From Caballeronia turbans (GTDB taxonomy: Bacteria; Pseudomonadota; Gammaproteobacteria; Burkholderiales; Burkholderiaceae): a stretch of DNA of 64,000 bases. Positions within the stretch are counted from its first letter, which is position 1. Every line of letters starts with the position of its first letter. The stretch spans positions 393,023-457,022 of the forward strand of contig FCOD02000003.1 in assembly GCA_001544655.2 (NCBI GenBank). Reading direction: 5' to 3'. Positions 1 to 64,000 of the stretch are shown in pieces. The notes beneath the pieces were generated by a model. That model worked only from the letters and a program-made list of their open reading frames with translations, did no database searches and had not been told where the DNA came from. Both the position numbers and the translations under genes were made by a program.

Positions 1-131
1 GCCGCGGGCGCGCCGAGGCCGCCTGCGCCTATGATGATCGCGTGCGCGTCGAGAAAGCGCTCCTGCGCCTCGATGCCGATTTCATCGACGAGGATATGGC
101 GGGAGTAGCGAAGGAGTTGATCGTCGTTCAT
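1..131 (-). CDS. moeB: HesA/MoeB/ThiF family protein, N-terminal fragment
   Basis: This gene runs off the left edge; only its first 43 codons are present, starting at the ATG at 131. The start of the protein (MNDDQLLRYSRHILVDEIG) and the following nucleotide-binding loop IIGAGGLGAPA are typical of the E1-like adenylyltransferases MoeB and ThiF, which activate the C-terminus of small sulfur-carrier proteins for molybdopterin or thiamine synthesis. It lies downstream of ctpA on the same strand, separated by a strong hairpin at 183-217. The fragment is too short to separate MoeB from ThiF. Confidence 0.8.
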   Translation of the reverse strand, partial: MNDDQLLRYSRHILVDEIGIEAQERFLDAHAIIIGAGGLGAPA

Positions 132-182
132 CGCGGAAAGAATCGGCTTGCTCGAACGAAGCATTCTAAGCGCGCAAAAGAG

Positions 183-217
183 AAAAGGCTTCGCAACGTC
201 ATGCTGCGAAGCCTTTT
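183..217 (-). terminator. Rho-independent terminator after ctpA
   Basis: A perfect 13-bp inverted repeat (AAAAGGCTTCGCA at 183-195 and its complement at 205-217) encloses a 9-base loop. Read on the minus strand, the stem ends in a T-rich stretch. It lies between ctpA and the moeB-like gene, so it probably ends or attenuates ctpA transcription. It is roughly symmetrical and could also work on the plus strand. Confidence 0.75.
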
Positions 218-234
218 GTCGGACTACGGGAAAC

Positions 235-1818
235 TTACTTCGATTGCTGCGCGGTCGGCGACGAGGCCGGCTGCGCGCCCGACGCCGGCGCGGAGCCCGG
301 CGTGGCCGGCAGCGCCGGAGGCGCCACGACCGGCGCCGATGCCGAACGCGGCGGCTTGTTCTGCGCGAGCTTGCGTTCGCTGTACGACTTCGACTCCACG
401 ACCTGCTTGCCTTCGAGCTTGTTCAGCCCTTGCTGGAGCATGAAGTCGTCCGAACTGCCGAACTCGACCGGCTTGCGCTCGCGATCCTTGCGGCGCTGCT
501 CGGGCGTCTTCTTGTCGTTTTGCTCTTCGAGAATGCGCAGTTGCTCCAGGCGATCGGCCTCGCGCTGTTCCTGCTCCTTCTTCTCGTTCGGATCCTGCGT
601 GTTGGCGAGGTGGTTCGAGTAATCCACTTCGCGCGTGACGAGCGCGTCATCCGGATCGCCGTCCGCGTACTGATCGACCGGAACGTCCGGGCGCACGCCC
701 TGGTTCTGAATCGACTTGCCGCTCGGCGTGTAGTAGTAGGCAGTCGTCAGGCGCAGCGCGGAGTCGGCGGTCATCGGGCGAACCGTCTGGACGGAGCCCT
801 TGCCGAACGTCGTCTTGCCCACGATGAGCGCGCGGTGATGATCCTGCAGCGCGCCCGCGACGATTTCCGAAGCCGACGCCGAGTAGGCGTTGGTCAGCAC
901 GACCATCGGCACCTTCTTGAAGATCTCCGGCACGCTCTTGAGCGGATCGGAATCGAAGGAGGGCAGGCGGTAGTTGTCGTAGGTGTCGCGGAAGGTCTGC
1001 TTCGCGTCCGCGATTTGTCCATTGGTCGACACGACCACGGCGTTGTCCGGCAGGAATGCGCCCGCGACGCCGACCGCGCTTTGCAACAGGCCGCCGCCGT
1101 TGTTGCGCAGGTCGAGCACGAGCCCCTTCAGATTCGGCTGCTGACGCGCCAGATCCTGCAGCTTCGCGGCGAGATCCGGCACCGTGCGCTCCTGGAAGCT
1201 CGTGATGCGGATATAGCCATAGCCCGGTTCCGGCACTTTCATCTTCACCGACTGCACGCGGATCACGGCGCGCGTCACGGTGAGCGGGAAGGTGCGGTCG
1301 TCGCTCTTGCGGAAGATCGTGAGCGTGACCTTCGTGCCCGGTTCGCCGCGCATCTGCTTCACGGCTTTATCCAGCGTCATGCCGCGCACCGGCTTGTCGT
1401 TGATGCGCGTGATGAGGTCGCCCGGACGAATGCCGGCGCGGAACGCGGGCGTGTCCTCGATCGGCGAGATCACCTTGATGAGCCCGTCTTCCGAAGAAAT
1501 CTCGATGCCGAGGCCCGCGAAGCGGCCCTTGGTCTGCTCCTGCAGTTCTTCGTAATCGGTCTTGTCGAGATACGACGAGTGCGGGTCGAGGCTCGACACC
1601 ATGCCCTTGATGGCGGCGGTGAGGAGCTTCTTATCGTCGACAGGTTCGACGTACTCGTGCTTGATTTGCCCGAAAACTTCGGCGAACAGCCGCAATTGTT
1701 CGAGCGGCAGCGGCGAGGAGGCGGATTGCTGTGCGGATGCGGAAATCTGCAATGTTGCGAGTGCGCCGGCAGCAACGCCTGCGGCGATCAGGCCGAAATT
1801 TTTCAGGTTCTTTCGCAT
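235..1818 (-). CDS. ctpA: S41 family C-terminal processing protease
   Basis: A 527-residue periplasmic serine protease of the CtpA/Prc type, which cleaves near the C-terminus of exported substrates. An N-terminal hydrophobic segment (about residues 8-30) is a signal sequence or anchor. A PDZ domain follows at about 100-185, then the S41 peptidase core with SASASEIVAGAL (313-324) carrying the nucleophile serine and GKTTFGKGS (334-342) carrying the general-base lysine, so the Ser-Lys dyad is intact. The tail after about residue 430 is low-complexity, first charged and then Ala/Pro/Ser-rich. It lies downstream of gpmA on the same strand, with a 266-bp gap. The exact in vivo substrate cannot be told from sequence. 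Confidence 0.95.
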   Translation of the reverse strand: MRKNLKNFGLIAAGVAAGALATLQISASAQQSASSPLPLEQLRLFAEVFGQIKHEYVEPVDDKKLLTAAIKGMVSSLDPHSSYLDKTDYEELQEQTKGRFAGLGIEISSEDGLIKVISPIEDTPAFRAGIRPGDLITRINDKPVRGMTLDKAVKQMRGEPGTKVTLTIFRKSDDRTFPLTVTRAVIRVQSVKMKVPEPGYGYIRITSFQERTVPDLAAKLQDLARQQPNLKGLVLDLRNNGGGLLQSAVGVAGAFLPDNAVVVSTNGQIADAKQTFRDTYDNYRLPSFDSDPLKSVPEIFKKVPMVVLTNAYSASASEIVAGALQDHHRALIVGKTTFGKGSVQTVRPMTADSALRLTTAYYYTPSGKSIQNQGVRPDVPVDQYADGDPDDALVTREVDYSNHLANTQDPNEKKEQEQREADRLEQLRILEEQNDKKTPEQRRKDRERKPVEFGSSDDFMLQQGLNKLEGKQVVESKSYSERKLAQNKPPRSASAPVVAPPALPATPGSAPASGAQPASSPTAQQSK

Positions 1819-2006
1819 AGGGGGTGCGGTCGGAATCGAATGAGCAGCAACGTAGGTGACGGGCCAGTATACCCGCTCGTCTTGATCGACGACTTAAACG
1901 CAACTTAAATGCCAGAGGCTTTGACGCCTCGCAGCGTAGGGTTGCGCAAGTTTCAACGCCAATATGTCGATGCCGCCGGCACGCCGTCAGCCGCGCGTCA
2001 TATGCG

Positions 2007-2034
2007 GCGAGGGCGCTTTTTACGACGCCCTCGC
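2007..2034. repeat. Hairpin between gpmA and ctpA
   Basis: A perfect 9-bp inverted repeat (GCGAGGGCG at 2007-2015, complement at 2026-2034) with a 10-base loop lies just downstream of the gpmA stop. No T-run follows the stem on the minus strand, so it may stabilise the mRNA 3' end rather than terminate. The rest of 1819-2084 shows no gene. Confidence 0.4.
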
Positions 2035-2084
2035 ATGCGAATCGCACCGCGCGACCAAGTCATCGCGCGGCCTGCGATACGGCC

Positions 2085-2831
2085 TCAGCCCGCCTTGCCC
2101 TGCTTGGCGACAGCGGCCTCCGCAGCCGCGATGGCTTCCGGATCGCCCAGATAGTAGTGCTTGATGGGCTTCAGGTTTTCGTCGAGCTCGTAGACGAGCG
2201 GCACGCCGTTCGGGATGTTCAGCCCGACGATGTCGTCATCGGAGATATTGTCCAGATACTTGACGAGCGCGCGGATCGAGTTGCCGTGCGCCGAAATGAC
2301 GACCTGCTTGCCCGACTTGATGGCCGGCGCGATCGACTCGTTCCAGATGGGCAGCACGCGTGCGACCGTGTCCTTCAGACACTCGGTGAGCGGCAACTGC
2401 TCGCGCGGCACCTTGGCGTAGCGCGGATCGTTGTACGACGCGCGCTCGTCGCCCGGTTCAAGCGCGGGCGGCGGCGTGTCGTAGCTGCGGCGCCATACGA
2501 GCACCTGATCGTCGCCGTACTTCTTGGCCGTCTCGGCTTTGTTCAGACCCGCGAGCGCGCCGTAGTGCCGCTCGTTCAGACGCCACGAATGCACGACCGG
2601 GATGTACATCTGGTCCATCTCGTCCTGCACGTGCCACAGCGTGCGGATCGCGCGCTTGAGCACCGAGGTATAGGCGATATCGAACGTGTAGCCAGCTTCC
2701 CTCAACAGCACGCCGGCCTGACGCGCCTCCCGGTTGCCCTGCTCGGTCAGGTCGACGTCGACCCAGCCGGTGAAGCGGTTTTCCTTGTTCCACGTCGATT
2801 CGCCGTGGCGGATGAGCACTAGCTTGTACAT
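2085..2831 (-). CDS. gpmA: 2,3-bisphosphoglycerate-dependent phosphoglycerate mutase
   Basis: A 248-residue cytoplasmic glycolytic enzyme that interconverts 3- and 2-phosphoglycerate through a phosphohistidine. The RHGESTWN motif at residues 9-16 carries the phosphorylated histidine, and [10 protein letters not shown] near residue 185 carries the second catalytic histidine. The length matches the family. The gene diverges from the rhodanese-grxC-secB group and is followed by ctpA. A TATAAT at 2950-2955 in the divergent spacer could be the -10 box of the plus-strand operon; no clear -35 accompanies it. Confidence 0.97.
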
Positions 2832-3013
2832 GATTTCGGTCGGTCAGTTGAAAAAGCGGGTGCGCCGATCGCACCCCGGCATCTTGCGCGTGCAGGCGGG
2901 GCGTCGCCATCGGCCGGACGGCGGAGGCCATCGCGGGAAACGGTTATTTTATAATGCCCCGATTGCCCCAATTCCCCTTTCTTCCTTTCCTACTAAATTC
3001 TGGCGGCCCTGAC

Positions 3014-3439
3014 GTGACGTTTTTCACCAATTACACGAATATCGCACTCATTGTCATCGCGCTCGTTTCCGGCGCGCTGCTCCTCTGGCCCGCCATCTCG
3101 CGGCGCGGGCGAGGCGGCATTTCCGCTGCCGAAGCCACCACGCTCATCAACCGGCGCAATGCCGTGATCGTCGATCTGCGGCCGGCTGCCGAATTCGCGA
3201 AAGGGCATCTGCCGCAGGCACGAAACGTCGAATTGACGGAGCTTCAAGCAAAAATCGGCCAGATCGCAAAGAATAAGAGCAATCCGGTCGTGCTCGTTTG
3301 CCAAACCGGTCAAGAATCGCAGCGTGCGAGCCGCGCCGTGTCCGAAGCGGGTTACGCCGAGGTCCACGTTTTGCAAGGTGGAGTCGACGCCTGGCAAAAA
3401 GCCGGCATGCCGGTGGTGAAACAAGGAGCAGTCAAGTGA
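3014..3439 (+). CDS. Membrane-anchored rhodanese-like protein
   Basis: A 141-residue protein with an N-terminal membrane segment (about residues 6-26) and a rhodanese domain. The active-site loop VLVCQTGQES contains the cysteine that would carry a persulfide, so sulfurtransferase activity is plausible; the substrate is unknown. I chose the GTG at 3014 because the conserved sequence begins MTFFTNYTN and the upstream ATG at 2954 overlaps a likely -10 box. Its stop overlaps the grxC start (GTGA), which suggests translational coupling with the glutaredoxin. Confidence 0.88.
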   Translation: MTFFTNYTNIALIVIALVSGALLLWPAISRRGRGGISAAEATTLINRRNAVIVDLRPAAEFAKGHLPQARNVELTELQAKIGQIAKNKSNPVVLVCQTGQESQRASRAVSEAGYAEVHVLQGGVDAWQKAGMPVVKQGAVK

Positions 3440-3696
3440 AGAAAGTGATGATGTACAGCACGGTCGTGTGCCCGTATTGCCAGATGGCCGAACGTCTTTT
3501 AAAGTCCCGCGGGGTCGAGACAATCGAGAAGATCCTGATCGACCGTGAACCGGGCCGGCGTGAGGAAATGATGACGCGCACCGGCCGGCGCACCGTGCCG
3601 CAGGTTTATATCGGCGAAACGCATGTCGGCGGATACGACGATCTGTCCGCGCTCGATCGCAAAGGCGGTCTCGTGCCGCTGCTCGAATCCGCCTGA
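3436..3696 (+). CDS. grxC: Glutaredoxin 3
   Basis: An 86-residue dithiol glutaredoxin with the redox-active CPYC motif near residue 12 and the TVPQVYIG cis-proline segment that binds glutathione. It reduces protein disulfides and mixed disulfides in the cytoplasm. The GTG start at 3436 overlaps the stop of the rhodanese gene by two bases. secB follows 64 bases downstream, after a hairpin at 3707-3735. The order rhodanese-grxC-secB-gpsA is usual for this family of bacteria. Confidence 0.95.
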   Translation: MKKVMMYSTVVCPYCQMAERLLKSRGVETIEKILIDREPGRREEMMTRTGRRTVPQVYIGETHVGGYDDLSALDRKGGLVPLLESA

Positions 3697-3706
3697 AGGC
3701 ACACTA

Positions 3707-3735
3707 GCGGCGCGTTCAATGAATAGACGCGCCGC
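3707..3735 (+). repeat. Intercistronic hairpin grxC-secB
   Basis: A perfect 9-bp inverted repeat (GCGGCGCGT at 3707-3715, complement at 3727-3735) with an 11-base loop lies between grxC and secB. There is no T-run, so it is more likely an mRNA processing or stability element than a full terminator. Confidence 0.45.
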
Positions 3736-3760
3736 ATACCGAATTACCTAGGGAATTACT

Positions 3761-4231
3761 ATGTCCGACGAGAACAATCAGCCGTTTTTCAATATCCAGC
3801 GCATCTATCTGAAGGACATGTCGCTCGAGCAGCCGAATTCGCCGGCCATCTTTCTCGAGCAGGAAATGCCGTCGGTCGAAGTCGAAGTCGACGTGAAGGC
3901 CGACCGGCTCGCCGAAAGTGTCTTCGAAGTGCTGGTCACGGGCACCGTGACGGCGAAGGTCGCGGGCAAGGTCGCGTTTCTGATCGAAGCGAAGCAGGCA
4001 GGCATCTTCGATATCCGCAACATTCCGGCCGAGCAGATCGATCCGCTCGTCGGCATCGCGTGCCCGACCATCCTGTTCCCGTACTTGCGCTCGAACATCG
4101 CCGATGCGATCACGCGCGCCGGTTTCCCGCCGATTCACCTCGCGGAAATCAACTTCCAGGCGCTGTACGAGCAACGCATCGCCCAGCTCGCGAACGCGCA
4201 GGAAGGCGCGGCCAACGGCGCGACGCATTAA
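3761..4231 (+). CDS. secB: Protein-export chaperone SecB
   Basis: A 156-residue cytoplasmic chaperone, acting as a tetramer, that keeps preproteins unfolded and hands them to SecA. The whole sequence matches the family from [19 protein letters not shown] to the C-terminal [10 protein letters not shown]. Length is normal. It sits 28 bases upstream of gpsA, an adjacency also known in enterobacteria. Confidence 0.97.
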
Positions 4232-4259
4232 CCTTGACTCTGCCGAACCGGAGCCGGGC

Positions 4260-5258
4260 ATGAAAGTAGCCGTTCTCGGCGCCGGCGCGTGGGGCACCGC
4301 ACTTGCGGGCCACCTTGCGACCCGGCACGACACGAAGCTCTGGGCGCGCGACGCCGCGCTCATCGAATCCCTCTCCCGCACGCACGAAAACACGCGCTAT
4401 CTCGAAGGCGTCGCGTTGCCGCACACGCTCGCATTCGAGGCGGATTTCACGGCGGCGCTCACACACGCATCGGCCGACGAAGCGTTGTGTGTCGTCGCGA
4501 CGCCTGTCGCCGGCTTGCGTGCACTGTGCCGCGCGATGCGGCAGGCCGGCGTCGTGCCGGCGCATATCGTCTGGCTTTGCAAAGGCTTCGAGGCGGATAC
4601 GCAATGTCTCCCCAACGAAGTCGTCGCCGCCGAACTGCCGGCGCATCGCAGCAACGGCACGCTCTCCGGCCCGAGCTTCGCGCGCGAAGTGGGGCAGGGC
4701 TTGCCGGTCGCGCTGACGGTCGCGAGCACGTCCGCGCAACTGGGCGCGCGCACGGTCGCGGCTTTCCACCACGGCGCGATGCGCATTTATACCGGCGATG
4801 ACGTCATCGGCGTCGAAGTGGGCGGTGCCGTCAAGAACGTGCTGGCGATCGCCACGGGCATTTCGGACGGCCTCGGCCTCGGTCTGAACGCGCGCGCGGC
4901 GCTGATTACGCGCGGGCTCGCGGAGATGTCGCGGCTGGGCGTCGCGCTCGGCGGCCGCGCGGAGACCTTCAACGGTTTGACCGGCCTGGGCGATCTCATT
5001 CTCACCGCGACGGGCGATCTGTCGCGCAATCGGACGGTCGGCAAGCAACTCGCGAGCGGACGTACGCTCGACGAAATCCTCGCGGCGCTCGGCCACGTCG
5101 CGGAAGGCGTGCGATGCGCGCGCGCGGTGCTTGGACTCGCGCAATCGCGTGGCATCGAGATGCCGATCACACAGGCGGTATGCCGCGTGCTCTTCGAAAA
5201 CGTGGCTCCGCGCGATGCGGTGCAGGCGTTGCTGAGCCGGGACGCGAAGGCCGAATAG
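4260..5258 (+). CDS. gpsA: Glycerol-3-phosphate dehydrogenase [NAD(P)+]
   Basis: A 332-residue cytoplasmic enzyme that reduces dihydroxyacetone phosphate to sn-glycerol 3-phosphate, the backbone for phospholipids. The N-terminal Rossmann motif [15 protein letters not shown] binds the nucleotide. The [18 protein letters not shown] segment near residue 190 contains the conserved catalytic lysine. The ATG at 4260 is chosen because homologues begin MKVAVLGAG; the open frame extends further upstream but overlaps secB. Confidence 0.97.
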
Positions 5259-5287
5259 CATCGCGTTCATCCGCAAGGAGGTGTGCG

Positions 5288-5818
5288 ATGGTCAAACTGG
5301 AAGCGCAGGTCGTTGACATCACCACGCTCGACGTCGACGCTATCGTCAATGCGGCGAACAAATCGCTGCTCGGCGGTGGTGGCGTCGACGGCGCGATTCA
5401 TCGAAAGGCGGGCAAGGGTTTGCTGCGCGAATGTGAGACGCTCGGCGGCTGTGAAACCGGCGATGCGAAAATCACCGGCGGCCACGATCTTCCCGCGAAG
5501 CACGTCATTCACGCGGTCGGTCCGCGCTGGAGCGGCGGCCACAGAAAAGAGCCTGAACTGCTCGCAAACTGCTACCGCCGCTCGCTCGAACTCGCTCAGG
5601 AAGCCGGCTGCGAGTCGCTTGCGTTTCCCGCGATCAGTTGCGGCATCTACCGCTTTCCATCGGACCAGGCCGTGCGGATCGCGGTGCGGACCGTCATCGA
5701 CACCTTGCCCTCCACGCCTGCTGTGCGACACGTCATCTTTGCGTGTTTTCAGGACGACATGCTCGCGCTCTATCAGGCCGAGCTCGATGCTCAGGCGCCG
5801 CCTTCGAAGCCCGCCTGA
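5288..5818 (+). CDS. ymdB: Macrodomain protein, YmdB-type O-acetyl-ADP-ribose deacetylase
   Basis: A 176-residue single macrodomain. The loop [18 protein letters not shown] near residue 25 and the GIYRFP segment near residue 122 form the ADP-ribose pocket and match MacroD/YmdB deacetylases, which remove acetyl or ADP-ribosyl groups. A strong ribosome-binding site (AAGGAGG) precedes the ATG at 5288. Its last 28 bases overlap the end of the convergent trmL gene. The natural substrate here is an inference from family. Confidence 0.9.
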
Positions 5819-6261
5819 CGCCACGCCTCGAACGTCACGATCGCCACCGTATTCGACAGATTCAGGCTGCGATTGCCGGGCCGCATCGGCAGGCGCACGC
5901 GCTGTTCCGTCGGAAAGCGCTCCAGCAATGCGGGCGCGAGGCCGCGCGTCTCGGCCCCGAACACGAACCAGTCGCCTGTCTTGAACGCGTGATCGAAGAA
6001 CGGCGTCGAGCCGCGCGTGGTAAACGCGAACATGCGCGTGGCATCGGGTGCTTCTTTGGCAATGAAGGCATCCCAATTCGCATGCACGTTCATTTCGGCG
6101 TACTCGTGATAGTCGAGGCCGGCGCGGCGCATCTTCGCATCGTCGAGCGGGAAGCCGAGCGGCTCGATCAGATGCAGGCGCGCGCCCGTGTTCGCGCAGA
6201 GGCGGATCACGTTGCCGGTGTTCGGCGGAATTTCGGGTTCGACGAGTACGACGTTGAACAT
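5791..6261 (-). CDS. trmL: tRNA (cytidine(34)-2'-O)-methyltransferase
   Basis: A 156-residue SPOUT methyltransferase that methylates the wobble ribose of tRNA-Leu species. The start ([20 protein letters not shown]) and the C-terminal knot segment with [18 protein letters not shown] match TrmL closely. Length is normal. It runs convergent to ymdB and the two coding regions overlap by 28 bases (5791-5818), so no intergenic terminator exists between them. Confidence 0.95.
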
Positions 6262-6283
6262 GGATTGCTGTGAATGAAGGTGG

Positions 6284-7069
6284 TTAATCTTTCGGCGTAC
6301 GGAGCGCCACGAAATTGGTCACGCGGCGCGCACCGGCATGCTTGAGCGTGCGGGCGAGGGCGTCGAGCGTCGCGCCGGATGTCATCACATCATCGACCAC
6401 GCCCACGTGCCCCCCGCGCACATCGCCCGAAACGGCGAACGCGCTCGCGACATTGCGGCGGCGCGTTTCCTGATCCAGCCGCGATTGTGCCGATGTGTGC
6501 CGCACACGCGTCACGACAGACGCGTCGCTTCGCACGTTCATCATGCGCGCAAGCGGACGCGCCATCGCCCACGCCTGGTTATAGCCGCGTGCGACGAGCC
6601 GGGCATGGGACAGCGGCACGGGCACGATCAGGTCCGGCGCGGGCAGATCGCTGTCCTCGAAGACAGCAAGCAAATGCCGCGCAATTGTTTCGCCCGCTGC
6701 AAGCCGCGCACGAAACTTCAATTCGACGACGAGCGTATCGAGCGGCGCGCGATAGTCTGCGAGCGCGAGCGTGTCGTTGAACGCGGGCGGCGATTCGAGG
6801 CACGCGGCGCAGTGCGCACGCGTGTCGTCGCGTTCCCGTCGGAGTAAAGACGCGGACAGCGGCAGCGCGCATGTCGCGCAGCGCAGACGCGGCTCGTTCC
6901 AGTACTGCGCGTCGCAACCGTCGCAGAGCAGTCTTTGCGACAAATTGCCGCACAACGCGCACTGGCTCGGCAGCGCGTAGGCGGCGAACCGTTTCGCGGC
7001 CGACGCGAATTCGCGAAGGCGCGCTGCCATGGGCGTTTGAATTGGAGGACGGTTGCTGTCGGCTTTCAT
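6284..7069 (-). CDS. comF: ComF family phosphoribosyltransferase-like protein
   Basis: An approximately 261-residue protein with an N-terminal zinc-ribbon-like cysteine region (CALCG, CDGC, CATC, CAAC) and a C-terminal phosphoribosyltransferase fold with VVDDVMTSGATL as the PRPP loop. ComF proteins are linked to DNA uptake in competent bacteria; their reaction is unclear. Possible starts are the ATGs at 7117, 7069 and 7030; none has a strong ribosome-binding site. I list 7069 as a compromise, since clear similarity begins nearer 7030. It is divergent from the BioC-like gene. Confidence 0.85.
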   Translation of the reverse strand: MKADSNRPPIQTPMAARLREFASAAKRFAAYALPSQCALCGNLSQRLLCDGCDAQYWNEPRLRCATCALPLSASLLRRERDDTRAHCAACLESPPAFNDTLALADYRAPLDTLVVELKFRARLAAGETIARHLLAVFEDSDLPAPDLIVPVPLSHARLVARGYNQAWAMARPLARMMNVRSDASVVTRVRHTSAQSRLDQETRRRNVASAFAVSGDVRGGHVGVVDDVMTSGATLDALARTLKHAGARRVTNFVALRTPKD

Positions 7070-7218
7070 GACGGCGAGATCGGGAAAATCACGGCTCGAA
7101 GCGCTAAACACGCCCATTCGTTGCGCCTCAGGAAGCGTTTATGCCTCGTATCAGCACTTCGCACGGGTTGTTTTCGAGACGACCGAGTATACTTCGCACT
7201 CTCCGCAAAAAGATCGAC

Positions 7219-8199
7219 ATGTCCCCGACATCCCCTGAAACCGGCCGTTCGGCCTATGATCCGCGCCGCTTGCGCGCGATCTTCGACGATCGCGCCGCCG
7301 CCTTCGACGAGGTCGCGTTCCTGCCGCGCGAAATCGCGCAGCGCATGCGCGAGCGTCTCGAATACATCAAGGTCGCGCCGGTGCGCGTCCTCGATGCGGC
7401 GTGCGGCGTCGGGGCGGACCTGGGCGGTCTGCGGGAAAGGTTTGCAGAGGCGTCGGTGACCGGCATCGATATGTCGTCCGCGATGCTCGCGCGCGCCCGT
7501 GCCGCCGAAGCGGCGGACGCCGACAATGGCGCGGGCTGGCGTCGCTTTCTTCCGTCGACCCTCGCGAAGGCGTTCGGCGCACGCGGCCCGCAACTCGCAC
7601 AGGCCGATTTCTCCGAGCTGCCGTTCGCACCAAGTGCGTTCGAGTTGCTGTGGTCGAACCTCGCATTGCATTGGCATCCGCGTCCGGACGTCGTTTTTCC
7701 CGAATGGCAGCGCGTGCTCAAGGTGAACGGCCTGCTGATGTTCAGCACGTTCGGCCCGGATACGTTGCGCGAGCTCAGAGCCGCGTATCGGGAAGCAGAG
7801 CGCACGCTCGGGCTCGATCCCCAACCGCACACGATCGATTTCGTCGACATGCACGATCTTGGCGACATGCTCGTGGAAAGCGGCTTCGAAATCCCGGTGA
7901 TGGATCAGGAAGTCCTGACCATCACATACAAGTCGCCCGAATCGCTTTTCGCCGACGTGACGCGCTGGGGCGCGTATCCGTTCGAGCGCGCGTTCGGCGC
8001 AGGGCGCGCGGATCCGAAAAACGTGCGCAGCGCGGTGCATCAGGCGCTCGACGCCCTTCGTCGCGACGACGGCACGATCCCGCTGACCTTCGAAGTGATC
8101 TACGGCCACGCCTGGAAAGCGGTGCCGCGCACGACGGCCGAAGGACACGGCATCGTGCGTCTGGAAGATATCGGCCGAGGCTCGAAACCGAAACGCTGA
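7219..8199 (+). CDS. BioC-like SAM-dependent methyltransferase
   Basis: A 326-residue class I methyltransferase. Motif I is VLDAACGVGADLGGL near residue 57, and the LLWSNLALHWHPRPD segment is characteristic of BioC, which methylates malonyl-ACP to start pimelate assembly for biotin. No other biotin gene is in the window, so the role is inferred. The ATG at 7219 is preferred over 7141 because similarity begins near YDPRRLRAIFDDRA. A likely -10 (TATACT) lies upstream near 7189. Confidence 0.82.
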   Translation: MSPTSPETGRSAYDPRRLRAIFDDRAAAFDEVAFLPREIAQRMRERLEYIKVAPVRVLDAACGVGADLGGLRERFAEASVTGIDMSSAMLARARAAEAADADNGAGWRRFLPSTLAKAFGARGPQLAQADFSELPFAPSAFELLWSNLALHWHPRPDVVFPEWQRVLKVNGLLMFSTFGPDTLRELRAAYREAERTLGLDPQPHTIDFVDMHDLGDMLVESGFEIPVMDQEVLTITYKSPESLFADVTRWGAYPFERAFGAGRADPKNVRSAVHQALDALRRDDGTIPLTFEVIYGHAWKAVPRTTAEGHGIVRLEDIGRGSKPKR

Positions 8200-8231
8200 A
8201 TCGGTAAATAGGGCGTTCGTTATGTCTGAAA

Positions 8232-8254
8232 TTTGCGCGAAAAATGCGCGCAAA
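8232..8254. repeat. Short palindrome downstream of the BioC-like gene
   Basis: TTTGCGCG at 8232-8239 is repeated in inverted form at 8247-8254 around a 7-base loop. It follows the methyltransferase gene by about 30 bases. There is no T-run on the plus strand, so its role, if any, is unclear. Confidence 0.3.
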
Positions 8255-8316
8255 AAGGTGCGTCAAAAGGGCGCAGAGGCTTGTGGCGCTTGGCTCTGCG
8301 ACGTTACGACCCTTGC

Positions 8317-8345
8317 TTGTGGATGCCACTTAACACGCCTATAAT
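8317..8345 (+). promoter_or_regulatory. Sigma-70 type promoter ahead of the oxidase cluster
   Basis: A perfect -10 hexamer TATAAT (8340-8345) lies 17 bases downstream of TTGTGG (8317-8322). It is the best promoter in the 232-base gap between the BioC-like gene and the DUF2244 gene, and could drive the DUF2244 gene and ctaC. Transcription would begin near 8352. Confidence 0.6.
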
Positions 8346-8431
8346 GCGTCAGTTTGTCGCCTGGGTTGACACAAATTTGGGCGAAATCCGAGCGAAAGTA
8401 TGTGATTACGTGCGGATTGATGGAGGCAGCG

Positions 8432-8905
8432 ATGCAAGCCAGCCAGACGCTGACGGAGTCCGAGCCGGTCATCAAAGACTGGCTGATGAAGCGAAACTGC
8501 TCGGTGTCGCCGCGTCAGTTCGTGGGCTTCTATTTGTCGCTTGCGTTGTTTTCGCTGGCAATCGCAACGCCGCTGTTCCTGAATGGCGCCTGGCTGGTGC
8601 TGCCGTTCACCGGGGTCGAGTTGGCGGTCGTGGGCATCGCGTTCGTGATTTACGCGCGCCATGCCGTCGACTACGAACGAATCCGGCTGTATCAAAACCG
8701 GTTGTTGATCGAACAGATGAACGCCGAAGTGCTGACGCAGTTCGAGTTCAACCCGCGCTGGGTGCGGGTGGAAGCGGGCGCGACGCCGAGAGAACCGCTC
8801 ACGATCGTATCGCGCGGTCAATCGGTGAAAATCGGACAACACCTTGCACAGCATCGTCGCAAACAATTTGCTGCCGAGTTGCAGGCGTCGCTGAGACGCC
8901 TTTGA
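8432..8905 (+). CDS. DUF2244 domain-containing membrane protein
   Basis: A 157-residue protein of unknown function. It has two adjacent membrane segments (about residues 25-45 and 50-70) and a soluble C-terminal part, as in DUF2244 proteins. Proteins of this kind often sit directly before cytochrome c oxidase genes in proteobacteria, as here, which suggests a link to oxidase biogenesis. The ATG at 8432 is chosen because GGAGG lies five bases upstream; an in-frame ATG at 8420 is the alternative. Confidence 0.85.
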   Translation: MQASQTLTESEPVIKDWLMKRNCSVSPRQFVGFYLSLALFSLAIATPLFLNGAWLVLPFTGVELAVVGIAFVIYARHAVDYERIRLYQNRLLIEQMNAEVLTQFEFNPRWVRVEAGATPREPLTIVSRGQSVKIGQHLAQHRRKQFAAELQASLRRL

Positions 8906-8949
8906 GAGGAGCCGGCAGGCGCATGATGCAACGGGGGTCGAGGGTTTGA

Positions 8950-10563
8950 ATGGAAAATTTGGGTAAGGATGCTATGAAAACAATCAAGCGAGCCCTCTCG
9001 GGCGTGCTGGCGGCAGGCGCACTGCTCACCGCCGGCGCGGCCCTGGCGGTCGAAAACAGTCCAGGCGGTCCCGCTGTCAACGAGATCAACTTCCAGCAGC
9101 CTGTGACAAAGATCGCCGAGGAGCTCTACGGCCTCCATATCTTCATGCTCATCATCTGTACCGTCATTTTCATTGGCGTGTTCGGGGTGATGTTCTATTC
9201 GCTCTTCAAGCATCGCAAGTCGAAAGGCTTCAAGCCGGCCAACTTCCACGAAAGCACTACGGTCGAAATCATCTGGACGATCGTGCCGTTCATCATCGTC
9301 ATTCTGATGGCGCTGCCGGCAACGAAGGCCGTCGTCGCGATGAAGGACACCTCCAACGCCGACCTCACGGTGAAGGTCACCGGCTACCAGTGGAAGTGGG
9401 GCTACGACTACGTGAAGGGTCCGGGCGAGGGCATCAGTTTCCTCTCGACGCTCTCCACGCCGCGCAGCGAAGTGAACGGCCAGAAGCCGATTTCGACGCT
9501 GTATCTGCAGGAAGTCGACAACCCGCTCGTGGTGCCGGTCGACAAGAAGATCCGCATCATCACCACGGCGAACGATGTCGTGCACTCGTGGTACATCCCG
9601 GCGTTCGGTGTGAAGCAGGATGCGATTCCGGGCTTCGTGCGCGATACCTGGTTCAAGGCCGAGAAGGTGGGCACCTATCGCGGCTTCTGTACGGAACTGT
9701 GCGGCAAGGAGCACGCGTACATGCCGGTGGTGGTCGAAGTGCTGTCGGCTGACGACTACGCGAAGTGGGTCGACGCGCAAAAGAAGAAGATGGCCGCCGG
9801 CGCCGACGATCCCCTCAAGACCTACACGATGGAAGAGCTGAAGGCGCGCGGCCAGCAGGTCTACACGTCGAACTGCGCGGTCTGCCACCAGCCGACCGGC
9901 AAGGGTGCGGGCCAGTTCCCGGCGCTCGACGGCTCCAAGATCGCGAACGGCTCGATCGCCGACCATCTGAATATCGTGTTGCACGGCAAGGGTGCGATGC
10001 CGCCGTGGCAAGGCGTGCTGAACGACGTCGAGATTGCATCGGTCGTCACGTTCGAGCGCAACAACTGGGGCAACCACACGGGCGACCTCCTCCAGCCGAA
10101 GCAGGTGATCGACGCCAAAGCGGGCAAGATGCCGGCAGGCGGCGGCACTGCGGCGGCGGCATCGGCGCCTGAGGCTGCGAGCGCCGCGCCCGCGGCAGCC
10201 GAAGCAGGCGCGCCTGCGGCATCGGGCGCCGAAGCGTCGCAAGCCGCCGGGCTGCCCGCGAGCATCTACTTCGAGACGGGCAAGGACACGCTGCCCGCCG
10301 ACGCGAAAAGCGCGGTGGAGGCCGCCGCGGCCTACGCAAAGGCGCATCCGGACGCGAAGATTGCGCTGTCCGGCTTCACCGATGCGACCGGCGGCGCCGA
10401 TCTGAACGCCGATCTCGCGAAGCGCCGCGCGCAAGCCGTGCGCGACGCGTTGAAGGCCGCGGGCGTGTCGGAAGACCGTATCGTGTTGAAGAAACCGGAA
10501 ACCATCACGGGCGGCGCCGATAACAAGGAAGCCCGCCGCGTGGAAATCAGTCCGGCTGCTTGA
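8950..10563 (+). CDS. ctaC: Cytochrome c oxidase subunit II with heme c and C-terminal OmpA-like domain
   Basis: A 537-residue four-part protein. A signal peptide is followed by two membrane helices (about 60-85 and 110-130) and the cupredoxin domain carrying CuA, with the ligand motif FCTELCGKEHAYMPV. A cytochrome c domain has CAVCH at residues 309-313. After an Ala/Pro-rich linker (about 397-435) comes an OmpA-like peptidoglycan-binding domain (about 436-537). It receives electrons from cytochrome c and passes them to subunit I. The ATG at 8974 (MKTIKR) is an alternative start with a good AAGGA. The OmpA tail is unusual for the family at large. Confidence 0.95.
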   Translation: MENLGKDAMKTIKRALSGVLAAGALLTAGAALAVENSPGGPAVNEINFQQPVTKIAEELYGLHIFMLIICTVIFIGVFGVMFYSLFKHRKSKGFKPANFHESTTVEIIWTIVPFIIVILMALPATKAVVAMKDTSNADLTVKVTGYQWKWGYDYVKGPGEGISFLSTLSTPRSEVNGQKPISTLYLQEVDNPLVVPVDKKIRIITTANDVVHSWYIPAFGVKQDAIPGFVRDTWFKAEKVGTYRGFCTELCGKEHAYMPVVVEVLSADDYAKWVDAQKKKMAAGADDPLKTYTMEELKARGQQVYTSNCAVCHQPTGKGAGQFPALDGSKIANGSIADHLNIVLHGKGAMPPWQGVLNDVEIASVVTFERNNWGNHTGDLLQPKQVIDAKAGKMPAGGGTAAAASAPEAASAAPAAAEAGAPAASGAEASQAAGLPASIYFETGKDTLPADAKSAVEAAAAYAKAHPDAKIALSGFTDATGGADLNADLAKRRAQAVRDALKAAGVSEDRIVLKKPETITGGADNKEARRVEISPAA

Positions 10564-10658
10564 CGTGCCGAGCGTGTCGCTTTCCTTCGCCCGACAGCAA
10601 CGGAAAGCCACGCGTCATTGCCAAGTGCCCCGAGTATTCGCTTTAGGAGATGATTGTC

Positions 10659-12269
10659 ATGTCTAGCATCGGACACGATGTAGGCGCAGGTCACGACCAC
10701 GCGCACGACCATGCGCACGAGACGCCGCATGGCTGGCGCCGGTGGCTCTTCGCCACCAACCACAAGGACATCGGTACGCTGTACCTGTTGTTCTCTTTCA
10801 TCATGTTCCTCTCGGGGGGCGTGATGGCGCTCGGCATCCGTGCCGAGCTGTTCGAGCCGGGCCTGCAGATCATGCGTCCCGAGTTCTTCAATCAGCTGAC
10901 CACCATGCACGGCCTCATCATGGTGTTCGGCGCGATCATGCCGGCGTTCGTCGGTTTCGCGAACTGGATGGTGCCGCTGCAGATCGGCGCATCGGATATG
11001 GCGTTCGCGCGGATGAACAACTTCAGCTTCTGGCTGCTGCCGGCCGCTGCGGTGCTGCTCGTCGGCTCGTTCTTCGTGCCGGGCGGCGCAACCGCCGCGG
11101 GCTGGACGCTCTACGCGCCGCTCTCCACGCAGATGGGCCCGGGCATGGACTTCGCGATTTTCGCGGTCCACATCATGGGTGCGTCGTCGATCATGGGCGG
11201 GATCAACATCGTCGTGACGATCCTGAACATGCGCGCGCCCGGCATGACGCTCATGAAGATGCCGATGTTCGCGTGGACGTGGCTCATCACCGCGTACCTG
11301 CTGATCGCCGTGATGCCGGTTCTCGCCGGCGCGATCACGATGGTGCTCTTCGACCGTCACTTCGGCACGTCGTTCTTCAACGCGGCGGGCGGCGGCGATC
11401 CGGTCATGTACCAGCACATCTTCTGGTTCTTCGGTCACCCCGAGGTGTACATTATGATCTTGCCGGCGTTCGGGATCGTGTCGCAGGTGATCCCGGCGTT
11501 CTCGCGCAAGCCGTTGTTCGGCTATAGCTCGATGGTGTACGCGACCGCGTCGATCGCGATTCTGTCGTTCATGGTGTGGGCGCACCACATGTTCGCGACC
11601 GGCATGCCGGTGACGGGCCAGTTGTTCTTCATGTACGCGACGATGCTGATCGCGGTCCCGACGGGCGTGAAGGTGTTCAACTGGGTGGCGACGATGTGGC
11701 GCGGCGCGCTCTCCTTCGAGACCCCGATGCTCTTCGCGATCGGCTTCCTGTTCGTGTTCACGATGGGCGGCTTCACGGGCCTGATCCTGTCGATGGCGCC
11801 GCTCGACATCCAGATGCACGGCACGTATTACGTGGTGGCGCACTTCCACTACGTGCTCGTGGCGGGTTCGCTCTTCGCGCTGTTCGCGGGCTGGTACTAC
11901 TGGGCGCCGAAGTGGACCGGCTGGATGTACAACGAAATGCGCGGAAAGATCCACTTCTGGGCGTCGATGATCTTCTTCAACATCACGTTCTTCCCGATGC
12001 ACTTCCTGGGTCTCGCCGGCATGCCGCGCCGCTATGCGGACTACCCGGCGCAGTTCACGGACTTCAACCAGGTCGCGACGATCGGCGCATTCGGCTTCGG
12101 CCTCGCGCAGGTGTACTTCCTGTTCGCGGTCGCGCTGCCTACTTATCGTGGCGGCGGTGAACTCGAGAAGGCGGGCGACAAGCCGTGGGATGGCGCGGAA
12201 GGCCTCGAATGGACCGTGCCGAGCCCGGCGCCGTTCCATACGTTCGAGCATCCGCCGACGGTCGAATAA
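10659..12269 (+). CDS. ctaD: Cytochrome c oxidase subunit I (aa3 type)
   Basis: The 536-residue catalytic subunit with about 12 membrane helices. It reduces oxygen to water and pumps protons. GHPEVYIMILPAFG contains the CuB histidine and the cross-linked tyrosine of A1-type oxidases; WAHHMF gives the CuB pair, and YVVAHFHYVLV the heme ligands. The first 24 residues contain seven histidines (see findings). The ATG at 10659 is preferred over 10650 because TTAGGAGA lies at the right distance upstream. Confidence 0.97.
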   Translation: MSSIGHDVGAGHDHAHDHAHETPHGWRRWLFATNHKDIGTLYLLFSFIMFLSGGVMALGIRAELFEPGLQIMRPEFFNQLTTMHGLIMVFGAIMPAFVGFANWMVPLQIGASDMAFARMNNFSFWLLPAAAVLLVGSFFVPGGATAAGWTLYAPLSTQMGPGMDFAIFAVHIMGASSIMGGINIVVTILNMRAPGMTLMKMPMFAWTWLITAYLLIAVMPVLAGAITMVLFDRHFGTSFFNAAGGGDPVMYQHIFWFFGHPEVYIMILPAFGIVSQVIPAFSRKPLFGYSSMVYATASIAILSFMVWAHHMFATGMPVTGQLFFMYATMLIAVPTGVKVFNWVATMWRGALSFETPMLFAIGFLFVFTMGGFTGLILSMAPLDIQMHGTYYVVAHFHYVLVAGSLFALFAGWYYWAPKWTGWMYNEMRGKIHFWASMIFFNITFFPMHFLGLAGMPRRYADYPAQFTDFNQVATIGAFGFGLAQVYFLFAVALPTYRGGGELEKAGDKPWDGAEGLEWTVPSPAPFHTFEHPPTVE

Positions 12270-12281
12270 GTAGTCAGTCTG

Positions 12282-12315
12282 GTTCGCGGGGCTTCGTTGA
12301 ACGTGCCCCGCGAAC
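12282..12315 (+). repeat. Intercistronic hairpin ctaD - small assembly gene
   Basis: A perfect 11-bp inverted repeat (GTTCGCGGGGC at 12282-12292, complement at 12305-12315) followed by GAAAAAG lies directly after ctaD. Without a T-run it is not a full terminator on the plus strand; it may protect the ctaD mRNA end or lower expression of the assembly genes relative to the structural subunits. Confidence 0.6.
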
Positions 12316-12332
12316 GAAAAAGTCAGGAAAGC

Positions 12333-12473
12333 ATGGCCCCGAATCCACAAAAAAGACGCACGCCCGAGGAAATTCGCGCGGGCAACAAGCGGCTCGGAAT
12401 CATCATGGTGTTGGTTGCCGCCGTCTTCTTTCTGGGTATCGTCGTCAGGCAATATCTGTTGTCGCGAGGGTAG
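12333..12473 (+). CDS. Cytochrome oxidase small assembly protein
   Basis: A 46-residue protein with a basic N-terminus (RRTPEEIRAGNKRLG) and one membrane helix (IIMVLVAAVFFLGIVV). Small proteins of this form occur between ctaD and ctaG in beta-proteobacteria and are annotated as oxidase assembly factors. AGGAAAGC precedes the ATG. The ctaG start follows after ten bases, so the two are probably co-translated. Its exact role is unknown. Confidence 0.8.
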   Translation: MAPNPQKRRTPEEIRAGNKRLGIIMVLVAAVFFLGIVVRQYLLSRG

Positions 12474-12482
12474 GAAAGCAAC

Positions 12483-13055
12483 GTGTCCACTCAGCAGGAA
12501 AATTCGCATGTCGACCGGTCCTTCAACCGGTCGATGCTGGTTAAGCTCTTCGTCGTGGCGGCGCTGATGTTCGGCTTTGGCTTCGCGCTCGTGCCGATGT
12601 ACAGGGCGATCTGCCAGATCACGGGCATCAACAATCTCGTGCAGCGCGATGTCGGTGCGCGTGAGGCGAAGAATACGCAGGTCGACATGACCCGCACGAT
12701 CTCGATCGAGTTCGACGCGAACGCGCGCGGGCCGCTGAGGTTCAAGCCCGAGCAGAACACGCTGGATATTCACCCGGGCGAAGTGATGACGGTGATGTAC
12801 GACGTGACCAACGAGCAGAATCGCACGGTGAACGCGCAGGCGATCCCGAGCTATGCGCCGAAGCAGGCCACCGAGTACTTCAAGAAGATCGAATGCTTTT
12901 GTTTTACGCAGCAGACGCTCGCGCCGAACGAGACCAAGCGCATGCCGGTCGTGTTCGTCGTCGATCCGAAGCTGCCGAAGGATGTGAAGACGATCACGCT
13001 GTCGTACACGTTCTTCGAGTTGAACGCGCCGAAGTCGGTCGCGAAAGGTTCATGA
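12483..13055 (+). CDS. ctaG: Cytochrome c oxidase assembly protein CtaG/Cox11
   Basis: A 190-residue membrane-anchored copper chaperone that inserts CuB into subunit I. One N-terminal helix (about 18-38) is followed by a periplasmic immunoglobulin-like domain with the copper-binding motif ECFCFTQQTL and the conserved KRMPVVFVVDP segment. The GTG at 12483 is taken as the start after AGGAAAGCAAC. Confidence 0.95.
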   Translation: MSTQQENSHVDRSFNRSMLVKLFVVAALMFGFGFALVPMYRAICQITGINNLVQRDVGAREAKNTQVDMTRTISIEFDANARGPLRFKPEQNTLDIHPGEVMTVMYDVTNEQNRTVNAQAIPSYAPKQATEYFKKIECFCFTQQTLAPNETKRMPVVFVVDPKLPKDVKTITLSYTFFELNAPKSVAKGS

Positions 13056-13059
13056 CGCC

Positions 13060-13263
13060 ATGCGCGCGGACACGCCGAACAAGGGCGGTTTCCTCAAGCT
13101 CGTGAAGGCGGTGTTCTGGTCGTTCTTCGGGGTGCGCCGCCGGGCCGACCTGGAACGCGATGCCGCGCAGTTGAACCCGCTGCATCTGATTGCGGCGGGC
13201 GTCATCGGAGCGGTGCTGTTCATCGTCGTGTTGCTGCTCGTCGTGCGCGCGGTAGTGGGATAG
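13060..13263 (+). CDS. DUF2970 domain-containing small membrane protein
   Basis: A 67-residue protein. The first half (FLKLVKAVFWSFFGVRRRAD) is amphipathic and basic, and the second half is one membrane helix ending VVRAVVG. DUF2970 proteins sit between ctaG and ctaE in many beta-proteobacterial oxidase clusters, and their function is unknown. It begins four bases after the ctaG stop, so it is very probably in the same transcript. Confidence 0.85.
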   Translation: MRADTPNKGGFLKLVKAVFWSFFGVRRRADLERDAAQLNPLHLIAAGVIGAVLFIVVLLLVVRAVVG

Positions 13264-13279
13264 ACGGAAAAGGCAGGGC

Positions 13280-13360
13280 ATGGCCGACGCACGTGCAGTC
13301 GGGCAACCGGCGGCAAAAGAAAATTCAAGCAACTGGATCGAAGTGGAGAATCAACAATGA
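13280..13360 (+). CDS. Candidate 26-residue ORF coupled to ctaE
   Basis: A short frame starts at the ATG at 13280 and ends in a TGA that overlaps the ctaE start codon (ATGA at 13357-13360). An AAGGCAGG sequence lies upstream. The predicted peptide is polar with no membrane segment and resembles no family I know. It could be a translational coupler for ctaE or simply chance; only the overlap and the ribosome-binding site argue for it. Confidence 0.3.
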   Translation: MADARAVGQPAAKENSSNWIEVENQQ

Positions 13361-14214
13361 GCGGTCAAAACGAGAGCCCGTACTATTTCGTGCCGCATCC
13401 GTCGCGGCATCCGGTGATGGCTGCAACTGGCTTGCTGATCATGCTGGCCTCGCTGGCGTCGTGGGTGAACGGCCATAGCTTCGGGCCGGCCGGCACGTTC
13501 ATCGGCCTGCTGTTCGTGTTGTTCGTGCTGTGGCACTGGTTCGGCGACGCGATCTCCGAATCCGAAGGCGGCATGTACGGCAAGCGCGTCGATGTGTCGT
13601 ACCGCTGGAGCATGAGCTGGTTCATCTTCTCCGAAGTCATGTTCTTCGCGGCGTTCTTCGGCGCGCTCTTCTATGCCCGCGCAATCGCGATGCATGAACT
13701 CGGCAGCCTCGACTACAAGCTCATTTGGCCTGACTTCACCGCCGTGTGGCCGAACAACGGCCCTGCCGCGCTCGTGCCGCATTTCCGCGCGATGGTGCCG
13801 TGGCCCCTGCCGACCATCAACACGGCGCTGCTGCTGTCCTCCGGCGCAACGCTGACGGTGGCGCACCACGCGCTGCGTGAAGATCATCGCATGAAGGCGA
13901 TCATCTGGCTGGGTGCGACCGTGCTGCTCGGTCTGATCTTCCTGTTCTGCCAGGGCTACGAGTATTTTCACGCGTATAACGAACTCAACCTGACGCTCAA
14001 CTCGGGCGTGTACGGCTCGACGTTCTTCCTGCTGACCGGCTTCCACGGCTTCCACGTGTTCCTGGGCGGTACGATGTTGGCCGTGGTGATGTTCCGTTTG
14101 ATCCGCGGCCACTTCTCGGCGGAGCACCACTTCGCGTTCGAAGGCGCGGCGTGGTACTGGCACTTCGTCGACGTCGTGTGGCTGGGTCTGTACGTCGTCG
14201 TCTACTGGCTGTAA
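13357..14214 (+). CDS. ctaE: Cytochrome c oxidase subunit III
   Basis: A 285-residue integral membrane subunit with seven predicted helices that stabilises the oxygen site of the aa3 oxidase. The start YYFVPHPSRHPV and the conserved TGFHGFHVFLGG and WYWHFVDVVWLGLYVVVYW segments are diagnostic. Length is normal. It is the last structural subunit of the plus-strand cluster before the oppositely oriented DUF2909 gene. Confidence 0.97.
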   Translation: MSGQNESPYYFVPHPSRHPVMAATGLLIMLASLASWVNGHSFGPAGTFIGLLFVLFVLWHWFGDAISESEGGMYGKRVDVSYRWSMSWFIFSEVMFFAAFFGALFYARAIAMHELGSLDYKLIWPDFTAVWPNNGPAALVPHFRAMVPWPLPTINTALLLSSGATLTVAHHALREDHRMKAIIWLGATVLLGLIFLFCQGYEYFHAYNELNLTLNSGVYGSTFFLLTGFHGFHVFLGGTMLAVVMFRLIRGHFSAEHHFAFEGAAWYWHFVDVVWLGLYVVVYWL

Positions 14215-14304
14215 TGAATATCGAAGCGGGCGCGCGCGGTGCGCCGTCCGCGATGCAAGGCCGGCGGCGACGCCGGTCCGAGAGCAAAGAAGCAGTGACC
14301 AACA

Positions 14305-14333
14305 CGCCGCCCTCGACGTCTCAAGGGGCGGCG
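14305..14333 (+). terminator. Hairpin downstream of ctaE
   Basis: A perfect 8-bp inverted repeat (CGCCGCCC at 14305-14312, complement at 14326-14333) is followed by TTGTCGTTT, a weak T-rich tail. It lies between ctaE and the convergent DUF2909 gene and is the only terminator candidate there. The 192 bases between the two genes otherwise contain no supported gene. Confidence 0.45.
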
Positions 14334-14406
14334 TTGTCGTTTCGAGGACGTCGAAAGGTGCCGCGGCGCGACAATACGTCTCGTAGGGCCGTACCCGGGC
14401 GGTGGG

Positions 14407-14616
14407 TTATCGTCCGATGGGAATGCCCGACGACTGAATCCAGCCCATCCAGTGCGCGAACAGGATGAAGAGGAAGAGCGAGATGGACAGCCCCACGCGT
14501 GCCGCGAGCGACCAGACCATCCGCTTCGTCCTGCCCCGGTCGGTCATCATGAAGTAGAGCGCCGAACCCAGGCTGCCGATGATAAGGATGAATGCAATAG
14601 CAACGATGATGTGCAT
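14407..14616 (-). CDS. Twin transmembrane protein (DUF2909)
   Basis: A 69-residue protein with two hydrophobic helices (about residues 3-23 and 42-61) joined by a basic loop (TDRGRTKRM). This is the DUF2909 twin-transmembrane pattern, typically found inside beta-proteobacterial aa3 oxidase clusters between ctaE and SURF1 on the opposite strand, as here. The function is unknown. Confidence 0.8.
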   Translation of the reverse strand: MHIIVAIAFILIIGSLGSALYFMMTDRGRTKRMVWSLAARVGLSISLFLFILFAHWMGWIQSSGIPIGR

Positions 14617-14741
14617 GAAACCAGCCAGCGTTTTTGCTCAGGAACCACAGCGAGCAGTATGAATTTGGATCATCTCATTATCTCACTCGACAGATCGCGC
14701 CGTGCGGCGCCCGACCGGATCCCGGCACTAAGGCTGGCAGC

Positions 14742-15485
14742 ATGAAGATCCGGTTCTGGCCCGCGCTGCTGATTCTGATCGTCGTTGCGGTGACCGTGCG
14801 GCTCGGCTTCTGGCAACGCGATCGCGCGCATCAGAAAGAAGCGCTCAACGCACAGATCGTCGCGTTCGAGGACGCACCGGTGCGAGAAGTCGGCGTCGAG
14901 CCGATACCGCTCAAGTCGATCGAATTCCACCGCGTGGAGGCGCGCGGCGAGTTTCTGCCGGAACGCGTCGTGTATCTGGACAATCGTCCGTATAACGACC
15001 AGCCGGGCTTTTATGTCGTGATGCCGCTTAAACTCGAGGGCGGCGGCTATGTGCTCGTGAATCGCGGATGGCTGCCGCGCAACATGGCGGACCGCACGGG
15101 CATCGAGTCGTATGAAACGCCGAAGGGCGTCGTCGAGGTGCAAGGCATCGCGCGCGCGAATGCGTCGCAGGCGTTCGAGCTGGGCAGCGGCGGATCGGCC
15201 GCGCACAAGGAAATTCGGCAGAACCTCGATATCAGGTCGTATGCGGCCGAAACCGGGCTCGCCTTCCAGCCGTTCGTGATTCAGCAGACGAACGACACCG
15301 GCGACAAGCTCGTGCGCAACTGGCCCGCGCCGACGCTCGGCGTCGAGCGCAATTACGGATACATGCTCCAGTGGTGGGGCATGGCGGCCGCGGCTATCGG
15401 GTTTGGCCTGTATGCCGCGCGCCGCGCCGCGAAGAAGGGCGACGAGCCCGACGAGCGCGACGACGAAGCCGAGCACCACGCCTGA
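14742..15485 (+). CDS. SURF1 family heme A insertion protein
   Basis: A 247-residue protein with one membrane helix at each end and a periplasmic domain between them. It assists insertion of heme A into subunit I. The N-terminal LGFWQRDRAHQKEAL, the central VNRGWLP and the C-terminal NYGYMLQWWGMA segments are the family signatures. The ATG at 14742 gives the expected N-terminal helix; the open frame upstream has no similarity. Confidence 0.92.
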   Translation: MKIRFWPALLILIVVAVTVRLGFWQRDRAHQKEALNAQIVAFEDAPVREVGVEPIPLKSIEFHRVEARGEFLPERVVYLDNRPYNDQPGFYVVMPLKLEGGGYVLVNRGWLPRNMADRTGIESYETPKGVVEVQGIARANASQAFELGSGGSAAHKEIRQNLDIRSYAAETGLAFQPFVIQQTNDTGDKLVRNWPAPTLGVERNYGYMLQWWGMAAAAIGFGLYAARRAAKKGDEPDERDDEAEHHA

Positions 15486-15516
15486 CAATCGACCGAACAG
15501 AGACAAGTCTCCACCG

Positions 15517-16170
15517 ATGCAATCACAACGCCCCACCGCCGCCGCCGACAAGGCGCGCACGCCACAACGAACCGCCAGAAAAGGCTCCTGGATCAGCGGC
15601 CGCTGGATGCTCCTGCTGCTCGCGCTGGTGTGCGCCGCGCCGGTGATCGCGTCGTACCTGATGTACTACGTGTTCAAGCCGGCAGGCGGCACGTCGAGCT
15701 ACGGTGCGCTGATCGACCCGCAGCGCCCGATCCCGGCGCAACTCGTCGTCATCGACGAGAAAGGGCAGAGCCTGCCGTTCAAGTCGCTCGAAGGCAAATG
15801 GCTGATGATCACGGTCAACGGCAGCGACTGCGACGAACAATGCGCGACGCGCCTCTATTTCATGCGCCAGGTGCGCGCGCTGCAATCGGGCGAGCGCGAT
15901 CGCGTCGTGAACGTCTGGCTGCGAACCGATGACAAACCAGTGTCCGACGTCATCAAGACCGCATACCCGCAGCCGGATACGCGCATGCTCGTCGCGGACG
16001 ACAAGTCGATCGCGGCGTGGCTGCCCGTCGACGACGGCACGAAACTCACGGATCACATTTTTCTCGTCGATCCGAATGGCAATCTGATGATGCGCTTTCC
16101 GAAGAACCCCGATCCGAAGAAGATCAACGCGGATCTGGCGAAGCTTCTGAAGTGGTCGCGCATCGGTTAA
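15517..16170 (+). CDS. Cytochrome oxidase-linked membrane protein with thioredoxin-like domain
   Basis: A 217-residue protein with a basic N-terminus, one membrane helix (about residues 30-50) and a periplasmic domain of thioredoxin or SCO-like form. A GSDCDEQC motif near residue 107 has two cysteines in CxxxC spacing, like SCO proteins, and DHIFLVDPNGNLMM resembles the end of the SCO fold. It lies between SURF1 and ctaA, so a role in copper or thiol handling during oxidase assembly is likely but unproven. Confidence 0.75.
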   Translation: MQSQRPTAAADKARTPQRTARKGSWISGRWMLLLLALVCAAPVIASYLMYYVFKPAGGTSSYGALIDPQRPIPAQLVVIDEKGQSLPFKSLEGKWLMITVNGSDCDEQCATRLYFMRQVRALQSGERDRVVNVWLRTDDKPVSDVIKTAYPQPDTRMLVADDKSIAAWLPVDDGTKLTDHIFLVDPNGNLMMRFPKNPDPKKINADLAKLLKWSRIG

Positions 16171-16194
16171 AACGCGGGCTGAAGGTAAGAGAGC

Positions 16195-17304
16195 ATGTTT
16201 TTACTGCAACTGGGTCTGATCGGCATCTGCATCGCGCTGCTGCCGCTTTCGTATGTCTGGGTCAAGGCCGATGACAACAAGTTCAGGAAGCTCGTCTGGC
16301 TGACGACGTTCCTGACGCTCGATCTCATCATGTTCGGCGGCTTCACCCGCCTCACCGATTCCGGCCTCGGCTGCCCCGACTGGCCGGGCTGCTACGGCAC
16401 GTCGTCGCCCTTCATCGCGCACGCGCAAATTTCCGCCGCGTATCAGGCAATGCCGACCGGCCCCGTCAGCATGGTGAAGGCGTGGATCGAGATGCTGCAT
16501 CGTTACTTCGCGATGGCGATCGGCGTGCTGATCATCGCGCAGGTGATCATCGCGTGGACCGCGCGCATCAAGAAGCGTCCGCTGCATGTGTCGCCGTGGT
16601 GGCCGACCGGGATCCTGGCGCTCATCCTGCTGCAAGGTGCGTTCGGCGCGTGGACCGTCACGCTCAAGCTGCAACCGGTGATCGTCACGACGCACCTGCT
16701 GCTCGGCCTCGCGCTGCTCGGCGTGCTCGGCTGGCTCGCGGCGCGCATGACGCCGATTCCATCGCTCGATTCGGGCGCCGCGCGCTGGATGCCCGCCGCG
16801 GCATTCGGGCTGCTGCTGCTCGTCGCGCAGATCGCGCTCGGCGGCTGGGTCAGCACGAACTACGCGGTGCTGGCGTGCACGGACTTCCCGCTGTGCAATG
16901 GCCAATGGGTTCCCCCGATGAACTTCGAGCATGGCTTCCATCTGTGGCGCGCCCTCGGCATGACCGGCGACGGCGACGTGATCTCGCAGGACGCGCTCGT
17001 CGCAATTCACTGGACGCATCGCACGTTCGCGGTGGTCGTCGTGCTGTATCTGCTCTGGCTTGCACTGAGACTGCGACGTTTCGAATCTCTGCGAAAGCCC
17101 GCAAACGGCGTATTGTTGATGATCGTCGTCCAGTTCCTGACGGGCATGTCGAACGTCGTGCTGCAATGGCCGTTGGCGGTCGCGGTCGCGCACAACGGCG
17201 GGGCCGCGATCCTGTTGCTGCTACTCGTTATGCTAAACTTTCGAATCTCTTCCAGCCGTCCCGGCCGCGCCGCAGTTCCCGCGCGCGACGTCGTTTCAGC
17301 GTGA
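16195..17304 (+). CDS. ctaA: Heme A synthase (COX15/CtaA)
   Basis: A 369-residue membrane enzyme with eight predicted helices that oxidises the C8 methyl of heme O to the formyl of heme A. The motifs GGFTRLTDSGLGCPDWPGC and WIEMLHRYFAM with the conserved heme histidine are near the N-terminus, and AIHWTHRTFAVVVV lies in the second half, reflecting the internal duplication of the family. Cysteine pairs are present in the first and third periplasmic loops. ctaB follows after nine bases. Confidence 0.95.
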   Translation: MFLLQLGLIGICIALLPLSYVWVKADDNKFRKLVWLTTFLTLDLIMFGGFTRLTDSGLGCPDWPGCYGTSSPFIAHAQISAAYQAMPTGPVSMVKAWIEMLHRYFAMAIGVLIIAQVIIAWTARIKKRPLHVSPWWPTGILALILLQGAFGAWTVTLKLQPVIVTTHLLLGLALLGVLGWLAARMTPIPSLDSGAARWMPAAAFGLLLLVAQIALGGWVSTNYAVLACTDFPLCNGQWVPPMNFEHGFHLWRALGMTGDGDVISQDALVAIHWTHRTFAVVVVLYLLWLALRLRRFESLRKPANGVLLMIVVQFLTGMSNVVLQWPLAVAVAHNGGAAILLLLLVMLNFRISSSRPGRAAVPARDVVSA

Positions 17305-17313
17305 CTCCACATC

Positions 17314-18219
17314 ATGGATAGCACGACACTCAATTCCCCACTCGGCAATCGCGCGTCGCAATACCTCGCGCTGACAAAGCCGCGCGTCACGCAGCTCGCC
17401 GTGTTTTGTGCCGTCATCGGCATGTTCCTGTCCACGCCCGGCATGGTGCCGTGGGACAAGCTGATCGGCGGCGTCGTCGGCATCTGGTTGCTGGCCGGTG
17501 CGGCATTTGCAATCAATTGTCTCGTCGAGCAAAAAGTCGATGCGAAGATGCGCCGCACCGCGTGGCGTCCGTCGGCACGCGGGCAAATCACGCCGACGCA
17601 GATTCTGACGTTCTCGGCGGTGCTCGGCGGCATCGGCATGTGGACGCTCTACACGTTCACCAATCCGCTCACGATGTGGCTCACCATCGCCACGTTCGTC
17701 GGCTATGCGGTCATCTATACGCTGCTGCTCAAGCCTTATACGCCGCAGAACATCGTGATCGGCGGCGCGTCCGGCGCGATGCCGCCCGCGCTCGGATGGG
17801 CCGCGGTAACCGGCACGGTGCCCGGCGACGCGTGGATTCTCGTGCTGATCATCTTCGTGTGGACGCCGCCGCATTTCTGGGCGCTCGCGCTGTATCGCCG
17901 CAAGGACTACGAAAACGCCGGCCTGCCGATGCTCCCCATCACGCACGGCGAGAAATACACGCTGCTCAACATCTTCCTGTACACGCTCGTGCTGTTCGCG
18001 GTCACGCTGATGCCCTATATTTCCGGCATGAGCGGCGTCGTGTACCTGGCGAGCGCGATTGCGCTCGGCGCGGGCTTCATCGGCTACGCGTGGAAGATGT
18101 ATCGCGACTATTCGGATGCACTCGCGCGCAAGACCTTCCGTTATTCAATCGTGTATCTGTCGTTGCTGTTCGGCGCGTTGCTCGTCGATCATTACGTGCG
18201 TACGGTGATCGGCGCATGA
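17314..18219 (+). CDS. ctaB: Protoheme IX farnesyltransferase (heme O synthase)
   Basis: A 301-residue UbiA-family membrane prenyltransferase that adds the farnesyl group to heme B. The first aspartate-rich motif [15 protein letters not shown] and the following RPSARGQI match CtaB/Cyo[22 protein letters not shown] is the second conserved loop. It overlaps the SCO gene by four bases (ATGA), and together with ctaA supplies heme A to the oxidase encoded upstream. Confidence 0.96.
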
Positions 18220-18815
18220 TGGCTCTTCGTCGCGTATTTGCGCTGCTGGCGCTCGTGTTCTCCTGCGCGGCGCTGCTTTCGGCTTGTGAGAAAGCGCCCG
18301 ATTTCAAGAATCTCGATATCACCGGCAACAAGCAGTTCGGCAGCGATTTCTCCCTGCCCGACACACACGGCAAGACGCGCACGCTTGCTGACTTCAAAGG
18401 CAAGGCTGTCGTGCTGTTCTTCGGCTACACGCATTGTCCGGACGTGTGCCCGACGACGCTCGCCGAACTCTCGCAAGCCATGCAGCAACTCGGCGACAAA
18501 TCGAAGGACGTGCAGGTACTGATGGTCACCGTCGATCCGGCGCGCGACACGCCCGATCTGCTTGGCCAATACGTGGCAGCGTTCAACTCGTCGTATATCG
18601 GTCTGCGTCCGGCGAACGATGCGCAGCTCGCACAGGTCGCGAAGGACTTCCGGGTGTATTACGCCAAGTCGCAGGGAAAGACGCCCGACGATTACACAAT
18701 GGATCACACCGCCGCGAGCTACGTGTTCGACAAGGACGGGAAGCTGCGTCTCTTCGCGCGCGACGGGCAGGGCGTCGAGCCGTGGGTTCACGACTTGAAG
18801 CTGCTGGTCGACTGA
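18216..18815 (+). CDS. SCO family copper chaperone lipoprotein
   Basis: A 199-residue lipoprotein that helps metallate the CuA site of subunit II. The N-terminal signal ends in a lipobox (LLSAC). The thioredoxin fold carries the copper motif [10 protein letters not shown], and the distant histidine lies in [11 protein letters not shown], so all three expected copper ligands are present. Its ATG overlaps the ctaB stop. It closes the oxidase cluster and is followed at once by a strong terminator. Confidence 0.94.
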
Positions 18816-18820
18816 TGGTG

Positions 18821-18850
18821 AAAGTGGCCCGCGCGGGCCACTTTGTTTTT
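18821..18850 (+). terminator. Terminator of the cytochrome oxidase cluster
   Basis: A perfect 24-base palindrome (12-bp stem AAAGTGGCCCGC and its complement, 18821-18844) is followed by GTTTTT. It lies six bases after the SCO stop and directly beside the stop of the convergent YciI gene. This is one of the clearest intrinsic terminators in the window. Confidence 0.92.
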
Positions 18851-19149
18851 CAGCTATCCAACGATGGCTCGGGCAGATTCAAGCCGCGCGCAAGCCGCGT
18901 CGCCTTGAACTCGGTGATGTCGTAATGCGCGAGTCCCTGTTGCGCGAACGGATCTTCCGCGATGATCGCATCGAGCCGATCGCGCTCGATGCCCGACGCC
19001 AGAATGATGCCGCCTTCGCGCGGCACCTTCGGCCCTGCGATCACGAAGACGCCCGCCGCAAAATAACGTTCGAGATAGACGCGATGCGCGTCGAGGGCAT
19101 CGTCGATCTCGGCAAGCGCGCCGGTATATCGCAGATTGATTACGTACAT
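18850..19149 (-). CDS. YciI family protein
   Basis: A 99-residue protein of the YCII fold, a ferredoxin-like dimer seen in chlorophenol dioxygenase-related and small stress proteins. The N-terminal YVINLRYTG, the AHRVYLERYFAAG helix with the conserved histidine, and DPFAQQGLAHYDITEF fit the family. The ATG at 19149 has GGAGGCAAGC upstream. The reaction is unknown. Confidence 0.88.
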   Translation of the reverse strand: MYVINLRYTGALAEIDDALDAHRVYLERYFAAGVFVIAGPKVPREGGIILASGIERDRLDAIIAEDPFAQQGLAHYDITEFKATRLARGLNLPEPSLDS

Positions 19150-19346
19150 GATGCTTGCCTCCGGCATGAGAGTTCGTGACGTTCCATGGCAATTCTATCC
19201 GGACCTCGCGCAGGTGATATTCACATAAGCATTCTGTATTTCGTCCCGCACCGTTGCTGTGCGAACATCCGTCACCCGGTTTGAATCGTTCGCCGGGCAC
19301 GACTCAGGCAATTCCAGCAAGAACGCATCATCGAAACAGGAACACC

Positions 19347-20159
19347 ATGCAGCGCAGAAATTTGCTCAAAGCCATTACCGCCGTCGCGGCGTCCGCCGCG
19401 TTTTTCACGAGCCTCGCCGCTCACGCCGATGACAAGGTGATCAAGGTGGGCACCATCAGCGGCCCGGACGCGCAGATCTGGCAAGTCGTGCAGAAGGTCG
19501 CGAAGCGCGAGGGGCTCAACGTGAAGGTGATCGAGTTCAACGATTACGTTCAGCCAAACGCAGCGCTCGACGCCGGCGATCTCGATGCCAACAGCTTTCA
19601 GCATCAGCCGTATCTCGACAGCCAGATCAAGCAGCGTGGCTACAAGATCGTGAACGCGGGGCTCACGTATATTTCGCCGCTCGGCGTCTATTCGAAGAAG
19701 CTGAAGTCGCTGAAGGATCTGCCGCAGGGCGCGAAGGTCGCGGTGCCGAATGATCCGTCGAACGAGAATCGCGCACTTCTGCTGCTGCAATCGCAAGGCG
19801 TGATCAAGCTGAAGGCGGGCGCAGGCACGAACGGCAATAATGCGACGGCGCTCGACGTGGCGGAAAATCCGAAGAAGGTCAAGCTCGTGGAGCTCGATGC
19901 GGCGCAACTGCCGCGCACGCTCGCCGATGTCGATGCGGCCGCGATCAACACGAACTTCGCGCTCGCGGCGGGTCTGCAACCGACGAAGGACGCGATCGCG
20001 CTCGAGGACGTGCATAGCCCGTACGCGAACCTGATCGCGGTGCGCGCAAAAGACAAGGACCAGCCGTGGGTGAAGAAGCTGGTCTCGGCCTATCAGTCCG
20101 AAGACGTGCGCCAGTTCCTCAAGAGCGAGTTCAAAGGTTCGGTCGTGCCGTCGTTCTGA
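19347..20159 (+). CDS. metQ: MetQ/NlpA family ABC transporter substrate-binding protein
   Basis: A 270-residue periplasmic binding protein of the NlpA family, which mostly bind methionine or related amino acids. A cleavable signal peptide (MQRRNLLKAI to AAHA) lacks a lipobox cysteine, so the protein should be soluble rather than a lipoprotein. The hinge region with NDPSNENRALLLLQ matches MetQ. No metN ATPase or metI permease gene is adjacent, so it is an orphan that must use a transporter encoded elsewhere. It ends in a terminator at 20184-20209. Confidence 0.9.
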   Translation: MQRRNLLKAITAVAASAAFFTSLAAHADDKVIKVGTISGPDAQIWQVVQKVAKREGLNVKVIEFNDYVQPNAALDAGDLDANSFQHQPYLDSQIKQRGYKIVNAGLTYISPLGVYSKKLKSLKDLPQGAKVAVPNDPSNENRALLLLQSQGVIKLKAGAGTNGNNATALDVAENPKKVKLVELDAAQLPRTLADVDAAAINTNFALAAGLQPTKDAIALEDVHSPYANLIAVRAKDKDQPWVKKLVSAYQSEDVRQFLKSEFKGSVVPSF

Positions 20160-20183
20160 GAGCGATTGCGCACGAATATGCAG

Positions 20184-20209
20184 CGGCGTCCCACGGGACG
20201 CCGTTTTTT
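20184..20209 (+). terminator. Terminator of metQ
   Basis: CGGCGTCCC at 20184-20192 and its complement at 20195-20203 form a tight GC-rich hairpin followed by six T residues (20204-20209). It lies 25 bases after the metQ stop and shows that metQ is a single-gene transcript. Confidence 0.9.
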
Positions 20210-20223
20210 ACTTGCGCGGCCGT

Positions 20224-21150
20224 TCAGTCTACGAAGATCGGCTGCAGTTCTCGTTGCCACACCATTCCCTTGGATCCTTCCATAACGGGCGTGAAGCCGG
20301 ATCGCACGAACAGGGCGCAAAGCTCTTCATGCGGTTCATCCAGGCGGCAGATGACCCGCTCATAGCGAGCGCCGTGCGCGAAGTTCGTGCATGCCGCGAC
20401 GAGCCGCTCGCCGAGCCCGCGCCGCCGCGCGCCCGGTTCGACGAACAATAGTTCGATTCGCGCCTGACTTTCGGACTCCGCAGTAAGCAGCGCCGCGCCG
20501 ACGCGCATGGCCTCGCCTTGTTCGGCCACCCAGCAGGCGATGCGCGGTGTGCTCGCCTGCATCTCGGCGAGAAAGTGCGCCACCGCCCTCGCCGTGCGCG
20601 CCTCGCTGGAAAACTTCGGCCGCTCGCCCGAATACAGATGAGCCTGACGCTCGATCATCCAGCCGAAGTCTCCGGCGCGGGGGACGCGAAGCCGGGCTTC
20701 TCCTTCGGCGCACCCCGGTGAAAGAAGCCGTTCGACGTCTGCCATTGCAGTGCATAGCTGATCGATTTCGGCGGTAGTCAGCCGTTTGAGCAGCATGGCG
20801 GTTTCCGCGGAAACATGCAGGTCGATCTCGTCGACCTTTGCTTTTGCCTCGGGCGTGATGCGCAGCAGGTGCGCGCGGCCATCCAGCTCGTTCTTTCGCC
20901 GCACGACGAGGCCGAGCTTGTGAAAGTTGTTGATCAACCTGCTCAAATAGCCCGTGTCCAGCCCGAGGTTGCGCGACAAGTCTGCGGCCGTTGTGGCCCG
21001 CGCTTGTGCCAGCTCGTGCAGGATGCGTACTTCCGTCAGGGAAAAGCTGCTTTTATGTAGCCGCTCGTGGAGTGCGCCTGTGTGGCGCGCATAAAAGCGG
21101 TTAAAGCGGCGCACCGCTTCGACAGCCCGGCTCGGATCGGAACAGCCCAT
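20224..21150 (-). CDS. MarR-type regulator fused to a GNAT acetyltransferase
   Basis: A 308-residue two-domain protein. The N-terminal half (about 1-150) is a MarR winged helix (LTEVRILHELAQ, AADLSRNLGLDTGYLSRLI, the wing ELDGRAHLLRIT). The C-terminal half (about 165-305) is a GNAT fold with ELLFVEPGARRRGLGERLV, the acetyl-CoA loop. Such fusions recur in proteobacteria, but their acetyl acceptors are mostly unknown. A near-palindrome at 21180-21201 in front of the gene may be its operator. It converges on metQ. Confidence 0.9.
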   Translation of the reverse strand: MGCSDPSRAVEAVRRFNRFYARHTGALHERLHKSSFSLTEVRILHELAQARATTAADLSRNLGLDTGYLSRLINNFHKLGLVVRRKNELDGRAHLLRITPEAKAKVDEIDLHVSAETAMLLKRLTTAEIDQLCTAMADVERLLSPGCAEGEARLRVPRAGDFGWMIERQAHLYSGERPKFSSEARTARAVAHFLAEMQASTPRIACWVAEQGEAMRVGAALLTAESESQARIELLFVEPGARRRGLGERLVAACTNFAHGARYERVICRLDEPHEELCALFVRSGFTPVMEGSKGMVWQRELQPIFVD

Positions 21151-21179
21151 CGCGTCAGTCTCTCATCGATATTGTTGGA

Positions 21180-21201
21180 ATTAATCGGAATCCGAATTAA
21201 T
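21180..21201. promoter_or_regulatory. Inverted repeat, possible MarR operator
   Basis: ATTAATCGG (21180-21188) is followed after three bases by CCGAATTAAT (21192-21201), an inverted repeat with one extra base in the right arm. It lies 30 bases upstream of the MarR-GNAT start in the 316-base divergent region 21151-21466. AT-rich palindromes of this size next to their own gene are typical MarR sites. The rest of that region holds the gntR promoter and no gene. Confidence 0.5.
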
Positions 21202-21409
21202 GCGCGCATTGTGCCAAAGAAGAACGATCGTGCGAATACGAAAATGCCCGAAAAAAGGCTATCGGCCGTTTAATTGACCGGTTCATCCACTGGGCTGCGT
21301 GTAGGGGTAAGTCCTGATGGCATGTTTGTTCCGATTCGTCCTCGCAAAATCACTTAACTATTTGATTTGTTTGAAAATTTGACGATCGTCCTCCGATGCC
21401 GGTTTAACG

Positions 21410-21437
21410 TTGACTGGTATTATGTTGGTTATATAAT
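21410..21437 (+). promoter_or_regulatory. Near-consensus sigma-70 promoter of the gntR/nag locus
   Basis: TTGACT (21410-21415) and TATAAT (21432-21437) are separated by 16 bases, a strong promoter in a very GC-rich genome. The spacer contains two partial direct repeats (TGGTATTAT and TGGTTATAT) and the arms ATTAT/ATAAT, which could be where a GntR-type regulator binds. The gntR ATG lies 29 bases downstream. Confidence 0.75.
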
Positions 21438-21466
21438 GGGCTCCAATTCGGCACTGAGAGCGTTCG

Positions 21467-22201
21467 ATGAAGCATCGCTGGCAGGATTTGACGCCGGAGG
21501 CGCAGAGCGATACGCCACTTTATTTACAGTTGGCGTCGCGTCTCGCCAAAGCGATTCATGCGGGAAACTGGGCGGCCGGCGAGGCGCTGCCTTCGGAGCG
21601 CACGCTCTCCGAAGGCGTCGGCGTATCGCGTATCACGGCGAGGAAGGCTCTCGCACTGCTCGTTGAGCAAGGCTTGATCAGGCGCGTGCGCGGCGCGGGC
21701 AGTTTCATCACGCCGCGTGTCGAAGACCCGCTCTCCCGGCTCACCGGCTTCACCCGAAAGATGGAATAGCGCGGCTTTACGCCGGATTCGATCTGGCTGG
21801 ATCGCGGACTGCGCACAGCGAGTCGCGACGAAACGGTGCGGCTAGGTCTGTCGCCGGGCGCGTCCGTTGCGAGCCTAAGACGTCTGCGGCGCGCGGACGG
21901 CATCGTGATGGCGGTCGAGCACTCGGCCTTGCCCGTCGCCGTGGTGCCGGACCCGCTCGCGATCGGCGCGTCGCTGTATCGGCATCTCGAGGAGCGCGGG
22001 CTGTCGGTGGTGCGTGCATTGCAGCACTTCCGTGCAGTGAACGCGGGCGCGGAAATCGCGCGGCTGATGGGCGTGGCGCCGCGCGCCGCATTGCTCGTGA
22101 TCACGCGGATCGGCTATTCGGCGGATCAACGTGCGATCGAATTGACGGACACCTACTGTCGCGACGACTACTACGACTTCGTCGCCGAACTGCATCGATA
22201 A
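21467..22201 (+). pseudogene. GntR family regulator interrupted by an in-frame TAG
   Basis: One reading frame encodes a GntR/UTRA-type repressor: an N-terminal winged helix (about residues 10-80, with GEALPSERTLSEGVGVSRIT) and a C-terminal ligand-binding domain (about 90-244). An amber codon at 21767-21769 (codon 101, within KME-stop-RGFTPDS) cuts it; the frame resumes at once with clear similarity to 22201. A single C-to-T change from CAG would explain it. The position before nagA makes this the likely nag regulator. The 100-residue product would keep the DNA-binding domain but lose effector sensing. A sequencing error or amber readthrough cannot be excluded. Confidence 0.85.
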
Positions 22202-22365
22202 GCGTCGGTACAGACGCGCATGACCCGATACGCATCGAGAGAGCAAACAAGAGAACGAGAGGACCCAAGGAAGCCGTTCGCTTTTTTCGTGACGAAAGCC
22301 TGCTCGCAGCACGGCGCGGACGGCACTGAACCTCATCCATGCAGCGCGTACTTCCAGAGAACTTC

Positions 22366-23469
22366 ATGCTGAAAGGAAACATACTCACGACCGACGGCTG
22401 GATCCACGGTTCGATCCGCGTCGAGAACGGCCGCGTGACGGCGCTCGAAGGCCATATCGCCGATCCGCTCGCCAACGACGCGCCGTACATCCTGCCAGGC
22501 TTCATCGATCTGCACGTGCATGGGGGCGGCGGCCGCGACATCATGGAAGGCGGCGATGCGGCGGACACCGTGGCGCGTCAGCACGCGCAACACGGCACGA
22601 CGAGCCTGCTCGCCACCACGATGACCGCGCCGCGCGACGAGTTGATGGAAGTCGTCGCGGGTCTCGGCGAACAGGCGAAACACCGCGCCGCCGGCGGCGC
22701 GCGCATGCTGGGCGTGCATCTGGAAGGCCCGTACATCAACCCGGGCAAGCTCGGCGCGCAGCCGGACGCCGCTGCGGTCGCGGTGCGCGACGAAGTGCTG
22801 AAGTACCTCGAGCTCGCGCCGATCCGCGTCGTCACGATCGCCCCGGAAATCTCGGGCCATCTGGACATCATTTCGGAACTGGCCGCGCGCGGCGTGCGCG
22901 TGCAACTCGGCCATTCGCTCGGCACGTATGACGACGCCGTCAACGCGCTCAAGCATGGCGCGCGCGGCTTCACGCACTTGTTCAATGCAATGTCGCCGCT
23001 GCATCACCGCGATCCCGGCATGGTCGGCGCGGCGCTCGCGCATGCCGAATACGCCGAGCTCATTCCCGATCTGCTGCACGTGCATCCGGGCGCCATCCGC
23101 GCCGCGATGCGCGCGATACCGCGTCTCTATGTCGTGACCGACAGCACGTCGGCGGCCGGCATGCCCGACGGCGAATATCGGCTCGGCAGCCAACACGTCA
23201 CCAAATGCATGGGCGGTGTGCGTCTCGCGGACGGCACGCTCGCCGGCAGCACCCTGACCATGGATCAGGCGCTGCGCAATCTCGTCTCGCTGGGCATTCC
23301 GCTCGCGGACGTCTCGAATCGCCTGTCGCGTTTCCCCGCCGACTATCTCGGGCTCGAAGACCGCGGCCGCATCGCGCGCGGCGCATGGGCCGATCTCGTC
23401 GTGCTCGACCGGGAACACGCGCTGACCGCCACGTATGTCGAAGGAGAATCAATTGTCGAATATGCTTAA
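22366..23469 (+). CDS. nagA: N-acetylglucosamine-6-phosphate deacetylase
   Basis: A 367-residue amidohydrolase that removes acetate from GlcNAc-6-phosphate, the step after PTS uptake. The metal and active-site segments are visible: DLHVHGGGG, HLEGPYINPGKLGA with the metal glutamate, GFTHLFNAMSPLHHRDPG and VVTDSTSAAG with the catalytic aspartate. Homologues begin near MLKGNIL, so I use the ATG at 22366; an in-frame ATG at 22339 adds nine residues. It overlaps the next gene by 17 bases. Confidence 0.95.
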   Translation: MLKGNILTTDGWIHGSIRVENGRVTALEGHIADPLANDAPYILPGFIDLHVHGGGGRDIMEGGDAADTVARQHAQHGTTSLLATTMTAPRDELMEVVAGLGEQAKHRAAGGARMLGVHLEGPYINPGKLGAQPDAAAVAVRDEVLKYLELAPIRVVTIAPEISGHLDIISELAARGVRVQLGHSLGTYDDAVNALKHGARGFTHLFNAMSPLHHRDPGMVGAALAHAEYAELIPDLLHVHPGAIRAAMRAIPRLYVVTDSTSAAGMPDGEYRLGSQHVTKCMGGVRLADGTLAGSTLTMDQALRNLVSLGIPLADVSNRLSRFPADYLGLEDRGRIARGAWADLVVLDREHALTATYVEGESIVEYA

Positions 23470-24469
23470 TGAGGCGCTGGAGTCCGCCGACGTCGTCGCG
23501 GCCCAGCTCGCCGATACCTCGCGCATCGAAGAGCTCGCGGTCAAGCTCGCCGAGCAGCCCCGCCACGTCGCGCTGACGGTGGCGCGCGGCAGTTCCGATC
23601 ACGCCGCCAGTTATTTCGCAAGCCTGACAATGAGCCGTATCGGCGTGCCGGTCGCATCGCTGCCGATGTCGGTCGCCACGCTCCAGCAGGCGCCGCTGCG
23701 TGTCTCCGGGCAACTCGCCGTCGCGTTCTCGCAATCGGGCAAGAGCCCCGATCTCGTCGGTACGATGCAGGCGCTGCGCGACGCGGGCGCGTTCACCGTC
23801 GCGGCAGTCAATGTCACCGGTTCACCGCTCGAAAGCGCATGCGAATATTTCCTGCCGCTGCTCGCCGGTCCCGAGCTGTCGGTCGCAGCGACCAAGAGCT
23901 ACATCGCGATGCTGTCGCTGTCGGCCATCGTCATCGCGCACGTTCAGCGCGACGTCGAATTGCTCAATGCGCTGAAATCGCTGCCCGACGCGCTGCGTGC
24001 CGCGGGCAAGCTCGACTGGACGCGCGCCGTGACCGAGCTTACGGACGTCGATCGCATGATCGTGATCGGCCGTGGCCTCGGCCTCGCGATCGCGCAGGAA
24101 GCCGCGCTCAAGCTGAAGGAAACCTCGGGCATCCAGGCCGAAGCGTTTTCGAGCGCGGAAGTGCGCCACGGTCCGATGGAAATCATCGACCGCGACTATC
24201 CGCTGCTCGTGTTCGCGCCGCGCGGGCCGGAGCAGGCGGGCCTCATCCAGCTTGCCGCGGAGATGCGCGCTCGCGGCGCGCGCGTGCTGCTCGCCGCACC
24301 CGAGGACGTTGCGGACGCGGAGTTGCCGCTCGTCGCCACCGATCACCCGGCGCTCGATCCGATCGCCGCGATCCTTTCTTTTTATGTGATGGCCGCGGGT
24401 CTGGCCGCCGCACGCGGCCGCAATCCCGACGCGCCGCGCCACCTGAACAAGGTCACCGAAACCCATTGA
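23453..24469 (+). CDS. SIS-domain glucosamine-6-phosphate deaminase (NagB-II type)
   Basis: A 338-residue protein with two SIS domains, like the isomerase half of GlmS but without the glutaminase domain. VARGSSDHAASYF and VAFSQSGKSPDLVGTM form the sugar-phosphate site, and EAFSSAEVRHGPMEII contains the conserved glutamate/histidine pair. In this operon it should convert glucosamine-6-phosphate to fructose-6-phosphate and ammonia. The TTG at 23453 is preferred because AAGGAG lies six bases upstream; ATGs at 23435 and 23462 are less well placed. Confidence 0.9.
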   Translation: MSNMLNEALESADVVAAQLADTSRIEELAVKLAEQPRHVALTVARGSSDHAASYFASLTMSRIGVPVASLPMSVATLQQAPLRVSGQLAVAFSQSGKSPDLVGTMQALRDAGAFTVAAVNVTGSPLESACEYFLPLLAGPELSVAATKSYIAMLSLSAIVIAHVQRDVELLNALKSLPDALRAAGKLDWTRAVTELTDVDRMIVIGRGLGLAIAQEAALKLKETSGIQAEAFSSAEVRHGPMEIIDRDYPLLVFAPRGPEQAGLIQLAAEMRARGARVLLAAPEDVADAELPLVATDHPALDPIAAILSFYVMAAGLAAARGRNPDAPRHLNKVTETH

Positions 24470-24505
24470 GCGAGATAGCCGATGCGCCGTGCCGAGGAGT
24501 CACTG

Positions 24506-27070
24506 TTGAACCATTCCGTCAATAATCCGAACGATGTCGTGCTGCTCGCGCCGTTCACCGGTCCCGTCGTGCCGCTCGCCGACGTGCCGGACCCCGTATT
24601 CGCCGAGGGCATGTTCGGCGACGGCATCGGCATCGATCCGCTCGATAACGTGCTTGTTTCGCCCTGCGACGGCACGATCACGCATCTCGCGCGCACGCAT
24701 CACGCGGTGACGGTGCGCACGCAAGAGGGCGCGGAGATTCTCGTGCATATCGGCATCGACACGGTCGAGCTGAGCGGCAAGGGTTTCACGCCGAAGGTCG
24801 AGCAAGGCGCGACGGTGCGCGCGGGCGATCCGCTCATCGAATTCGATGCGGACTTCGTCGCGCAGCACGCGCCGAGCCTGGTCTCCGTGATTGCAGTCGC
24901 AAACGGCGATGCCTTCGACGTCATCGATCGCGCTGGCCGCGGCGTGCTGAAGGCGGGCTCCCGCATGCTGGTGTTGCGCGCAAAGCAAGGCGAGAAAGCC
25001 GAAACGGCACGCGCGGGGGCGGTCGTGCTGGAGGAAGCGCGCCGCAGCGTGACGCTGGCGCACGCGGGCGGTCTGCATGCGCGTCCGGCTGCCCGGGCGC
25101 GCGAAGCGGCGCGCGGTTTCGACGCGAAGGTCGAACTGCGCTACCAAGGCAGGAAGGCGCCGGTTGAAAGCGTCGTCGGTCTGCTCGGTCTCGGAGCGGG
25201 CGAGGGCGCGACCATCGAACTGGTTGCTATCGGCGGGCAGGCGCAGCAGGCGATCGAAGCGGTTGCCGCCGAATTGCTGCGCGCGGCGCAAGGCGAAGTC
25301 GAAGAGACGCCCGCGCGCGCGAAGTCGCCCGCGCCGGTCGCCAGGGCAGCCGGTGCAGGAGAGCCGCTGCCGCCGAACACGCTTGCCGGCGTGTGCGCGG
25401 CGCCGGGCATCGCGGTCGGCAAGCTCGTGCGCTGGGACGATCAGGAAATCGTGCCGCCCGAACAGGCGGGCGGCTCGTCGGCGGCGGAAAGCCGTGCGCT
25501 GGACAAAGCCATCGCCCAGGTCGATGCCGAACTCGGCGAAACGGTGCGCACCGCGTCGCAGCGCGGCGCAGTCGGCGAAGCGGGCATTTTCGCGGTGCAT
25601 CGCGTGCTGCTCGAAGATCCGACGCTCGTCGATGCCGCGCGCGATCTGATCAGCCTCGGCAAGAGCGCGGGCTTCGCGTGGCGCGAGGCGATCCGCGCGC
25701 AAATCGCGCTGCTTTCGAACGTGCAGGACGACCTGCTCGCGGAGCGTGCCGCCGATCTTCGTGATATCGAAAAGCGCGTGTTGCGCGCGCTCGGTCTGAA
25801 CAACACCGCGGCGCCCGAACTGCCCGAAGAGACCGTGCTCGCGGCCGCGGAATTCACGCCGTCCGATCTGTCTTCGATCGACCGCACGCGCGTCACCGCG
25901 CTCGTCATGGCGCGCGGCGGCGCAACCTCCCACGCGGCGATCATCGCGCGGCAGATCGGCATTCCGGCGCTCGTCGCCATCGGCGATGCGCTGCACGCGA
26001 TTCCCGAAGGCACGCAAGTGGTCGTGGATGCATCGGCGGGACGGATCGAGCATGCGCCGACCGCGCTCGACGTCGAACGCGCGCGCAACGAACGCGAACG
26101 GCTCGCGGGCGTGCGCGAGGCGAATCGCAAGCTTTCGCGGCAAACCGCATCGACGAAGGATGGCAGGCATATCGAAATCGCCGCGAATATCGCGACGCTC
26201 GACGACGCGAAGGCCGCCGTCGAAAACGGCGCGGATGCGGTCGGCCTGTTGCGCACCGAACTGCTGTTCATCCATCGCCAGTCGGCGCCGACGGTCGCGG
26301 AGCACGCGCAGAGCTATCAGGGCATCGTCGATGCGCTGCAGGGCCGCACCGCGATCATCCGCACGCTCGATGTCGGCGCGGACAAGGAAGTCGACTATCT
26401 GACGCTGCCGCCCGAAGAAAATCCGGCGCTCGGTCTGCGCGGCATCCGCCTCGCGCAGGTGCGCCCCGATCTGCTCGACGACCAGTTGCGCGGCCTGCTC
26501 GCCGTGAAACCGCTCGGCACCGTGCGCATCCTTTTGCCGATGGTGACGGATGCGGGCGAGTTGCAGCGCTTGCGTGCGCGCATCGACGAACTGTCGCGCG
26601 AAGCGGGCCGAACCGAGCCGATCGAAGTGGGCGTGATGATCGAAGTGCCGTCGGCGGCGCTGCTCGCGGATCAACTCGCGAAACACGCGGATTTCCTCTC
26701 GATCGGCACCAACGATCTCACGCAGTACACGCTCGCGATGGACCGCTGCCAGCCCGATCTCGCCGCGCAGTCCGATGGCCTGCATCCCGCTGTGCTGCGC
26801 CTCATCAAGGCGACGGTGCAAGGCGCGGAAAAGCACGGCAAATGGGTCGGCGTGTGCGGCGCGCTCGGCGGCGATCCGGTCGCGGCGCCCTTGCTCGTCG
26901 GCCTCGGCGTGACCGAGTTGTCGGTCGATCCGGGGTCCGTGCCCGGCATCAAGGCGCGCGTGCGCAATCTCGATTACCAACTGTGCCGCCAGCGCGCCGA
27001 GGACTGCCTCGCGCTCGAATCGGCGCAGGCAGTAAGAGCGGCAAGCCGCGAAATCTGGCCGCAGGACTGA
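24506..27070 (+). CDS. PTS multiphosphoryl fusion protein IIA-HPr-enzyme I
   Basis: An 854-residue cytoplasmic fusion of three PTS proteins. The Glc-type IIA domain has its phospho-histidine in ILVHIGIDT (residue 81), the HPr domain in GGLHARPA (191), and enzyme I in GGATSHAAI (476). It takes phosphate from PEP and passes it through HPr and IIA to NagE. The HPr part also keeps a serine 31 residues after its histidine, like Ser46 of regulatory HPr. The TTG at 24506 is preferred because GAGGAG lies six bases upstream; the ATG at 24482 lacks a site. Length and layout match nag-linked PtsP/NagF proteins. Confidence 0.93.
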   Translation: MNHSVNNPNDVVLLAPFTGPVVPLADVPDPVFAEGMFGDGIGIDPLDNVLVSPCDGTITHLARTHHAVTVRTQEGAEILVHIGIDTVELSGKGFTPKVEQGATVRAGDPLIEFDADFVAQHAPSLVSVIAVANGDAFDVIDRAGRGVLKAGSRMLVLRAKQGEKAETARAGAVVLEEARRSVTLAHAGGLHARPAARAREAARGFDAKVELRYQGRKAPVESVVGLLGLGAGEGATIELVAIGGQAQQAIEAVAAELLRAAQGEVEETPARAKSPAPVARAAGAGEPLPPNTLAGVCAAPGIAVGKLVRWDDQEIVPPEQAGGSSAAESRALDKAIAQVDAELGETVRTASQRGAVGEAGIFAVHRVLLEDPTLVDAARDLISLGKSAGFAWREAIRAQIALLSNVQDDLLAERAADLRDIEKRVLRALGLNNTAAPELPEETVLAAAEFTPSDLSSIDRTRVTALVMARGGATSHAAIIARQIGIPALVAIGDALHAIPEGTQVVVDASAGRIEHAPTALDVERARNERERLAGVREANRKLSRQTASTKDGRHIEIAANIATLDDAKAAVENGADAVGLLRTELLFIHRQSAPTVAEHAQSYQGIVDALQGRTAIIRTLDVGADKEVDYLTLPPEENPALGLRGIRLAQVRPDLLDDQLRGLLAVKPLGTVRILLPMVTDAGELQRLRARIDELSREAGRTEPIEVGVMIEVPSAALLADQLAKHADFLSIGTNDLTQYTLAMDRCQPDLAAQSDGLHPAVLRLIKATVQGAEKHGKWVGVCGALGGDPVAAPLLVGLGVTELSVDPGSVPGIKARVRNLDYQLCRQRAEDCLALESAQAVRAASREIWPQD

Positions 27071-27208
27071 ACGTCCGATTCGTCGACCAGAGCTGGCGCC
27101 TCGGCGCCCGCCCTGGTCCCGTTCGAAGCCACAGACGGATTCGCGGATCCTTCAATCCCAGCAATCCCCGAAGCAGTAACGACAAGACTTATATTTTTGG
27201 AGAATCCG

Positions 27209-28999
<1,791 letters not shown>

Positions 29000-29025
29000 T
29001 GCAGTAGACCATGCTTGAAAGCGGG

Positions 29026-29053
29026 CGGCACCCTCTGGGTGCCGTTTGCTTTT
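29026..29053 (+). terminator. Terminator of the nag operon
   Basis: CGGCACCC at 29026-29033 pairs with GGGTGCCG at 29037-29044 across a three-base loop and is followed by TTTGCTTTT. It lies 27 bases after the nagE stop. Confidence 0.85.
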
Positions 29054-29065
29054 CGCGCAAGGTCA

Positions 29066-29101
29066 AAGAAAAAGCCCGCCGTCTCATCGACGGCGGGCTT
29101 T
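29066..29101 (-). terminator. Terminator of rpoH
   Basis: A perfect 13-bp stem (29071-29083 with 29089-29101, five-base loop) followed on the minus strand by a T-rich run (complement of the A-rich bases just before 29071). It lies 29 bases past the rpoH stop. On the plus strand it is followed by GCAATTTTTG, so it can also back up the nag terminator. Confidence 0.9.
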
Positions 29102-29129
29102 GCAATTTTTGTTACGACACAGTCAGGTG

Positions 29130-30071
29130 TTACGCGAAGTCGTGCAGCGCCGAGCGCATCTTCTTCATTGCGCTCGCCTCGATCTGGCGAATACGCTCCG
29201 CCGATACGCCGAACTCGTCCGCCAGTTCATGCAGCGTTTTGCCGCCCGAACCGTCGTCCTGCACGTCGAGCCAGCGCGCCGTGATGATGCGGCGGCTGCG
29301 CTCATCCAGCGATTCGAGCGCTTCGGCAAGGCCGTCGCTTTGCAGCTTGTCGAACTGGCGCGCTGCAATGACGTTAGTCGGCTCGTTGTGCGAGTCCGCC
29401 AGATAGGCGATGGGCGCGAACGCTTCCTCGCCGTCCTCGACCTGCCCTTCGAGGGCGATATCGCCGCCCGACAAGCGGGTTTCCATCTCCGCCACTTCCT
29501 CGCGCTTCACCTTCAACTCGTTGGCGAGACCGTCGATCTCGTCCGGCGTGAACGCCGAATGGCTGGTCTTGTGACTGCGCAGGTTAAAGAACAGCTTGCG
29601 CTGCGCCTTCGTCGTTGCGACCTTCACCATGCGCCAGTTGCGCAGGATGTACTCGTGAATCTCGGCCTTGATCCAGTGCATTGCATACGACACCAGGCGC
29701 ACGTTTTGCTCGGGGTCGAAGCGCTTCACGGCTTTCATCAGACCGATGTTGCCTTCTTGGATCAGATCCGCGTGCGGCAGTCCGTAACCGAGATAGTTAC
29801 GGGCGATCGACACGACGAGGCGCAGGTGCGAAAGCACAAGCTGACGCGCGGCGTTCAGGTTGCCCTGCTCGCGGAACTCGGTGGCGTACTGACGTTCCTC
29901 TGCCGGCGAAAGCATCGGAATACGGTTCACTGCTTGTATGTATGAATCGATGTTGCCGATCTGGCCGGTCAGCATCGACGACTGTGCGTACGTCAGCGCG
30001 CCTGCCGAAGATGCCTTGGCAGGTGCCGAGTTCACAACATTCGGTAGGGTCATCGCATTGGTCACGCTCAT
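29130..30071 (-). CDS. rpoH: RNA polymerase heat-shock sigma factor RpoH
   Basis: A 313-residue sigma-32. Region 2 is recognisable (NLGLVVSIAR-like LRLVVSIARNYLGYG, DLIQEGNIGLMKAVKRFDP, YAMHWIKAEIHEYI), followed by the RpoH box QRKLFFNLR that is specific to sigma-32, and region 4 with LHELADEFGVSAERIRQIE. It directs RNA polymerase to heat-shock promoters. A consensus CIRCE operator lies 58 bases upstream (30129-30155), so transcription is probably under HrcA repression as well as the usual post-translational controls. Confidence 0.97.
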   Translation of the reverse strand: MSVTNAMTLPNVVNSAPAKASSAGALTYAQSSMLTGQIGNIDSYIQAVNRIPMLSPAEERQYATEFREQGNLNAARQLVLSHLRLVVSIARNYLGYGLPHADLIQEGNIGLMKAVKRFDPEQNVRLVSYAMHWIKAEIHEYILRNWRMVKVATTKAQRKLFFNLRSHKTSHSAFTPDEIDGLANELKVKREEVAEMETRLSGGDIALEGQVEDGEEAFAPIAYLADSHNEPTNVIAARQFDKLQSDGLAEALESLDERSRRIITARWLDVQDDGSGGKTLHELADEFGVSAERIRQIEASAMKKMRSALHDFA

Positions 30072-30128
30072 AAGCTCCTTATCAACAATTCATTCGCCGC
30101 TTAACAGCAGCGGAAGTCAGACATGATA

Positions 30129-30155
30129 TTAGCACTCCGGTTCAACGAGTGCTAA
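30129..30155 (-). promoter_or_regulatory. CIRCE operator (HrcA site) upstream of rpoH
   Basis: TTAGCACTC (30129-30137), nine spacer bases and GAGTGCTAA (30147-30155) form the CIRCE element exactly as defined for HrcA repressors. It ends 58 bases before the rpoH start codon. A TTAGCA/TAATAT pair overlapping it could be the promoter, which would let HrcA block RNA polymerase directly. The remaining bases up to 30425 (about 270) contain no supported gene. Confidence 0.93.
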
Positions 30156-30425
30156 GTGTTAGAGGAGAGGGGAATGTGAGAGTTCCCACAAATACTATCG
30201 AATTTGCGGGATCAATAGGACAGTCCGTTGCATCACAAACGGAAGAATCTACCGATACACGGCATGCGTCGAATTCTTTACCGCTTTTGCGCGCTGGGGC
30301 GAAAGAAAATTCAACAAACCGGGTGGCCGGCTGCGTTTCCTGCAAGTACTGAAAAAGGTCACTAGAATTCGGCGAGACGATGCTCTTCGTGAAACACGCC
30401 CGTCATCCGAGAACATGGGGTGCTC

Positions 30426-30992
30426 ATGCATAAAAACAAGAGTTCGTGGCATCGCACGCTTTTCCGCGTGGCGATCTGCACGGCGTTCGGCCTGGCGTCG
30501 GCGGCAGCGCATGCCGATCGATTCGGCCTTCAGATTGCAGGCGGCGTCGCCGATCGCGACATCAAGAAAGCCGACCTCGGCGTGGCCTGGGATCCTGGCC
30601 TCACGTGGTGGGAGATCGGCGGGTTCCACTTCACGCTCATCGGCGAAGGTCACGTGTCCTACTGGCACACGACCGAGGACAATGCCGTCCACCCGAACAT
30701 CTGGGAATTCGGCATTACGCCGGTCGTGCGCTTCGTAAAAAGCTCCGGCTATTTCCGGCCGTTCATCGAGGCGGGCGTCGGCGTGCGGCTGCTTTCGCAT
30801 ACGCGCATCACGGAGGATTTCTCCGTCGCGACGGCGTTCCAGTTCGCCGACATGGTGGGCGTCGGCATGATCTTCGGCGCGAAGCAGAACTATCAGGCGG
30901 GCTTTCGCTTCCAGCATCTGTCGAACGGCGGTATCAAAGAGCCGAATCCTGGTATAAATTTCAGCCAGCTATATCTGCAATACAACTTCTGA
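30426..30992 (+). CDS. pagL: Lipid A 3-O-deacylase PagL / acyloxyacyl hydrolase
   Basis: A 188-residue outer-membrane beta-barrel enzyme that removes the 3-O-acyl chain of lipid A. A signal peptide ends near AAAHA. The catalytic segment FQHLSNGGIKEPNPGIN near the C-terminus holds the His-Ser pair and the conserved asparagines, and the protein ends in an aromatic residue (YLQYNF), as required for barrel assembly. Length matches PagL. A GTG at 30420 is an alternative start. It is divergent from rpoH. Confidence 0.9.
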   Translation: MHKNKSSWHRTLFRVAICTAFGLASAAAHADRFGLQIAGGVADRDIKKADLGVAWDPGLTWWEIGGFHFTLIGEGHVSYWHTTEDNAVHPNIWEFGITPVVRFVKSSGYFRPFIEAGVGVRLLSHTRITEDFSVATAFQFADMVGVGMIFGAKQNYQAGFRFQHLSNGGIKEPNPGINFSQLYLQYNF

Positions 30993-31037
30993 CGAGGCGC
31001 CGGTGCATCGGTTCCTCGACACAAGGGGACTCGACAG

Positions 31038-31421
31038 ATGCCGGCAAAAACCATTGAGGCCATTCGCGGCCTCGAGCGCGACCGCTTCCGTGCGATGGTC
31101 GACGGCGACGGCCCGGCGCTGGACGCGCTGCTGGCCGAAAACGTCAGCTACGTCCATACGAACGGCAAGCGGGAGACGAAGCGCCAGTTCATCGACGCGA
31201 TCACCGCAGGTCGCCGCCGTTACCGGCAGATCGAGATTCAGTCGCAGGACGTGCTGCCCGCCGGCCGCGATACGTGCCTCGTCTCGGGCCGCGCGCTGGT
31301 CGAGATGGAATCGAAGAACGGCGCGCTGCTATTTCCGATCGCCTATACCGCCGTCCACGTGCAGACCGAGGGCCAATGGCAACTGCTCGCGCTGCAGGCG
31401 ACGCGCGTGGCACTCGAATAG
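31038..31421 (+). CDS. NTF2-like (DUF4440/SnoaL type) protein
   Basis: A 127-residue protein of the NTF2 cone fold. It starts with a long helix (IEAIRGLERDRFRAMVDGD) followed by ALDALLAENVSYVHTNGKRE and ends in a beta-rich half, the standard DUF4440 layout. Such proteins are small enzymes or binding proteins of varied function; nothing here fixes the ligand. It lies 45 bases after pagL and converges on leuA with a 16-base gap. Confidence 0.8.
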   Translation: MPAKTIEAIRGLERDRFRAMVDGDGPALDALLAENVSYVHTNGKRETKRQFIDAITAGRRRYRQIEIQSQDVLPAGRDTCLVSGRALVEMESKNGALLFPIAYTAVHVQTEGQWQLLALQATRVALE

Positions 31422-31437
31422 CCACGCGCGCCGTTCG

Positions 31438-33090
31438 TCAGGCTTCTACGGCTTCGTCCTGCCGCACATTCTCTGCGACGCGCCCGGAGCGGTTCACTGC
31501 GCTCACGACCGCATCGGCGACTGCGAGCGCCGGATTCGCATGTACGGCGACGCCGAAGCGCGTCTGGCCCTCGCCGACGCGGCAGCCGACGAACGCCGCC
31601 GTGTCGCCGCTCGCCGTCACGGCCGTCTCGAACCAGTTCACGTTCGCGTCCACGCCGAGCGCTGCGGCGACCGTCTGCGCGTAGGCATCGCCGCTCATCG
31701 TGCTCGCCGGCGGTGCAACCGTGACGCGCTTTCCGAACACCGACAACGTCGATACATCGACCCGCGAAACCGGCCCGCCGGCATCGAAATATTCGCGCTT
31801 GAAGAGCTCGCAGATCGCGTCGCCGCCGATTTCGGCGCCGGATGCATCGGTGATCTGCTGCACGGCGTGGCTGAACTCGATCTGCACGCGGCGCGGCGGC
31901 GTGAAGCCGAGCCCGCGTTCGAGCAGAAAAGTCGAGCCGCCCTTGCCGGACTGGCTGTTCACGCGAATCACGGCATCGTAGCTGCGGCCGAGATCGGCGG
32001 GATCGATCGGCAAATAGGGCACTTCCCACATCGTGCCTGGCACGCGCTGCGCGAGACCCTTGCGGATCGCGTCCTGATGCGAACCCGAAAATGCGGTGAA
32101 CACGAGGTCGCCCGCATACGGATGACGCGGATGCACCGGAATCTGGTTGCAGCGCTCGACGACGCGGCGCACGGCGTCGATATCGGAGAAATCGAGCCCC
32201 GGGTCGATGCCCTGCGTGTAGAGATTCATCGCGAGCGTGACGAGATCGACATTGCCGGTGCGCTCGCCATTGCCGAAAAGACATCCTTCGATGCGGTCCG
32301 CGCCCGCGAGCACCGCCATTTCCGCCGCGGCGACCGCCGTGCCGCGATCGTTATGCGGATGCACTGACAGCACGATGCTGTCGCGAAAGCCCATGTTGCG
32401 GTCCATCCACTCGACCTGATCGGCGAACACGTTGGGCATCGCGGCTTCGACCGTCGCGGGCAGGTTCACGATCATCTTGTGATCGGGCGTCGGACGCCAC
32501 ATTTGCGCGACCGCGTCGCACACTTCCCGCGCGAACGGCAACTCCGTCATGCTGAAGGTCTCGGGCGAGTATTGATAGATCCAGTGCGTTTGAGGCCGCG
32601 CGGCCGCGCATTCCTTGATGAGGCGCGTGCCTTCGACGGCGAGCGCCTTCACTTCGTCCTTCGACTGATTGAACACGATCTTGCGGAACGACGGCGCGAT
32701 CGCGTTATAGAGATGCACGATCACCTTGCTCGCGCCCTCGACCGCTTCGAACGTGCGCTCGATCAGCTCGCGGCGCGACTGCACGAGCACTTCGATGGTC
32801 ACGTCATCCGGAATGCGCTTTTCGTCGATCAACTTGCGCACGAAATCGAAATCGGTCTGCGACGCCGACGGGAATCCCACCTCGATTTCCTTGAACCCGA
32901 TTTTCACCAGCATCTCGAAGAACTCGAGCTTCGCAGCAATGCTCATCGGTTCGATGAGCGACTGGTTGCCATCGCGCAGATCGGTGCTCATCCAGATGGG
33001 CGCCTTCTCGATCGTGCGGGTCGGCCAGCGACGGCCATTCAGACGGACTTGCGGAAACGGGCGGTATTTCTCGGCGGGGTTCGGCATCAT
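31438..33090 (-). CDS. leuA: 2-Isopropylmalate synthase
   Basis: A 550-residue enzyme that condenses acetyl-CoA with 2-oxoisovalerate, the first step of leucine synthesis. It is the long LeuA type: the HMGL-like barrel (about 30-310) begins with [11 protein letters not shown] and contains [10 protein letters not shown] for metal binding; the C-terminal regulatory domain (about 430-550) should bind leucine for feedback inhibition. The ATG pair at 33090/33087 gives two possible starts. A 415-base leader separates it from ybiB and contains a candidate leucine attenuator. Confidence 0.95.
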
Positions 33091-33394
33091 GATCGTCGAT
33101 CTCTCTTCGGACAGTTTGCGTAGCGCCTGCGAGAGAGGCCGTGTCCGGCGGCTGGCCGGGCGTGGCGGGATGCACGTGAGACGGAGCGGCGCGCGCGTGT
33201 CCCGGAATCACCAGCGACGGTGACGCCTGTGACCAACGTGAACGTGCGCGGAGCAACGTGCATTTGACCCTCGCGTTTCCGTTTCGCGGGATGCGCGAAC
33301 GAAAAGCTGACGACTACAGGTGGTAAGAAAAGGAACTACTGGGACTTCTGGCAGGACCGGGCGCCTTGCGACGCGCGGCGCTACATCTGGCGAC
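33091..33394 (-). promoter_or_regulatory. leuA leader region downstream of the leader peptide
   Basis: Reading toward leuA, the region starts with a 14-bp hairpin (33379-33411 with one G-U and one mismatch) that begins inside the leader ORF, then a smaller GCGCC/GGCGC hairpin (about 33362-33381) and, about 30 bases on, the T-rich run CCTTTTCTT. I do not see a textbook terminator stem directly next to that run. No gene is supported in this 304-base stretch. Mutually exclusive folding is likely but needs calculation. Confidence 0.5.
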
Positions 33395-33472
33395 TTACGC
33401 TAGACGTAGCGATAGGGGCCGCGCTAGGCGGCCCGGAATAATTCGGAGGGAGGCGGGCTGGGTGAAACTCAT
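33395..33472 (-). CDS. Candidate leucine leader peptide (leuL-like)
   Basis: A 25-codon ORF in the leuA leader starts MSFTQPASL and ends in SLRLA. Five of its codons are leucine, and four of them, within the last ten codons, are CTA, which is rare in a genome this GC-rich. The stop codon lies in the loop of the hairpin at 33379-33411, so a ribosome stalled on the CTA codons would prevent that stem forming. This is the design of classical leucine attenuators. The start codon is almost at the predicted transcription start, so it may be translated without a leader. No ribosome-binding site is visible. Confidence 0.7.
   Translation of the reverse strand: MSFTQPASLRIIPGRLARPLSLRLA
33416..33434 (-). 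repeat. Hairpin within the leuA leader peptide ORF
   Basis: A perfect 7-bp inverted repeat (GGGCCGC at 33416-33422, complement at 33428-33434) lies in the middle of the leader ORF, upstream of the larger hairpin. It could act as the first, pausing hairpin of an attenuator. Confidence 0.5.
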
Positions 33473-33481
33473 GTAGTCGAC

Positions 33482-33509
33482 TTTAAACCACCGTTGAATA
33501 GCGTGTCAA
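33482..33509 (-). promoter_or_regulatory. Promoter of the leuA leader
   Basis: On the minus strand a perfect -35 TTGACA (33504-33509) is followed after 16 bases by TTTAAA (33482-33487), a 4/6 match to the -10. It overlaps the stop codon of ybiB. Transcription would start near 33474-33475, two or three bases before the leader peptide ATG. Confidence 0.7.
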
Positions 33510-34498
33510 ATGGGATTTGCCTGACCGACAGCTGGTTTACGCACCACATTGGCAATCACTTCGACCTGGCGCGTGACCGCGGGCGGCACCGGCACGTCGC
33601 CGCGCAGCACGCATTCGATCCACCGCGCGGTGGTCGCTGCGTCGAGGGTGTCGGGCAGGTCGACCGGAGGCGTGTGCGGCTGAGAGTGCTCGGGCGTGAT
33701 CAGCGTCTCGACGTGGCCGTCGTGGAACCAGTCGACCTGCACCTGGCGGCGCGTGTCCGCGACGGCTTCGCCTTCGGTGCCGCGCGCGAGCAGTGCGCCG
33801 CCCGCCGCCGCGTCCGGGTGCTCGGTGAAAAGTCCGGTGAGGCTCTCGCGATACTCGGGATGCGTGTAGTTGACGAGCCTCAGGCCCGGCTCGGCGAAGG
33901 GCTGAAGGATCTTCACGAGCGTGTGCGTCGAATTGCGCACGCCCATGCGGCGTCTCAGCGCCAGCAGCCGCGCGAGCTTGGGCGCGAGCACGGCGATCGG
34001 CGCGAATGCGAGACGGCGCGACGCGAGGCTGTCTTCGATTTCATCGTGTGAAGCCGCGTGCGCGATACCCAGTTCGGCGAAAATCGCGGCGCTCGTGACG
34101 CGGCCCGGATCGTCGGTGACACCGTGCACCAGCACCGGCACGCCTTCGCGCGCAAGCAAGAGCGACAACAGCGGCACGAGATTCGGCGTCTTGCGTGCGC
34201 CGTTGTAGCTCGGAATCGACACGGGCCGCGCGTGCTCTCGTCCATCCTGGACATGCAGCGGCTCGAACGAGCGATGCGCGGCGGATAGCATGGCGGCGAG
34301 CTCGGCGGCAGTTTCGCCCTTGACGCGATAGGCGAGCAGTACCGCGCCGAGTTCGAGTTCAGAGACGCGATCCTCGAGTATCGCTTCGTAGAGCGCATAG
34401 GTGTCGTCGTGCGAGAGGGCGCGCGCGCCGTTCGGCCCGCGGCCGATTTCCTTGATATAACGCGCGCAGTTGAAAGCGGGGGGAGCGGAGTCGGTCAT
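33506..34498 (-). CDS. ybiB: YbiB family protein, TrpD2-like
   Basis: A 330-residue relative of anthranilate phosphoribosyltransferase. The helical N-terminal domain (YIKEIGRGPNGARALSHDD) and the central VPVLVHGVTDDPGRV region keep the TrpD fold, but the classic PRPP glycine motif is altered, as in TrpD2/YbiB proteins. YbiB of E. coli binds DNA and RNA without sequence preference and was linked to the LexA/SOS response; the role here is inferred. Its 3' end carries the leuA leader promoter. Confidence 0.88.
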   Translation of the reverse strand: MTDSAPPAFNCARYIKEIGRGPNGARALSHDDTYALYEAILEDRVSELELGAVLLAYRVKGETAAELAAMLSAAHRSFEPLHVQDGREHARPVSIPSYNGARKTPNLVPLLSLLLAREGVPVLVHGVTDDPGRVTSAAIFAELGIAHAASHDEIEDSLASRRLAFAPIAVLAPKLARLLALRRRMGVRNSTHTLVKILQPFAEPGLRLVNYTHPEYRESLTGLFTEHPDAAAGGALLARGTEGEAVADTRRQVQVDWFHDGHVETLITPEHSQPHTPPVDLPDTLDAATTARWIECVLRGDVPVPPAVTRQVEVIANVVRKPAVGQANPI

Positions 34499-34826
34499 CG
34501 GAAAGTTGGGGCGGATCGGGTGCTCGATTTCGTACAGCGAGCGATGCCGTCGCGCGTTTTAAGGTGCAAGAAGATTATTGAGTACCGTATTTGACGAGCG
34601 CTGGCAAGCTGCACCGAGCGGGCGTCTCGCGCCAGGTGTGTCCGATGCTTACGAATGACGGCGCTTTCGTCGACCCGCCGATGGCTCGTCGAAAGCTCGC
34701 AAAGCCGCGCCCGACAAGCTCCGCCACGATTTGCGCGCGCACGTTAAACTTCCTTTTCTCGCCGGCCGTCCGCGCTGGCGCGTTCGCCCATGAATCTGCA
34801 CATCAAAACAGCAACAGGAGAGCGGG
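34499..34826. other. 328-base intergenic region ybiB / FAH gene
   Basis: This is the divergent spacer between ybiB (minus) and the FAH-family gene (plus). I see no supported ORF, no tRNA, and no consensus promoter, only a good ribosome-binding site (ACAGGAGAG) ahead of the FAH gene. TTGACG near 34591 lacks a matching -10. Confidence 0.5.
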
Positions 34827-35525
34827 ATGAGTTACGTGTTTCCTCCGGCGCCGGCCGCAGCGGTCCCCGTCGATGGTTCGAATGAGCAGTTTCCGGTGCG
34901 CCGGATCTACTGCGTCGGCCGCAACTACGAAGCCCACGCGCGCGAAATGGGCCACGATCCGGATCGCGAGCCGCCGTTTTTCTTCAGCAAGCCCGCGGAT
35001 GCCGTGCTGTACGTCGCGCCGGGTTCCACGGGCGAATTCCCATATCCGTCGCAGACGAAGAACCTGCACTTCGAGATGGAGCTCGTCGCGGCGATCGGCA
35101 AGCAGGGCAAGAACATTCCCGCCGATAAGGCGCTCGATTACGTCTACGGGTACGCGCTCGGCCTCGACATGACGCGCCGTGACCTGCAAGCCGAAGCGAA
35201 GAAGCTCGGCCGCCCGTGGGACACGGCGAAAGGATTCGACCGTTCCGCGCCGATCGGCCCGATCCATCCGGTGTCGAAGGTCGGGCATCTGCAAAAGAGC
35301 GCGATCTGGCTGAGCGTCAACGGCGAGGAAAAGCAGCGTTCCGACATCTCGCAACTGATCTGGTCGGTGGGTGAAACCGTCGCGTATCTGTCGACGCTCT
35401 TCGAGCTCTTTCCCGGTGATCTCATTTTCACCGGCACGCCCGAAGGCGTCGGCGCGGTCGTGAAGGGCGATCTGCTGAAGGGCGGCGTCGACGGCATCGG
35501 TGAATTCGCCGTGCGCGTGGTCTGA
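34827..35525 (+). CDS. Fumarylacetoacetate hydrolase family protein
   Basis: A 232-residue FAH-fold hydrolase. RIYCVGRNYEAHAREMG and PFFFSKPADAV are the substrate-binding start, LHFEMELVAAIG gives the metal glutamates, and GLDMTRRDLQ with the later TGTPEGVGAV complete the site. Such short FAH proteins cleave fumarylpyruvate or acylpyruvates. The next gene is a zeta-class GST isomerase, so the pair fits the last two steps of gentisate (maleylpyruvate) or homogentisate breakdown. No ring-cleaving dioxygenase gene is adjacent. Confidence 0.9.
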   Translation: MSYVFPPAPAAAVPVDGSNEQFPVRRIYCVGRNYEAHAREMGHDPDREPPFFFSKPADAVLYVAPGSTGEFPYPSQTKNLHFEMELVAAIGKQGKNIPADKALDYVYGYALGLDMTRRDLQAEAKKLGRPWDTAKGFDRSAPIGPIHPVSKVGHLQKSAIWLSVNGEEKQRSDISQLIWSVGETVAYLSTLFELFPGDLIFTGTPEGVGAVVKGDLLKGGVDGIGEFAVRVV

Positions 35526-35529
35526 GCTC

Positions 35530-36180
35530 ATGAACATGAAGCTCTATAGCTATTTCCGCAGCTCGGCGGCGTACCGCGTGCGCATCGCGCTGAATCTGAA
35601 GGGGCTCGATTACGACTACGTCGGCGTGCATCTGCTGCGCGACGGCGGGCAGCAACTCAAGCCCGAGTATCGGGCGGTGAATCCGGACGGCATCGTGCCG
35701 GCTCTCGTCGATGGCGACGACGTGCTGACGCAGTCCCTCGCGATCATCGAGTATCTCGACGAAACGCATCCCGAGCCGCCGCTTCTGCCGAAAAGCCCGT
35801 CCGATCGCGCGTTCGTGCGCTCCGTCGCGCTGCAGGTCGCATGCGAAATCCATCCGCTCGACAACCTGCGCGTGCTCAAGTACCTGAAGCATCAGGTCAA
35901 GGTGCCGGACGAAGCAAAAGACGCGTGGTATCGGCATTGGGTCGAGGCCGGGTTCGAATCGCTCGAAAAACGGCTTGCCACGGACAGGCGCGTCGGTGCG
36001 CTGACCTTCGGCGACACACCGACGGTCGCCGATCTGTGCATCGTGCCGCAGGTGTTCAACGCGCGGCGCTTCGGCATCGACGTGACGCCGTATCCGACGA
36101 TCGCGCGTATCGCGGATCACGCCTGCACGCTCGACGCCTTCGCACGGGCCGCTCCGGCGCAGCAGCCGGACGCCGAATGA
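35530..36180 (+). CDS. maiA: Maleylacetoacetate/maleylpyruvate isomerase (zeta GST)
   Basis: A 216-residue glutathione-dependent cis-trans isomerase. The N-terminal thioredoxin-like domain starts KLYSYFRSSAAYRVRIAL, where zeta-class enzymes have SSxxxRVRIAL, and includes SLAIIEYLDE for glutathione binding; the C-terminal helical domain has FGDTPTVADLCIVPQ. The ATG at 35530 lies four bases after the FAH stop. Whether it acts on maleylacetoacetate or maleylpyruvate cannot be decided from sequence. Confidence 0.92.
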   Translation: MNMKLYSYFRSSAAYRVRIALNLKGLDYDYVGVHLLRDGGQQLKPEYRAVNPDGIVPALVDGDDVLTQSLAIIEYLDETHPEPPLLPKSPSDRAFVRSVALQVACEIHPLDNLRVLKYLKHQVKVPDEAKDAWYRHWVEAGFESLEKRLATDRRVGALTFGDTPTVADLCIVPQVFNARRFGIDVTPYPTIARIADHACTLDAFARAAPAQQPDAE

Positions 36181-36809
36181 CGGCGGCTGTTCCCACAGGA
36201 GCGCTGTCGAGCTATTTGTCGGGTGCCGGGTTGGGGGCGAGCCTGATCGTCGCGATCGGGGCGCAGAATGCGTTCGTGTTGCGGCAAGGGTTGAAGCGCC
36301 GCCACGTGAGTATCGTCGTGTCGATCTGCGCGTTCATCGACGTGCTGTTGATCGCCCTCGGCGTTGGCGGAATGGGCGCGCTCATCGCGCGTGCGCCCTT
36401 TCTGCTCGACGTGATTCGCTGGGCAGGCGCGATCTTCGTGTTTCTGTATGGCTTGCGCGCGTTTCTCGCGGCGTGGCGGGGACCGGGGCATCTGAACGCG
36501 TCAGACGGCGACTCGCAGACGGCGATCGGCGCGGCGTCCACGGTGCTCGCGCTGTCGCTGCTCAATCCGCACGTCTATCTCGATACCGTCGTGCTGCTCG
36601 GCGGCATCGGCGCGCAGCGTGGCTGGCCGGGCAACGCGTGGTTCGCGGCGGGCGCAATGTGCGCGTCGGTGATCTGGTTCACGGCGCTCGGCTACGGCGC
36701 GCGTCTGCTGGAGCCGTGGTTCGAGAAGGACGTATCGTGGCGCGTGCTCGATGTGATCGTCGGCTGCGTGATGTGGTGGATCGCGGCTTCCCTGATACTT
36801 GCGCGATGA
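36177..36809 (+). CDS. LysE/ArgO family amino-acid exporter
   Basis: A 210-residue inner-membrane protein with about six helices. The start LSGAGLGASLIVAIGAQNAFVLRQG has the AxGPQNAF-like loop of LysE and ArgO, which export basic amino acids, and ALSLLNPHVYLDTVVLLG is the second half-repeat. Its ATG overlaps the maiA stop (ATGA), so it is co-translated with the catabolic pair, though a functional link is not obvious. Confidence 0.88.
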   Translation: MTAAVPTGALSSYLSGAGLGASLIVAIGAQNAFVLRQGLKRRHVSIVVSICAFIDVLLIALGVGGMGALIARAPFLLDVIRWAGAIFVFLYGLRAFLAAWRGPGHLNASDGDSQTAIGAASTVLALSLLNPHVYLDTVVLLGGIGAQRGWPGNAWFAAGAMCASVIWFTALGYGARLLEPWFEKDVSWRVLDVIVGCVMWWIAASLILAR

Positions 36810-36811
36810 AA

Positions 36812-36837
36812 AAAGGGCGCCCACGTGGACGCCCTTT
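36812..36837. terminator. Bidirectional terminator exporter gene / ftsY
   Basis: AAAGGGCG (36812-36819) and CGCCCTTT (36830-36837) flank an inner CCAC/GTGG pair, making a nearly continuous stem. On the minus strand it ends in a run of six T residues, which suits ftsY; on the plus strand the tail is short. It fills the gap between the two convergent genes. Confidence 0.85.
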
Positions 36838-36843
36838 CCAGGT

Positions 36844-38076
36844 TCAACCGAGCAAGGCGTCGGCGAATTCTTCCGCGCTGAACGGCTGCAAATCCTCGAC
36901 TTTCTCGCCCACGCCGATGAAGTACACCGGAACAGGCCGCTGACGCGCGATCGCGGCGAGAATGCCGCCTTTTGCGGTGCCGTCGAGCTTCGTCACGACG
37001 AGGCCGGTCAGACCCAGCGCATCGTCGAACGCCTTCACCTGCGCGAGCGCGTTCTGGCCCGTGTTCGCGTCGATCACGAGCAGCACTTCGTGCGGCGCGT
37101 CCGGCATCGCCTTCGCGATCACACGGCGCACCTTGCGCAGTTCTTCCATCAGATGCAGTTGCGTCGGCAGGCGGCCGGCGGTGTCGGCCATCATCACGTC
37201 GATCTTGCGCGCACGCGCCGCGCCGACTGCGTCATAAATGACGGCGGCCGCGTCGCCGCTTTCCTGCGCGATCACCGTCACGTTGTTGCGTTCGCCCCAG
37301 ACCGTCAGTTGCTCGCGCGCGGCGGCGCGGAACGTATCGCCCGCGGCGAGCAGCACCGACTGATTGAAGCGCTGCAGATGCTTCGCCAGCTTGCCGATGC
37401 TGGTTGTCTTGCCGACGCCGTTCACGCCCGCGATCATCATCACGAGCGGTTGCGCGCGTCCGAGCATCAACGATTTTTCGAGCGGGCGCAGCAGGTCGAT
37501 CAGCAATTCGCGCAGCGCAGCCTTCACTTGCGACGCGTCGGTCAGACGCTCCGCGCGCACTTTCTCACGCAGCGATTCGAGCAGGAACTCGGTTGCGTCG
37601 ACGCCGGCGTCGGACATCAGCAGAGCGGTTTCGAGTTCTTCGTACAGGTCTTCGTCGATCTTCGCGCTGACGAAAATGCCGGTGAGGTTCGAGCTCGTCT
37701 TGGAAAGACCGTGACGCAGACGCGAGATCCACGATTTTTTCGCGACCGGATCGGGCTCGGGCGGCGGCACGATTTCCTCGCTCGCCTGATCCGTTTCCGG
37801 AACGCGCGCCCATTGCGACTCGGTGCGGCCTTGCCAGTATTCCTTTGAGTGGTCCGTCTCAGGCTCGACGGGCGATGCGGGAACGACGGGAGCCGACGGT
37901 TCCGCGGGCGCTTCAGGCTGCGCTACTTCCGACGACGGCGCTTCGGCCGTAAGCGCCTGCCGCTCGAGCTCGGCGTCGGATATTTCTTCGTCCTCGGCCG
38001 CCTCGACGGATTCTTCCTGAGGAGCGTCGAGCGGCGCGTCAGCCGACTTTTTGAATTTCTTGAAGAAGCTGAACAT
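36844..38076 (-). CDS. ftsY: Signal recognition particle receptor FtsY
   Basis: A 410-residue SRP receptor GTPase that docks ribosome-nascent chains to the translocon. An acidic N-terminal A domain (about 10-110, rich in Glu, Asp, Pro, Ala) precedes the NG domain, with GVNGVGKTTSIGKLA (P-loop), DTAGRLP and TKLDGTAKGG. MFSFFKKFKK at the N-terminus is the usual lipid-binding start; the ATG at 38076 is chosen over the longer frame. It diverges from rsmD. Confidence 0.97.
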   Translation of the reverse strand: MFSFFKKFKKSADAPLDAPQEESVEAAEDEEISDAELERQALTAEAPSSEVAQPEAPAEPSAPVVPASPVEPETDHSKEYWQGRTESQWARVPETDQASEEIVPPPEPDPVAKKSWISRLRHGLSKTSSNLTGIFVSAKIDEDLYEELETALLMSDAGVDATEFLLESLREKVRAERLTDASQVKAALRELLIDLLRPLEKSLMLGRAQPLVMMIAGVNGVGKTTSIGKLAKHLQRFNQSVLLAAGDTFRAAAREQLTVWGERNNVTVIAQESGDAAAVIYDAVGAARARKIDVMMADTAGRLPTQLHLMEELRKVRRVIAKAMPDAPHEVLLVIDANTGQNALAQVKAFDDALGLTGLVVTKLDGTAKGGILAAIARQRPVPVYFIGVGEKVEDLQPFSAEEFADALLG

Positions 38077-38308
38077 GGATTTTGGCGATGATGCGCGCGT
38101 GAACCGATGGCCTCGTGCGCGCTTTCGAGTCGCTGCGCGCGAGGCCCGCGCGATGGGATAGTAGCCGCGTATTTTATCAGGCGCCGCGGTGCGCGCCCGT
38201 GCGGCTCCCGGCATGGCGTGCGCGTGTGGTAACGTTGGCTTTCATTGCCCGCGCCGGCTGATCTTCAGGCAAAAAATGCCCGGCGAGCACGACTCCGACA
38301 ACTCTTTT

Positions 38309-38935
38309 ATGCCCCGCTTGTCCGCTACCCGATCCGCCTTGCCCAGCCATACGCCGTCGCGCGGAGGCAAACCGCACACGATCCGCATCATCGGCGGTGA
38401 CTGGAAGCGCACGCCGCTGCCCGTCCTCGATCTCGACGGCCTCAGGCCCACGCCGGATCGCGTGCGCGAGACGCTTTTCAACTGGCTCGGCCAGGATCTG
38501 AACGGGCAGAATTGTCTCGATATGTTCGCGGGCAGCGGCGCGCTCGGTTTCGAGGCGGCGTCGCGCGGCGCGGCGCGCGTGCTGATGGTCGAAAGAAGCG
38601 GGAAAGCGGCCGCGCAGATCCGGGCGAATCAGGCGAAGCTCGGCGCGCGCAATATCGAGATTGCGGAAGCGGATGCTTTGCGGCTCGCCGCCAGCCTCGC
38701 GCACGGCTCGTTCGACGTGATCTTTCTAGACCCGCCGTTCGGCGATCAGGCGATGCTCTTGCGCGCGCTGGAACTGGCGGCGCCGCTCGTCGCGCCGGAT
38801 GGGGCGATCTACGTCGAATGCGGCGATCCGCTGGACCTGACCGGCATCGATGCGCTCGCCGGCTGGACCATCGTACGTGAAGGCAAGGCGGGCGCGGTCC
38901 GCTATCATTTGCTGCGCCGCGAAAATGAGGAATAA
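38309..38935 (+). CDS. rsmD: 16S rRNA (guanine(966)-N(2))-methyltransferase
   Basis: A 208-residue methyltransferase that modifies G966 of 16S rRNA. IRIIGGDWKRTPLPV and RPTPDRVRETLFNWL are the family start, LDMFAGSGALGFEAASRG is the SAM motif, and IFLDPPFG is the catalytic DPPF motif. The ATG at 38309 gives a normal length; frames extend further upstream without similarity. It precedes coaD, a common pairing. Confidence 0.96.
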   Translation: MPRLSATRSALPSHTPSRGGKPHTIRIIGGDWKRTPLPVLDLDGLRPTPDRVRETLFNWLGQDLNGQNCLDMFAGSGALGFEAASRGAARVLMVERSGKAAAQIRANQAKLGARNIEIAEADALRLAASLAHGSFDVIFLDPPFGDQAMLLRALELAAPLVAPDGAIYVECGDPLDLTGIDALAGWTIVREGKAGAVRYHLLRRENEE

Positions 38936-39034
38936 TGCGCGTTCCCGATTTTGGGCTATCCAAAGTCTCGGGAAATCAGGGAGAGTTGGTCGTCGCAGCC
39001 ACGCGGCCCAATGTAAATAGAAGAGGAGAAGCTC

Positions 39035-39885
<851 letters not shown>

Positions 39886-39897
39886 GCCCTTCGTGTC

Positions 39898-40965
39898 TTA
39901 CCCGATCAGCCCGCTCAGCGCGGCGATGAGCGCATCGCATTCGGCGGGCGTGCCGATCGAGATGCGAAGATGCTGATCGATACGCGGCAGCTTGAAGTGG
40001 CGCACGAAAATCTCTTTCGCCTTGAGCGCGGCGGCGAGCGCCGCGGCATCGTGCGCGGGATGTTTCGCGAACAGGAAGTTGGCGGCGGACGGCACCACGT
40101 CGAAGCCGAGCGTCCGCAGTTGCGCGGTCAACGTCTCACGGCTCGCAATGATCTTCGCGCAGCTTTCTTCGAACCACGCCTGATCCTCGTACGATGCGAG
40201 CGCTGCGACCTGCGCGAGGCGATCGAGCGGATATGAGTTGAAGCTGTCCTTCACGCGCGTGAGCGCTTCTATGAGCGCCGGATCGCCGAACGCGAAACCG
40301 ACGCGCATGCCCGCCAGCGAACGCGCCTTCGACGTCGTCTGCACGACGAGCAGGTTCGGATAGGCGTCGATCAGATTTACCGCCGATTCCGCGCCGAAAT
40401 CGACATACGCTTCGTCGATGATGACGGGCGCGTCCGGGTTCGCCTTCAGCAAGACTTCGATTTCCGAAAGCGGCAGCGCGCGACCCGTCGGCGCATTCGG
40501 ATTCGGTAGCAGCACGCCGCCGCGCGGCGCGCGGTAATCATCAACATCGATTGCGAAATCCGCGTTCAAGGGCACGGTCTCGTACGCGACGCCGTAAAGC
40601 TGCGCGTAGACGGGATAGAAGCTGTACGTGATGTCCGGGAAGGCGATCGGCTTGTCGTGCTTCAGCAGCGCCTGGAACGCGTGCGCGAGCACTTCATCGG
40701 AACCGTTGCCGGCGAACACCTGCTCGATGCGCAGCCCATGATGCTTCGCGACGGCTTCACGCAGCGCACGCGCGGTCGGATCGGGATACTTGCGCAGCGA
40801 CGCGCCATCCTCGCCGAGCTCGCGACGAATCGCTTCGATGACACGCGGCGAAGGCGGGTACGGGTTTTCGTTCGTGTTGAGCTTGACGGGATGGGCCAGC
40901 GCAGGTTGCTCGCCCGGCACATACGGCGTCAGAGGATGGACGATATCGCTCCAGAAACGGCTCAA
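39898..40965 (-). CDS. hisC: Histidinol-phosphate aminotransferase
   Basis: A 355-residue PLP enzyme that makes L-histidinol phosphate; such copies can also transaminate aromatic precursors. [10 protein letters not shown], the FAGNGSDE glycine loop and [15 protein letters not shown] with the PLP lysine are clear. The long frame opens at a TTG (40977) right after the pth stop, but a GGAG there is correctly spaced for the second TTG at 40965, where homologues begin (LSRFWSDIV), so I use 40965. No other his genes are nearby, so this is an isolated copy. Confidence 0.93.
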
Positions 40966-40977
40966 GGTCGGCTCCAA

Positions 40978-41580
40978 TCAAGAGTTGCGGTGGAGGTTCA
41001 TCATCGCACGCTCGGTTTCGCCGGCGACGACGAAGGGCATCACGGCGAGTGCGCGCTCGATCGACTGATCGATCACGTCCTGTTCTTCACGGCGCGGCGG
41101 CTTGAGCACGAAGTTCGCGACATCGGGTTTCGCGCCCGCGCGCGCGCCTTCGGGAATCAGATCGCGCGGATGTCCGATACCGATGCGCAGCCGCCAGTAT
41201 TGCTGCGACGACAGATGCGCGGAAATATCCTTGAGTCCGTTATGTCCGCCGCTGCCGCCGCCGAGTTTCATCTTGACGGTGCCGGGCGGAAGATCGAGTT
41301 CGTCGTGCGCGACGAGAATCTCATCGGGAAGAATTTTGAAGAACTGCGCCACCGCGACGACCGATTGCCCCGAGCGGTTCATAAAGGTCTGCGGTTCGAG
41401 CAAATGCACTTCATGGCCGTGCAGACGTCCCTTGCCGTAGAAACCGTGAAAGCGGCGTTCGTCGCGCAGCGTCGCGCCGGCATCGCGTGCGAACTGGTCG
41501 ACGAACCAGAAGCCCGCGTTATGCCGCGTCGCGGTGTATTCGGCGCCCGGATTACCCAGGCCGACGATCAGCTTGATCAT
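40978..41580 (-). CDS. pth: Peptidyl-tRNA hydrolase
   Basis: A 200-residue enzyme that rescues peptidyl-tRNA released from ribosomes. [23 protein letters not shown] carries the conserved asparagine and the catalytic histidine, and FMNRSGQSV and [12 protein letters not shown] complete the site. Length is normal. It follows rplY, with a terminator between them, and its stop abuts the hisC frame. Confidence 0.97.
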
Positions 41581-41598
41581 GTCGAATCATGTAGAACG

Positions 41599-41633
41599 AA
41601 AAAAAACCCGCCGGGGCTTGCGCGCCGGCGGGT
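41599..41633 (-). terminator. Terminator between rplY and pth
   Basis: A 9-bp stem (ACCCGCCGG at 41606-41614 with CCGGCGGGT at 41625-41633) is followed on the minus strand by eight T residues (complement of 41599-41606). It ends the rplY transcript, so pth needs readthrough or its own promoter. Confidence 0.9.
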
Positions 41634-41685
41634 CACGTCGACCGTTCTTGCGAACGGATCGAGAGGATAGCGGTGTTCCGCGTGC

Positions 41686-42306
41686 TTACTCGGCCGCCGG
41701 CTTTTCGCCTTCAGCAGCTTCGCTAGTCCCTTCCGACACGACAGCGGCCGGAACGGTAGCCGAGGCCACCACCGGGTTTTCCGCTTCGACGGAAACCGTC
41801 AGGCTCACGCCCTTCGGCAGCGGAATGTCCTTCGCGTGCATCGTCTGACCGGCTTCGATCTTTGCCAGATCGATTTCCAGGAACTCAGGCAGGTCTGCCG
41901 GCAGGCATTCCACTTCCAGTTCCGTCACGACGTGCGAAATCACCGCGCCCGCCAGCTTCACGGCCGGGTTGGTTTCCTGGTTCATGAAGTGCAGCGGCAC
42001 CTTGGTGTGCAGCTTCTTCTTCGCGTCGACGCGCTGGAAGTCCACGTGCAGCACGAGCTGCTTGAACGGGTGGTATTGCACGTCGCGCAGCAGAACCTGT
42101 TGCGACTTGCCGGCCACTTCCAGGTCGAGAATCGACGAATGGAAAACTTCTTTCTTCAGGGCGTGCCACAGGGCGTTGTGATCGAGTTCGACCAGTTGAA
42201 CGTCCGTTTCACCACCGTACACGATACCCGGGGTCTTGCCCGAGTTGCGCAGGCGGCGGCTCGCACCCGTACCTTGCTTGCTACGCTCGAAAGCGACGAC
42301 TTTCAT
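41686..42306 (-). CDS. rplY: 50S ribosomal protein L25/general stress protein Ctc
   Basis: A 206-residue long-form L25. The N-terminal 5S-rRNA-binding domain (about 1-95, with [17 protein letters not shown]) is followed by the TL5/Ctc beta domain (about 100-185) and an Ala/Glu-rich tail. It binds 5S rRNA in the large subunit. Several hairpins lie in its leader (for example 42347-42371), which might serve autoregulation; that is a guess. Confidence 0.96.
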
Positions 42307-42416
42307 GTTTCACTCCTATATCTGCCCGCGACCAGGCAGGGAAACCGGGATCATCGAAAAGGTGTGATCCCAAAACAAGCGACGCGAACCTTCGTTCGTT
42401 CGCGCCGATCATGCAA

Positions 42417-42442
42417 AAACGCGAAGCGTGTGCCTCGCGTTT
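42417..42442 (-). terminator. Terminator of prs
   Basis: AAACGCGA at 42417-42424 pairs with TCGCGTTT at 42435-42442 and is followed on the minus strand by a run of five T residues. It lies 15 bases after the prs stop. Confidence 0.8.
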
Positions 42443-42457
42443 CTTGCTCAATTCTGA

Positions 42458-43411
42458 TTAACCTTCGGCGAAGAGCGACATCACCGAGTCGCCGCGCCGG
42501 ATTCGGGAGAACGTCTCCGCGAGCAGACCCGCGCTCGACAGCAGACGGATCTTCGGGCACGCGAGCGACTCGGACGACAACGGAATGGTGTCCGTGACGA
42601 CCAGTTCGTCCAGCTGCGACGCCGCGATGCGTTCGCCCGCGCCACCCGACAGCACCGGGTGCGTGGCATACGCGAAGACCTGCTTCGCGCCGCGGTCCTT
42701 CAGCACTTGCGCGGCCTTGCACAGCGTGCCGGCGGTATCGACCATGTCGTCCATGATCACGCAGGTGCGTCCTTCCACTTCACCGATGATGTTCATCACC
42801 TCGGCGACATTCGCCTTGGGACGGCGCTTGTCGATGATGGCGAGGTCGGTGTTCAACTGCTTGGCGAGCGCACGCGCGCGCACCACACCGCCGACGTCCG
42901 GCGACACGACCAGCAGATGATCATGGTTCTGCTTGCGCAGATCGCCAAGAAGGACGGGAGTAGCGTAGATGTTGTCGACGGGGATGTCGAAGAAACCTTG
43001 AATCTGGTCGGCGTGAAGGTCCATGGTGATCACGCGATCGACGCCGGCAATTTCCAGCATGTTCGCGACGACCTTCGCCGAGATGGCCACTCGCGCGGAA
43101 CGCGGACGACGGTCCTGGCGCGCATAGCCGAAGTAGGGGATGGCTGCGGTGATCCGGCCAGCGGACGCGCGTTTGAGCGCATCGACCATGATCATCAGTT
43201 CCATCAGGTTGTCGTTCGTGGGAGCGCAGGTGGACTGCAGAACGAATACGTCTTTGCCCCGAACGTTTTCCTGAATCTCGACCATGATCTCGCCGTCCGA
43301 GAAGCGGCTGACCATCGCTTTGCCGAGAGGAATTCCAAGAATTTTGACGACTTCCTGAGCAAGCGCGGGATTTGCGTTGCCAGTAAAAACCATCAGGCCG
43401 TCACTGCTCAT
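42458..43411 (-). CDS. prs: Ribose-phosphate pyrophosphokinase
   Basis: A 317-residue enzyme making PRPP for nucleotide, histidine and tryptophan synthesis. [20 protein letters not shown], the catalytic flexible loop [19 protein letters not shown] and the PRPP motif [13 protein letters not shown] are all present. The ATG at 43411 is the family start; the upstream frame runs into the tRNA-Gln gene. It is probably transcribed with the tRNA and ispE. Confidence 0.97.
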
Positions 43412-43461
43412 CGTGCACCTGTCTGCGGCTGGAGGCGAGAGGAAAAACGCGAGAAAAAGAA

Positions 43462-43538
43462 TGGCAGGGGAGGAAGGACTCGAACCCTCGCATGCCGGAA
43501 TCAAAATCCGGTGCCTTGACCAACTTGGCGACTCCCCT
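43462..43538 (-). tRNA. tRNA-Gln (anticodon UUG)
   Basis: The minus strand folds into a complete 77-base cloverleaf with encoded CCA (43462-43464). The acceptor stem AGGGGAG/CTCCCCT is perfect, the anticodon stem CCGGA/TCCGG encloses the loop TTTTGAT with anticodon TTG, and the T arm has GAGGG-TTCGAGT-CCTTC. It lies between ispE and prs, a well-known position in this group. I see no sign of an integrated element next to it. Confidence 0.97.
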
Positions 43539-43592
43539 ACACTAACTTTGAGTCTTGCCGGAAAGTGTAGGACATACCCGACAAAACAAAAC

Positions 43593-44474
43593 CTATGACG
43601 CGAAAGCGAAGAGAGGATGAGAATCCAGACTCGCTGTTACCACGCTCCTCCAGCTCGCCGGCAGTTTGGCTTGCGCCATTTCTGCCTCGGCTCGGCTTCG
43701 GAAAGCGGCAAACACGCTTGCTCCGGATCCAGTCATTCGCGCCGGTGCGAGATTGGCAAACCACTCGAGCACCTGCGCAACTTCCGCGTACTTTCCCGCA
43801 ACTACAGCTTGCATGTCATTTCGACCGAAGCTGTCGGGCCAGTTTGTGTCTGACCTTTGCTCTGCAAGAAAGTCCATCATTTTGGCGACTTTCGTATCCC
43901 TTGTCAAGGCCTTTTCCGAAAAAATCGCCGCGGTCGGGACGTGAACATCGGGTGTGACTACCAGGAAGAAGCGTTTCGGCAGATCGACTGCCTGGAGCGC
44001 CTCACCTACACCTTCCGCAAACGCATTCTGCCCGAAGACAAAAAACGGCACGTCCGCGCCGAGTTGCAGGCCGAGATTCTGCAGAATCTCACGCGAAAGA
44101 TCAACACCCCAGAGACGATTCAACGCAAAAAGAGTGGTCGCCGCGTCGGAACTGCCTCCACCGAGGCCCGCGCCCATCGGCAGACGCTTGTCGATCTCGA
44201 TCTCCACGCCGAACTTCGTGCCCGTGTACTGCTGAAGCAGGCGCGCCGCCCGCACGACGAGATCGTCGGCCTCGGGCACGCCGGGCACATCGGTCTTGCG
44301 CGTGATCGCGCCATCGTCGCGTCGCTTGAAATGCAGGCGGTCGCCCCAGTCGAGCAACTGGAAGACGGTTTGCAGCAAGTGATAGCCATCCGGTCGGCGG
44401 CCCGTGATGTGCAGGAAAAGGTTCAGCTTCGCGGGCGCGAGGCAGTCACGGAGCGAATCGTTCGATGAGGACAT
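43593..44474 (-). CDS. ispE: 4-Diphosphocytidyl-2-C-methyl-D-erythritol kinase
   Basis: A 293-residue GHMP kinase of the non-mevalonate isoprenoid pathway. [20 protein letters not shown] is the family start and [17 protein letters not shown] is the ATP-binding GHMP motif; [11 protein letters not shown] is the third motif. The ATG at 44474 is preferred because the longer frame overlaps lolB. It lies 19 bases downstream of lolB on the same strand. Confidence 0.96.
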
Positions 44475-44493
44475 GCGTGTTGCAACGACGAAG

Positions 44494-45120
44494 TTATTGA
44501 TCGAGCACGAGCTTGATGTCGAGCGGCGGTTCATTGCGTGAGAGATTCACGCGCTTCACGCCTGCCGCGGGCGCATCGGCGTATGCCAGGTAGTCGATCG
44601 TCCATCCGTCCTGCTTGATTTCCTTCGGACGACCGTTGTTCGCTTCCGGATCGAGCGTCGTCTGCGCGCGCGAGGTTGGCGCGGCCGACGGCTGCAGCCA
44701 GTAGCGCAGACCTTCGACCGGCAGCGCGAAACCAAGCGTGTTCTGCATCAGCAGCGACACGTTGTCGGCGCTCACCGGCTGCCGATTGGGCAATTCGAGC
44801 GTGGCGAGCGAAGGCGAGGACGTCACGATCGCCATCGTCTGGCCGAGCGGATTGCGCAACTGCAGCGTGACCGTATCGCCCGTTTCCTGCCAGTCGAAAT
44901 TGCCGTATGCGTTGCGCTGGGTGCCGTTCTGATCGTTGTACTGCACGGCGAAGCGTCCGTGATATTCACGGCTCGTCTGCGTCGCGAGCGAAGTGGATGC
45001 GTTCGTTGTCGTAGGAACGCGCGGCTGGAGAGCGCAACCGGACAGCAACAGTGCGGCGGCTGCCGCGATGCCGAGGCCTCCGCGTCGAAGCGAAGCGCCG
45101 GCGAGAAAATCGAATGCCAT
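44494..45120 (-). CDS. lolB: Outer-membrane lipoprotein insertion protein LolB
   Basis: A 208-residue lipoprotein that receives lipoproteins from LolA and inserts them into the outer membrane. The signal peptide ends in the lipobox LLLSGC, followed by the beta domain with [18 protein letters not shown] and [12 protein letters not shown]. The ATG at 45120 overlaps the stop of the TPR gene (TGATG), so the two are translationally coupled. Confidence 0.94.
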
Positions 45121-46979
45121 CAAAGGTCGTTTACCTGGAGTCGTTTTAGCGTTTTGACGAGCGTATCGTTGTCAGGTTCGAGCTTTTGCGCCTGCCGCCA
45201 TGTCGCACGCGCCTGATCCTGCTGCCCGGATTTCCACTGTACTTCGCCGAGATGCGCGCCGATTTCGGCGTTCGGCTGCAGGTTGTAGGCGTTCTTGAGA
45301 ATCTTCTCCGCTTCGGCCGCGTTGCCCTGGCGGAAACGCGCCCAGCCGAGGCTGTCCATGATGAACGCATCGTTCGGTGCCAGCGAGACCGCCTTCTCGA
45401 TCAGCTTCACCGCTTCGTCGAGCCGCTGATTGCGATCGACGAGCGAATAGCCGAGCGCGTTGTACGCCTGCGGATTATTCGGCTGCGTGCGCATCAGCGT
45501 GCGCAACTGCGTTTCCATGACGTCGTAATGGCCGTTCTTTTCGGCGGCCATCGCGTAGTCATAAACGAGGTCGGGATCGTCGGGGAACGCGGCCACTGCC
45601 TTCGCGAGACTTTCCTCTGCTTCCTTGTAGCGATGCGCCTCGAAAAGAATGGCCGAGTCGGTGCGCGCGAGCAGCGCGAGATCGCGCGGATCGGAGCTTT
45701 GCAGGCTGCCGAGCAGCGCACGCGCGTCGTCTACCTTGCCTTGCTTCGCGAGCAGTTGCGCGCGCGTGATCTGCGCGGGCAAATATTGCTGGCTGGTGCG
45801 CGGGATCTTGTCGAGCCACTGGCTCGCGGCGGCGTCGTCCTTCTGCTCGAGGGCCAGTTGCGCGAGATAGATGTACGCCTGGCCGGGGTCCGCGCCCGGC
45901 GTGCTTTCCGCCGTCTTCGCGTAGAGATTCAGGAAGTCCTGCGCCTTGTCGAACTGTTTCTTCTGAATGTTGATGAGCGCAAGCGCCATCAGCGGCGTCA
46001 GGTCCTTCGAGTCGTTCTTGCGCATGATCTCGAACTGCTTCTGCGCGTCGTCGAGCCTGTCGGACGACAGGTATAACTGCGCAAGCGCGAGCCGTGCATC
46101 ATGCGATTTCGGATTCTTGTCGAGATACTTCTCGAACGAAGCGATGCCTTCCTTGCGTTCTTCCGGACCCATGCGCGCGAGCGTCAGCGCGGCGGGCAGA
46201 TAGTCCGGCTTGAGTTGCAAGGCTTTTTCGAGCGATGCCTTCGCGCCGGGTTGATCGTTGGCGACCAATTGCTGGCGCGCGAGCGCAAGTTGCGCTTCAG
46301 GCCGGCCCTGATCGTTTTGCGTCAGATCTTTGAGCACGTTCAGCCCGCCGATGCGATTCGGCCCGCGCGCGAGCAAGCTCTGCAATGAAAGGATGGCTTC
46401 GCCGCGCTGCTCCGGCGAAACCTTCGCGAGTTCGCGTTCGAGCGTCGGCTTCGCGTCTTCCGGCTTGCCGCTCACGATCAGAAGCGATGCGCTCAACTGC
46501 GCCGCGCGATCCGAATGCGGCGCGAACTGCTGCCAGAGTTGCGCCGACGTCAGCGCGTCGTTCGGACTTTGCGCCGCGATCGCGATTTCGGTCGCACGCT
46601 GCGCGAAACGCGGATCGTGCGTGTCGCGGGCGAGCGAGAGATAAGTCTGGAATGCGGGCGCGGGCTGGCCGCGCTGCAACGCGACTTCAGCCGCCAGCAC
46701 CTGAAACACGATCTGGCTGGACATTGCCACGTTCGGCAAATCCTGTGTCTCCGCGCCGCTGACCGGCGCGGTCAGAAGGTCCGCGGCGTTTTGCGCATCG
46801 GATTGATCATCGGCGCTCGGAACGGGCGTGGCGTTCGGCTCCTGAGCATGCGCGGGAACGCATGCGAGCGCGGCCATCGCAAGCGCAATGGCGCCGGCGA
46901 TTCGCGACATTGGCATGGCGAACGAATGCGCCGAGCTGGCCTGACGCTTCGCAAACAGCTTCATGACGAACGAGTTCAT
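45120..46979 (-). CDS. Exported tetratricopeptide-repeat protein
   Basis: A 619-residue TPR protein with an N-terminal signal peptide (about residues 22-46, ending ACVPAHA). The rest is a long array of helical repeats, for example [25 protein letters not shown]-type units near the C-terminus ([26 protein letters not shown]). Such proteins scaffold envelope complexes. Coupling to lolB suggests an envelope role, but no specific function is known. In-frame ATGs at 46964 and 46916 are alternative starts. Confidence 0.9.
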
Positions 46980-47064
46980 GGAAATCCAGACGATGTTTCA
47001 GTCGATTGTAACGCGGTGGCTAAAATACCGGCACACTCGCCCCAGCAAGTCTCTCTCCAGAAAA

Positions 47065-47895
47065 ATGCCCGAACTGCCGGAAGTCGAAGTCACCCGCCGG
47101 GGAATCGAACCCTACGTCGCCGGTCGTCGCGTCGAGCACGTCGATGTCCGCACGCCCGCGCTGCGCTGGCCCATCCCGCAGCATCTTCCGAAGACGCTCG
47201 ATCATCTGAAGATCGAGAAGGTCGAGCGGCGCGGCAAGTATCTGTTGTTCGAAACGGCCGAAGGATGGCTGATCGTCCATCTCGGCATGACAGGCACGTT
47301 GCGCGTATTGCGTCACGTGCCGAAGCCGCCTGAAGCGGCGAAGCACGATCACGTCGATATCGTGTTCGACGATTTCATTCTCCGTTTCCGCGATCCGCGC
47401 CGCTTCGGCGCGATCCTCTGGCATCCGCGCGCGGACGGCGACGTGCTCGATCATCCGCTGCTCGCGACGCTCGGCGTCGAGCCGTTCTCGCCGGAATTCT
47501 CCGGCACGCTGCTGTTTCGCGAGACGCGCGGGCGCAAGGTGTCGGTGAAGCAGGCGCTGCTTGCGGGCGGGATCGTCGTCGGCGTGGGGAACATTTATGC
47601 CTCCGAGAGCCTCTTTCGCGCCGGCATTCGGCCGACGACCGCGGCCGGCCGCATCTCGCTCGTCCGTTACGATCTGCTGGCGGATGCGGTGCGCGTGACG
47701 CTCGCCGCCGCGATCGAAAAGGGCGGCAGCACGTTGCGCGATTTCGTCGGCAGCAACGGCGAATCAGGCTACTTTCAGCTCGACTATTTCGTCTATGATC
47801 GCGCGGGTTTGCCGTGCCACGTTTGCGGCACGGCGATCAGACAAATCGTCCAGGGACAGCGCTCCACTTACTTCTGCCCGCGCTGCCAACGCTAA
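47065..47895 (+). CDS. mutM: Formamidopyrimidine-DNA glycosylase
   Basis: A 276-residue base-excision enzyme that removes 8-oxoguanine. The protein must start at MPELPEVE because Pro2 and Glu3 are catalytic, which fixes the ATG at 47065. [27 protein letters not shown] and the C-terminal zinc finger [10 protein letters not shown]...CPRCQR are present. It diverges from the TPR gene and precedes mutY by six bases; the two form a GO-repair pair. Confidence 0.97.
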
Positions 47896-47901
47896 TTTCC
47901 G

Positions 47902-48963
47902 ATGCTCGCTCTCACCGATTTTTCTTCGCGCCTCATCGCGTGGCAACGCATTCATGGCCGCCACGACCTGCCGTGGCAAAACACGCGCGATGCGTATCGC
48001 ATCTGGCTCTCGGAGATCATGCTGCAGCAGACGCAGGTTTCGACCGTCATCCCGTACTACGCGCGGTTCCTCGAACGCTTTCCGACGGTGACGGCGCTCG
48101 CCGACGCGCCCATCGACGATGTCATGGCGCTCTGGGCCGGGCTCGGCTACTACTCGCGCGCGCGCAATCTGCATCGCTGCGCGCAGGTCGTCGCGCACGA
48201 GCACGGCGGCGCGTTTCCGCAGACGGTCGACGCACTCGCGATGCTGCCGGGCATCGGACGCTCGACGGCGGCGGCGATCGCGTCGTTCGCGTTCGGCGCG
48301 CGCGCGACGATTCTCGACGGCAACGTGAAGCGCGTGCTCGCGCGCGTGTTCGGCGTCGAGGGGTTTCCAGGCGAAAAACGTGTCGAGAATGCGATGTGGG
48401 CGCTTGCCGAATCGCTGCTCCCGGACGCCGTGAACAAGGACGAAGTGACCGCCTACACGCAAGGCCTGATGGACCTCGGTGCGACGTTGTGCGTGCGCGG
48501 CAAGCCGGACTGCGCGCGCTGTCCGTTCGCATCGGACTGCGTGGCGAAGGTCGAAGGACGCCAGCGGGAACTGCCTGCGGCACGCCCGAAGAAAGCCGTG
48601 CCGACGCGCAAGACGTGGATGCTGATCCTGCAGGACGGCGGATCCGTTCTGTTGCAAAAGCGTCCGTCGATCGGCATCTGGGGCGGACTGTGGAGCTTGC
48701 CGGAGGCCGCGGACGAAGCCGCGTTGGCGCAAGTCGCGCGCGATCTCGGCGCCGACGAGCCACTTCAGCGACTCGCGCCGCTCTCTCATGCCTTCACACA
48801 CTTCAAGCTGGATATCGAGCCGCGGCTCGGCGAAGCGCGTAACGCGCCGCGCGAATTGATGAACACGGAAACGGTCTGGGCGCCGCTCGCGAAGATCGAC
48901 GCCTACGGCGTTCCAGCGCCGGTGCGCAAACTTATCGACGCGCTGAGCGGTCCGCTCATCTAA
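47902..48963 (+). CDS. mutY: A/G-specific adenine glycosylase
   Basis: A 353-residue enzyme that removes adenine mispaired with 8-oxoguanine. LPWQNTRDAYRIWLSEIMLQQ contains the catalytic glutamate, LPGIGRSTAAAIASFAFG is the helix-hairpin-helix with the later catalytic aspartate (ILDGNVKRVLAR), and CVRGKPDCARCPFASDC holds the four 4Fe-4S cysteines. The C-terminal Nudix-like domain recognises 8-oxoG. It ends by overlapping the convergent LON-domain gene by four bases. Confidence 0.97.
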   Translation: MLALTDFSSRLIAWQRIHGRHDLPWQNTRDAYRIWLSEIMLQQTQVSTVIPYYARFLERFPTVTALADAPIDDVMALWAGLGYYSRARNLHRCAQVVAHEHGGAFPQTVDALAMLPGIGRSTAAAIASFAFGARATILDGNVKRVLARVFGVEGFPGEKRVENAMWALAESLLPDAVNKDEVTAYTQGLMDLGATLCVRGKPDCARCPFASDCVAKVEGRQRELPAARPKKAVPTRKTWMLILQDGGSVLLQKRPSIGIWGGLWSLPEAADEAALAQVARDLGADEPLQRLAPLSHAFTHFKLDIEPRLGEARNAPRELMNTETVWAPLAKIDAYGVPAPVRKLIDALSGPLI

Positions 48964-49592
48964 AGCAGTTGATGGTGCTGCATGTAGTGATGCACCACGT
49001 CGATACGCGCGCCGGCGTCCATCAGTTCCATGAGCTTCTGCCGGGCGCGCATCGGGATCGGCAGGATTTCGGCGAGGCGGTTCGATACCCAGGTGGGATC
49101 GTCGAATAGAAACGGCTCGACAAACGGCAGGTTCTGCGGCTCGCGCTCCCGGATCGTATCGATGATGCGCTCCAGCACTTCCGCGCACGCGCCGAACTTT
49201 GCGAGCGCTTCCACGCCTTGCAGCGGCTGATCGTCGCCAAGTAACTCGGCCGTGCCGACGAGCAGATTGCTCGGCTCCACGCGATGATCCGTCAGCCTGA
49301 AGCGCTCGGTGCCCCGGGCCTGAACGAGCAGCAGGCCGAAGGTATCGACATCGCATTCCGAGATCTCGGCAAGGCAACCGATGGTTTCCGGCACCGACGG
49401 ATCGCCCGGTGACGCGACCTCGTGCCCGCTCTTCAGCAGGCAGACGCCGAACGGCGTTTTCTCGCGCAGACACTCGCGCGCCATGTCCAGATAGCGCGCT
49501 TCGAAAATCTTGAGCGGCAGCAGGCCGCCGGGAAACAGCACGGTATGAAGCGGAAACAGCGGCAAGTCAGCCAGAACGGGATTCGAAGACAT
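48960..49592 (-). CDS. LON substrate-binding domain protein
   Basis: A 210-residue protein with only the N-terminal LON domain and no ATPase or protease part. LPLFPLHTVLFPGGLLPLKIFEARYLDM and PFGVCLLKSG are the domain signature. Its function is unknown in bacteria. The ATG at 49592 is used because similarity starts there. It is convergent with mutY and follows rapZ. Confidence 0.88.
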   Translation of the reverse strand: MSSNPVLADLPLFPLHTVLFPGGLLPLKIFEARYLDMARECLREKTPFGVCLLKSGHEVASPGDPSVPETIGCLAEISECDVDTFGLLLVQARGTERFRLTDHRVEPSNLLVGTAELLGDDQPLQGVEALAKFGACAEVLERIIDTIREREPQNLPFVEPFLFDDPTWVSNRLAEILPIPMRARQKLMELMDAGARIDVVHHYMQHHQLL

Positions 49593-49651
49593 CGCGCCCC
49601 TCCAGGGTGGACCGCCAGCGCGGCGATCGGATTCGCGTGTGAGGCGCGCTG

Positions 49652-50524
49652 TCACCCAGCCGGGATGGGCGCGTCACGATGCCGCACGATCACGTTTGCC
49701 GTCTCGCAAAAGCGCGCGGCAAGCGCCTCCGCGATGAACACCGAGCGATGCTGCCCGCCCGTGCAGCCGATCGCGACGGTGAGGTAGCTGCGGTTGTCGT
49801 CGCGAAAACGCGGCAGCCATTTGCCGACGAACCCGCCGATGTCGTCGATCATCTCGCCCACCAGCGGCTGAGCGGAGAGGAAATCGATGATGGGTTTATC
49901 GAGGCCCGTGAACGGGCGCAACTCGCGGTCGTAATACGGGTTGGGCAAAGTGCGCACGTCGAACACGAGATCGGCGTCGAGCGGCACGCCGCGCTTGAAA
50001 CCGAACGATTCGAACATCAGCGTGAGATCGGCGGCGTCCGTTTCGACGAAGCGCTTCACCCACGCGCGCAGCACGTTCGCGCGCAGATTGCTGGTGTCGA
50101 TCTGATGCCCGTACTCCGCGAGGCCCGCGACCAGTTCGCGCTCACGCTCGATCGCTTCGGCGAGCGAGTTCAGCACGCCGACATCGGCTTCGCGCATCGG
50201 CGGGCCGGACAGCGGATGACGCCGGCGCGTTTCGGAGAAGCGCTGAATGAGCGATTGTGTGCTCGCGTTGAGGAACAGCACGCGCAGGTCGTAATCGTCC
50301 GAGAGCTTACGGATGAAGGCCGGCACGTCGTCGAGCGAGTGGCTCGAGCGGGCGTCGATCGCGACGGCGAGACGTGTCTGGCCTTCCTTCGCCAGATAGT
50401 CGGCGAGTTCGGGCAGAAAGCGCGGCGGCAGATTGTCGACGCAATAGTAGCCGCCATCTTCCAGGGCGTTCAGCGCGACGGACTTGCCGGAACCGGAGAT
50501 GCCGGTGATCAGGATGATACGCAT
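49652..50524 (-). CDS. rapZ: RNase adapter protein RapZ
   Basis: A 290-residue nucleotide-binding protein; in E. coli it binds the small RNA GlmZ and brings in RNase E to control glucosamine-6-phosphate synthesis. [18 protein letters not shown] is the Walker A motif, DIRSLPNPYY-type [15 protein letters not shown] is conserved, and the C-terminal [19 protein letters not shown] is the RNA-binding end. It belongs to the ptsN-hprK-rapZ regulatory PTS block; GlmZ itself is not known in this group. Confidence 0.95.
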
Positions 50525-50604
50525 GGGTCTCGAGGGGTTCGCTTTCTCTTAGCTTAGCACCTGTGCCCGATTCGTTTCGGCACGCGCGACGTTCCCTGAC
50601 GCCC

Positions 50605-51573
50605 TCAGATCAGCTTGCCGGGAAACTGGCTGTCGGGATCCTGCATCGCAAGGCGCTGGCGGTCCATGAAGTCGCGCAAGGTATCGATGCCGCGCAGTTG
50701 CAGGATCGTATTGCGCACCGCCGCTTCGACCAGCACGGCGAGGTTGCGGCCCGCCGCGACCTGAATCGTCACCTTGCTGATTGGCAGGCCGAGCACATCG
50801 ACGGTCTGGCTTTCAAGCGGCAGGCGTTGGAATTCGCCATCCGGCCGGCGCACGAGCTGCACGATCAACTTGAGTTTCATCTTCCGGCGCACGGCGGTTT
50901 CACCGAAAATCGTCTTGATGTCGAGAAGGCCCAACCCGCGCACTTCGAGCAAATTTTGCAGCAAAGGCGGGCACCGGCCTTCGACAAAATCCGGGCCGAG
51001 ACGCACGAAATCGACGGCGTCATCCGCCACGAGGCCATGGCCGCGGCTGATGAGTTCCAGCCCGAGCTCGCTCTTGCCGAGACCGGAGTCGCCGGTGAGC
51101 AGCACGCCCATGCCCAGGATGTCGATGAACACGCCGTGGAGCGTCGCGCGCGGCGCGAGGATGCGCGACATGTACGCGCGCAGGCTGTCGATCACGGCCG
51201 CCGCGGACATGCGCGTCGTGAAAAGCGGCGTCGACGAGCGCGTACAGCGCAGAACGAGTTCCGGCGGCGCGCCCACTTCGCCTGCAACGACCAGAAACGG
51301 CGGCTCGAGCGCGATGAGTTCCGCCATGTGACGGGAACGGTCCTCGTCCGACTGACGCTGGTAGTAGTTGATCTCGGCGTCGCCGAGCACTTGGATACGG
51401 TTCGGGTGAATCAGGTTCAGGTGGCCGACGAGGTCGGCGCTCGACGTCGCGTTTGCGACCGTCTCGCTCGAAAAGCCGCGTTCCCAGCCTTCGTGCCCGG
51501 TGAGCCAACTGAGCTTCAGAGCGGCGGCGTTGTCGTCGAAAATGCTTTGGGCGTTGATGCTGGACGTATCCAT
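50605..51573 (-). CDS. hprK: HPr kinase/phosphorylase
   Basis: A 322-residue bifunctional enzyme that phosphorylates and dephosphorylates HPr on Ser46. The N-terminal domain precedes the catalytic half with [19 protein letters not shown] (Walker A), [11 protein letters not shown] and the signature [11 protein letters not shown]. It lies between ptsN and rapZ. A possible second target in this window is the HPr domain of the nag fusion protein at 24506-27070. Confidence 0.96.
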
Positions 51574-51757
51574 GAGACCGGAACTCCGTTGGAAGCCGGA
51601 AGCAGCCTTTGCGTCACGACGAAGCGGGTCGCTTCGGTACGTCGCATGGCGCTGCGTTTGACCGATTGTGCCGCAGAAGCTTCACGTAAGCGAGGCGCGC
51701 CCGGCGCGAAAGCAGCACGGACGCGCCTCGGCGCGTATCGCTAGGTTCGTGTGGCTG

Positions 51758-52213
51758 TTACGGTTGCCATTGCGTGAGCACTTGATAAAGCGCCTCACGA
51801 TTTTCTTCCTTGTGCAGGCGCTCGCGCGCCTCGCTGTCAGAGAGCAGTTGGGCGATCTCCGAGAGAATTTCAAGATGCTGCTGCGTTGCCTGCTCGGGCA
51901 CGAGCAGGAAGATGAGCAGCGAGACCGGCTGGCCGTCAGGCGATTCGAACGCGACAGGTTCGGCGAGGCGCACGAAGGCGGCAAGCGGCTGCTTCAGCCC
52001 CTTGATGCGGCCGTGCGGAATGGCGACACCTTCGCCTAGGCCAGTCGAGCCGAGACGCTCACGCGCGAAGAGATTGTCGGTGACGGTGCTGCGGGCGATG
52101 CCGTTCTGGTTCTCGAAAATCAGGCCCGCTTGCTCGAATACGCGTTTCTTGCTGGTAACGGACAGTCCGAGAACCACGTTCTCGATGGGAAGAAATTTGG
52201 CTAAACGATTCAT
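51758..52213 (-). CDS. ptsN: PTS IIA-Ntr regulatory protein
   Basis: A 151-residue IIA-Ntr. The phosphorylated histidine lies in GEGVAIPHGRIKGLKQP, the standard site. It does not transport sugar but regulates potassium, nitrogen and stress functions according to its phosphorylation. The ATG at 52213 (MNRLAKFLP) is the family start. It lies 184 bases upstream of hprK; that gap holds a 9-bp inverted repeat (51691-51699 with 51722-51730) but no gene. Confidence 0.95.
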   Translation of the reverse strand: MNRLAKFLPIENVVLGLSVTSKKRVFEQAGLIFENQNGIARSTVTDNLFARERLGSTGLGEGVAIPHGRIKGLKQPLAAFVRLAEPVAFESPDGQPVSLLIFLLVPEQATQQHLEILSEIAQLLSDSEARERLHKEENREALYQVLTQWQP

Positions 52214-52628
52214 GTTGGCAGGCTGATGCGTGGCCTGATAGCTCCTCATCGTGGCCGCTGTCTGAAAGCGCTCACGGCGATGGTGATACGGAAAGTGCGC
52301 TGGCGGCGTTCCCTGCAGCGTGCCTGTCGTGCGACCCCGAAAATTACCGGATCATTATAGAACAGGGCACAGCCCGATGGTGCGCCGCGCAATGGCACCG
52401 TTTTGCGATCCAATGTGCAGCACAAAGCCCTGAAAATCAATGGCTTGTCGCTCTTCAGGGCGAAAATCCAACAAAAAAGCCGCCAGTCGGAGGCGGCTTC
52501 GGTTCGGTGCATGCGCGCATCGATCTGGTTCGGATACTCGAGGTTTTCCTCGAATCTCGCCCGCCATCCTGTGGTGGCGGGGCTCGCTGTCATCCGTCGA
52601 TTAATCGGCGAGCGTGCGTACGGTGCGT
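52214..52628. other. 415-base intergenic region hpf / ptsN
   Basis: The region holds the hpf terminator (52473-52499) and a perfect TATAAT on the minus strand (complement of 52354-52359) that could be the -10 of a ptsN promoter; I see no matching -35. No ORF here resembles a protein I know. Confidence 0.5.
52473..52499 (-). terminator. Terminator of hpf
   Basis: AAGCCGCC (52477-52484) pairs with GGCGGCTT (52492-52499) around a seven-base loop and is followed on the minus strand by six T residues. It separates hpf from ptsN. Confidence 0.88.
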
Positions 52629-52988
52629 TCAGGGCGACGGCGCTTCCACTTCGTGCGGCTCGCCACGGTACTTCACCGATTCATGGGCGTGGCCCTGAAT
52701 CTTGTCCTTGTGCCTGATGACCTGCCGGTCCAGCTTGTCCACCATCAGATCGATTGCGGCGTACATATCAGCGTCACAACTCTCGATAAAAATGTCCTTG
52801 CCCTTCAGATGCAGGTTGATTTCCGCCTTCTGCCTCTTTTCCTTTTCCCTATGATTGTCGACCGAGAGGACAACGTTGCCGTCGATCACTTGATCGAAAT
52901 GACGGAGCACCCTGTCCAGTTTCGTGATCACATACTCGCGCAACGCAGGCGTCAATTCGAGGTGGTGTCCACTGATCTTCAGATTCAT
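52629..52988 (-). CDS. hpf: Ribosome hibernation promoting factor, short form
   Basis: A 119-residue HPF/YfiA protein that binds the decoding centre and helps form 100S ribosome dimers in stationary phase. [20 protein letters not shown] and the basic [14 protein letters not shown] helix are typical; the C-terminal dimerisation domain of long HPF is absent. The ATG at 52988 has TTGGAGAG upstream. It sits 184 bases after rpoN, the classical location. Confidence 0.95.
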
Positions 52989-53089
52989 AGTTGCTCTCCA
53001 AGCTAAAGGCCGTGAGATCACGTCGGCTCGTCCGATACCGGTCGGCAATGCGTCCCGTCAGCGCGTCATTCTGGCGCGACTGAAATACG

Positions 53090-53130
53090 GGCCGCATTGG
53101 CCGGCACGTCCGCGCTCTCGCGATGCGGCC
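53090..53130. repeat. Inverted repeat in the hpf leader
   Basis: GGCCGCAT (53090-53097) is repeated inverted at 53123-53130 with a 25-base GC-rich loop, in the gap between rpoN and hpf. It may fold in the hpf mRNA leader or mark the end of the rpoN message. Confidence 0.35.
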
Positions 53131-53172
53131 GGTAAACGCCCATCACAACACGCGATGGACTACAGAGACGGG

Positions 53173-54690
53173 TCATAGAGACTTGCGCAGATTCACTGCC
53201 GGGATCCTGAGGGCTTCGCGGTACTTGGCTACGGTACGCCGCGCGACCACGAATCCTTGTTCCGCCAGCAGTTCGGCGATGCGGCTGTCTGAAAGAGGAG
53301 TTTTAGGGTCTTCCGCTCCTATCAGTTGCTTGATGAGGGCCCGGATCGCCGTTGACGATGCCGCGCCTCCTGTGTCGGTCGAGACGTGCGATCCAAAGAA
53401 GTACTTAAATTCAAGCGTCCCGAATGGGGTGAGCATGTACTTGCCTGTGGTCACACGAGAAACCGTCGATTCGTGTAATCCCAGCGTATCAGCAATCTCC
53501 CGCAAAACCAAGGGCCGCATGGCGATTTCGCCATGTGCAAAAAAGTTCTTCTGACGCTCCACTATCGCCTGCGCGACGCGCAGAATCGTCTCAAACCTCT
53601 GCTGAATATTCTTGATGAGCCAGCGCGCTTCCTGCAACTGCTGGCGCAGCGAGCCGCTGCCCGGATCGCCGCGATTGTTGCGCAGGATGTTCGCGTACAA
53701 ATGGTTGATCCGCAGCTTCGGCACGATCTCCGGATTCAGCTCTGCCGTCCATCCGCTCGCGGTTTTTCGCACGAGAATGTCCGGCACGACATAGTCCGCT
53801 TCGCTTTTGCCGTACGCCGCGCCTGGGAAAGGCTCGAGCGATTTGATCAGCAGATGCGCGTCGCGAAGGGCGTCGTCGCTGGCTTTCAGTTGCTTGCGCA
53901 GACGCGTGAAGTCGCGCGCGGCAAGCAGTTCGAGATGATTCGTGACGATATCGAGCGCCAGCGTGCGCGTGGGCGACCCGTCGAGCCGCAGCAACTGCAG
54001 TTTCAGACATTCCGATGCCGAGCGTCCGCCAACGCCCGGCGGATCGAAGCTTTGCAGCAAGGCGAGCGCCGCGCTCAACTCGTCGAGGTCGACTTCGAGT
54101 TCTTCGGGAAGATCGGTCTGCACTTCATCGAGCGATGAGGTCAGGTAACCGTCCTCGTCCAGTGACTCAATCAGAAACGTGACGAGCGCACGATCGCGCT
54201 GATTCGCCGCGGTCATGCGCAACTGCGCGCTCAGGTGGTCGCGTAGTGTCGTGGTCGATTCGTGGATTTGCAGCGGCGGGAGATCGTCGTCGTCGGAGGC
54301 GTTGTTCGAGCGGCCGTAGTCCTCGAGGTTCCACGAACTGGAATCCTGACTGCTGTCCGAGCCCAGGCCGTTGTACTCGTCGACCCCTTGCGGCTCATTG
54401 TTCTCCGAACGTTCGGAATTTGAGGTGCCGGATGACGAGCCGTTGCTCATCATCGAGTCGGACGGCGTGCTCGGCGCCGACGCAGCCGCGATCAGCGAGC
54501 CGTCCGCGGCGACGCGAAGCGGGCTCGTGATCCAGTCGTCGTCATTCTCGAGCAGCGGATTCTGAGCGACGGCCATCGCGACTTCCTGCTGCAGTTCGAG
54601 CGTCGACAACTGCAGCAGCCGGATCGACTGCTGAAGTTGCGGGGTCAGCGCAAGATGCTGCGAGAGGCGGAGTTGGAGGCTGGCTTTCAT
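53173..54690 (-). CDS. rpoN: RNA polymerase sigma-54 factor
   Basis: A 505-residue sigma-54. The glutamine/leucine-rich activator-binding region I ([21 protein letters not shown]-type start) is followed by an acidic region II, the core-binding part, and the DNA-binding C-terminus with the diagnostic RpoN box [12 protein letters not shown]. It serves nitrogen, flagellar and other enhancer-dependent promoters. Length is normal. Confidence 0.97.
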
Positions 54691-54749
54691 GGCAAAGTTT
54701 TATTCATTGTAGAGAGTTTGCCACGCGCGCGAAACCTCGCGGGGATTCC

Positions 54750-54780
54750 AAAAAAGCGCATGCCGCCCAAGAGGGCGGCA
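54750..54780 (-). terminator. Terminator between lptB and rpoN
   Basis: TGCCGCCC (54761-54768) and GGGCGGCA (54773-54780) make an 8-bp stem with a four-base loop, followed on the minus strand by six T residues (54750-54755). It should end or reduce transcription from the kds-lpt operon, leaving rpoN partly independent. Confidence 0.85.
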
Positions 54781-54842
54781 CGTAAGTTTTGCTGCTTTCG
54801 CATGGTGCGGCGCATGATGCGCGCCGCTTTTCCAACGTTGCG

Positions 54843-55625
54843 TCACATGCGGAAATGCTCGCCGAGATAGACGCGGCGCACGTTTTCATTTTCGATGATC
54901 TCGCTCGGCGCGCCTGCCGCGAGTACGCTGCCGTCGCTGATGATGTACGCATGATCGCAGATGCCGAGCGTCTCGCGCACATTGTGGTCCGTGATCAGGA
55001 CGCCGATGTTGCGCTGCTTCAAAAACTTCACGATCTTCTGAATTTCGAGCACGGCGATCGGATCGACGCCCGCGAACGGTTCGTCGAGCAGAATGAAGCT
55101 GGGATTGGTTGCGAGCGCGCGCGCAATCTCGACACGACGGCGCTCGCCGCCCGACAGCGACAGCGCAGGATTCTCGCGCAGGTGCGCGATCTGCAACTCG
55201 TCGAGCAAGGCTTCCGCGCGCTGGGTTATGGCGTCATTTGACAGGCGTTTGCCGCGCTCATCGGTTTGCAACTCCAGCACCGCGCGAATGTTCTGCTCGA
55301 CGGTGAGCTTGCGAAACACCGAGGCTTCCTGCGGCAGATATGACAAGCCCAGGTGCGCGCGTTGGTGGATAGGCAAGAGGCTGATCGAATTGCCGTCGAG
55401 GTCGATCTCGCCGGCATCGAGCGGCACGAGGCCGACGATCATATAGAACGACGTCGTCTTTCCCGCGCCGTTCGGACCGAGCAGGCCGACCACTTCGCCG
55501 CTCTTGACGTCGAGTGACACGTCCTTCACCACAGTGCGCGACCCGTAACGCTTCTTCAGATTGCGCACGACGAGCGAACTCGACTGGCCTTCCGGCTTGC
55601 GGTGGGGCATGGAGGTCGAATTCAC
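54843..55625 (-). CDS. lptB: LPS export ABC transporter ATP-binding protein LptB
   Basis: A 260-residue ATPase that powers LPS transport with LptF/G. Walker [20 protein letters not shown], the signature [17 protein letters not shown] and Walker [14 protein letters not shown] are intact. The GTG start at 55625 overlaps the lptA stop (GTGA), so lptA and lptB are coupled. Confidence 0.96.
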
Positions 55626-56308
55626 TGCTGCGGCTCTCCCTGAATGCTGTTCGACGGCGAAAGCGTGGCGGGCGATCCGTTCAGCGGCGCGGCGCCGCCC
55701 GAGCGGGGCGCGAGCATCGCACGCACCCGGCCGCTCGGATTGCCGGGGCCTGCCTGGTCCTTGCCCGCACTCGCCGTGTAGAAGTCCTTCTGGCCGTCAT
55801 AGGTGATCACGCTGCCGCGCACTTCGTCCTGCACTTTCGTCAGGCCTTGCAGGCGGCGCACGACAGCGCGTGTCGTGAGCTTCGTGAAGTCGTTCTTGCC
55901 GTCGTAGTCGATGCGCACCGCGTTGCCGTCGATGTACTCGTCGAGGCCGTCACGCTTCTGGCGGAAATAGGCGAGATTGTTGCCGGTCGACGTGCCGGTC
56001 GCGTACTGATAACCCTGCGGGTCCTGCGTGACGTCCACGCGGTCGGCCTTGATGATGATCGAGCCTTTGGTCGCGACCACGTGTCCGGTGAAGACGTTCT
56101 TCTGGTTGAGGTCGTCGTAGGACATGTTGTCCGCTTCGATGTTGAGCGGCTTGTCGCGGTCGGCCTTTTCGGCGTGCGCGGGCAGCGCGGCCAGCGCAAC
56201 GGCGATGGCCAGCGCGGCGGCGAGCCCGGCCCGCGCGGCGTGCGCGGTGCGGCACGCGAGCGTTGCGCGCGCATGGCCGCCATCGGGACGAGGGAACCTT
56301 TCGTTCAT
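55622..56308 (-). CDS. lptA: LPS transport periplasmic protein LptA
   Basis: A 228-residue periplasmic bridge protein. A signal peptide ends near ALPAHA, followed by the OstA-like beta-jellyroll start [19 protein letters not shown] and the repeated strands [15 protein letters not shown]. The Pro/Ser/Gly-rich tail is longer than in enterobacteria. It carries LPS between LptC and LptD. Confidence 0.94.
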
Positions 56309-56338
56309 GCAGTCACAATTCGGATGGGAGTGCCGGGG

Positions 56339-56941
56339 TTACTTGGACGAGCCGCCGTTGATATCCGTGGCGGCGATTGCGCCGCGCACGTTACCGAAGA
56401 GCTTCATTACCCGGGTCACGTTGTTGTAGTTCATGCCAGAGGCCGTCATCACGGACGGGCCGCGCTGAAGTCTAACCGGTTTTTCCGTTTCGATGACATC
56501 GTCGTTCACCAGCACGCGAAAATGCTGGGAATCAGCCTGCATCTGCGGATCGCCGTAGCCGGCCGCGCGCAGGATGCGCGCGTCGTCATAGAGATCGACG
56601 ATCGAGACATCGCCATTCACCGTGCCGCGCATGGCCGTCGCCGTGACGGTCGGCTTCATCGGCTGGAACATGCGCATCGCGGGCAGCGTCAGGTCGCTGA
56701 TTTCGTTGTCTTCGTAATGCACCATCGACTTCGCCGTCAGACGATATTGCGTCGTGCCGGTGGCATCGAGTTCGGAAACGGAAAAGTCGTTGGCGAAGTA
56801 GTCGGGCGTGTGGCGCTTCTCCGGCGCAGGCGCCTGCTGTGCAGGAGGCAGCGTGGCTTGCAGCAGCCAGTAAGTGATGCCGGCGAGCGCCGCCATCGCG
56901 AGGAGCGGCAGGAGCGAGGCGAGCTTTCCAGGGCGCTGCAT
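56339..56941 (-). CDS. lptC: LPS export protein LptC
   Basis: A 200-residue membrane-anchored periplasmic protein. One helix (about residues 7-27) is followed by the jellyroll domain (FSVSELDATGTTQYRLTAKSMVHYED) that accepts LPS from LptB2FG. It starts three bases after kdsC and is followed by lptA, the usual order. Confidence 0.93.
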   Translation of the reverse strand: MQRPGKLASLLPLLAMAALAGITYWLLQATLPPAQQAPAPEKRHTPDYFANDFSVSELDATGTTQYRLTAKSMVHYEDNEISDLTLPAMRMFQPMKPTVTATAMRGTVNGDVSIVDLYDDARILRAAGYGDPQMQADSQHFRVLVNDDVIETEKPVRLQRGPSVMTASGMNYNNVTRVMKLFGNVRGAIAATDINGGSSK

Positions 56942-56944
56942 GCT

Positions 56945-57484
56945 TCAGCCTCCGAGCGCCGCGGCGAGCAGTTCGTCGTAGCGATGTTGCGCGCGCAGGA
57001 TCGCGTCGCAGACTTCGCGCACGGCGCCGTGGCCGCCGCGCGCTTCCGCGACCCAGTGCACGCGCTGGATCACTTCCGGATGCGCGTTCGCGGGCGCGGC
57101 CGCGAAGCCACAGCGGCGCATCACCGCGAGGTCGGGCCAGTCGTCGCCCATATAGCCGCATTCGTCGGCCGCGATGCCGGTCGCGGCGAGCAACTCGGCG
57201 AGCGCGACGGTTTTATCGGCGACGCCCTGATAGAGATGCGTGATGCCCAGTTCGCGCGCACGCGCCGCGACGATGCCGGATTGCCGGCCCGTGATGATCG
57301 CCGTCTGCACGCCGACGGACTGCAGCATCTTCACGCCGTGGCCGTCGAGCGAATTGAACGATTTCATCGCGTCGCCGTCGCCGGTGAAGTAGAGGCTGCC
57401 GTCGGTGAAAACGCCGTCGACGTCGAACACCATCAGCTTGAGGCGGTTCGCGCGTTCGGCGGCGGTGGGGGGCTTCTGCGCCAT
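56945..57484 (-). CDS. kdsC: 3-Deoxy-D-manno-octulosonate 8-phosphate phosphatase
   Basis: A 179-residue HAD phosphatase acting in KDO synthesis for LPS. LMVFDVDGVFTDGSLYF has the catalytic DxD, IITGRQSGIV is motif II and YMGDDWPDLAVM is the metal-binding motif. Its start overlaps the kdsD stop by one base. Length is normal. Confidence 0.95.
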   Translation of the reverse strand: MAQKPPTAAERANRLKLMVFDVDGVFTDGSLYFTGDGDAMKSFNSLDGHGVKMLQSVGVQTAIITGRQSGIVAARARELGITHLYQGVADKTVALAELLAATGIAADECGYMGDDWPDLAVMRRCGFAAAPANAHPEVIQRVHWVAEARGGHGAVREVCDAILRAQHRYDELLAAALGG

Positions 57485-58467
57485 CAGATTACCTTCTTGG
57501 AGAAGAGGTCGTGCATGTTCAGTGCGCCGATCAGCGTCGCATCGGCATCCACGACCAGCATCTGATTGATGCGATGGCGCTCCATCAGTTCCACGGCTTC
57601 GACCGCGAGATGATCCGGCGCGATCGTGCGCGGATTACGCGTCATGACATCGACGATCTTCAGTGCGCGGAAATCGCCGTCGCGCTGCAGGATGCGACGC
57701 AGATCGCCGTCCGTGAAAATGCCGTGGACATGACGGTTTGCGTCGATGACGGCCGTCATGCCCATGCGCTTGTCGGTGATCTGAAAGAGCGCGTCCGAAA
57801 CGGTCGCGTCGAGCGAGACCACCGGCACCTGGTCGCCGATGCGCATGACGTCGCGGACGTAGGTGAGCAGGCGCCGCCCGAGCGCGCCGCCAGGATGCGA
57901 GCGCGCGAAGTCGTCGGGACCGAAGCCGCGCGCATCGAGCACGGCGACGGCGAGCGCGTCGCCGAGCGCCATCGCGGCGGTCGTGCTGGCCGTGGGCGCG
58001 AGATTCATGGGGCACGCTTCCTTTTCGACGCGCGCGTTGAGATGCATGTCCGCCAATTGGGCGAGACTGGATTCGGGCCGACCGGTAATCGCGATCAGCT
58101 TCGCCCCGAGGCGCTTGATGAGCGGCAGAATGGCAACAAGTTCCTCGGTTTCGCCCGAGTTGGACAGCGCGATGAAGATGTCGTCGGCGGTGACCATGCC
58201 GAGGTCGCCGTGGCTCGCTTCGGCCGGATGCACGAAGAACGCCGGCGTGCCGGTGCTCGCGAGCGTCGCGGCGAATTTGCGCGCGATATGGCCCGACTTG
58301 CCGATGCCCGATACGACCACGCGACCGCGACAGCCGAGCAGCGTTTCGACCGCGTTCGTGAAGTTTTCGTCGAGGAGTTCGGAAAGCCCGCGAACGGCCT
58401 CTGCTTCGATCTGGATTACGTTGCGAGCCAGCGCCAGTGCCCGGTCGCCATTGATTTTCGCTATCAT
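57484..58467 (-). CDS. kdsD: D-arabinose 5-phosphate isomerase
   Basis: A 327-residue KpsF/GutQ-family enzyme that supplies arabinose 5-phosphate for KDO. The SIS domain (about 40-180, with VVSGIGKSGHIARKFAATLASTG-type and ALSNSGETEE motifs) is followed by two CBS domains (about 205-325). It heads the kdsD-kdsC-lptC-lptA-lptB operon and diverges from the antiporter gene. Confidence 0.95.
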   Translation of the reverse strand: MIAKINGDRALALARNVIQIEAEAVRGLSELLDENFTNAVETLLGCRGRVVVSGIGKSGHIARKFAATLASTGTPAFFVHPAEASHGDLGMVTADDIFIALSNSGETEELVAILPLIKRLGAKLIAITGRPESSLAQLADMHLNARVEKEACPMNLAPTASTTAAMALGDALAVAVLDARGFGPDDFARSHPGGALGRRLLTYVRDVMRIGDQVPVVSLDATVSDALFQITDKRMGMTAVIDANRHVHGIFTDGDLRRILQRDGDFRALKIVDVMTRNPRTIAPDHLAVEAVELMERHRINQMLVVDADATLIGALNMHDLFSKKVI

Positions 58468-58627
58468 GCGCGGAGTATAGCAAAGGCGTTTTTCAGCCGC
58501 CCCGCCGGGAGCGCGCCGCGCCGCCGCCTATCCGCCCCCGCAAGCCCTGTCGTCAGGGGCCTTTTTAAGATGCCGGAGCGCCGAAGACACGCGCCTCGGA
58601 ACGCTGACGAACGAGGACGCTAGACGG

Positions 58628-60622
58628 ATGACCTCTCCGCTCGAAATGACGCTGTTGCTGCTGCTCTGCTCCGTGGCAGGCGTCGTCGTATTTCGCTATT
58701 TCAACTTGCCGCCGATGCTCGGCTATCTGACGGTCGGCATCATCGTGGGACCGCACGCGGCGGGCATCGCGCCGGATTCGGACCGCGCGCAGCATCTCGC
58801 CGAATTCGGCGTTGTCTTCCTGATGTTTTCCATCGGGCTCGAATTCTCCCTTTCCAAGCTGCGCTCGATGCGGCGCATCGTGTTCGGACTCGGCGCGAGT
58901 CAGGTCGCGGCGACGATCGCGCTCGCGCTGATCTTCGGCTGGATCGCGAATTTCTGGACCGAGATGTCATGGCAGGCGAGCTTCGCGCTCGGCGGCGCGA
59001 TGTCCATGTCCTCTACGGCTATCGTCAGCAAGCTGCTCGCGGAGCGGCTCGAACTCGAATCGGAGCACGGCCGCAACATCTTCGGCGTGCTGCTGTTCCA
59101 GGATCTCGCGGTCGTGCCGCTGCTCATCATCATCGCGGCGTTCGGCAACGGCAAATCGTCGCAGCTCGCGATGTGGCTCGGCATCGCGGCAGTGAAGATC
59201 GTTGTCGCATTGACGGTCCTGCTCTTCATCGGCCAGAAGTTCATGACGCGCTGGTTCGATCTCGTCGCGCGGCGCCGCTCGCAAGAGCTGTTCATGCTGA
59301 ACCTGCTGCTGGTGACGCTGGGCGCGGCGTTCATCACCGACAAGTTCGGGCTGTCGCTCGCGCTCGGCGCGTTCATCGCGGGGATGTTGATCGCCGAGAC
59401 GCCGTATCGGCATCAGGTGGAAGAGGACATCAAGCCGTTTCGCGACGTGCTGCTCGGTCTCTTCTTCGTGACTACCGGCATGCTGCTGAATCCGCGTGTG
59501 ATCTGGGAGCATCCGTTTCTCGTGCTCGGCTTTTTCGTCGTGCCGATCCTGCTCAAGGCCGTGATGATCACCGGGCTCGCGCGCGCGTTCGGCGCAACGC
59601 CGGGCGTCGCGATGCGCACGGGTCTCGGCCTCGCGCAGGCGGGCGAATTCGGTTTCGTGCTGCTCAACCTGATCCTGGATTCGCATCTGGTCAACCCGAT
59701 CATCCTGCAAGCGATTCTCTCCGCGATGCTGCTCTCGATGCTCGCCGCGCCGTTCATCATCCAGAACGCGGACCGGATCGTGCTGCGGCTGTCGTCGACG
59801 GAATGGATGCTGCAATCGCTGCAGATGACGAAGATCGCAACACAGAGCCTCAAGCAGAGCGGCCACGTGATCATCTGCGGCTACGGCCGCGCGGGGCAAA
59901 ACCTCGCGCGCATGCTGGAGCAGGAAGGGATTTCCTACGTTGCGCTCGATCTGGACCCGGACCGCGTCGCGGCGGCCGCGGCGGCCGGCGAATCGGTGGT
60001 GTTCGGCGACGCCGGGCGGCGCGAGTCGCTACTCGCGGCGGGGCTGCATCGCGCGGCGACCGTCGCGATCACGTATGCGAACACGCCTTCCGCGCTGCGC
60101 GTGCTGCACAACATCCACGAGCTCGCGCCGACCTTGCCCGTGATCGTGCGCACAGTCGACGACGCCGATCTCGATAAGCTCACCGCCGCGGGCGCGACGG
60201 AAGTGATTCCGGAGATCGTCGAAGGCAGTCTGATGCTCGCGTCGCACACGCTCGTGCTGATGGGTGTGCCGATGCGTCGCGTCGTGCGGCGCGTGGAGGA
60301 AATGCGCGATGCGCGCTACAGCCTCCTGCGCGGCTACTTCCACGGCGCCGACGATGTCGATGACGACGATGGCCACGAGCAGGTCCGGCTACAATCCGTA
60401 CCGATCGACGCGAATTCCGAGGCCGTCGGGCACTCGCTCGACGATCTCGGCCTCGTCGGCAATGGTGTCGAGGTGACCGCGATCCGGCGCCACGGCATCC
60501 GGGGCGTCGAACCGGACCCCGAAACCCGGCTGCGCGCGAACGATATCGTCGTGCTGCGCGGCCTGCCCGAAGTGCTCGCGCAAGCCGAGGAACGGCTCTC
60601 GCGCAACCGCCGGGCGGCGTAA
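58628..60622 (+). CDS. CPA2 monovalent cation:proton antiporter (KefB/C, YbaL type)
   Basis: A 664-residue protein. About 12 membrane helices (residues 1-385) form the antiporter core, with [16 protein letters not shown] as the conserved CPA2 region. An RCK domain follows with the Rossmann motif [21 protein letters not shown] (about 415), then a TrkA-C domain at the C-terminus (about 575-660). It probably moves K+ against protons and is gated by nucleotide or ligand binding to RCK. The exact ion cannot be told. Confidence 0.93.
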
Positions 60623-60678
60623 TCTCTTTTGTCACCAAGGCGAACGCGCGGCCTCACGGCGCGGACTCCGGAGAAGTC

Positions 60679-61245
60679 ATGTCCATTACCCCTTCGAGCG
60701 CTCAGCTCGACGCCGCGCGTTTCATCAAGGAGCGCGTGCGCACCGTCGAAAACTGGCCGCAGCCCGGCGTGCAGTTCCGCGACATCACAACGATCCTGCA
60801 AGACCGCAAGGCGCTGCGCATGCTGATCGACCTGTTCGTGCAGCGCTATATCGACGAGAACGTCAACGTGATCGCCGGCATGGATGCGCGCGGTTTCATC
60901 ATCGGCCCGATTCTCGCGTACGAGCTGAGCCTGGGCTTCGTGCCGATCCGCAAGAAGGGCAAGCTGCCGTACAAGACGCTGTCGCAGTCGTACGACCTGG
61001 AATACGGCAGCGCGACGGTCGAGATTCACGAGGATGCGTGCAAGCCGGGCGATCGAGTGGTGATCGTCGACGATCTCGTCGCGACAGGCGGCACGATGAT
61101 GGCCGGCAAGATTCTGCTCGAGCGGCTCGGCGCGCAAGTGGTGGAAGCGGCGGCGATCATCGACCTGCCGGATCTCGGCGGCTCGAAGCTGCTGCGCGAG
61201 AACGGCGTGCCGCTCTATACCGTATGCGAATTCGGTGGACATTGA
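60679..61245 (+). CDS. apt: Adenine phosphoribosyltransferase
   Basis: A 188-residue purine salvage enzyme converting adenine and PRPP to [18 protein letters not shown], the [16 protein letters not shown] segment and the PRPP loop [13 protein letters not shown] are typical. It is followed by the LysE-type exporter gene with overlap or a one-base gap, depending on the start. Confidence 0.96.
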
Positions 61246-61246
61246 G

Positions 61247-61858
61247 ATGCCCAACTTTCTGCTCTTTCTTGCCGCATCGGTCGCGATTACGGTTGCGCCC
61301 GGCCCGGACAATCTTCAGGTACTCGCGCGAGGCATTTCCCAAGGGCGCCTCGCAGGCGTCGTCGCCGCGCTCGGCTTCGCATTCGGCGTGATCTTTCATA
61401 CGACGCTCGCCGCGCTCGGCATCGCGGCGCTGCTGCGTTCGTCGCCCGTCGCGTTTCAGGCGGTGAAGCTCGCCGGCGCGGCGTATCTCGTCTGGATCGG
61501 CATCAAGGCATTGCGCAGTCACGGTCTCGCGACCGCGCACACGCGCCCGAGCCAGCCGCTTTCGACCGTGTTCCGCCAAAGCGTGATCGGCAACATGCTG
61601 AACCCGAAAGTCACGCTGTTCTTCATCGTGTTCCTGCCGCAATTCGTCGATCCGCACGGCGCGCAAAGCGTGATGCTCCAGATGTTCGAGCTCGGCGGGC
61701 TGTTCATGCTGCAGACGGTCGTCGTGTTTTCGCTCTTCGGCATCGGCGCGGGGATGATCGGCGCGTGGCTGAAGCGCCGTCCGCGCGTCGGCGTGTGGCT
61801 CGACCGGCTCGCGGGCGCGACGTTCATCCTGCTGGGCATTCGCGTCGCCTTGCGTTGA
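61247..61858 (+). CDS. LysE/RhtB family exporter
   Basis: A 203-residue inner-membrane protein with about six helices. FLLFLAASVAITVAPGPDNLQVLARG contains the APGPxxL loop of RhtB-type exporters of neutral amino acids, and GNMLNPKVTLFFIVFLPQFVDP is the second signature. The ATG at 61247 is preferred over the GTG at 61235, which overlaps apt. Its substrate is unknown. Confidence 0.88.
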   Translation: MPNFLLFLAASVAITVAPGPDNLQVLARGISQGRLAGVVAALGFAFGVIFHTTLAALGIAALLRSSPVAFQAVKLAGAAYLVWIGIKALRSHGLATAHTRPSQPLSTVFRQSVIGNMLNPKVTLFFIVFLPQFVDPHGAQSVMLQMFELGGLFMLQTVVVFSLFGIGAGMIGAWLKRRPRVGVWLDRLAGATFILLGIRVALR

Positions 61859-61871
61859 CCGGAGTGCCCGC

Positions 61872-62717
61872 ATGACGCTGCCTGCCATCATTTCCGCGCG
61901 CCGTTTCGATGCTGCCGCGCACGCGCCCTTTTTCATCGGCGACGAGCGTGTCGGCTGGATTCGCCGCACCGACGTCGACGCGCTGCGCCGCTGGCCGGAC
62001 GTTTTCGAGATCGACGAAGCAGCGGTTCGGCTGAACCCATCGCTCGCCGATGTGAACGCGCGCAGCGCCGCGCTAGGCGCGGTCATCGGCGCGTTATACG
62101 CGGAAGGCAGAATCCCCGGCTGGCGCGACGAAACCTACGCGGTCCGCAACGACTTCGACGCGCCGCCGCTCGCGTTCATCGAGCGTGCGGCGTCGCGCTT
62201 CTTCGGCACGATGACCTACGCGGTGCATCTGAATGGCATCGTAAAATATCGAGATAAGGCGCCGCAGTTGTGGATCGCGCGCCGCAGCGAGACGAAGGCG
62301 ACCGATCCCGGCATGCTCGACAACATCGTGGCGGGCGGCATCGGCTGGGGGTTCGAACTGATGCCGACGCTCGTAAAGGAATGCTGGGAAGAAGCAGGCA
62401 TGAGCGCCGGGCTCGCGCAAACCGCCGAGCGCGGCCGCACGTTCCATGTGCTGCAATCCTTGCCCGAAGGCACGCAGGCCGAGCAGATCTTCGTCTACGA
62501 CGTTTTCCTTTCGCCCGATTTCGCGCCGCGCAACCAGGACGGCGAGGTCGGCGAGCATCGCCTTGCGCGCATCGAAGACGTCGCGCGCTGGATCGAGGAG
62601 GGCGAGCTCACGGTCGACGCCAGTCTCGCGACGCTCGATTGCATGCTGCGCCGCCAGTGGATCGGGGAGGACGCCTGCGAAGGCATCGACGCGCTGTTCC
62701 ATCCGCCGCCGCTCTGA
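61872..62717 (+). CDS. Nudix hydrolase with N-terminal DUF4743 domain
   Basis: A 281-residue protein. The N-terminal part (about 1-110) is the DUF4743 region found in thiamine pyrophosphokinase-related Nudix proteins such as fungal Tnr3; the C-terminal part has a Nudix-like box (GGIGWGFE and KECWEEAGM), one residue tighter than the consensus. These enzymes are thought to clean damaged thiamine pyrophosphate; that role is inferred from family. It lies 13 bases after the exporter. Confidence 0.85.
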   Translation: MTLPAIISARRFDAAAHAPFFIGDERVGWIRRTDVDALRRWPDVFEIDEAAVRLNPSLADVNARSAALGAVIGALYAEGRIPGWRDETYAVRNDFDAPPLAFIERAASRFFGTMTYAVHLNGIVKYRDKAPQLWIARRSETKATDPGMLDNIVAGGIGWGFELMPTLVKECWEEAGMSAGLAQTAERGRTFHVLQSLPEGTQAEQIFVYDVFLSPDFAPRNQDGEVGEHRLARIEDVARWIEEGELTVDASLATLDCMLRRQWIGEDACEGIDALFHPPPL

Positions 62718-62748
62718 ATATCAAGAATCAAACGAACGAGGAAAGGTC

Positions 62749-63618
62749 ATGTCGACCGAACATAGTTTCTACCTGAAGTTGTCGTGCCCCGACCGGCCGG
62801 GAATCGTGCATGCCGTGTCGGGATTTCTGTTCAATCTCGGCGCCAATATCCTCGACTCCGCGCAGTTCGGCGACAGCCGCACCGGCGAGTTTTTCATGCG
62901 CGTGCATTTTCAGGAGGTCGGCGGCGATCCTGGTCTCGACGCGCTGCGCAAGTCGTTCGCCGATCTCGCCGACGAATTCGGCATGCGCTGGGAACTGCAT
63001 GACGCTTCGGTGAAGCCGCGCGTCGTCATCATGGTGTCGAAGATCGGCCACTGCCTGAACGATCTCCTGTTCCGCTATCGCACCGGCCAGTTGCAGATCG
63101 AGATTCCGGCGATCATCTCGAATCACAAGGATTTTTATCAGCTCGCCGCGAGCTACGACATTCCGTTTCATCATCTGCCGCTGCTGAAGGCGACACCCGA
63201 TGCGAAGGCCGCGCAGGAAGCGCGCGTGCTGGAAATCGTCGATCAGCACGACACGGATCTCGTCGTGCTCGCGCGTTACATGCAGATTCTGTCGGCGAAC
63301 ATGTGCGAGAAGCTCGCGGGCCGCGCGATCAACATCCATCACTCGTTCCTGCCGAGCTTCAAGGGCGCGAAGCCCTACTATCAGGCGTTCGATCGCGGCG
63401 TGAAGCTGATCGGCGCGACCGCGCACTATGTCACGTCCGATCTCGACGAAGGCCCGATCATCGAGCAGGAAGTGGAGCGCGTCGATCACAACATGACGCC
63501 GGATCAACTGACGGCGATCGGCCGCGACGTCGAATGCGTGACGCTCGCGCGCGCGGTGAAGTGGCACGCGGAGCATCGCATTCTGCTGAACGGGCACAAG
63601 ACGGTCGTGTTCCGCTAA
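62749..63618 (+). CDS. purU: Formyltetrahydrofolate deformylase
   Basis: A 289-residue enzyme that releases formate from 10-formyl-THF to balance one-carbon pools. The N-terminal ACT domain (about 5-80, LSCPDRPGIVHAVSGFLF) senses metabolites; the C-terminal formyltransferase fold has INIHHSFLPSFKGAKPY with the catalytic histidine and TSDLDEGPIIEQ with the catalytic aspartate. GAGGAAAGG precedes the ATG. Its terminator appears to be cut by the IS element. Confidence 0.95.
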   Translation: MSTEHSFYLKLSCPDRPGIVHAVSGFLFNLGANILDSAQFGDSRTGEFFMRVHFQEVGGDPGLDALRKSFADLADEFGMRWELHDASVKPRVVIMVSKIGHCLNDLLFRYRTGQLQIEIPAIISNHKDFYQLAASYDIPFHHLPLLKATPDAKAAQEARVLEIVDQHDTDLVVLARYMQILSANMCEKLAGRAINIHHSFLPSFKGAKPYYQAFDRGVKLIGATAHYVTSDLDEGPIIEQEVERVDHNMTPDQLTAIGRDVECVTLARAVKWHAEHRILLNGHKTVVFR

Positions 63619-63685
63619 TCGTTCTTCAGACGCAAAAACGCCCGCGATGAATTGAACTGACCCCGCAAAGTTGGACAGGTTTGGG

Positions 63686-64000
63686 CTAAGGCCGTGAGGG
63701 CTGAGTTCTGTACATTACAGGACTCAGCCCTTTTAGCTTCAGCTTGATGCGGTGATGATTGTAGTAGTGAATGTAGTGTCTGATGCCGGCCTGAAGGGCT
63801 TCGATGCTCTCGAAGCGATTCGGGTAGAAGAACTCCGACTTCAAGGTACCGAAGAAGCTTTCCATGGTGGCGTTGTCGTGGCAGTTGCCCTTGCGTGACA
63901 TGCTTTGCGTCAGGGCTCGTTGCGAGACCAACGCCTGATAAGCGTCCATCTGGTAGTGCCAGCCTTGATCTGAGTGAACCACGGGGCGATCGTCAACGCC
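63686..64000 (-). CDS. IS3 family transposase, C-terminal part
   Basis: The last 104 residues of an IS3-family OrfB transposase; the N-terminal part lies beyond the window edge. VVHSDQGWHYQM contains the second aspartate of the DDE triad, NATMESFFGTLKSE contains the glutamate, and HYYNHHRIKLKLKGLSPVMYR is the typical end of IS3 transposases. The frame is intact to its stop, so the element may be active. Confidence 0.93.
   Translation of the reverse strand, partial: GVDDRPVVHSDQGWHYQMDAYQALVSQRALTQSMSRKGNCHDNATMESFFGTLKSEFFYPNRFESIEALQAGIRHYIHYYNHHRIKLKLKGLSPVMYRTQPSRP
63697..63734 (+). terminator. Strong hairpin/terminator at the IS end
   Basis: A 16-bp stem with one T-G pair (63697-63712 with 63716-63731) and a three-base loop is followed by TTTT on the plus strand. 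It lies inside the last codons of the transposase gene. On the plus strand it would stop transcription entering the IS from purU. Confidence 0.8.

Follow-up and report, generated by a model that had tools for sequence, protein, structure and literature searches.

The window (the whole 64,000-nt stretch of DNA analysed, from Caballeronia turbans) contains, on its minus strand, a leuA gene preceded by a promoter, a short ORF rich in CTA leucine codons (ORF 1), hairpins a, b and H3, a linker, hairpin H4 and a second ORF (ORF 2) that overlaps leuA (Table 1). The original prediction, which saw a candidate leaderless leucine attenuator here, had described a TTGACA −35 hexamer on the minus strand upstream of a 25-codon ORF with four CTA triplets among its last ten codons. 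Both were found: the hexamer is in place and, in an ORF whose ATG starts at 33472 and whose TAA ends at 33395, codons 16, 20, 22 and 24 are CTA. The promoter indeed lies just before this ATG, but the transcription start proposed two or three bases upstream of it was not borne out, the better −10 hexamer, TAAAGT, implying a distance of 0 or 1; from promoter geometry, the expected +1 of the leader is the ATG itself or one base earlier. ORF 2 and H4, absent from that prediction, are also part of the conserved leader.

Table 1. Features of the leuA leader and its surroundings (coordinates are those of the window)
Feature	Coordinates	Strand	Remarks
ybiB-like gene	33506-34498		Upstream of the leuA leader
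−35 hexamer, TTGACA	33504-33509	(−)	Overlaps the TGA stop of the upstream ybiB-like gene
−10 hexamer, TAAAGT	33480-33485	(−)	18-nt spacer; 7 nt separate it from the leader ATG
Leader ORF 1, MSFTQPASLRIIPGRLARPLSLRLA	33395-33472	(−)	25 codons plus TAA; leaderless as judged by geometry
Hairpin a, GGGCCGC/GCGGCCC	33416-33434	(−)	Within ORF 1; loop holds the first CTA
Hairpin b	33379-33411	(−)	Stop codon in loop; 5′ arm formed by the last Ser-Leu-Arg-Leu codons
Hairpin H3 (CCGCGCG...CGCCCGG)	33357-33378	(−)	Immediately 3′ of hairpin b
C/T-rich, G-poor linker	33315-33356	(−)	Candidate Rho loading stretch
Hairpin H4	33276-33305	(−)	Followed by SD-like GCGAGG (33269-33274)
ORF 2	33087-33263	(−)	58 codons plus TGA; the TGA overlaps the leuA ATG (ATGA)
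leuA	31438-33090	(−)	2-isopropylmalate synthase, 550 aa, long form; NCBIfam PRK03739 / leuA_yeast

CTA had been called very rare in this DNA, and in the 42 long ORFs of the window it makes up 31 of 1594 leucine codons (1.9%). Among the 613 ATG ORFs of 10–45 codons on both strands of the window, only ORF 1 exceeds two CTA codons. The RNA from 33472 to 33291 gave a folding z-score of −2.49, with 1/200 shuffles equally stable, and the CTA codons of ORF 1 sit in predicted hairpins a and b. Hairpin a corresponds to the further stem that the original prediction placed inside the ORF. The stop codon had been predicted, too, to fall in the loop of a 14-bp hairpin. It does lie in the loop of hairpin b, but the stem, which is interrupted by an internal mismatch, counts 12 pairs in the minimum-energy structure and 13 in the centroid. 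The 1:2 hairpin of trp leaders likewise holds a stop codon in its loop. By eye, a stop codon within a hairpin loop could be discerned in other genera too (L078, L084 and L087).

A DNA search gave a match in each of the 36 further genomes sampled from the genus, and in 0/24 genomes of other families. The 25-codon ORF 1 with its four CTA codons was intact in 33 of these 36 relatives (34 of the 37 aligned leaders, counting the window). Loss of the CTA codons in close relatives, an outcome that had been named as evidence against the prediction, was seen only in L024, L025 and L038, all with small genomes (4.2, 3.7 and 2.8 Mb, respectively); L013 and L015 keep ORF 1 despite genomes of 2.4 Mb (60% complete) and 3.9 Mb. 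In one relative (L031, G006:C28), a second, partial leader was observed together with a leuA start; it has H4, the Shine-Dalgarno (SD) sequence and the start of ORF 2, and ORF 1 is absent. Within the genus, conservation of the leader extends to its nucleotides, even at synonymous sites, and the downstream hairpins are kept, as might be expected if it were maintained as a structured RNA, a small RNA or a DNA element in which the ORF is incidental. We regard this explanation as very improbable: across genera the sequence is unrelated, yet the CTA-rich ORF, the start-codon geometry and the link to leuA persist, and in the 59 leaders of the window type the length of ORF 1 varies by whole codons (23–25).

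The wider distribution of such leaders was analysed by searching for the LeuA N-terminus, which gave matches in 92/100 family genomes; 79 of the matches listed were strong (E < 1e-50). In the 480 nt upstream of 63 strong matches, the window included, an ATG ORF of 8–45 codons with at least three CTA was present in 53/63 regions; as controls, the reverse complements gave 0/63, and of 3150 shuffles ∼0.25% had such an ORF. The family loci are not independent, since many share a genus. The ten family loci with fewer than three CTA codons were L072–L076, L091, L095 and L097–L099, some of which have a leader that begins differently or uses other leucine codons. At the order level, a match at E up to 1e-30 was found in 24/80 genomes, the window genome included; among the 23 other loci, four or more CTA codons occur in a leader ORF of L221, L223 and L230, several more loci have a leucine-dense ORF, and others are without any. 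A scan of genome contigs with the core pattern CTAYCGCTACGNCTAGCNTAA returned at least 119 matching stretches, which are no evidence of CTA conservation because the pattern itself includes three CTA codons. In 113 of the 119 listed, leuA follows on the same strand, 175–368 nt downstream; in the remaining six (L120, L189, L195, L200, L210 and L212) no leuA was detectable within the 4–396 nt of flank. Many of the CTA-rich leader peptides are mutually unrelated, which indicates that the rare codon, and not the peptide, is what is conserved.

Promoter position was compared in 60 leader ORFs with at least three CTA codons, taken from the 63 family and 23 order-level loci. When the motif TTGA[CT] was sought 30–43 nt upstream of the leader ATG, it was found 36, 37 or 39 nt before it in 53/60; the seven without it at that distance were the second leaders of L059, L061 and L071, those of L079 and L080, and both leaders of L221. 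An SD-like motif was seen in 1/60. A start codon at +1 demands a fixed distance from the −35 hexamer to the ATG. Comparison and promoter geometry thus agree on the central part of the original prediction, a leaderless leucine-codon leader peptide tied to leuA, and the view that this gene is preceded by a leaderless leucine-sensing leader is, as judged from sequence, well supported. To our knowledge, an RNA that begins with the start codon has seldom been described for leaders of this kind.

The genome has a second leuA (TIGR00973; G000:C75:41556-43046), distantly related to the first. Its leader, MNFFPFPSSLFPAGASLHALSLLARLPR (L253; G000:C75:43189-43272, outside the window), uses CTA for five of its six leucines; a TATAGT hexamer 6 nt before its ATG puts +1 at the ATG, and this leader too is apparently leaderless. 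It was matched at E up to 10 in 30/31 genomes of the genus, the window's own included, the weakest of these matches being unconvincing alone. In the upstream regions of two leuC and two ilvB genes, short ORFs had at most one CTA each. The CTA codons of ORF 1 lie within or beside hairpins a and b, and TAG-containing arms pair with CTA, so that these codons might be a by-product of the hairpin sequences with no sensor involved; since CTA-rich leaders recur with other hairpins, and before a second leuA that is no close relation of the first, we rate this the least probable of the explanations weighed here, and highly improbable in itself.

Two CTA-bearing ORFs precede leuA in L059, L061, L071, L062 and L221. 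The leuA-proximal leader ends in L-P-I-G in several genera, in some with a GGTTGCC that forms an arm of a further hairpin. Among tandem leaders, the second was seen to end in LPIG in three, and that of L221 abuts a GGTTGCC...GGCAACC hairpin. Four genomes were also noted to carry two long-form leuA genes, each with a different leucine leader ORF: L063/L081 (G091), L056/L089 (G107), L060/L090 (G123) and L061/L097 (G075); the leader ORF of L097 has 2 CTA only.

In the sequence comparison, hairpin b covaries through a synonymous Arg codon position. The last two CTA codons flank an Arg codon, the third base of which is paired in 104 of 112 distinct leaders (T-A in 45, A-T in 25, T-G in 25 and C-G in 9) and unpaired in 8; most of these leaders were gathered with a pattern in which this position is free but the bases around it are set. 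Over the arms as a whole, 91.4% of positions are paired among 29 distinct arm pairs, and 0/2000 re-dealings of the 3′ arms matched the observed pairing, by a statistic that ignores relatedness. In hairpin a, two-sided pair changes were discernible by eye among the leaders. An RNAalifold consensus of 59 leaders recovered a, b and H3, its 3′ part being poorly aligned.

The original prediction conceded that a textbook terminator was lacking. In agreement with this, the intrinsic terminator scan, run without a shuffle control, accepted 0/8 loci of the window genus, and 0/7 of g35, 0/7 of g49, 0/3 of g40 and 0/3 of g39; no hairpin lies directly before the T-rich run near 33330. Strong terminators with a full U run were found in g45 (2/2 loci) and g46 (1/1). 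Hits that were weaker or lay elsewhere came from g48 (4/4, mostly the stop-codon hairpin and then TCTCTTTCC), g32 (2/2), g37 (2/3, one over the promoter), g34 (2/4), g27 (1/4), g44 (1/5), g41 (1/1) and g29 (1/1). At the order level the scan was positive in 6/23 loci. A classic terminator, CCTCGGC...GCCGAGGTTTTTT, follows the leucine leader in L091, L096 and L098, which belong to two small-genome genera. These true terminators in relatives would fit a classical attenuator whose intrinsic terminator was overlooked by the scan, for instance H3 followed by UCCUGCC, as would the position of H3, adjoining hairpin b like a 2:3 or 3:4 stem, and locus L053 (g37), a leader of the same type in which a long hairpin spanning the H3 region, with TTTCCGTTT behind it, passes the scan. 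However, with all 8 scanned loci of the genus failing and the T-rich run lacking an adjoining hairpin, an overlooked terminator is improbable.

Folding was then predicted with a ribosome placed at different points of the leader. In L091, when folding was predicted with a ribosome on the last CTA codon and before completion of the terminator, GCCGACGTTTG paired with the terminator 5′ arm, CAAACCTCGGC, the competing hairpin of classical attenuation; when the full-length RNA of L091 was folded, the terminator formed in both ribosome states. The same complementary words are present in L096 and L098, where their pairing is not clean in the predicted folds. A ribosome on the second to fourth CTA codon, or on the stop codon, was predicted to abolish hairpin b. 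Over 96 leaders (the 112 minus 16 with a landmark unlocated), ribosome placement took the predicted pairing of H3 from 0.65 to 0.57–0.66 and that of H4 from 0.62 to 0.56–0.64, and the unpaired fraction of the linker from 0.62 to 0.58–0.62 and of the SD from 0.17 to 0.17–0.19; in the window, the SD was predicted to be 0.06 unpaired, and 0.04–0.12 across ribosome positions. Downstream pairing is predicted to be nearly constant under ribosome placement, so that no structural readout emerges. The proposal that a stalled ribosome refolds the RNA to free leuA therefore fared poorly, in that only hairpin b is lost and downstream pairing, linker and SD barely shift; nor did the folding of alternative structures, suggested along with it, predict a switch in the window clade. 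For the window genus, neither the scan of 8 loci nor folding gave an antiterminator hairpin that competes with a terminator hairpin and its U run. Two other candidates were discarded. In the window, CCCTC within ORF 1 was predicted to pair with the SD of ORF 2, but by eye this pairing is not kept in other clades; the other was the output of a mutual-information scan for long-range helices in the 96 leaders, the signal of which was dominated by relatedness.

Behind H3, the linker measures 36–68 nt in the 96 leaders, with a mean of 37% C and 14.5% G, and its predicted unpaired fraction is ∼0.6. A 39-nt stretch of the window's linker has 12 C and 6 G; this C-richness is modest, 8.4% of window positions being equally C-over-G-rich and 1.3% equally G-poor. 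H4 is present in Burkholderia, Paraburkholderia, Trinickia and Caballeronia (46 distinct stretches, one Caballeronia clade being taken on a shortened stretch that folds weakly, at −2.8 to −9.8 kcal/mol). Its covariation was analysed in 29 distinct 43-nt stretches out of 43 distinct ones, other lengths and all Caballeronia forms being excluded. In these 29 the stem is kept, with 90.7% of cells paired versus 29.2–46.9% when slid, and covariation was not above shuffles (452/500 as high), four other measures behaving likewise.

ORF 2 follows H4 and GCGAGG in Caballeronia and many Paraburkholderia. In a set of 108 leaders that counts some genomes twice, its stop falls at most 22 nt short of, or 20 nt beyond, the first base of leuA in 54, mostly overlapping; it is open across the leuA start in 6 others, and by the pattern used there is none in 48, L062 being counted among the latter though ORF 2 is present there. 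B. cenocepacia, B. cepacia and B. seminalis are without ORF 2 by this pattern and keep H4. In L118, L143, L155 and L157, which lack the ORF 2 stretch, the H4 SD immediately precedes the start of leuA; on sequence grounds, it is thus very likely that this SD is used. The window ORF 2 was seen to have an SD upstream and a conserved run of its first 15 residues; since GC-rich DNA favours open frames, its openness weighs less. It may be the remnant of a second leucine leader, because ORF 2 of L062 begins alike and has two CTA codons.

A translational readout can be envisaged from this arrangement, in which transcription is not terminated and a ribosome on ORF 1 alters access to the H4 SD, and through it the translation of ORF 2 and of the overlapping leuA. 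The proximity of the ORF 2 stop to the leuA start in half of the 108 leaders, the four loci with leuA directly behind the H4 SD, and the predicted pairing of most of this SD are all consistent with such a route, as is the LEU element of Actinobacteria, for which pairing between a run of leucine codons and the leuA SD has been proposed (PMC1262725). However, the 48 leaders without ORF 2 by pattern, the three Burkholderia species just named among them, argue against it, and predicted SD openness hardly varies with ribosome position; we hold it to be unlikely, if worth keeping in view. The lack of a folding switch in the window clade favours premature termination and leaves the ORF 2 route as the main rival.

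The reading we prefer, and consider quite probable, is that the stretch is a leucine-sensing leader of leuA with a readout by premature, probably Rho-assisted termination, the latter being the most likely readout in the window clade. It builds on the promoter and start-codon geometry, the rare-codon ORF, the link to leuA and hairpin b, all of which are seen in the DNA of the window and its relatives. RNA polymerase would start at the ATG of ORF 1, so that ribosomes would load on a leaderless transcript and translation would set in immediately behind the polymerase. When leucine is plentiful, the ribosome would clear the CTA codons and depart at the stop codon within hairpin b; the RNA downstream would then be untranslated, and most transcripts would terminate before leuA. 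In the window clade, Rho would likely help by acting on the C-rich linker, and H4 would mark the 3′ end. When leucyl-tRNA for CTA is scarce, the ribosome would pause on the CTA codons, hairpin b would stay open and leuA would be transcribed.

Parts of this arrangement are already known, namely CTA leucine leaders, leaderless trpL leader peptides and, in Actinobacteria, non-classical leucine leaders of leuA. The works of Vitreschak 2004 and Lopatovskaya 2010 are said to be comparative surveys of attenuators. In the enterobacterial leuL attenuator, too, a short peptide with rare CTA codons is encoded in the leader of genes for leucine biosynthesis; unlike leuL, the window ORF is leaderless by its geometry and comes without an intrinsic terminator. 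The Rfam family for the enterobacterial leu leader is presumably Leu_leader; Rfam gave no match at gathering score in the stretch, and none at E up to 10 in 33080-33520. The Salmonella leu leader has three CUA codons, the replacement of which by CUG lowers its sensitivity, as described in PMC1183508. In Sinorhizobium meliloti trpL, the attenuator RNA begins at the leader peptide ATG (PMC7298713). The leader ORF ATG is the RNA start there, as predicted for the window from promoter geometry, whereas trpL has Trp codons and a terminator, and the window leader has Leu codons and no terminator that could be found. The LEU element before leuA in Actinobacteria, which has a pseudoknot, is similar-looking, although the bacteria are unrelated; codon changes in that leader did not give the result expected from classical attenuation (PMC1262725), which counts against the reading preferred here. 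Among relatives, L091, L096 and L098 have a leucine leader ORF before the same gene, and in L096 the −35 and the ATG are spaced as they are here. Their clear terminator was not seen in the window genus, and nor was the competing hairpin of L091. In the titles and abstract openings of the open-licence PMC papers listed, a leucine leader of leuA in Burkholderiales is unnamed, an earlier mention being possible, and neither of two papers on the B. cenocepacia transcriptome (PMC4603805 and PMC5688073) has the word leuA in its main text. The B. cenocepacia RNA ncS18 was considered as a leuA leader and rejected, its neighbour BCAL2714 being listed among ribosomal protein genes.

More broadly, leuA of Burkholderiales may be under a widespread family of leaderless leucine leaders, doubled in several lineages and without an intrinsic terminator in the Burkholderia/Paraburkholderia/Caballeronia clade, where Rho or a leuA-coupled ORF 2 would provide the readout; we advance this generalization tentatively, as a real possibility about which we are still somewhat doubtful. 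If true, leucine control of this type would extend across a large part of a bacterial order, with no Rfam match in the window, and leaderless initiation would belong to the workings of a nutrient sensor. Within one genome, separate but alike leaders would serve two distantly related leuA genes, and the loci, some with a classic terminator and some without, some with one leader and some with two, would form a natural series in which to study the gain and loss of attenuator readout.
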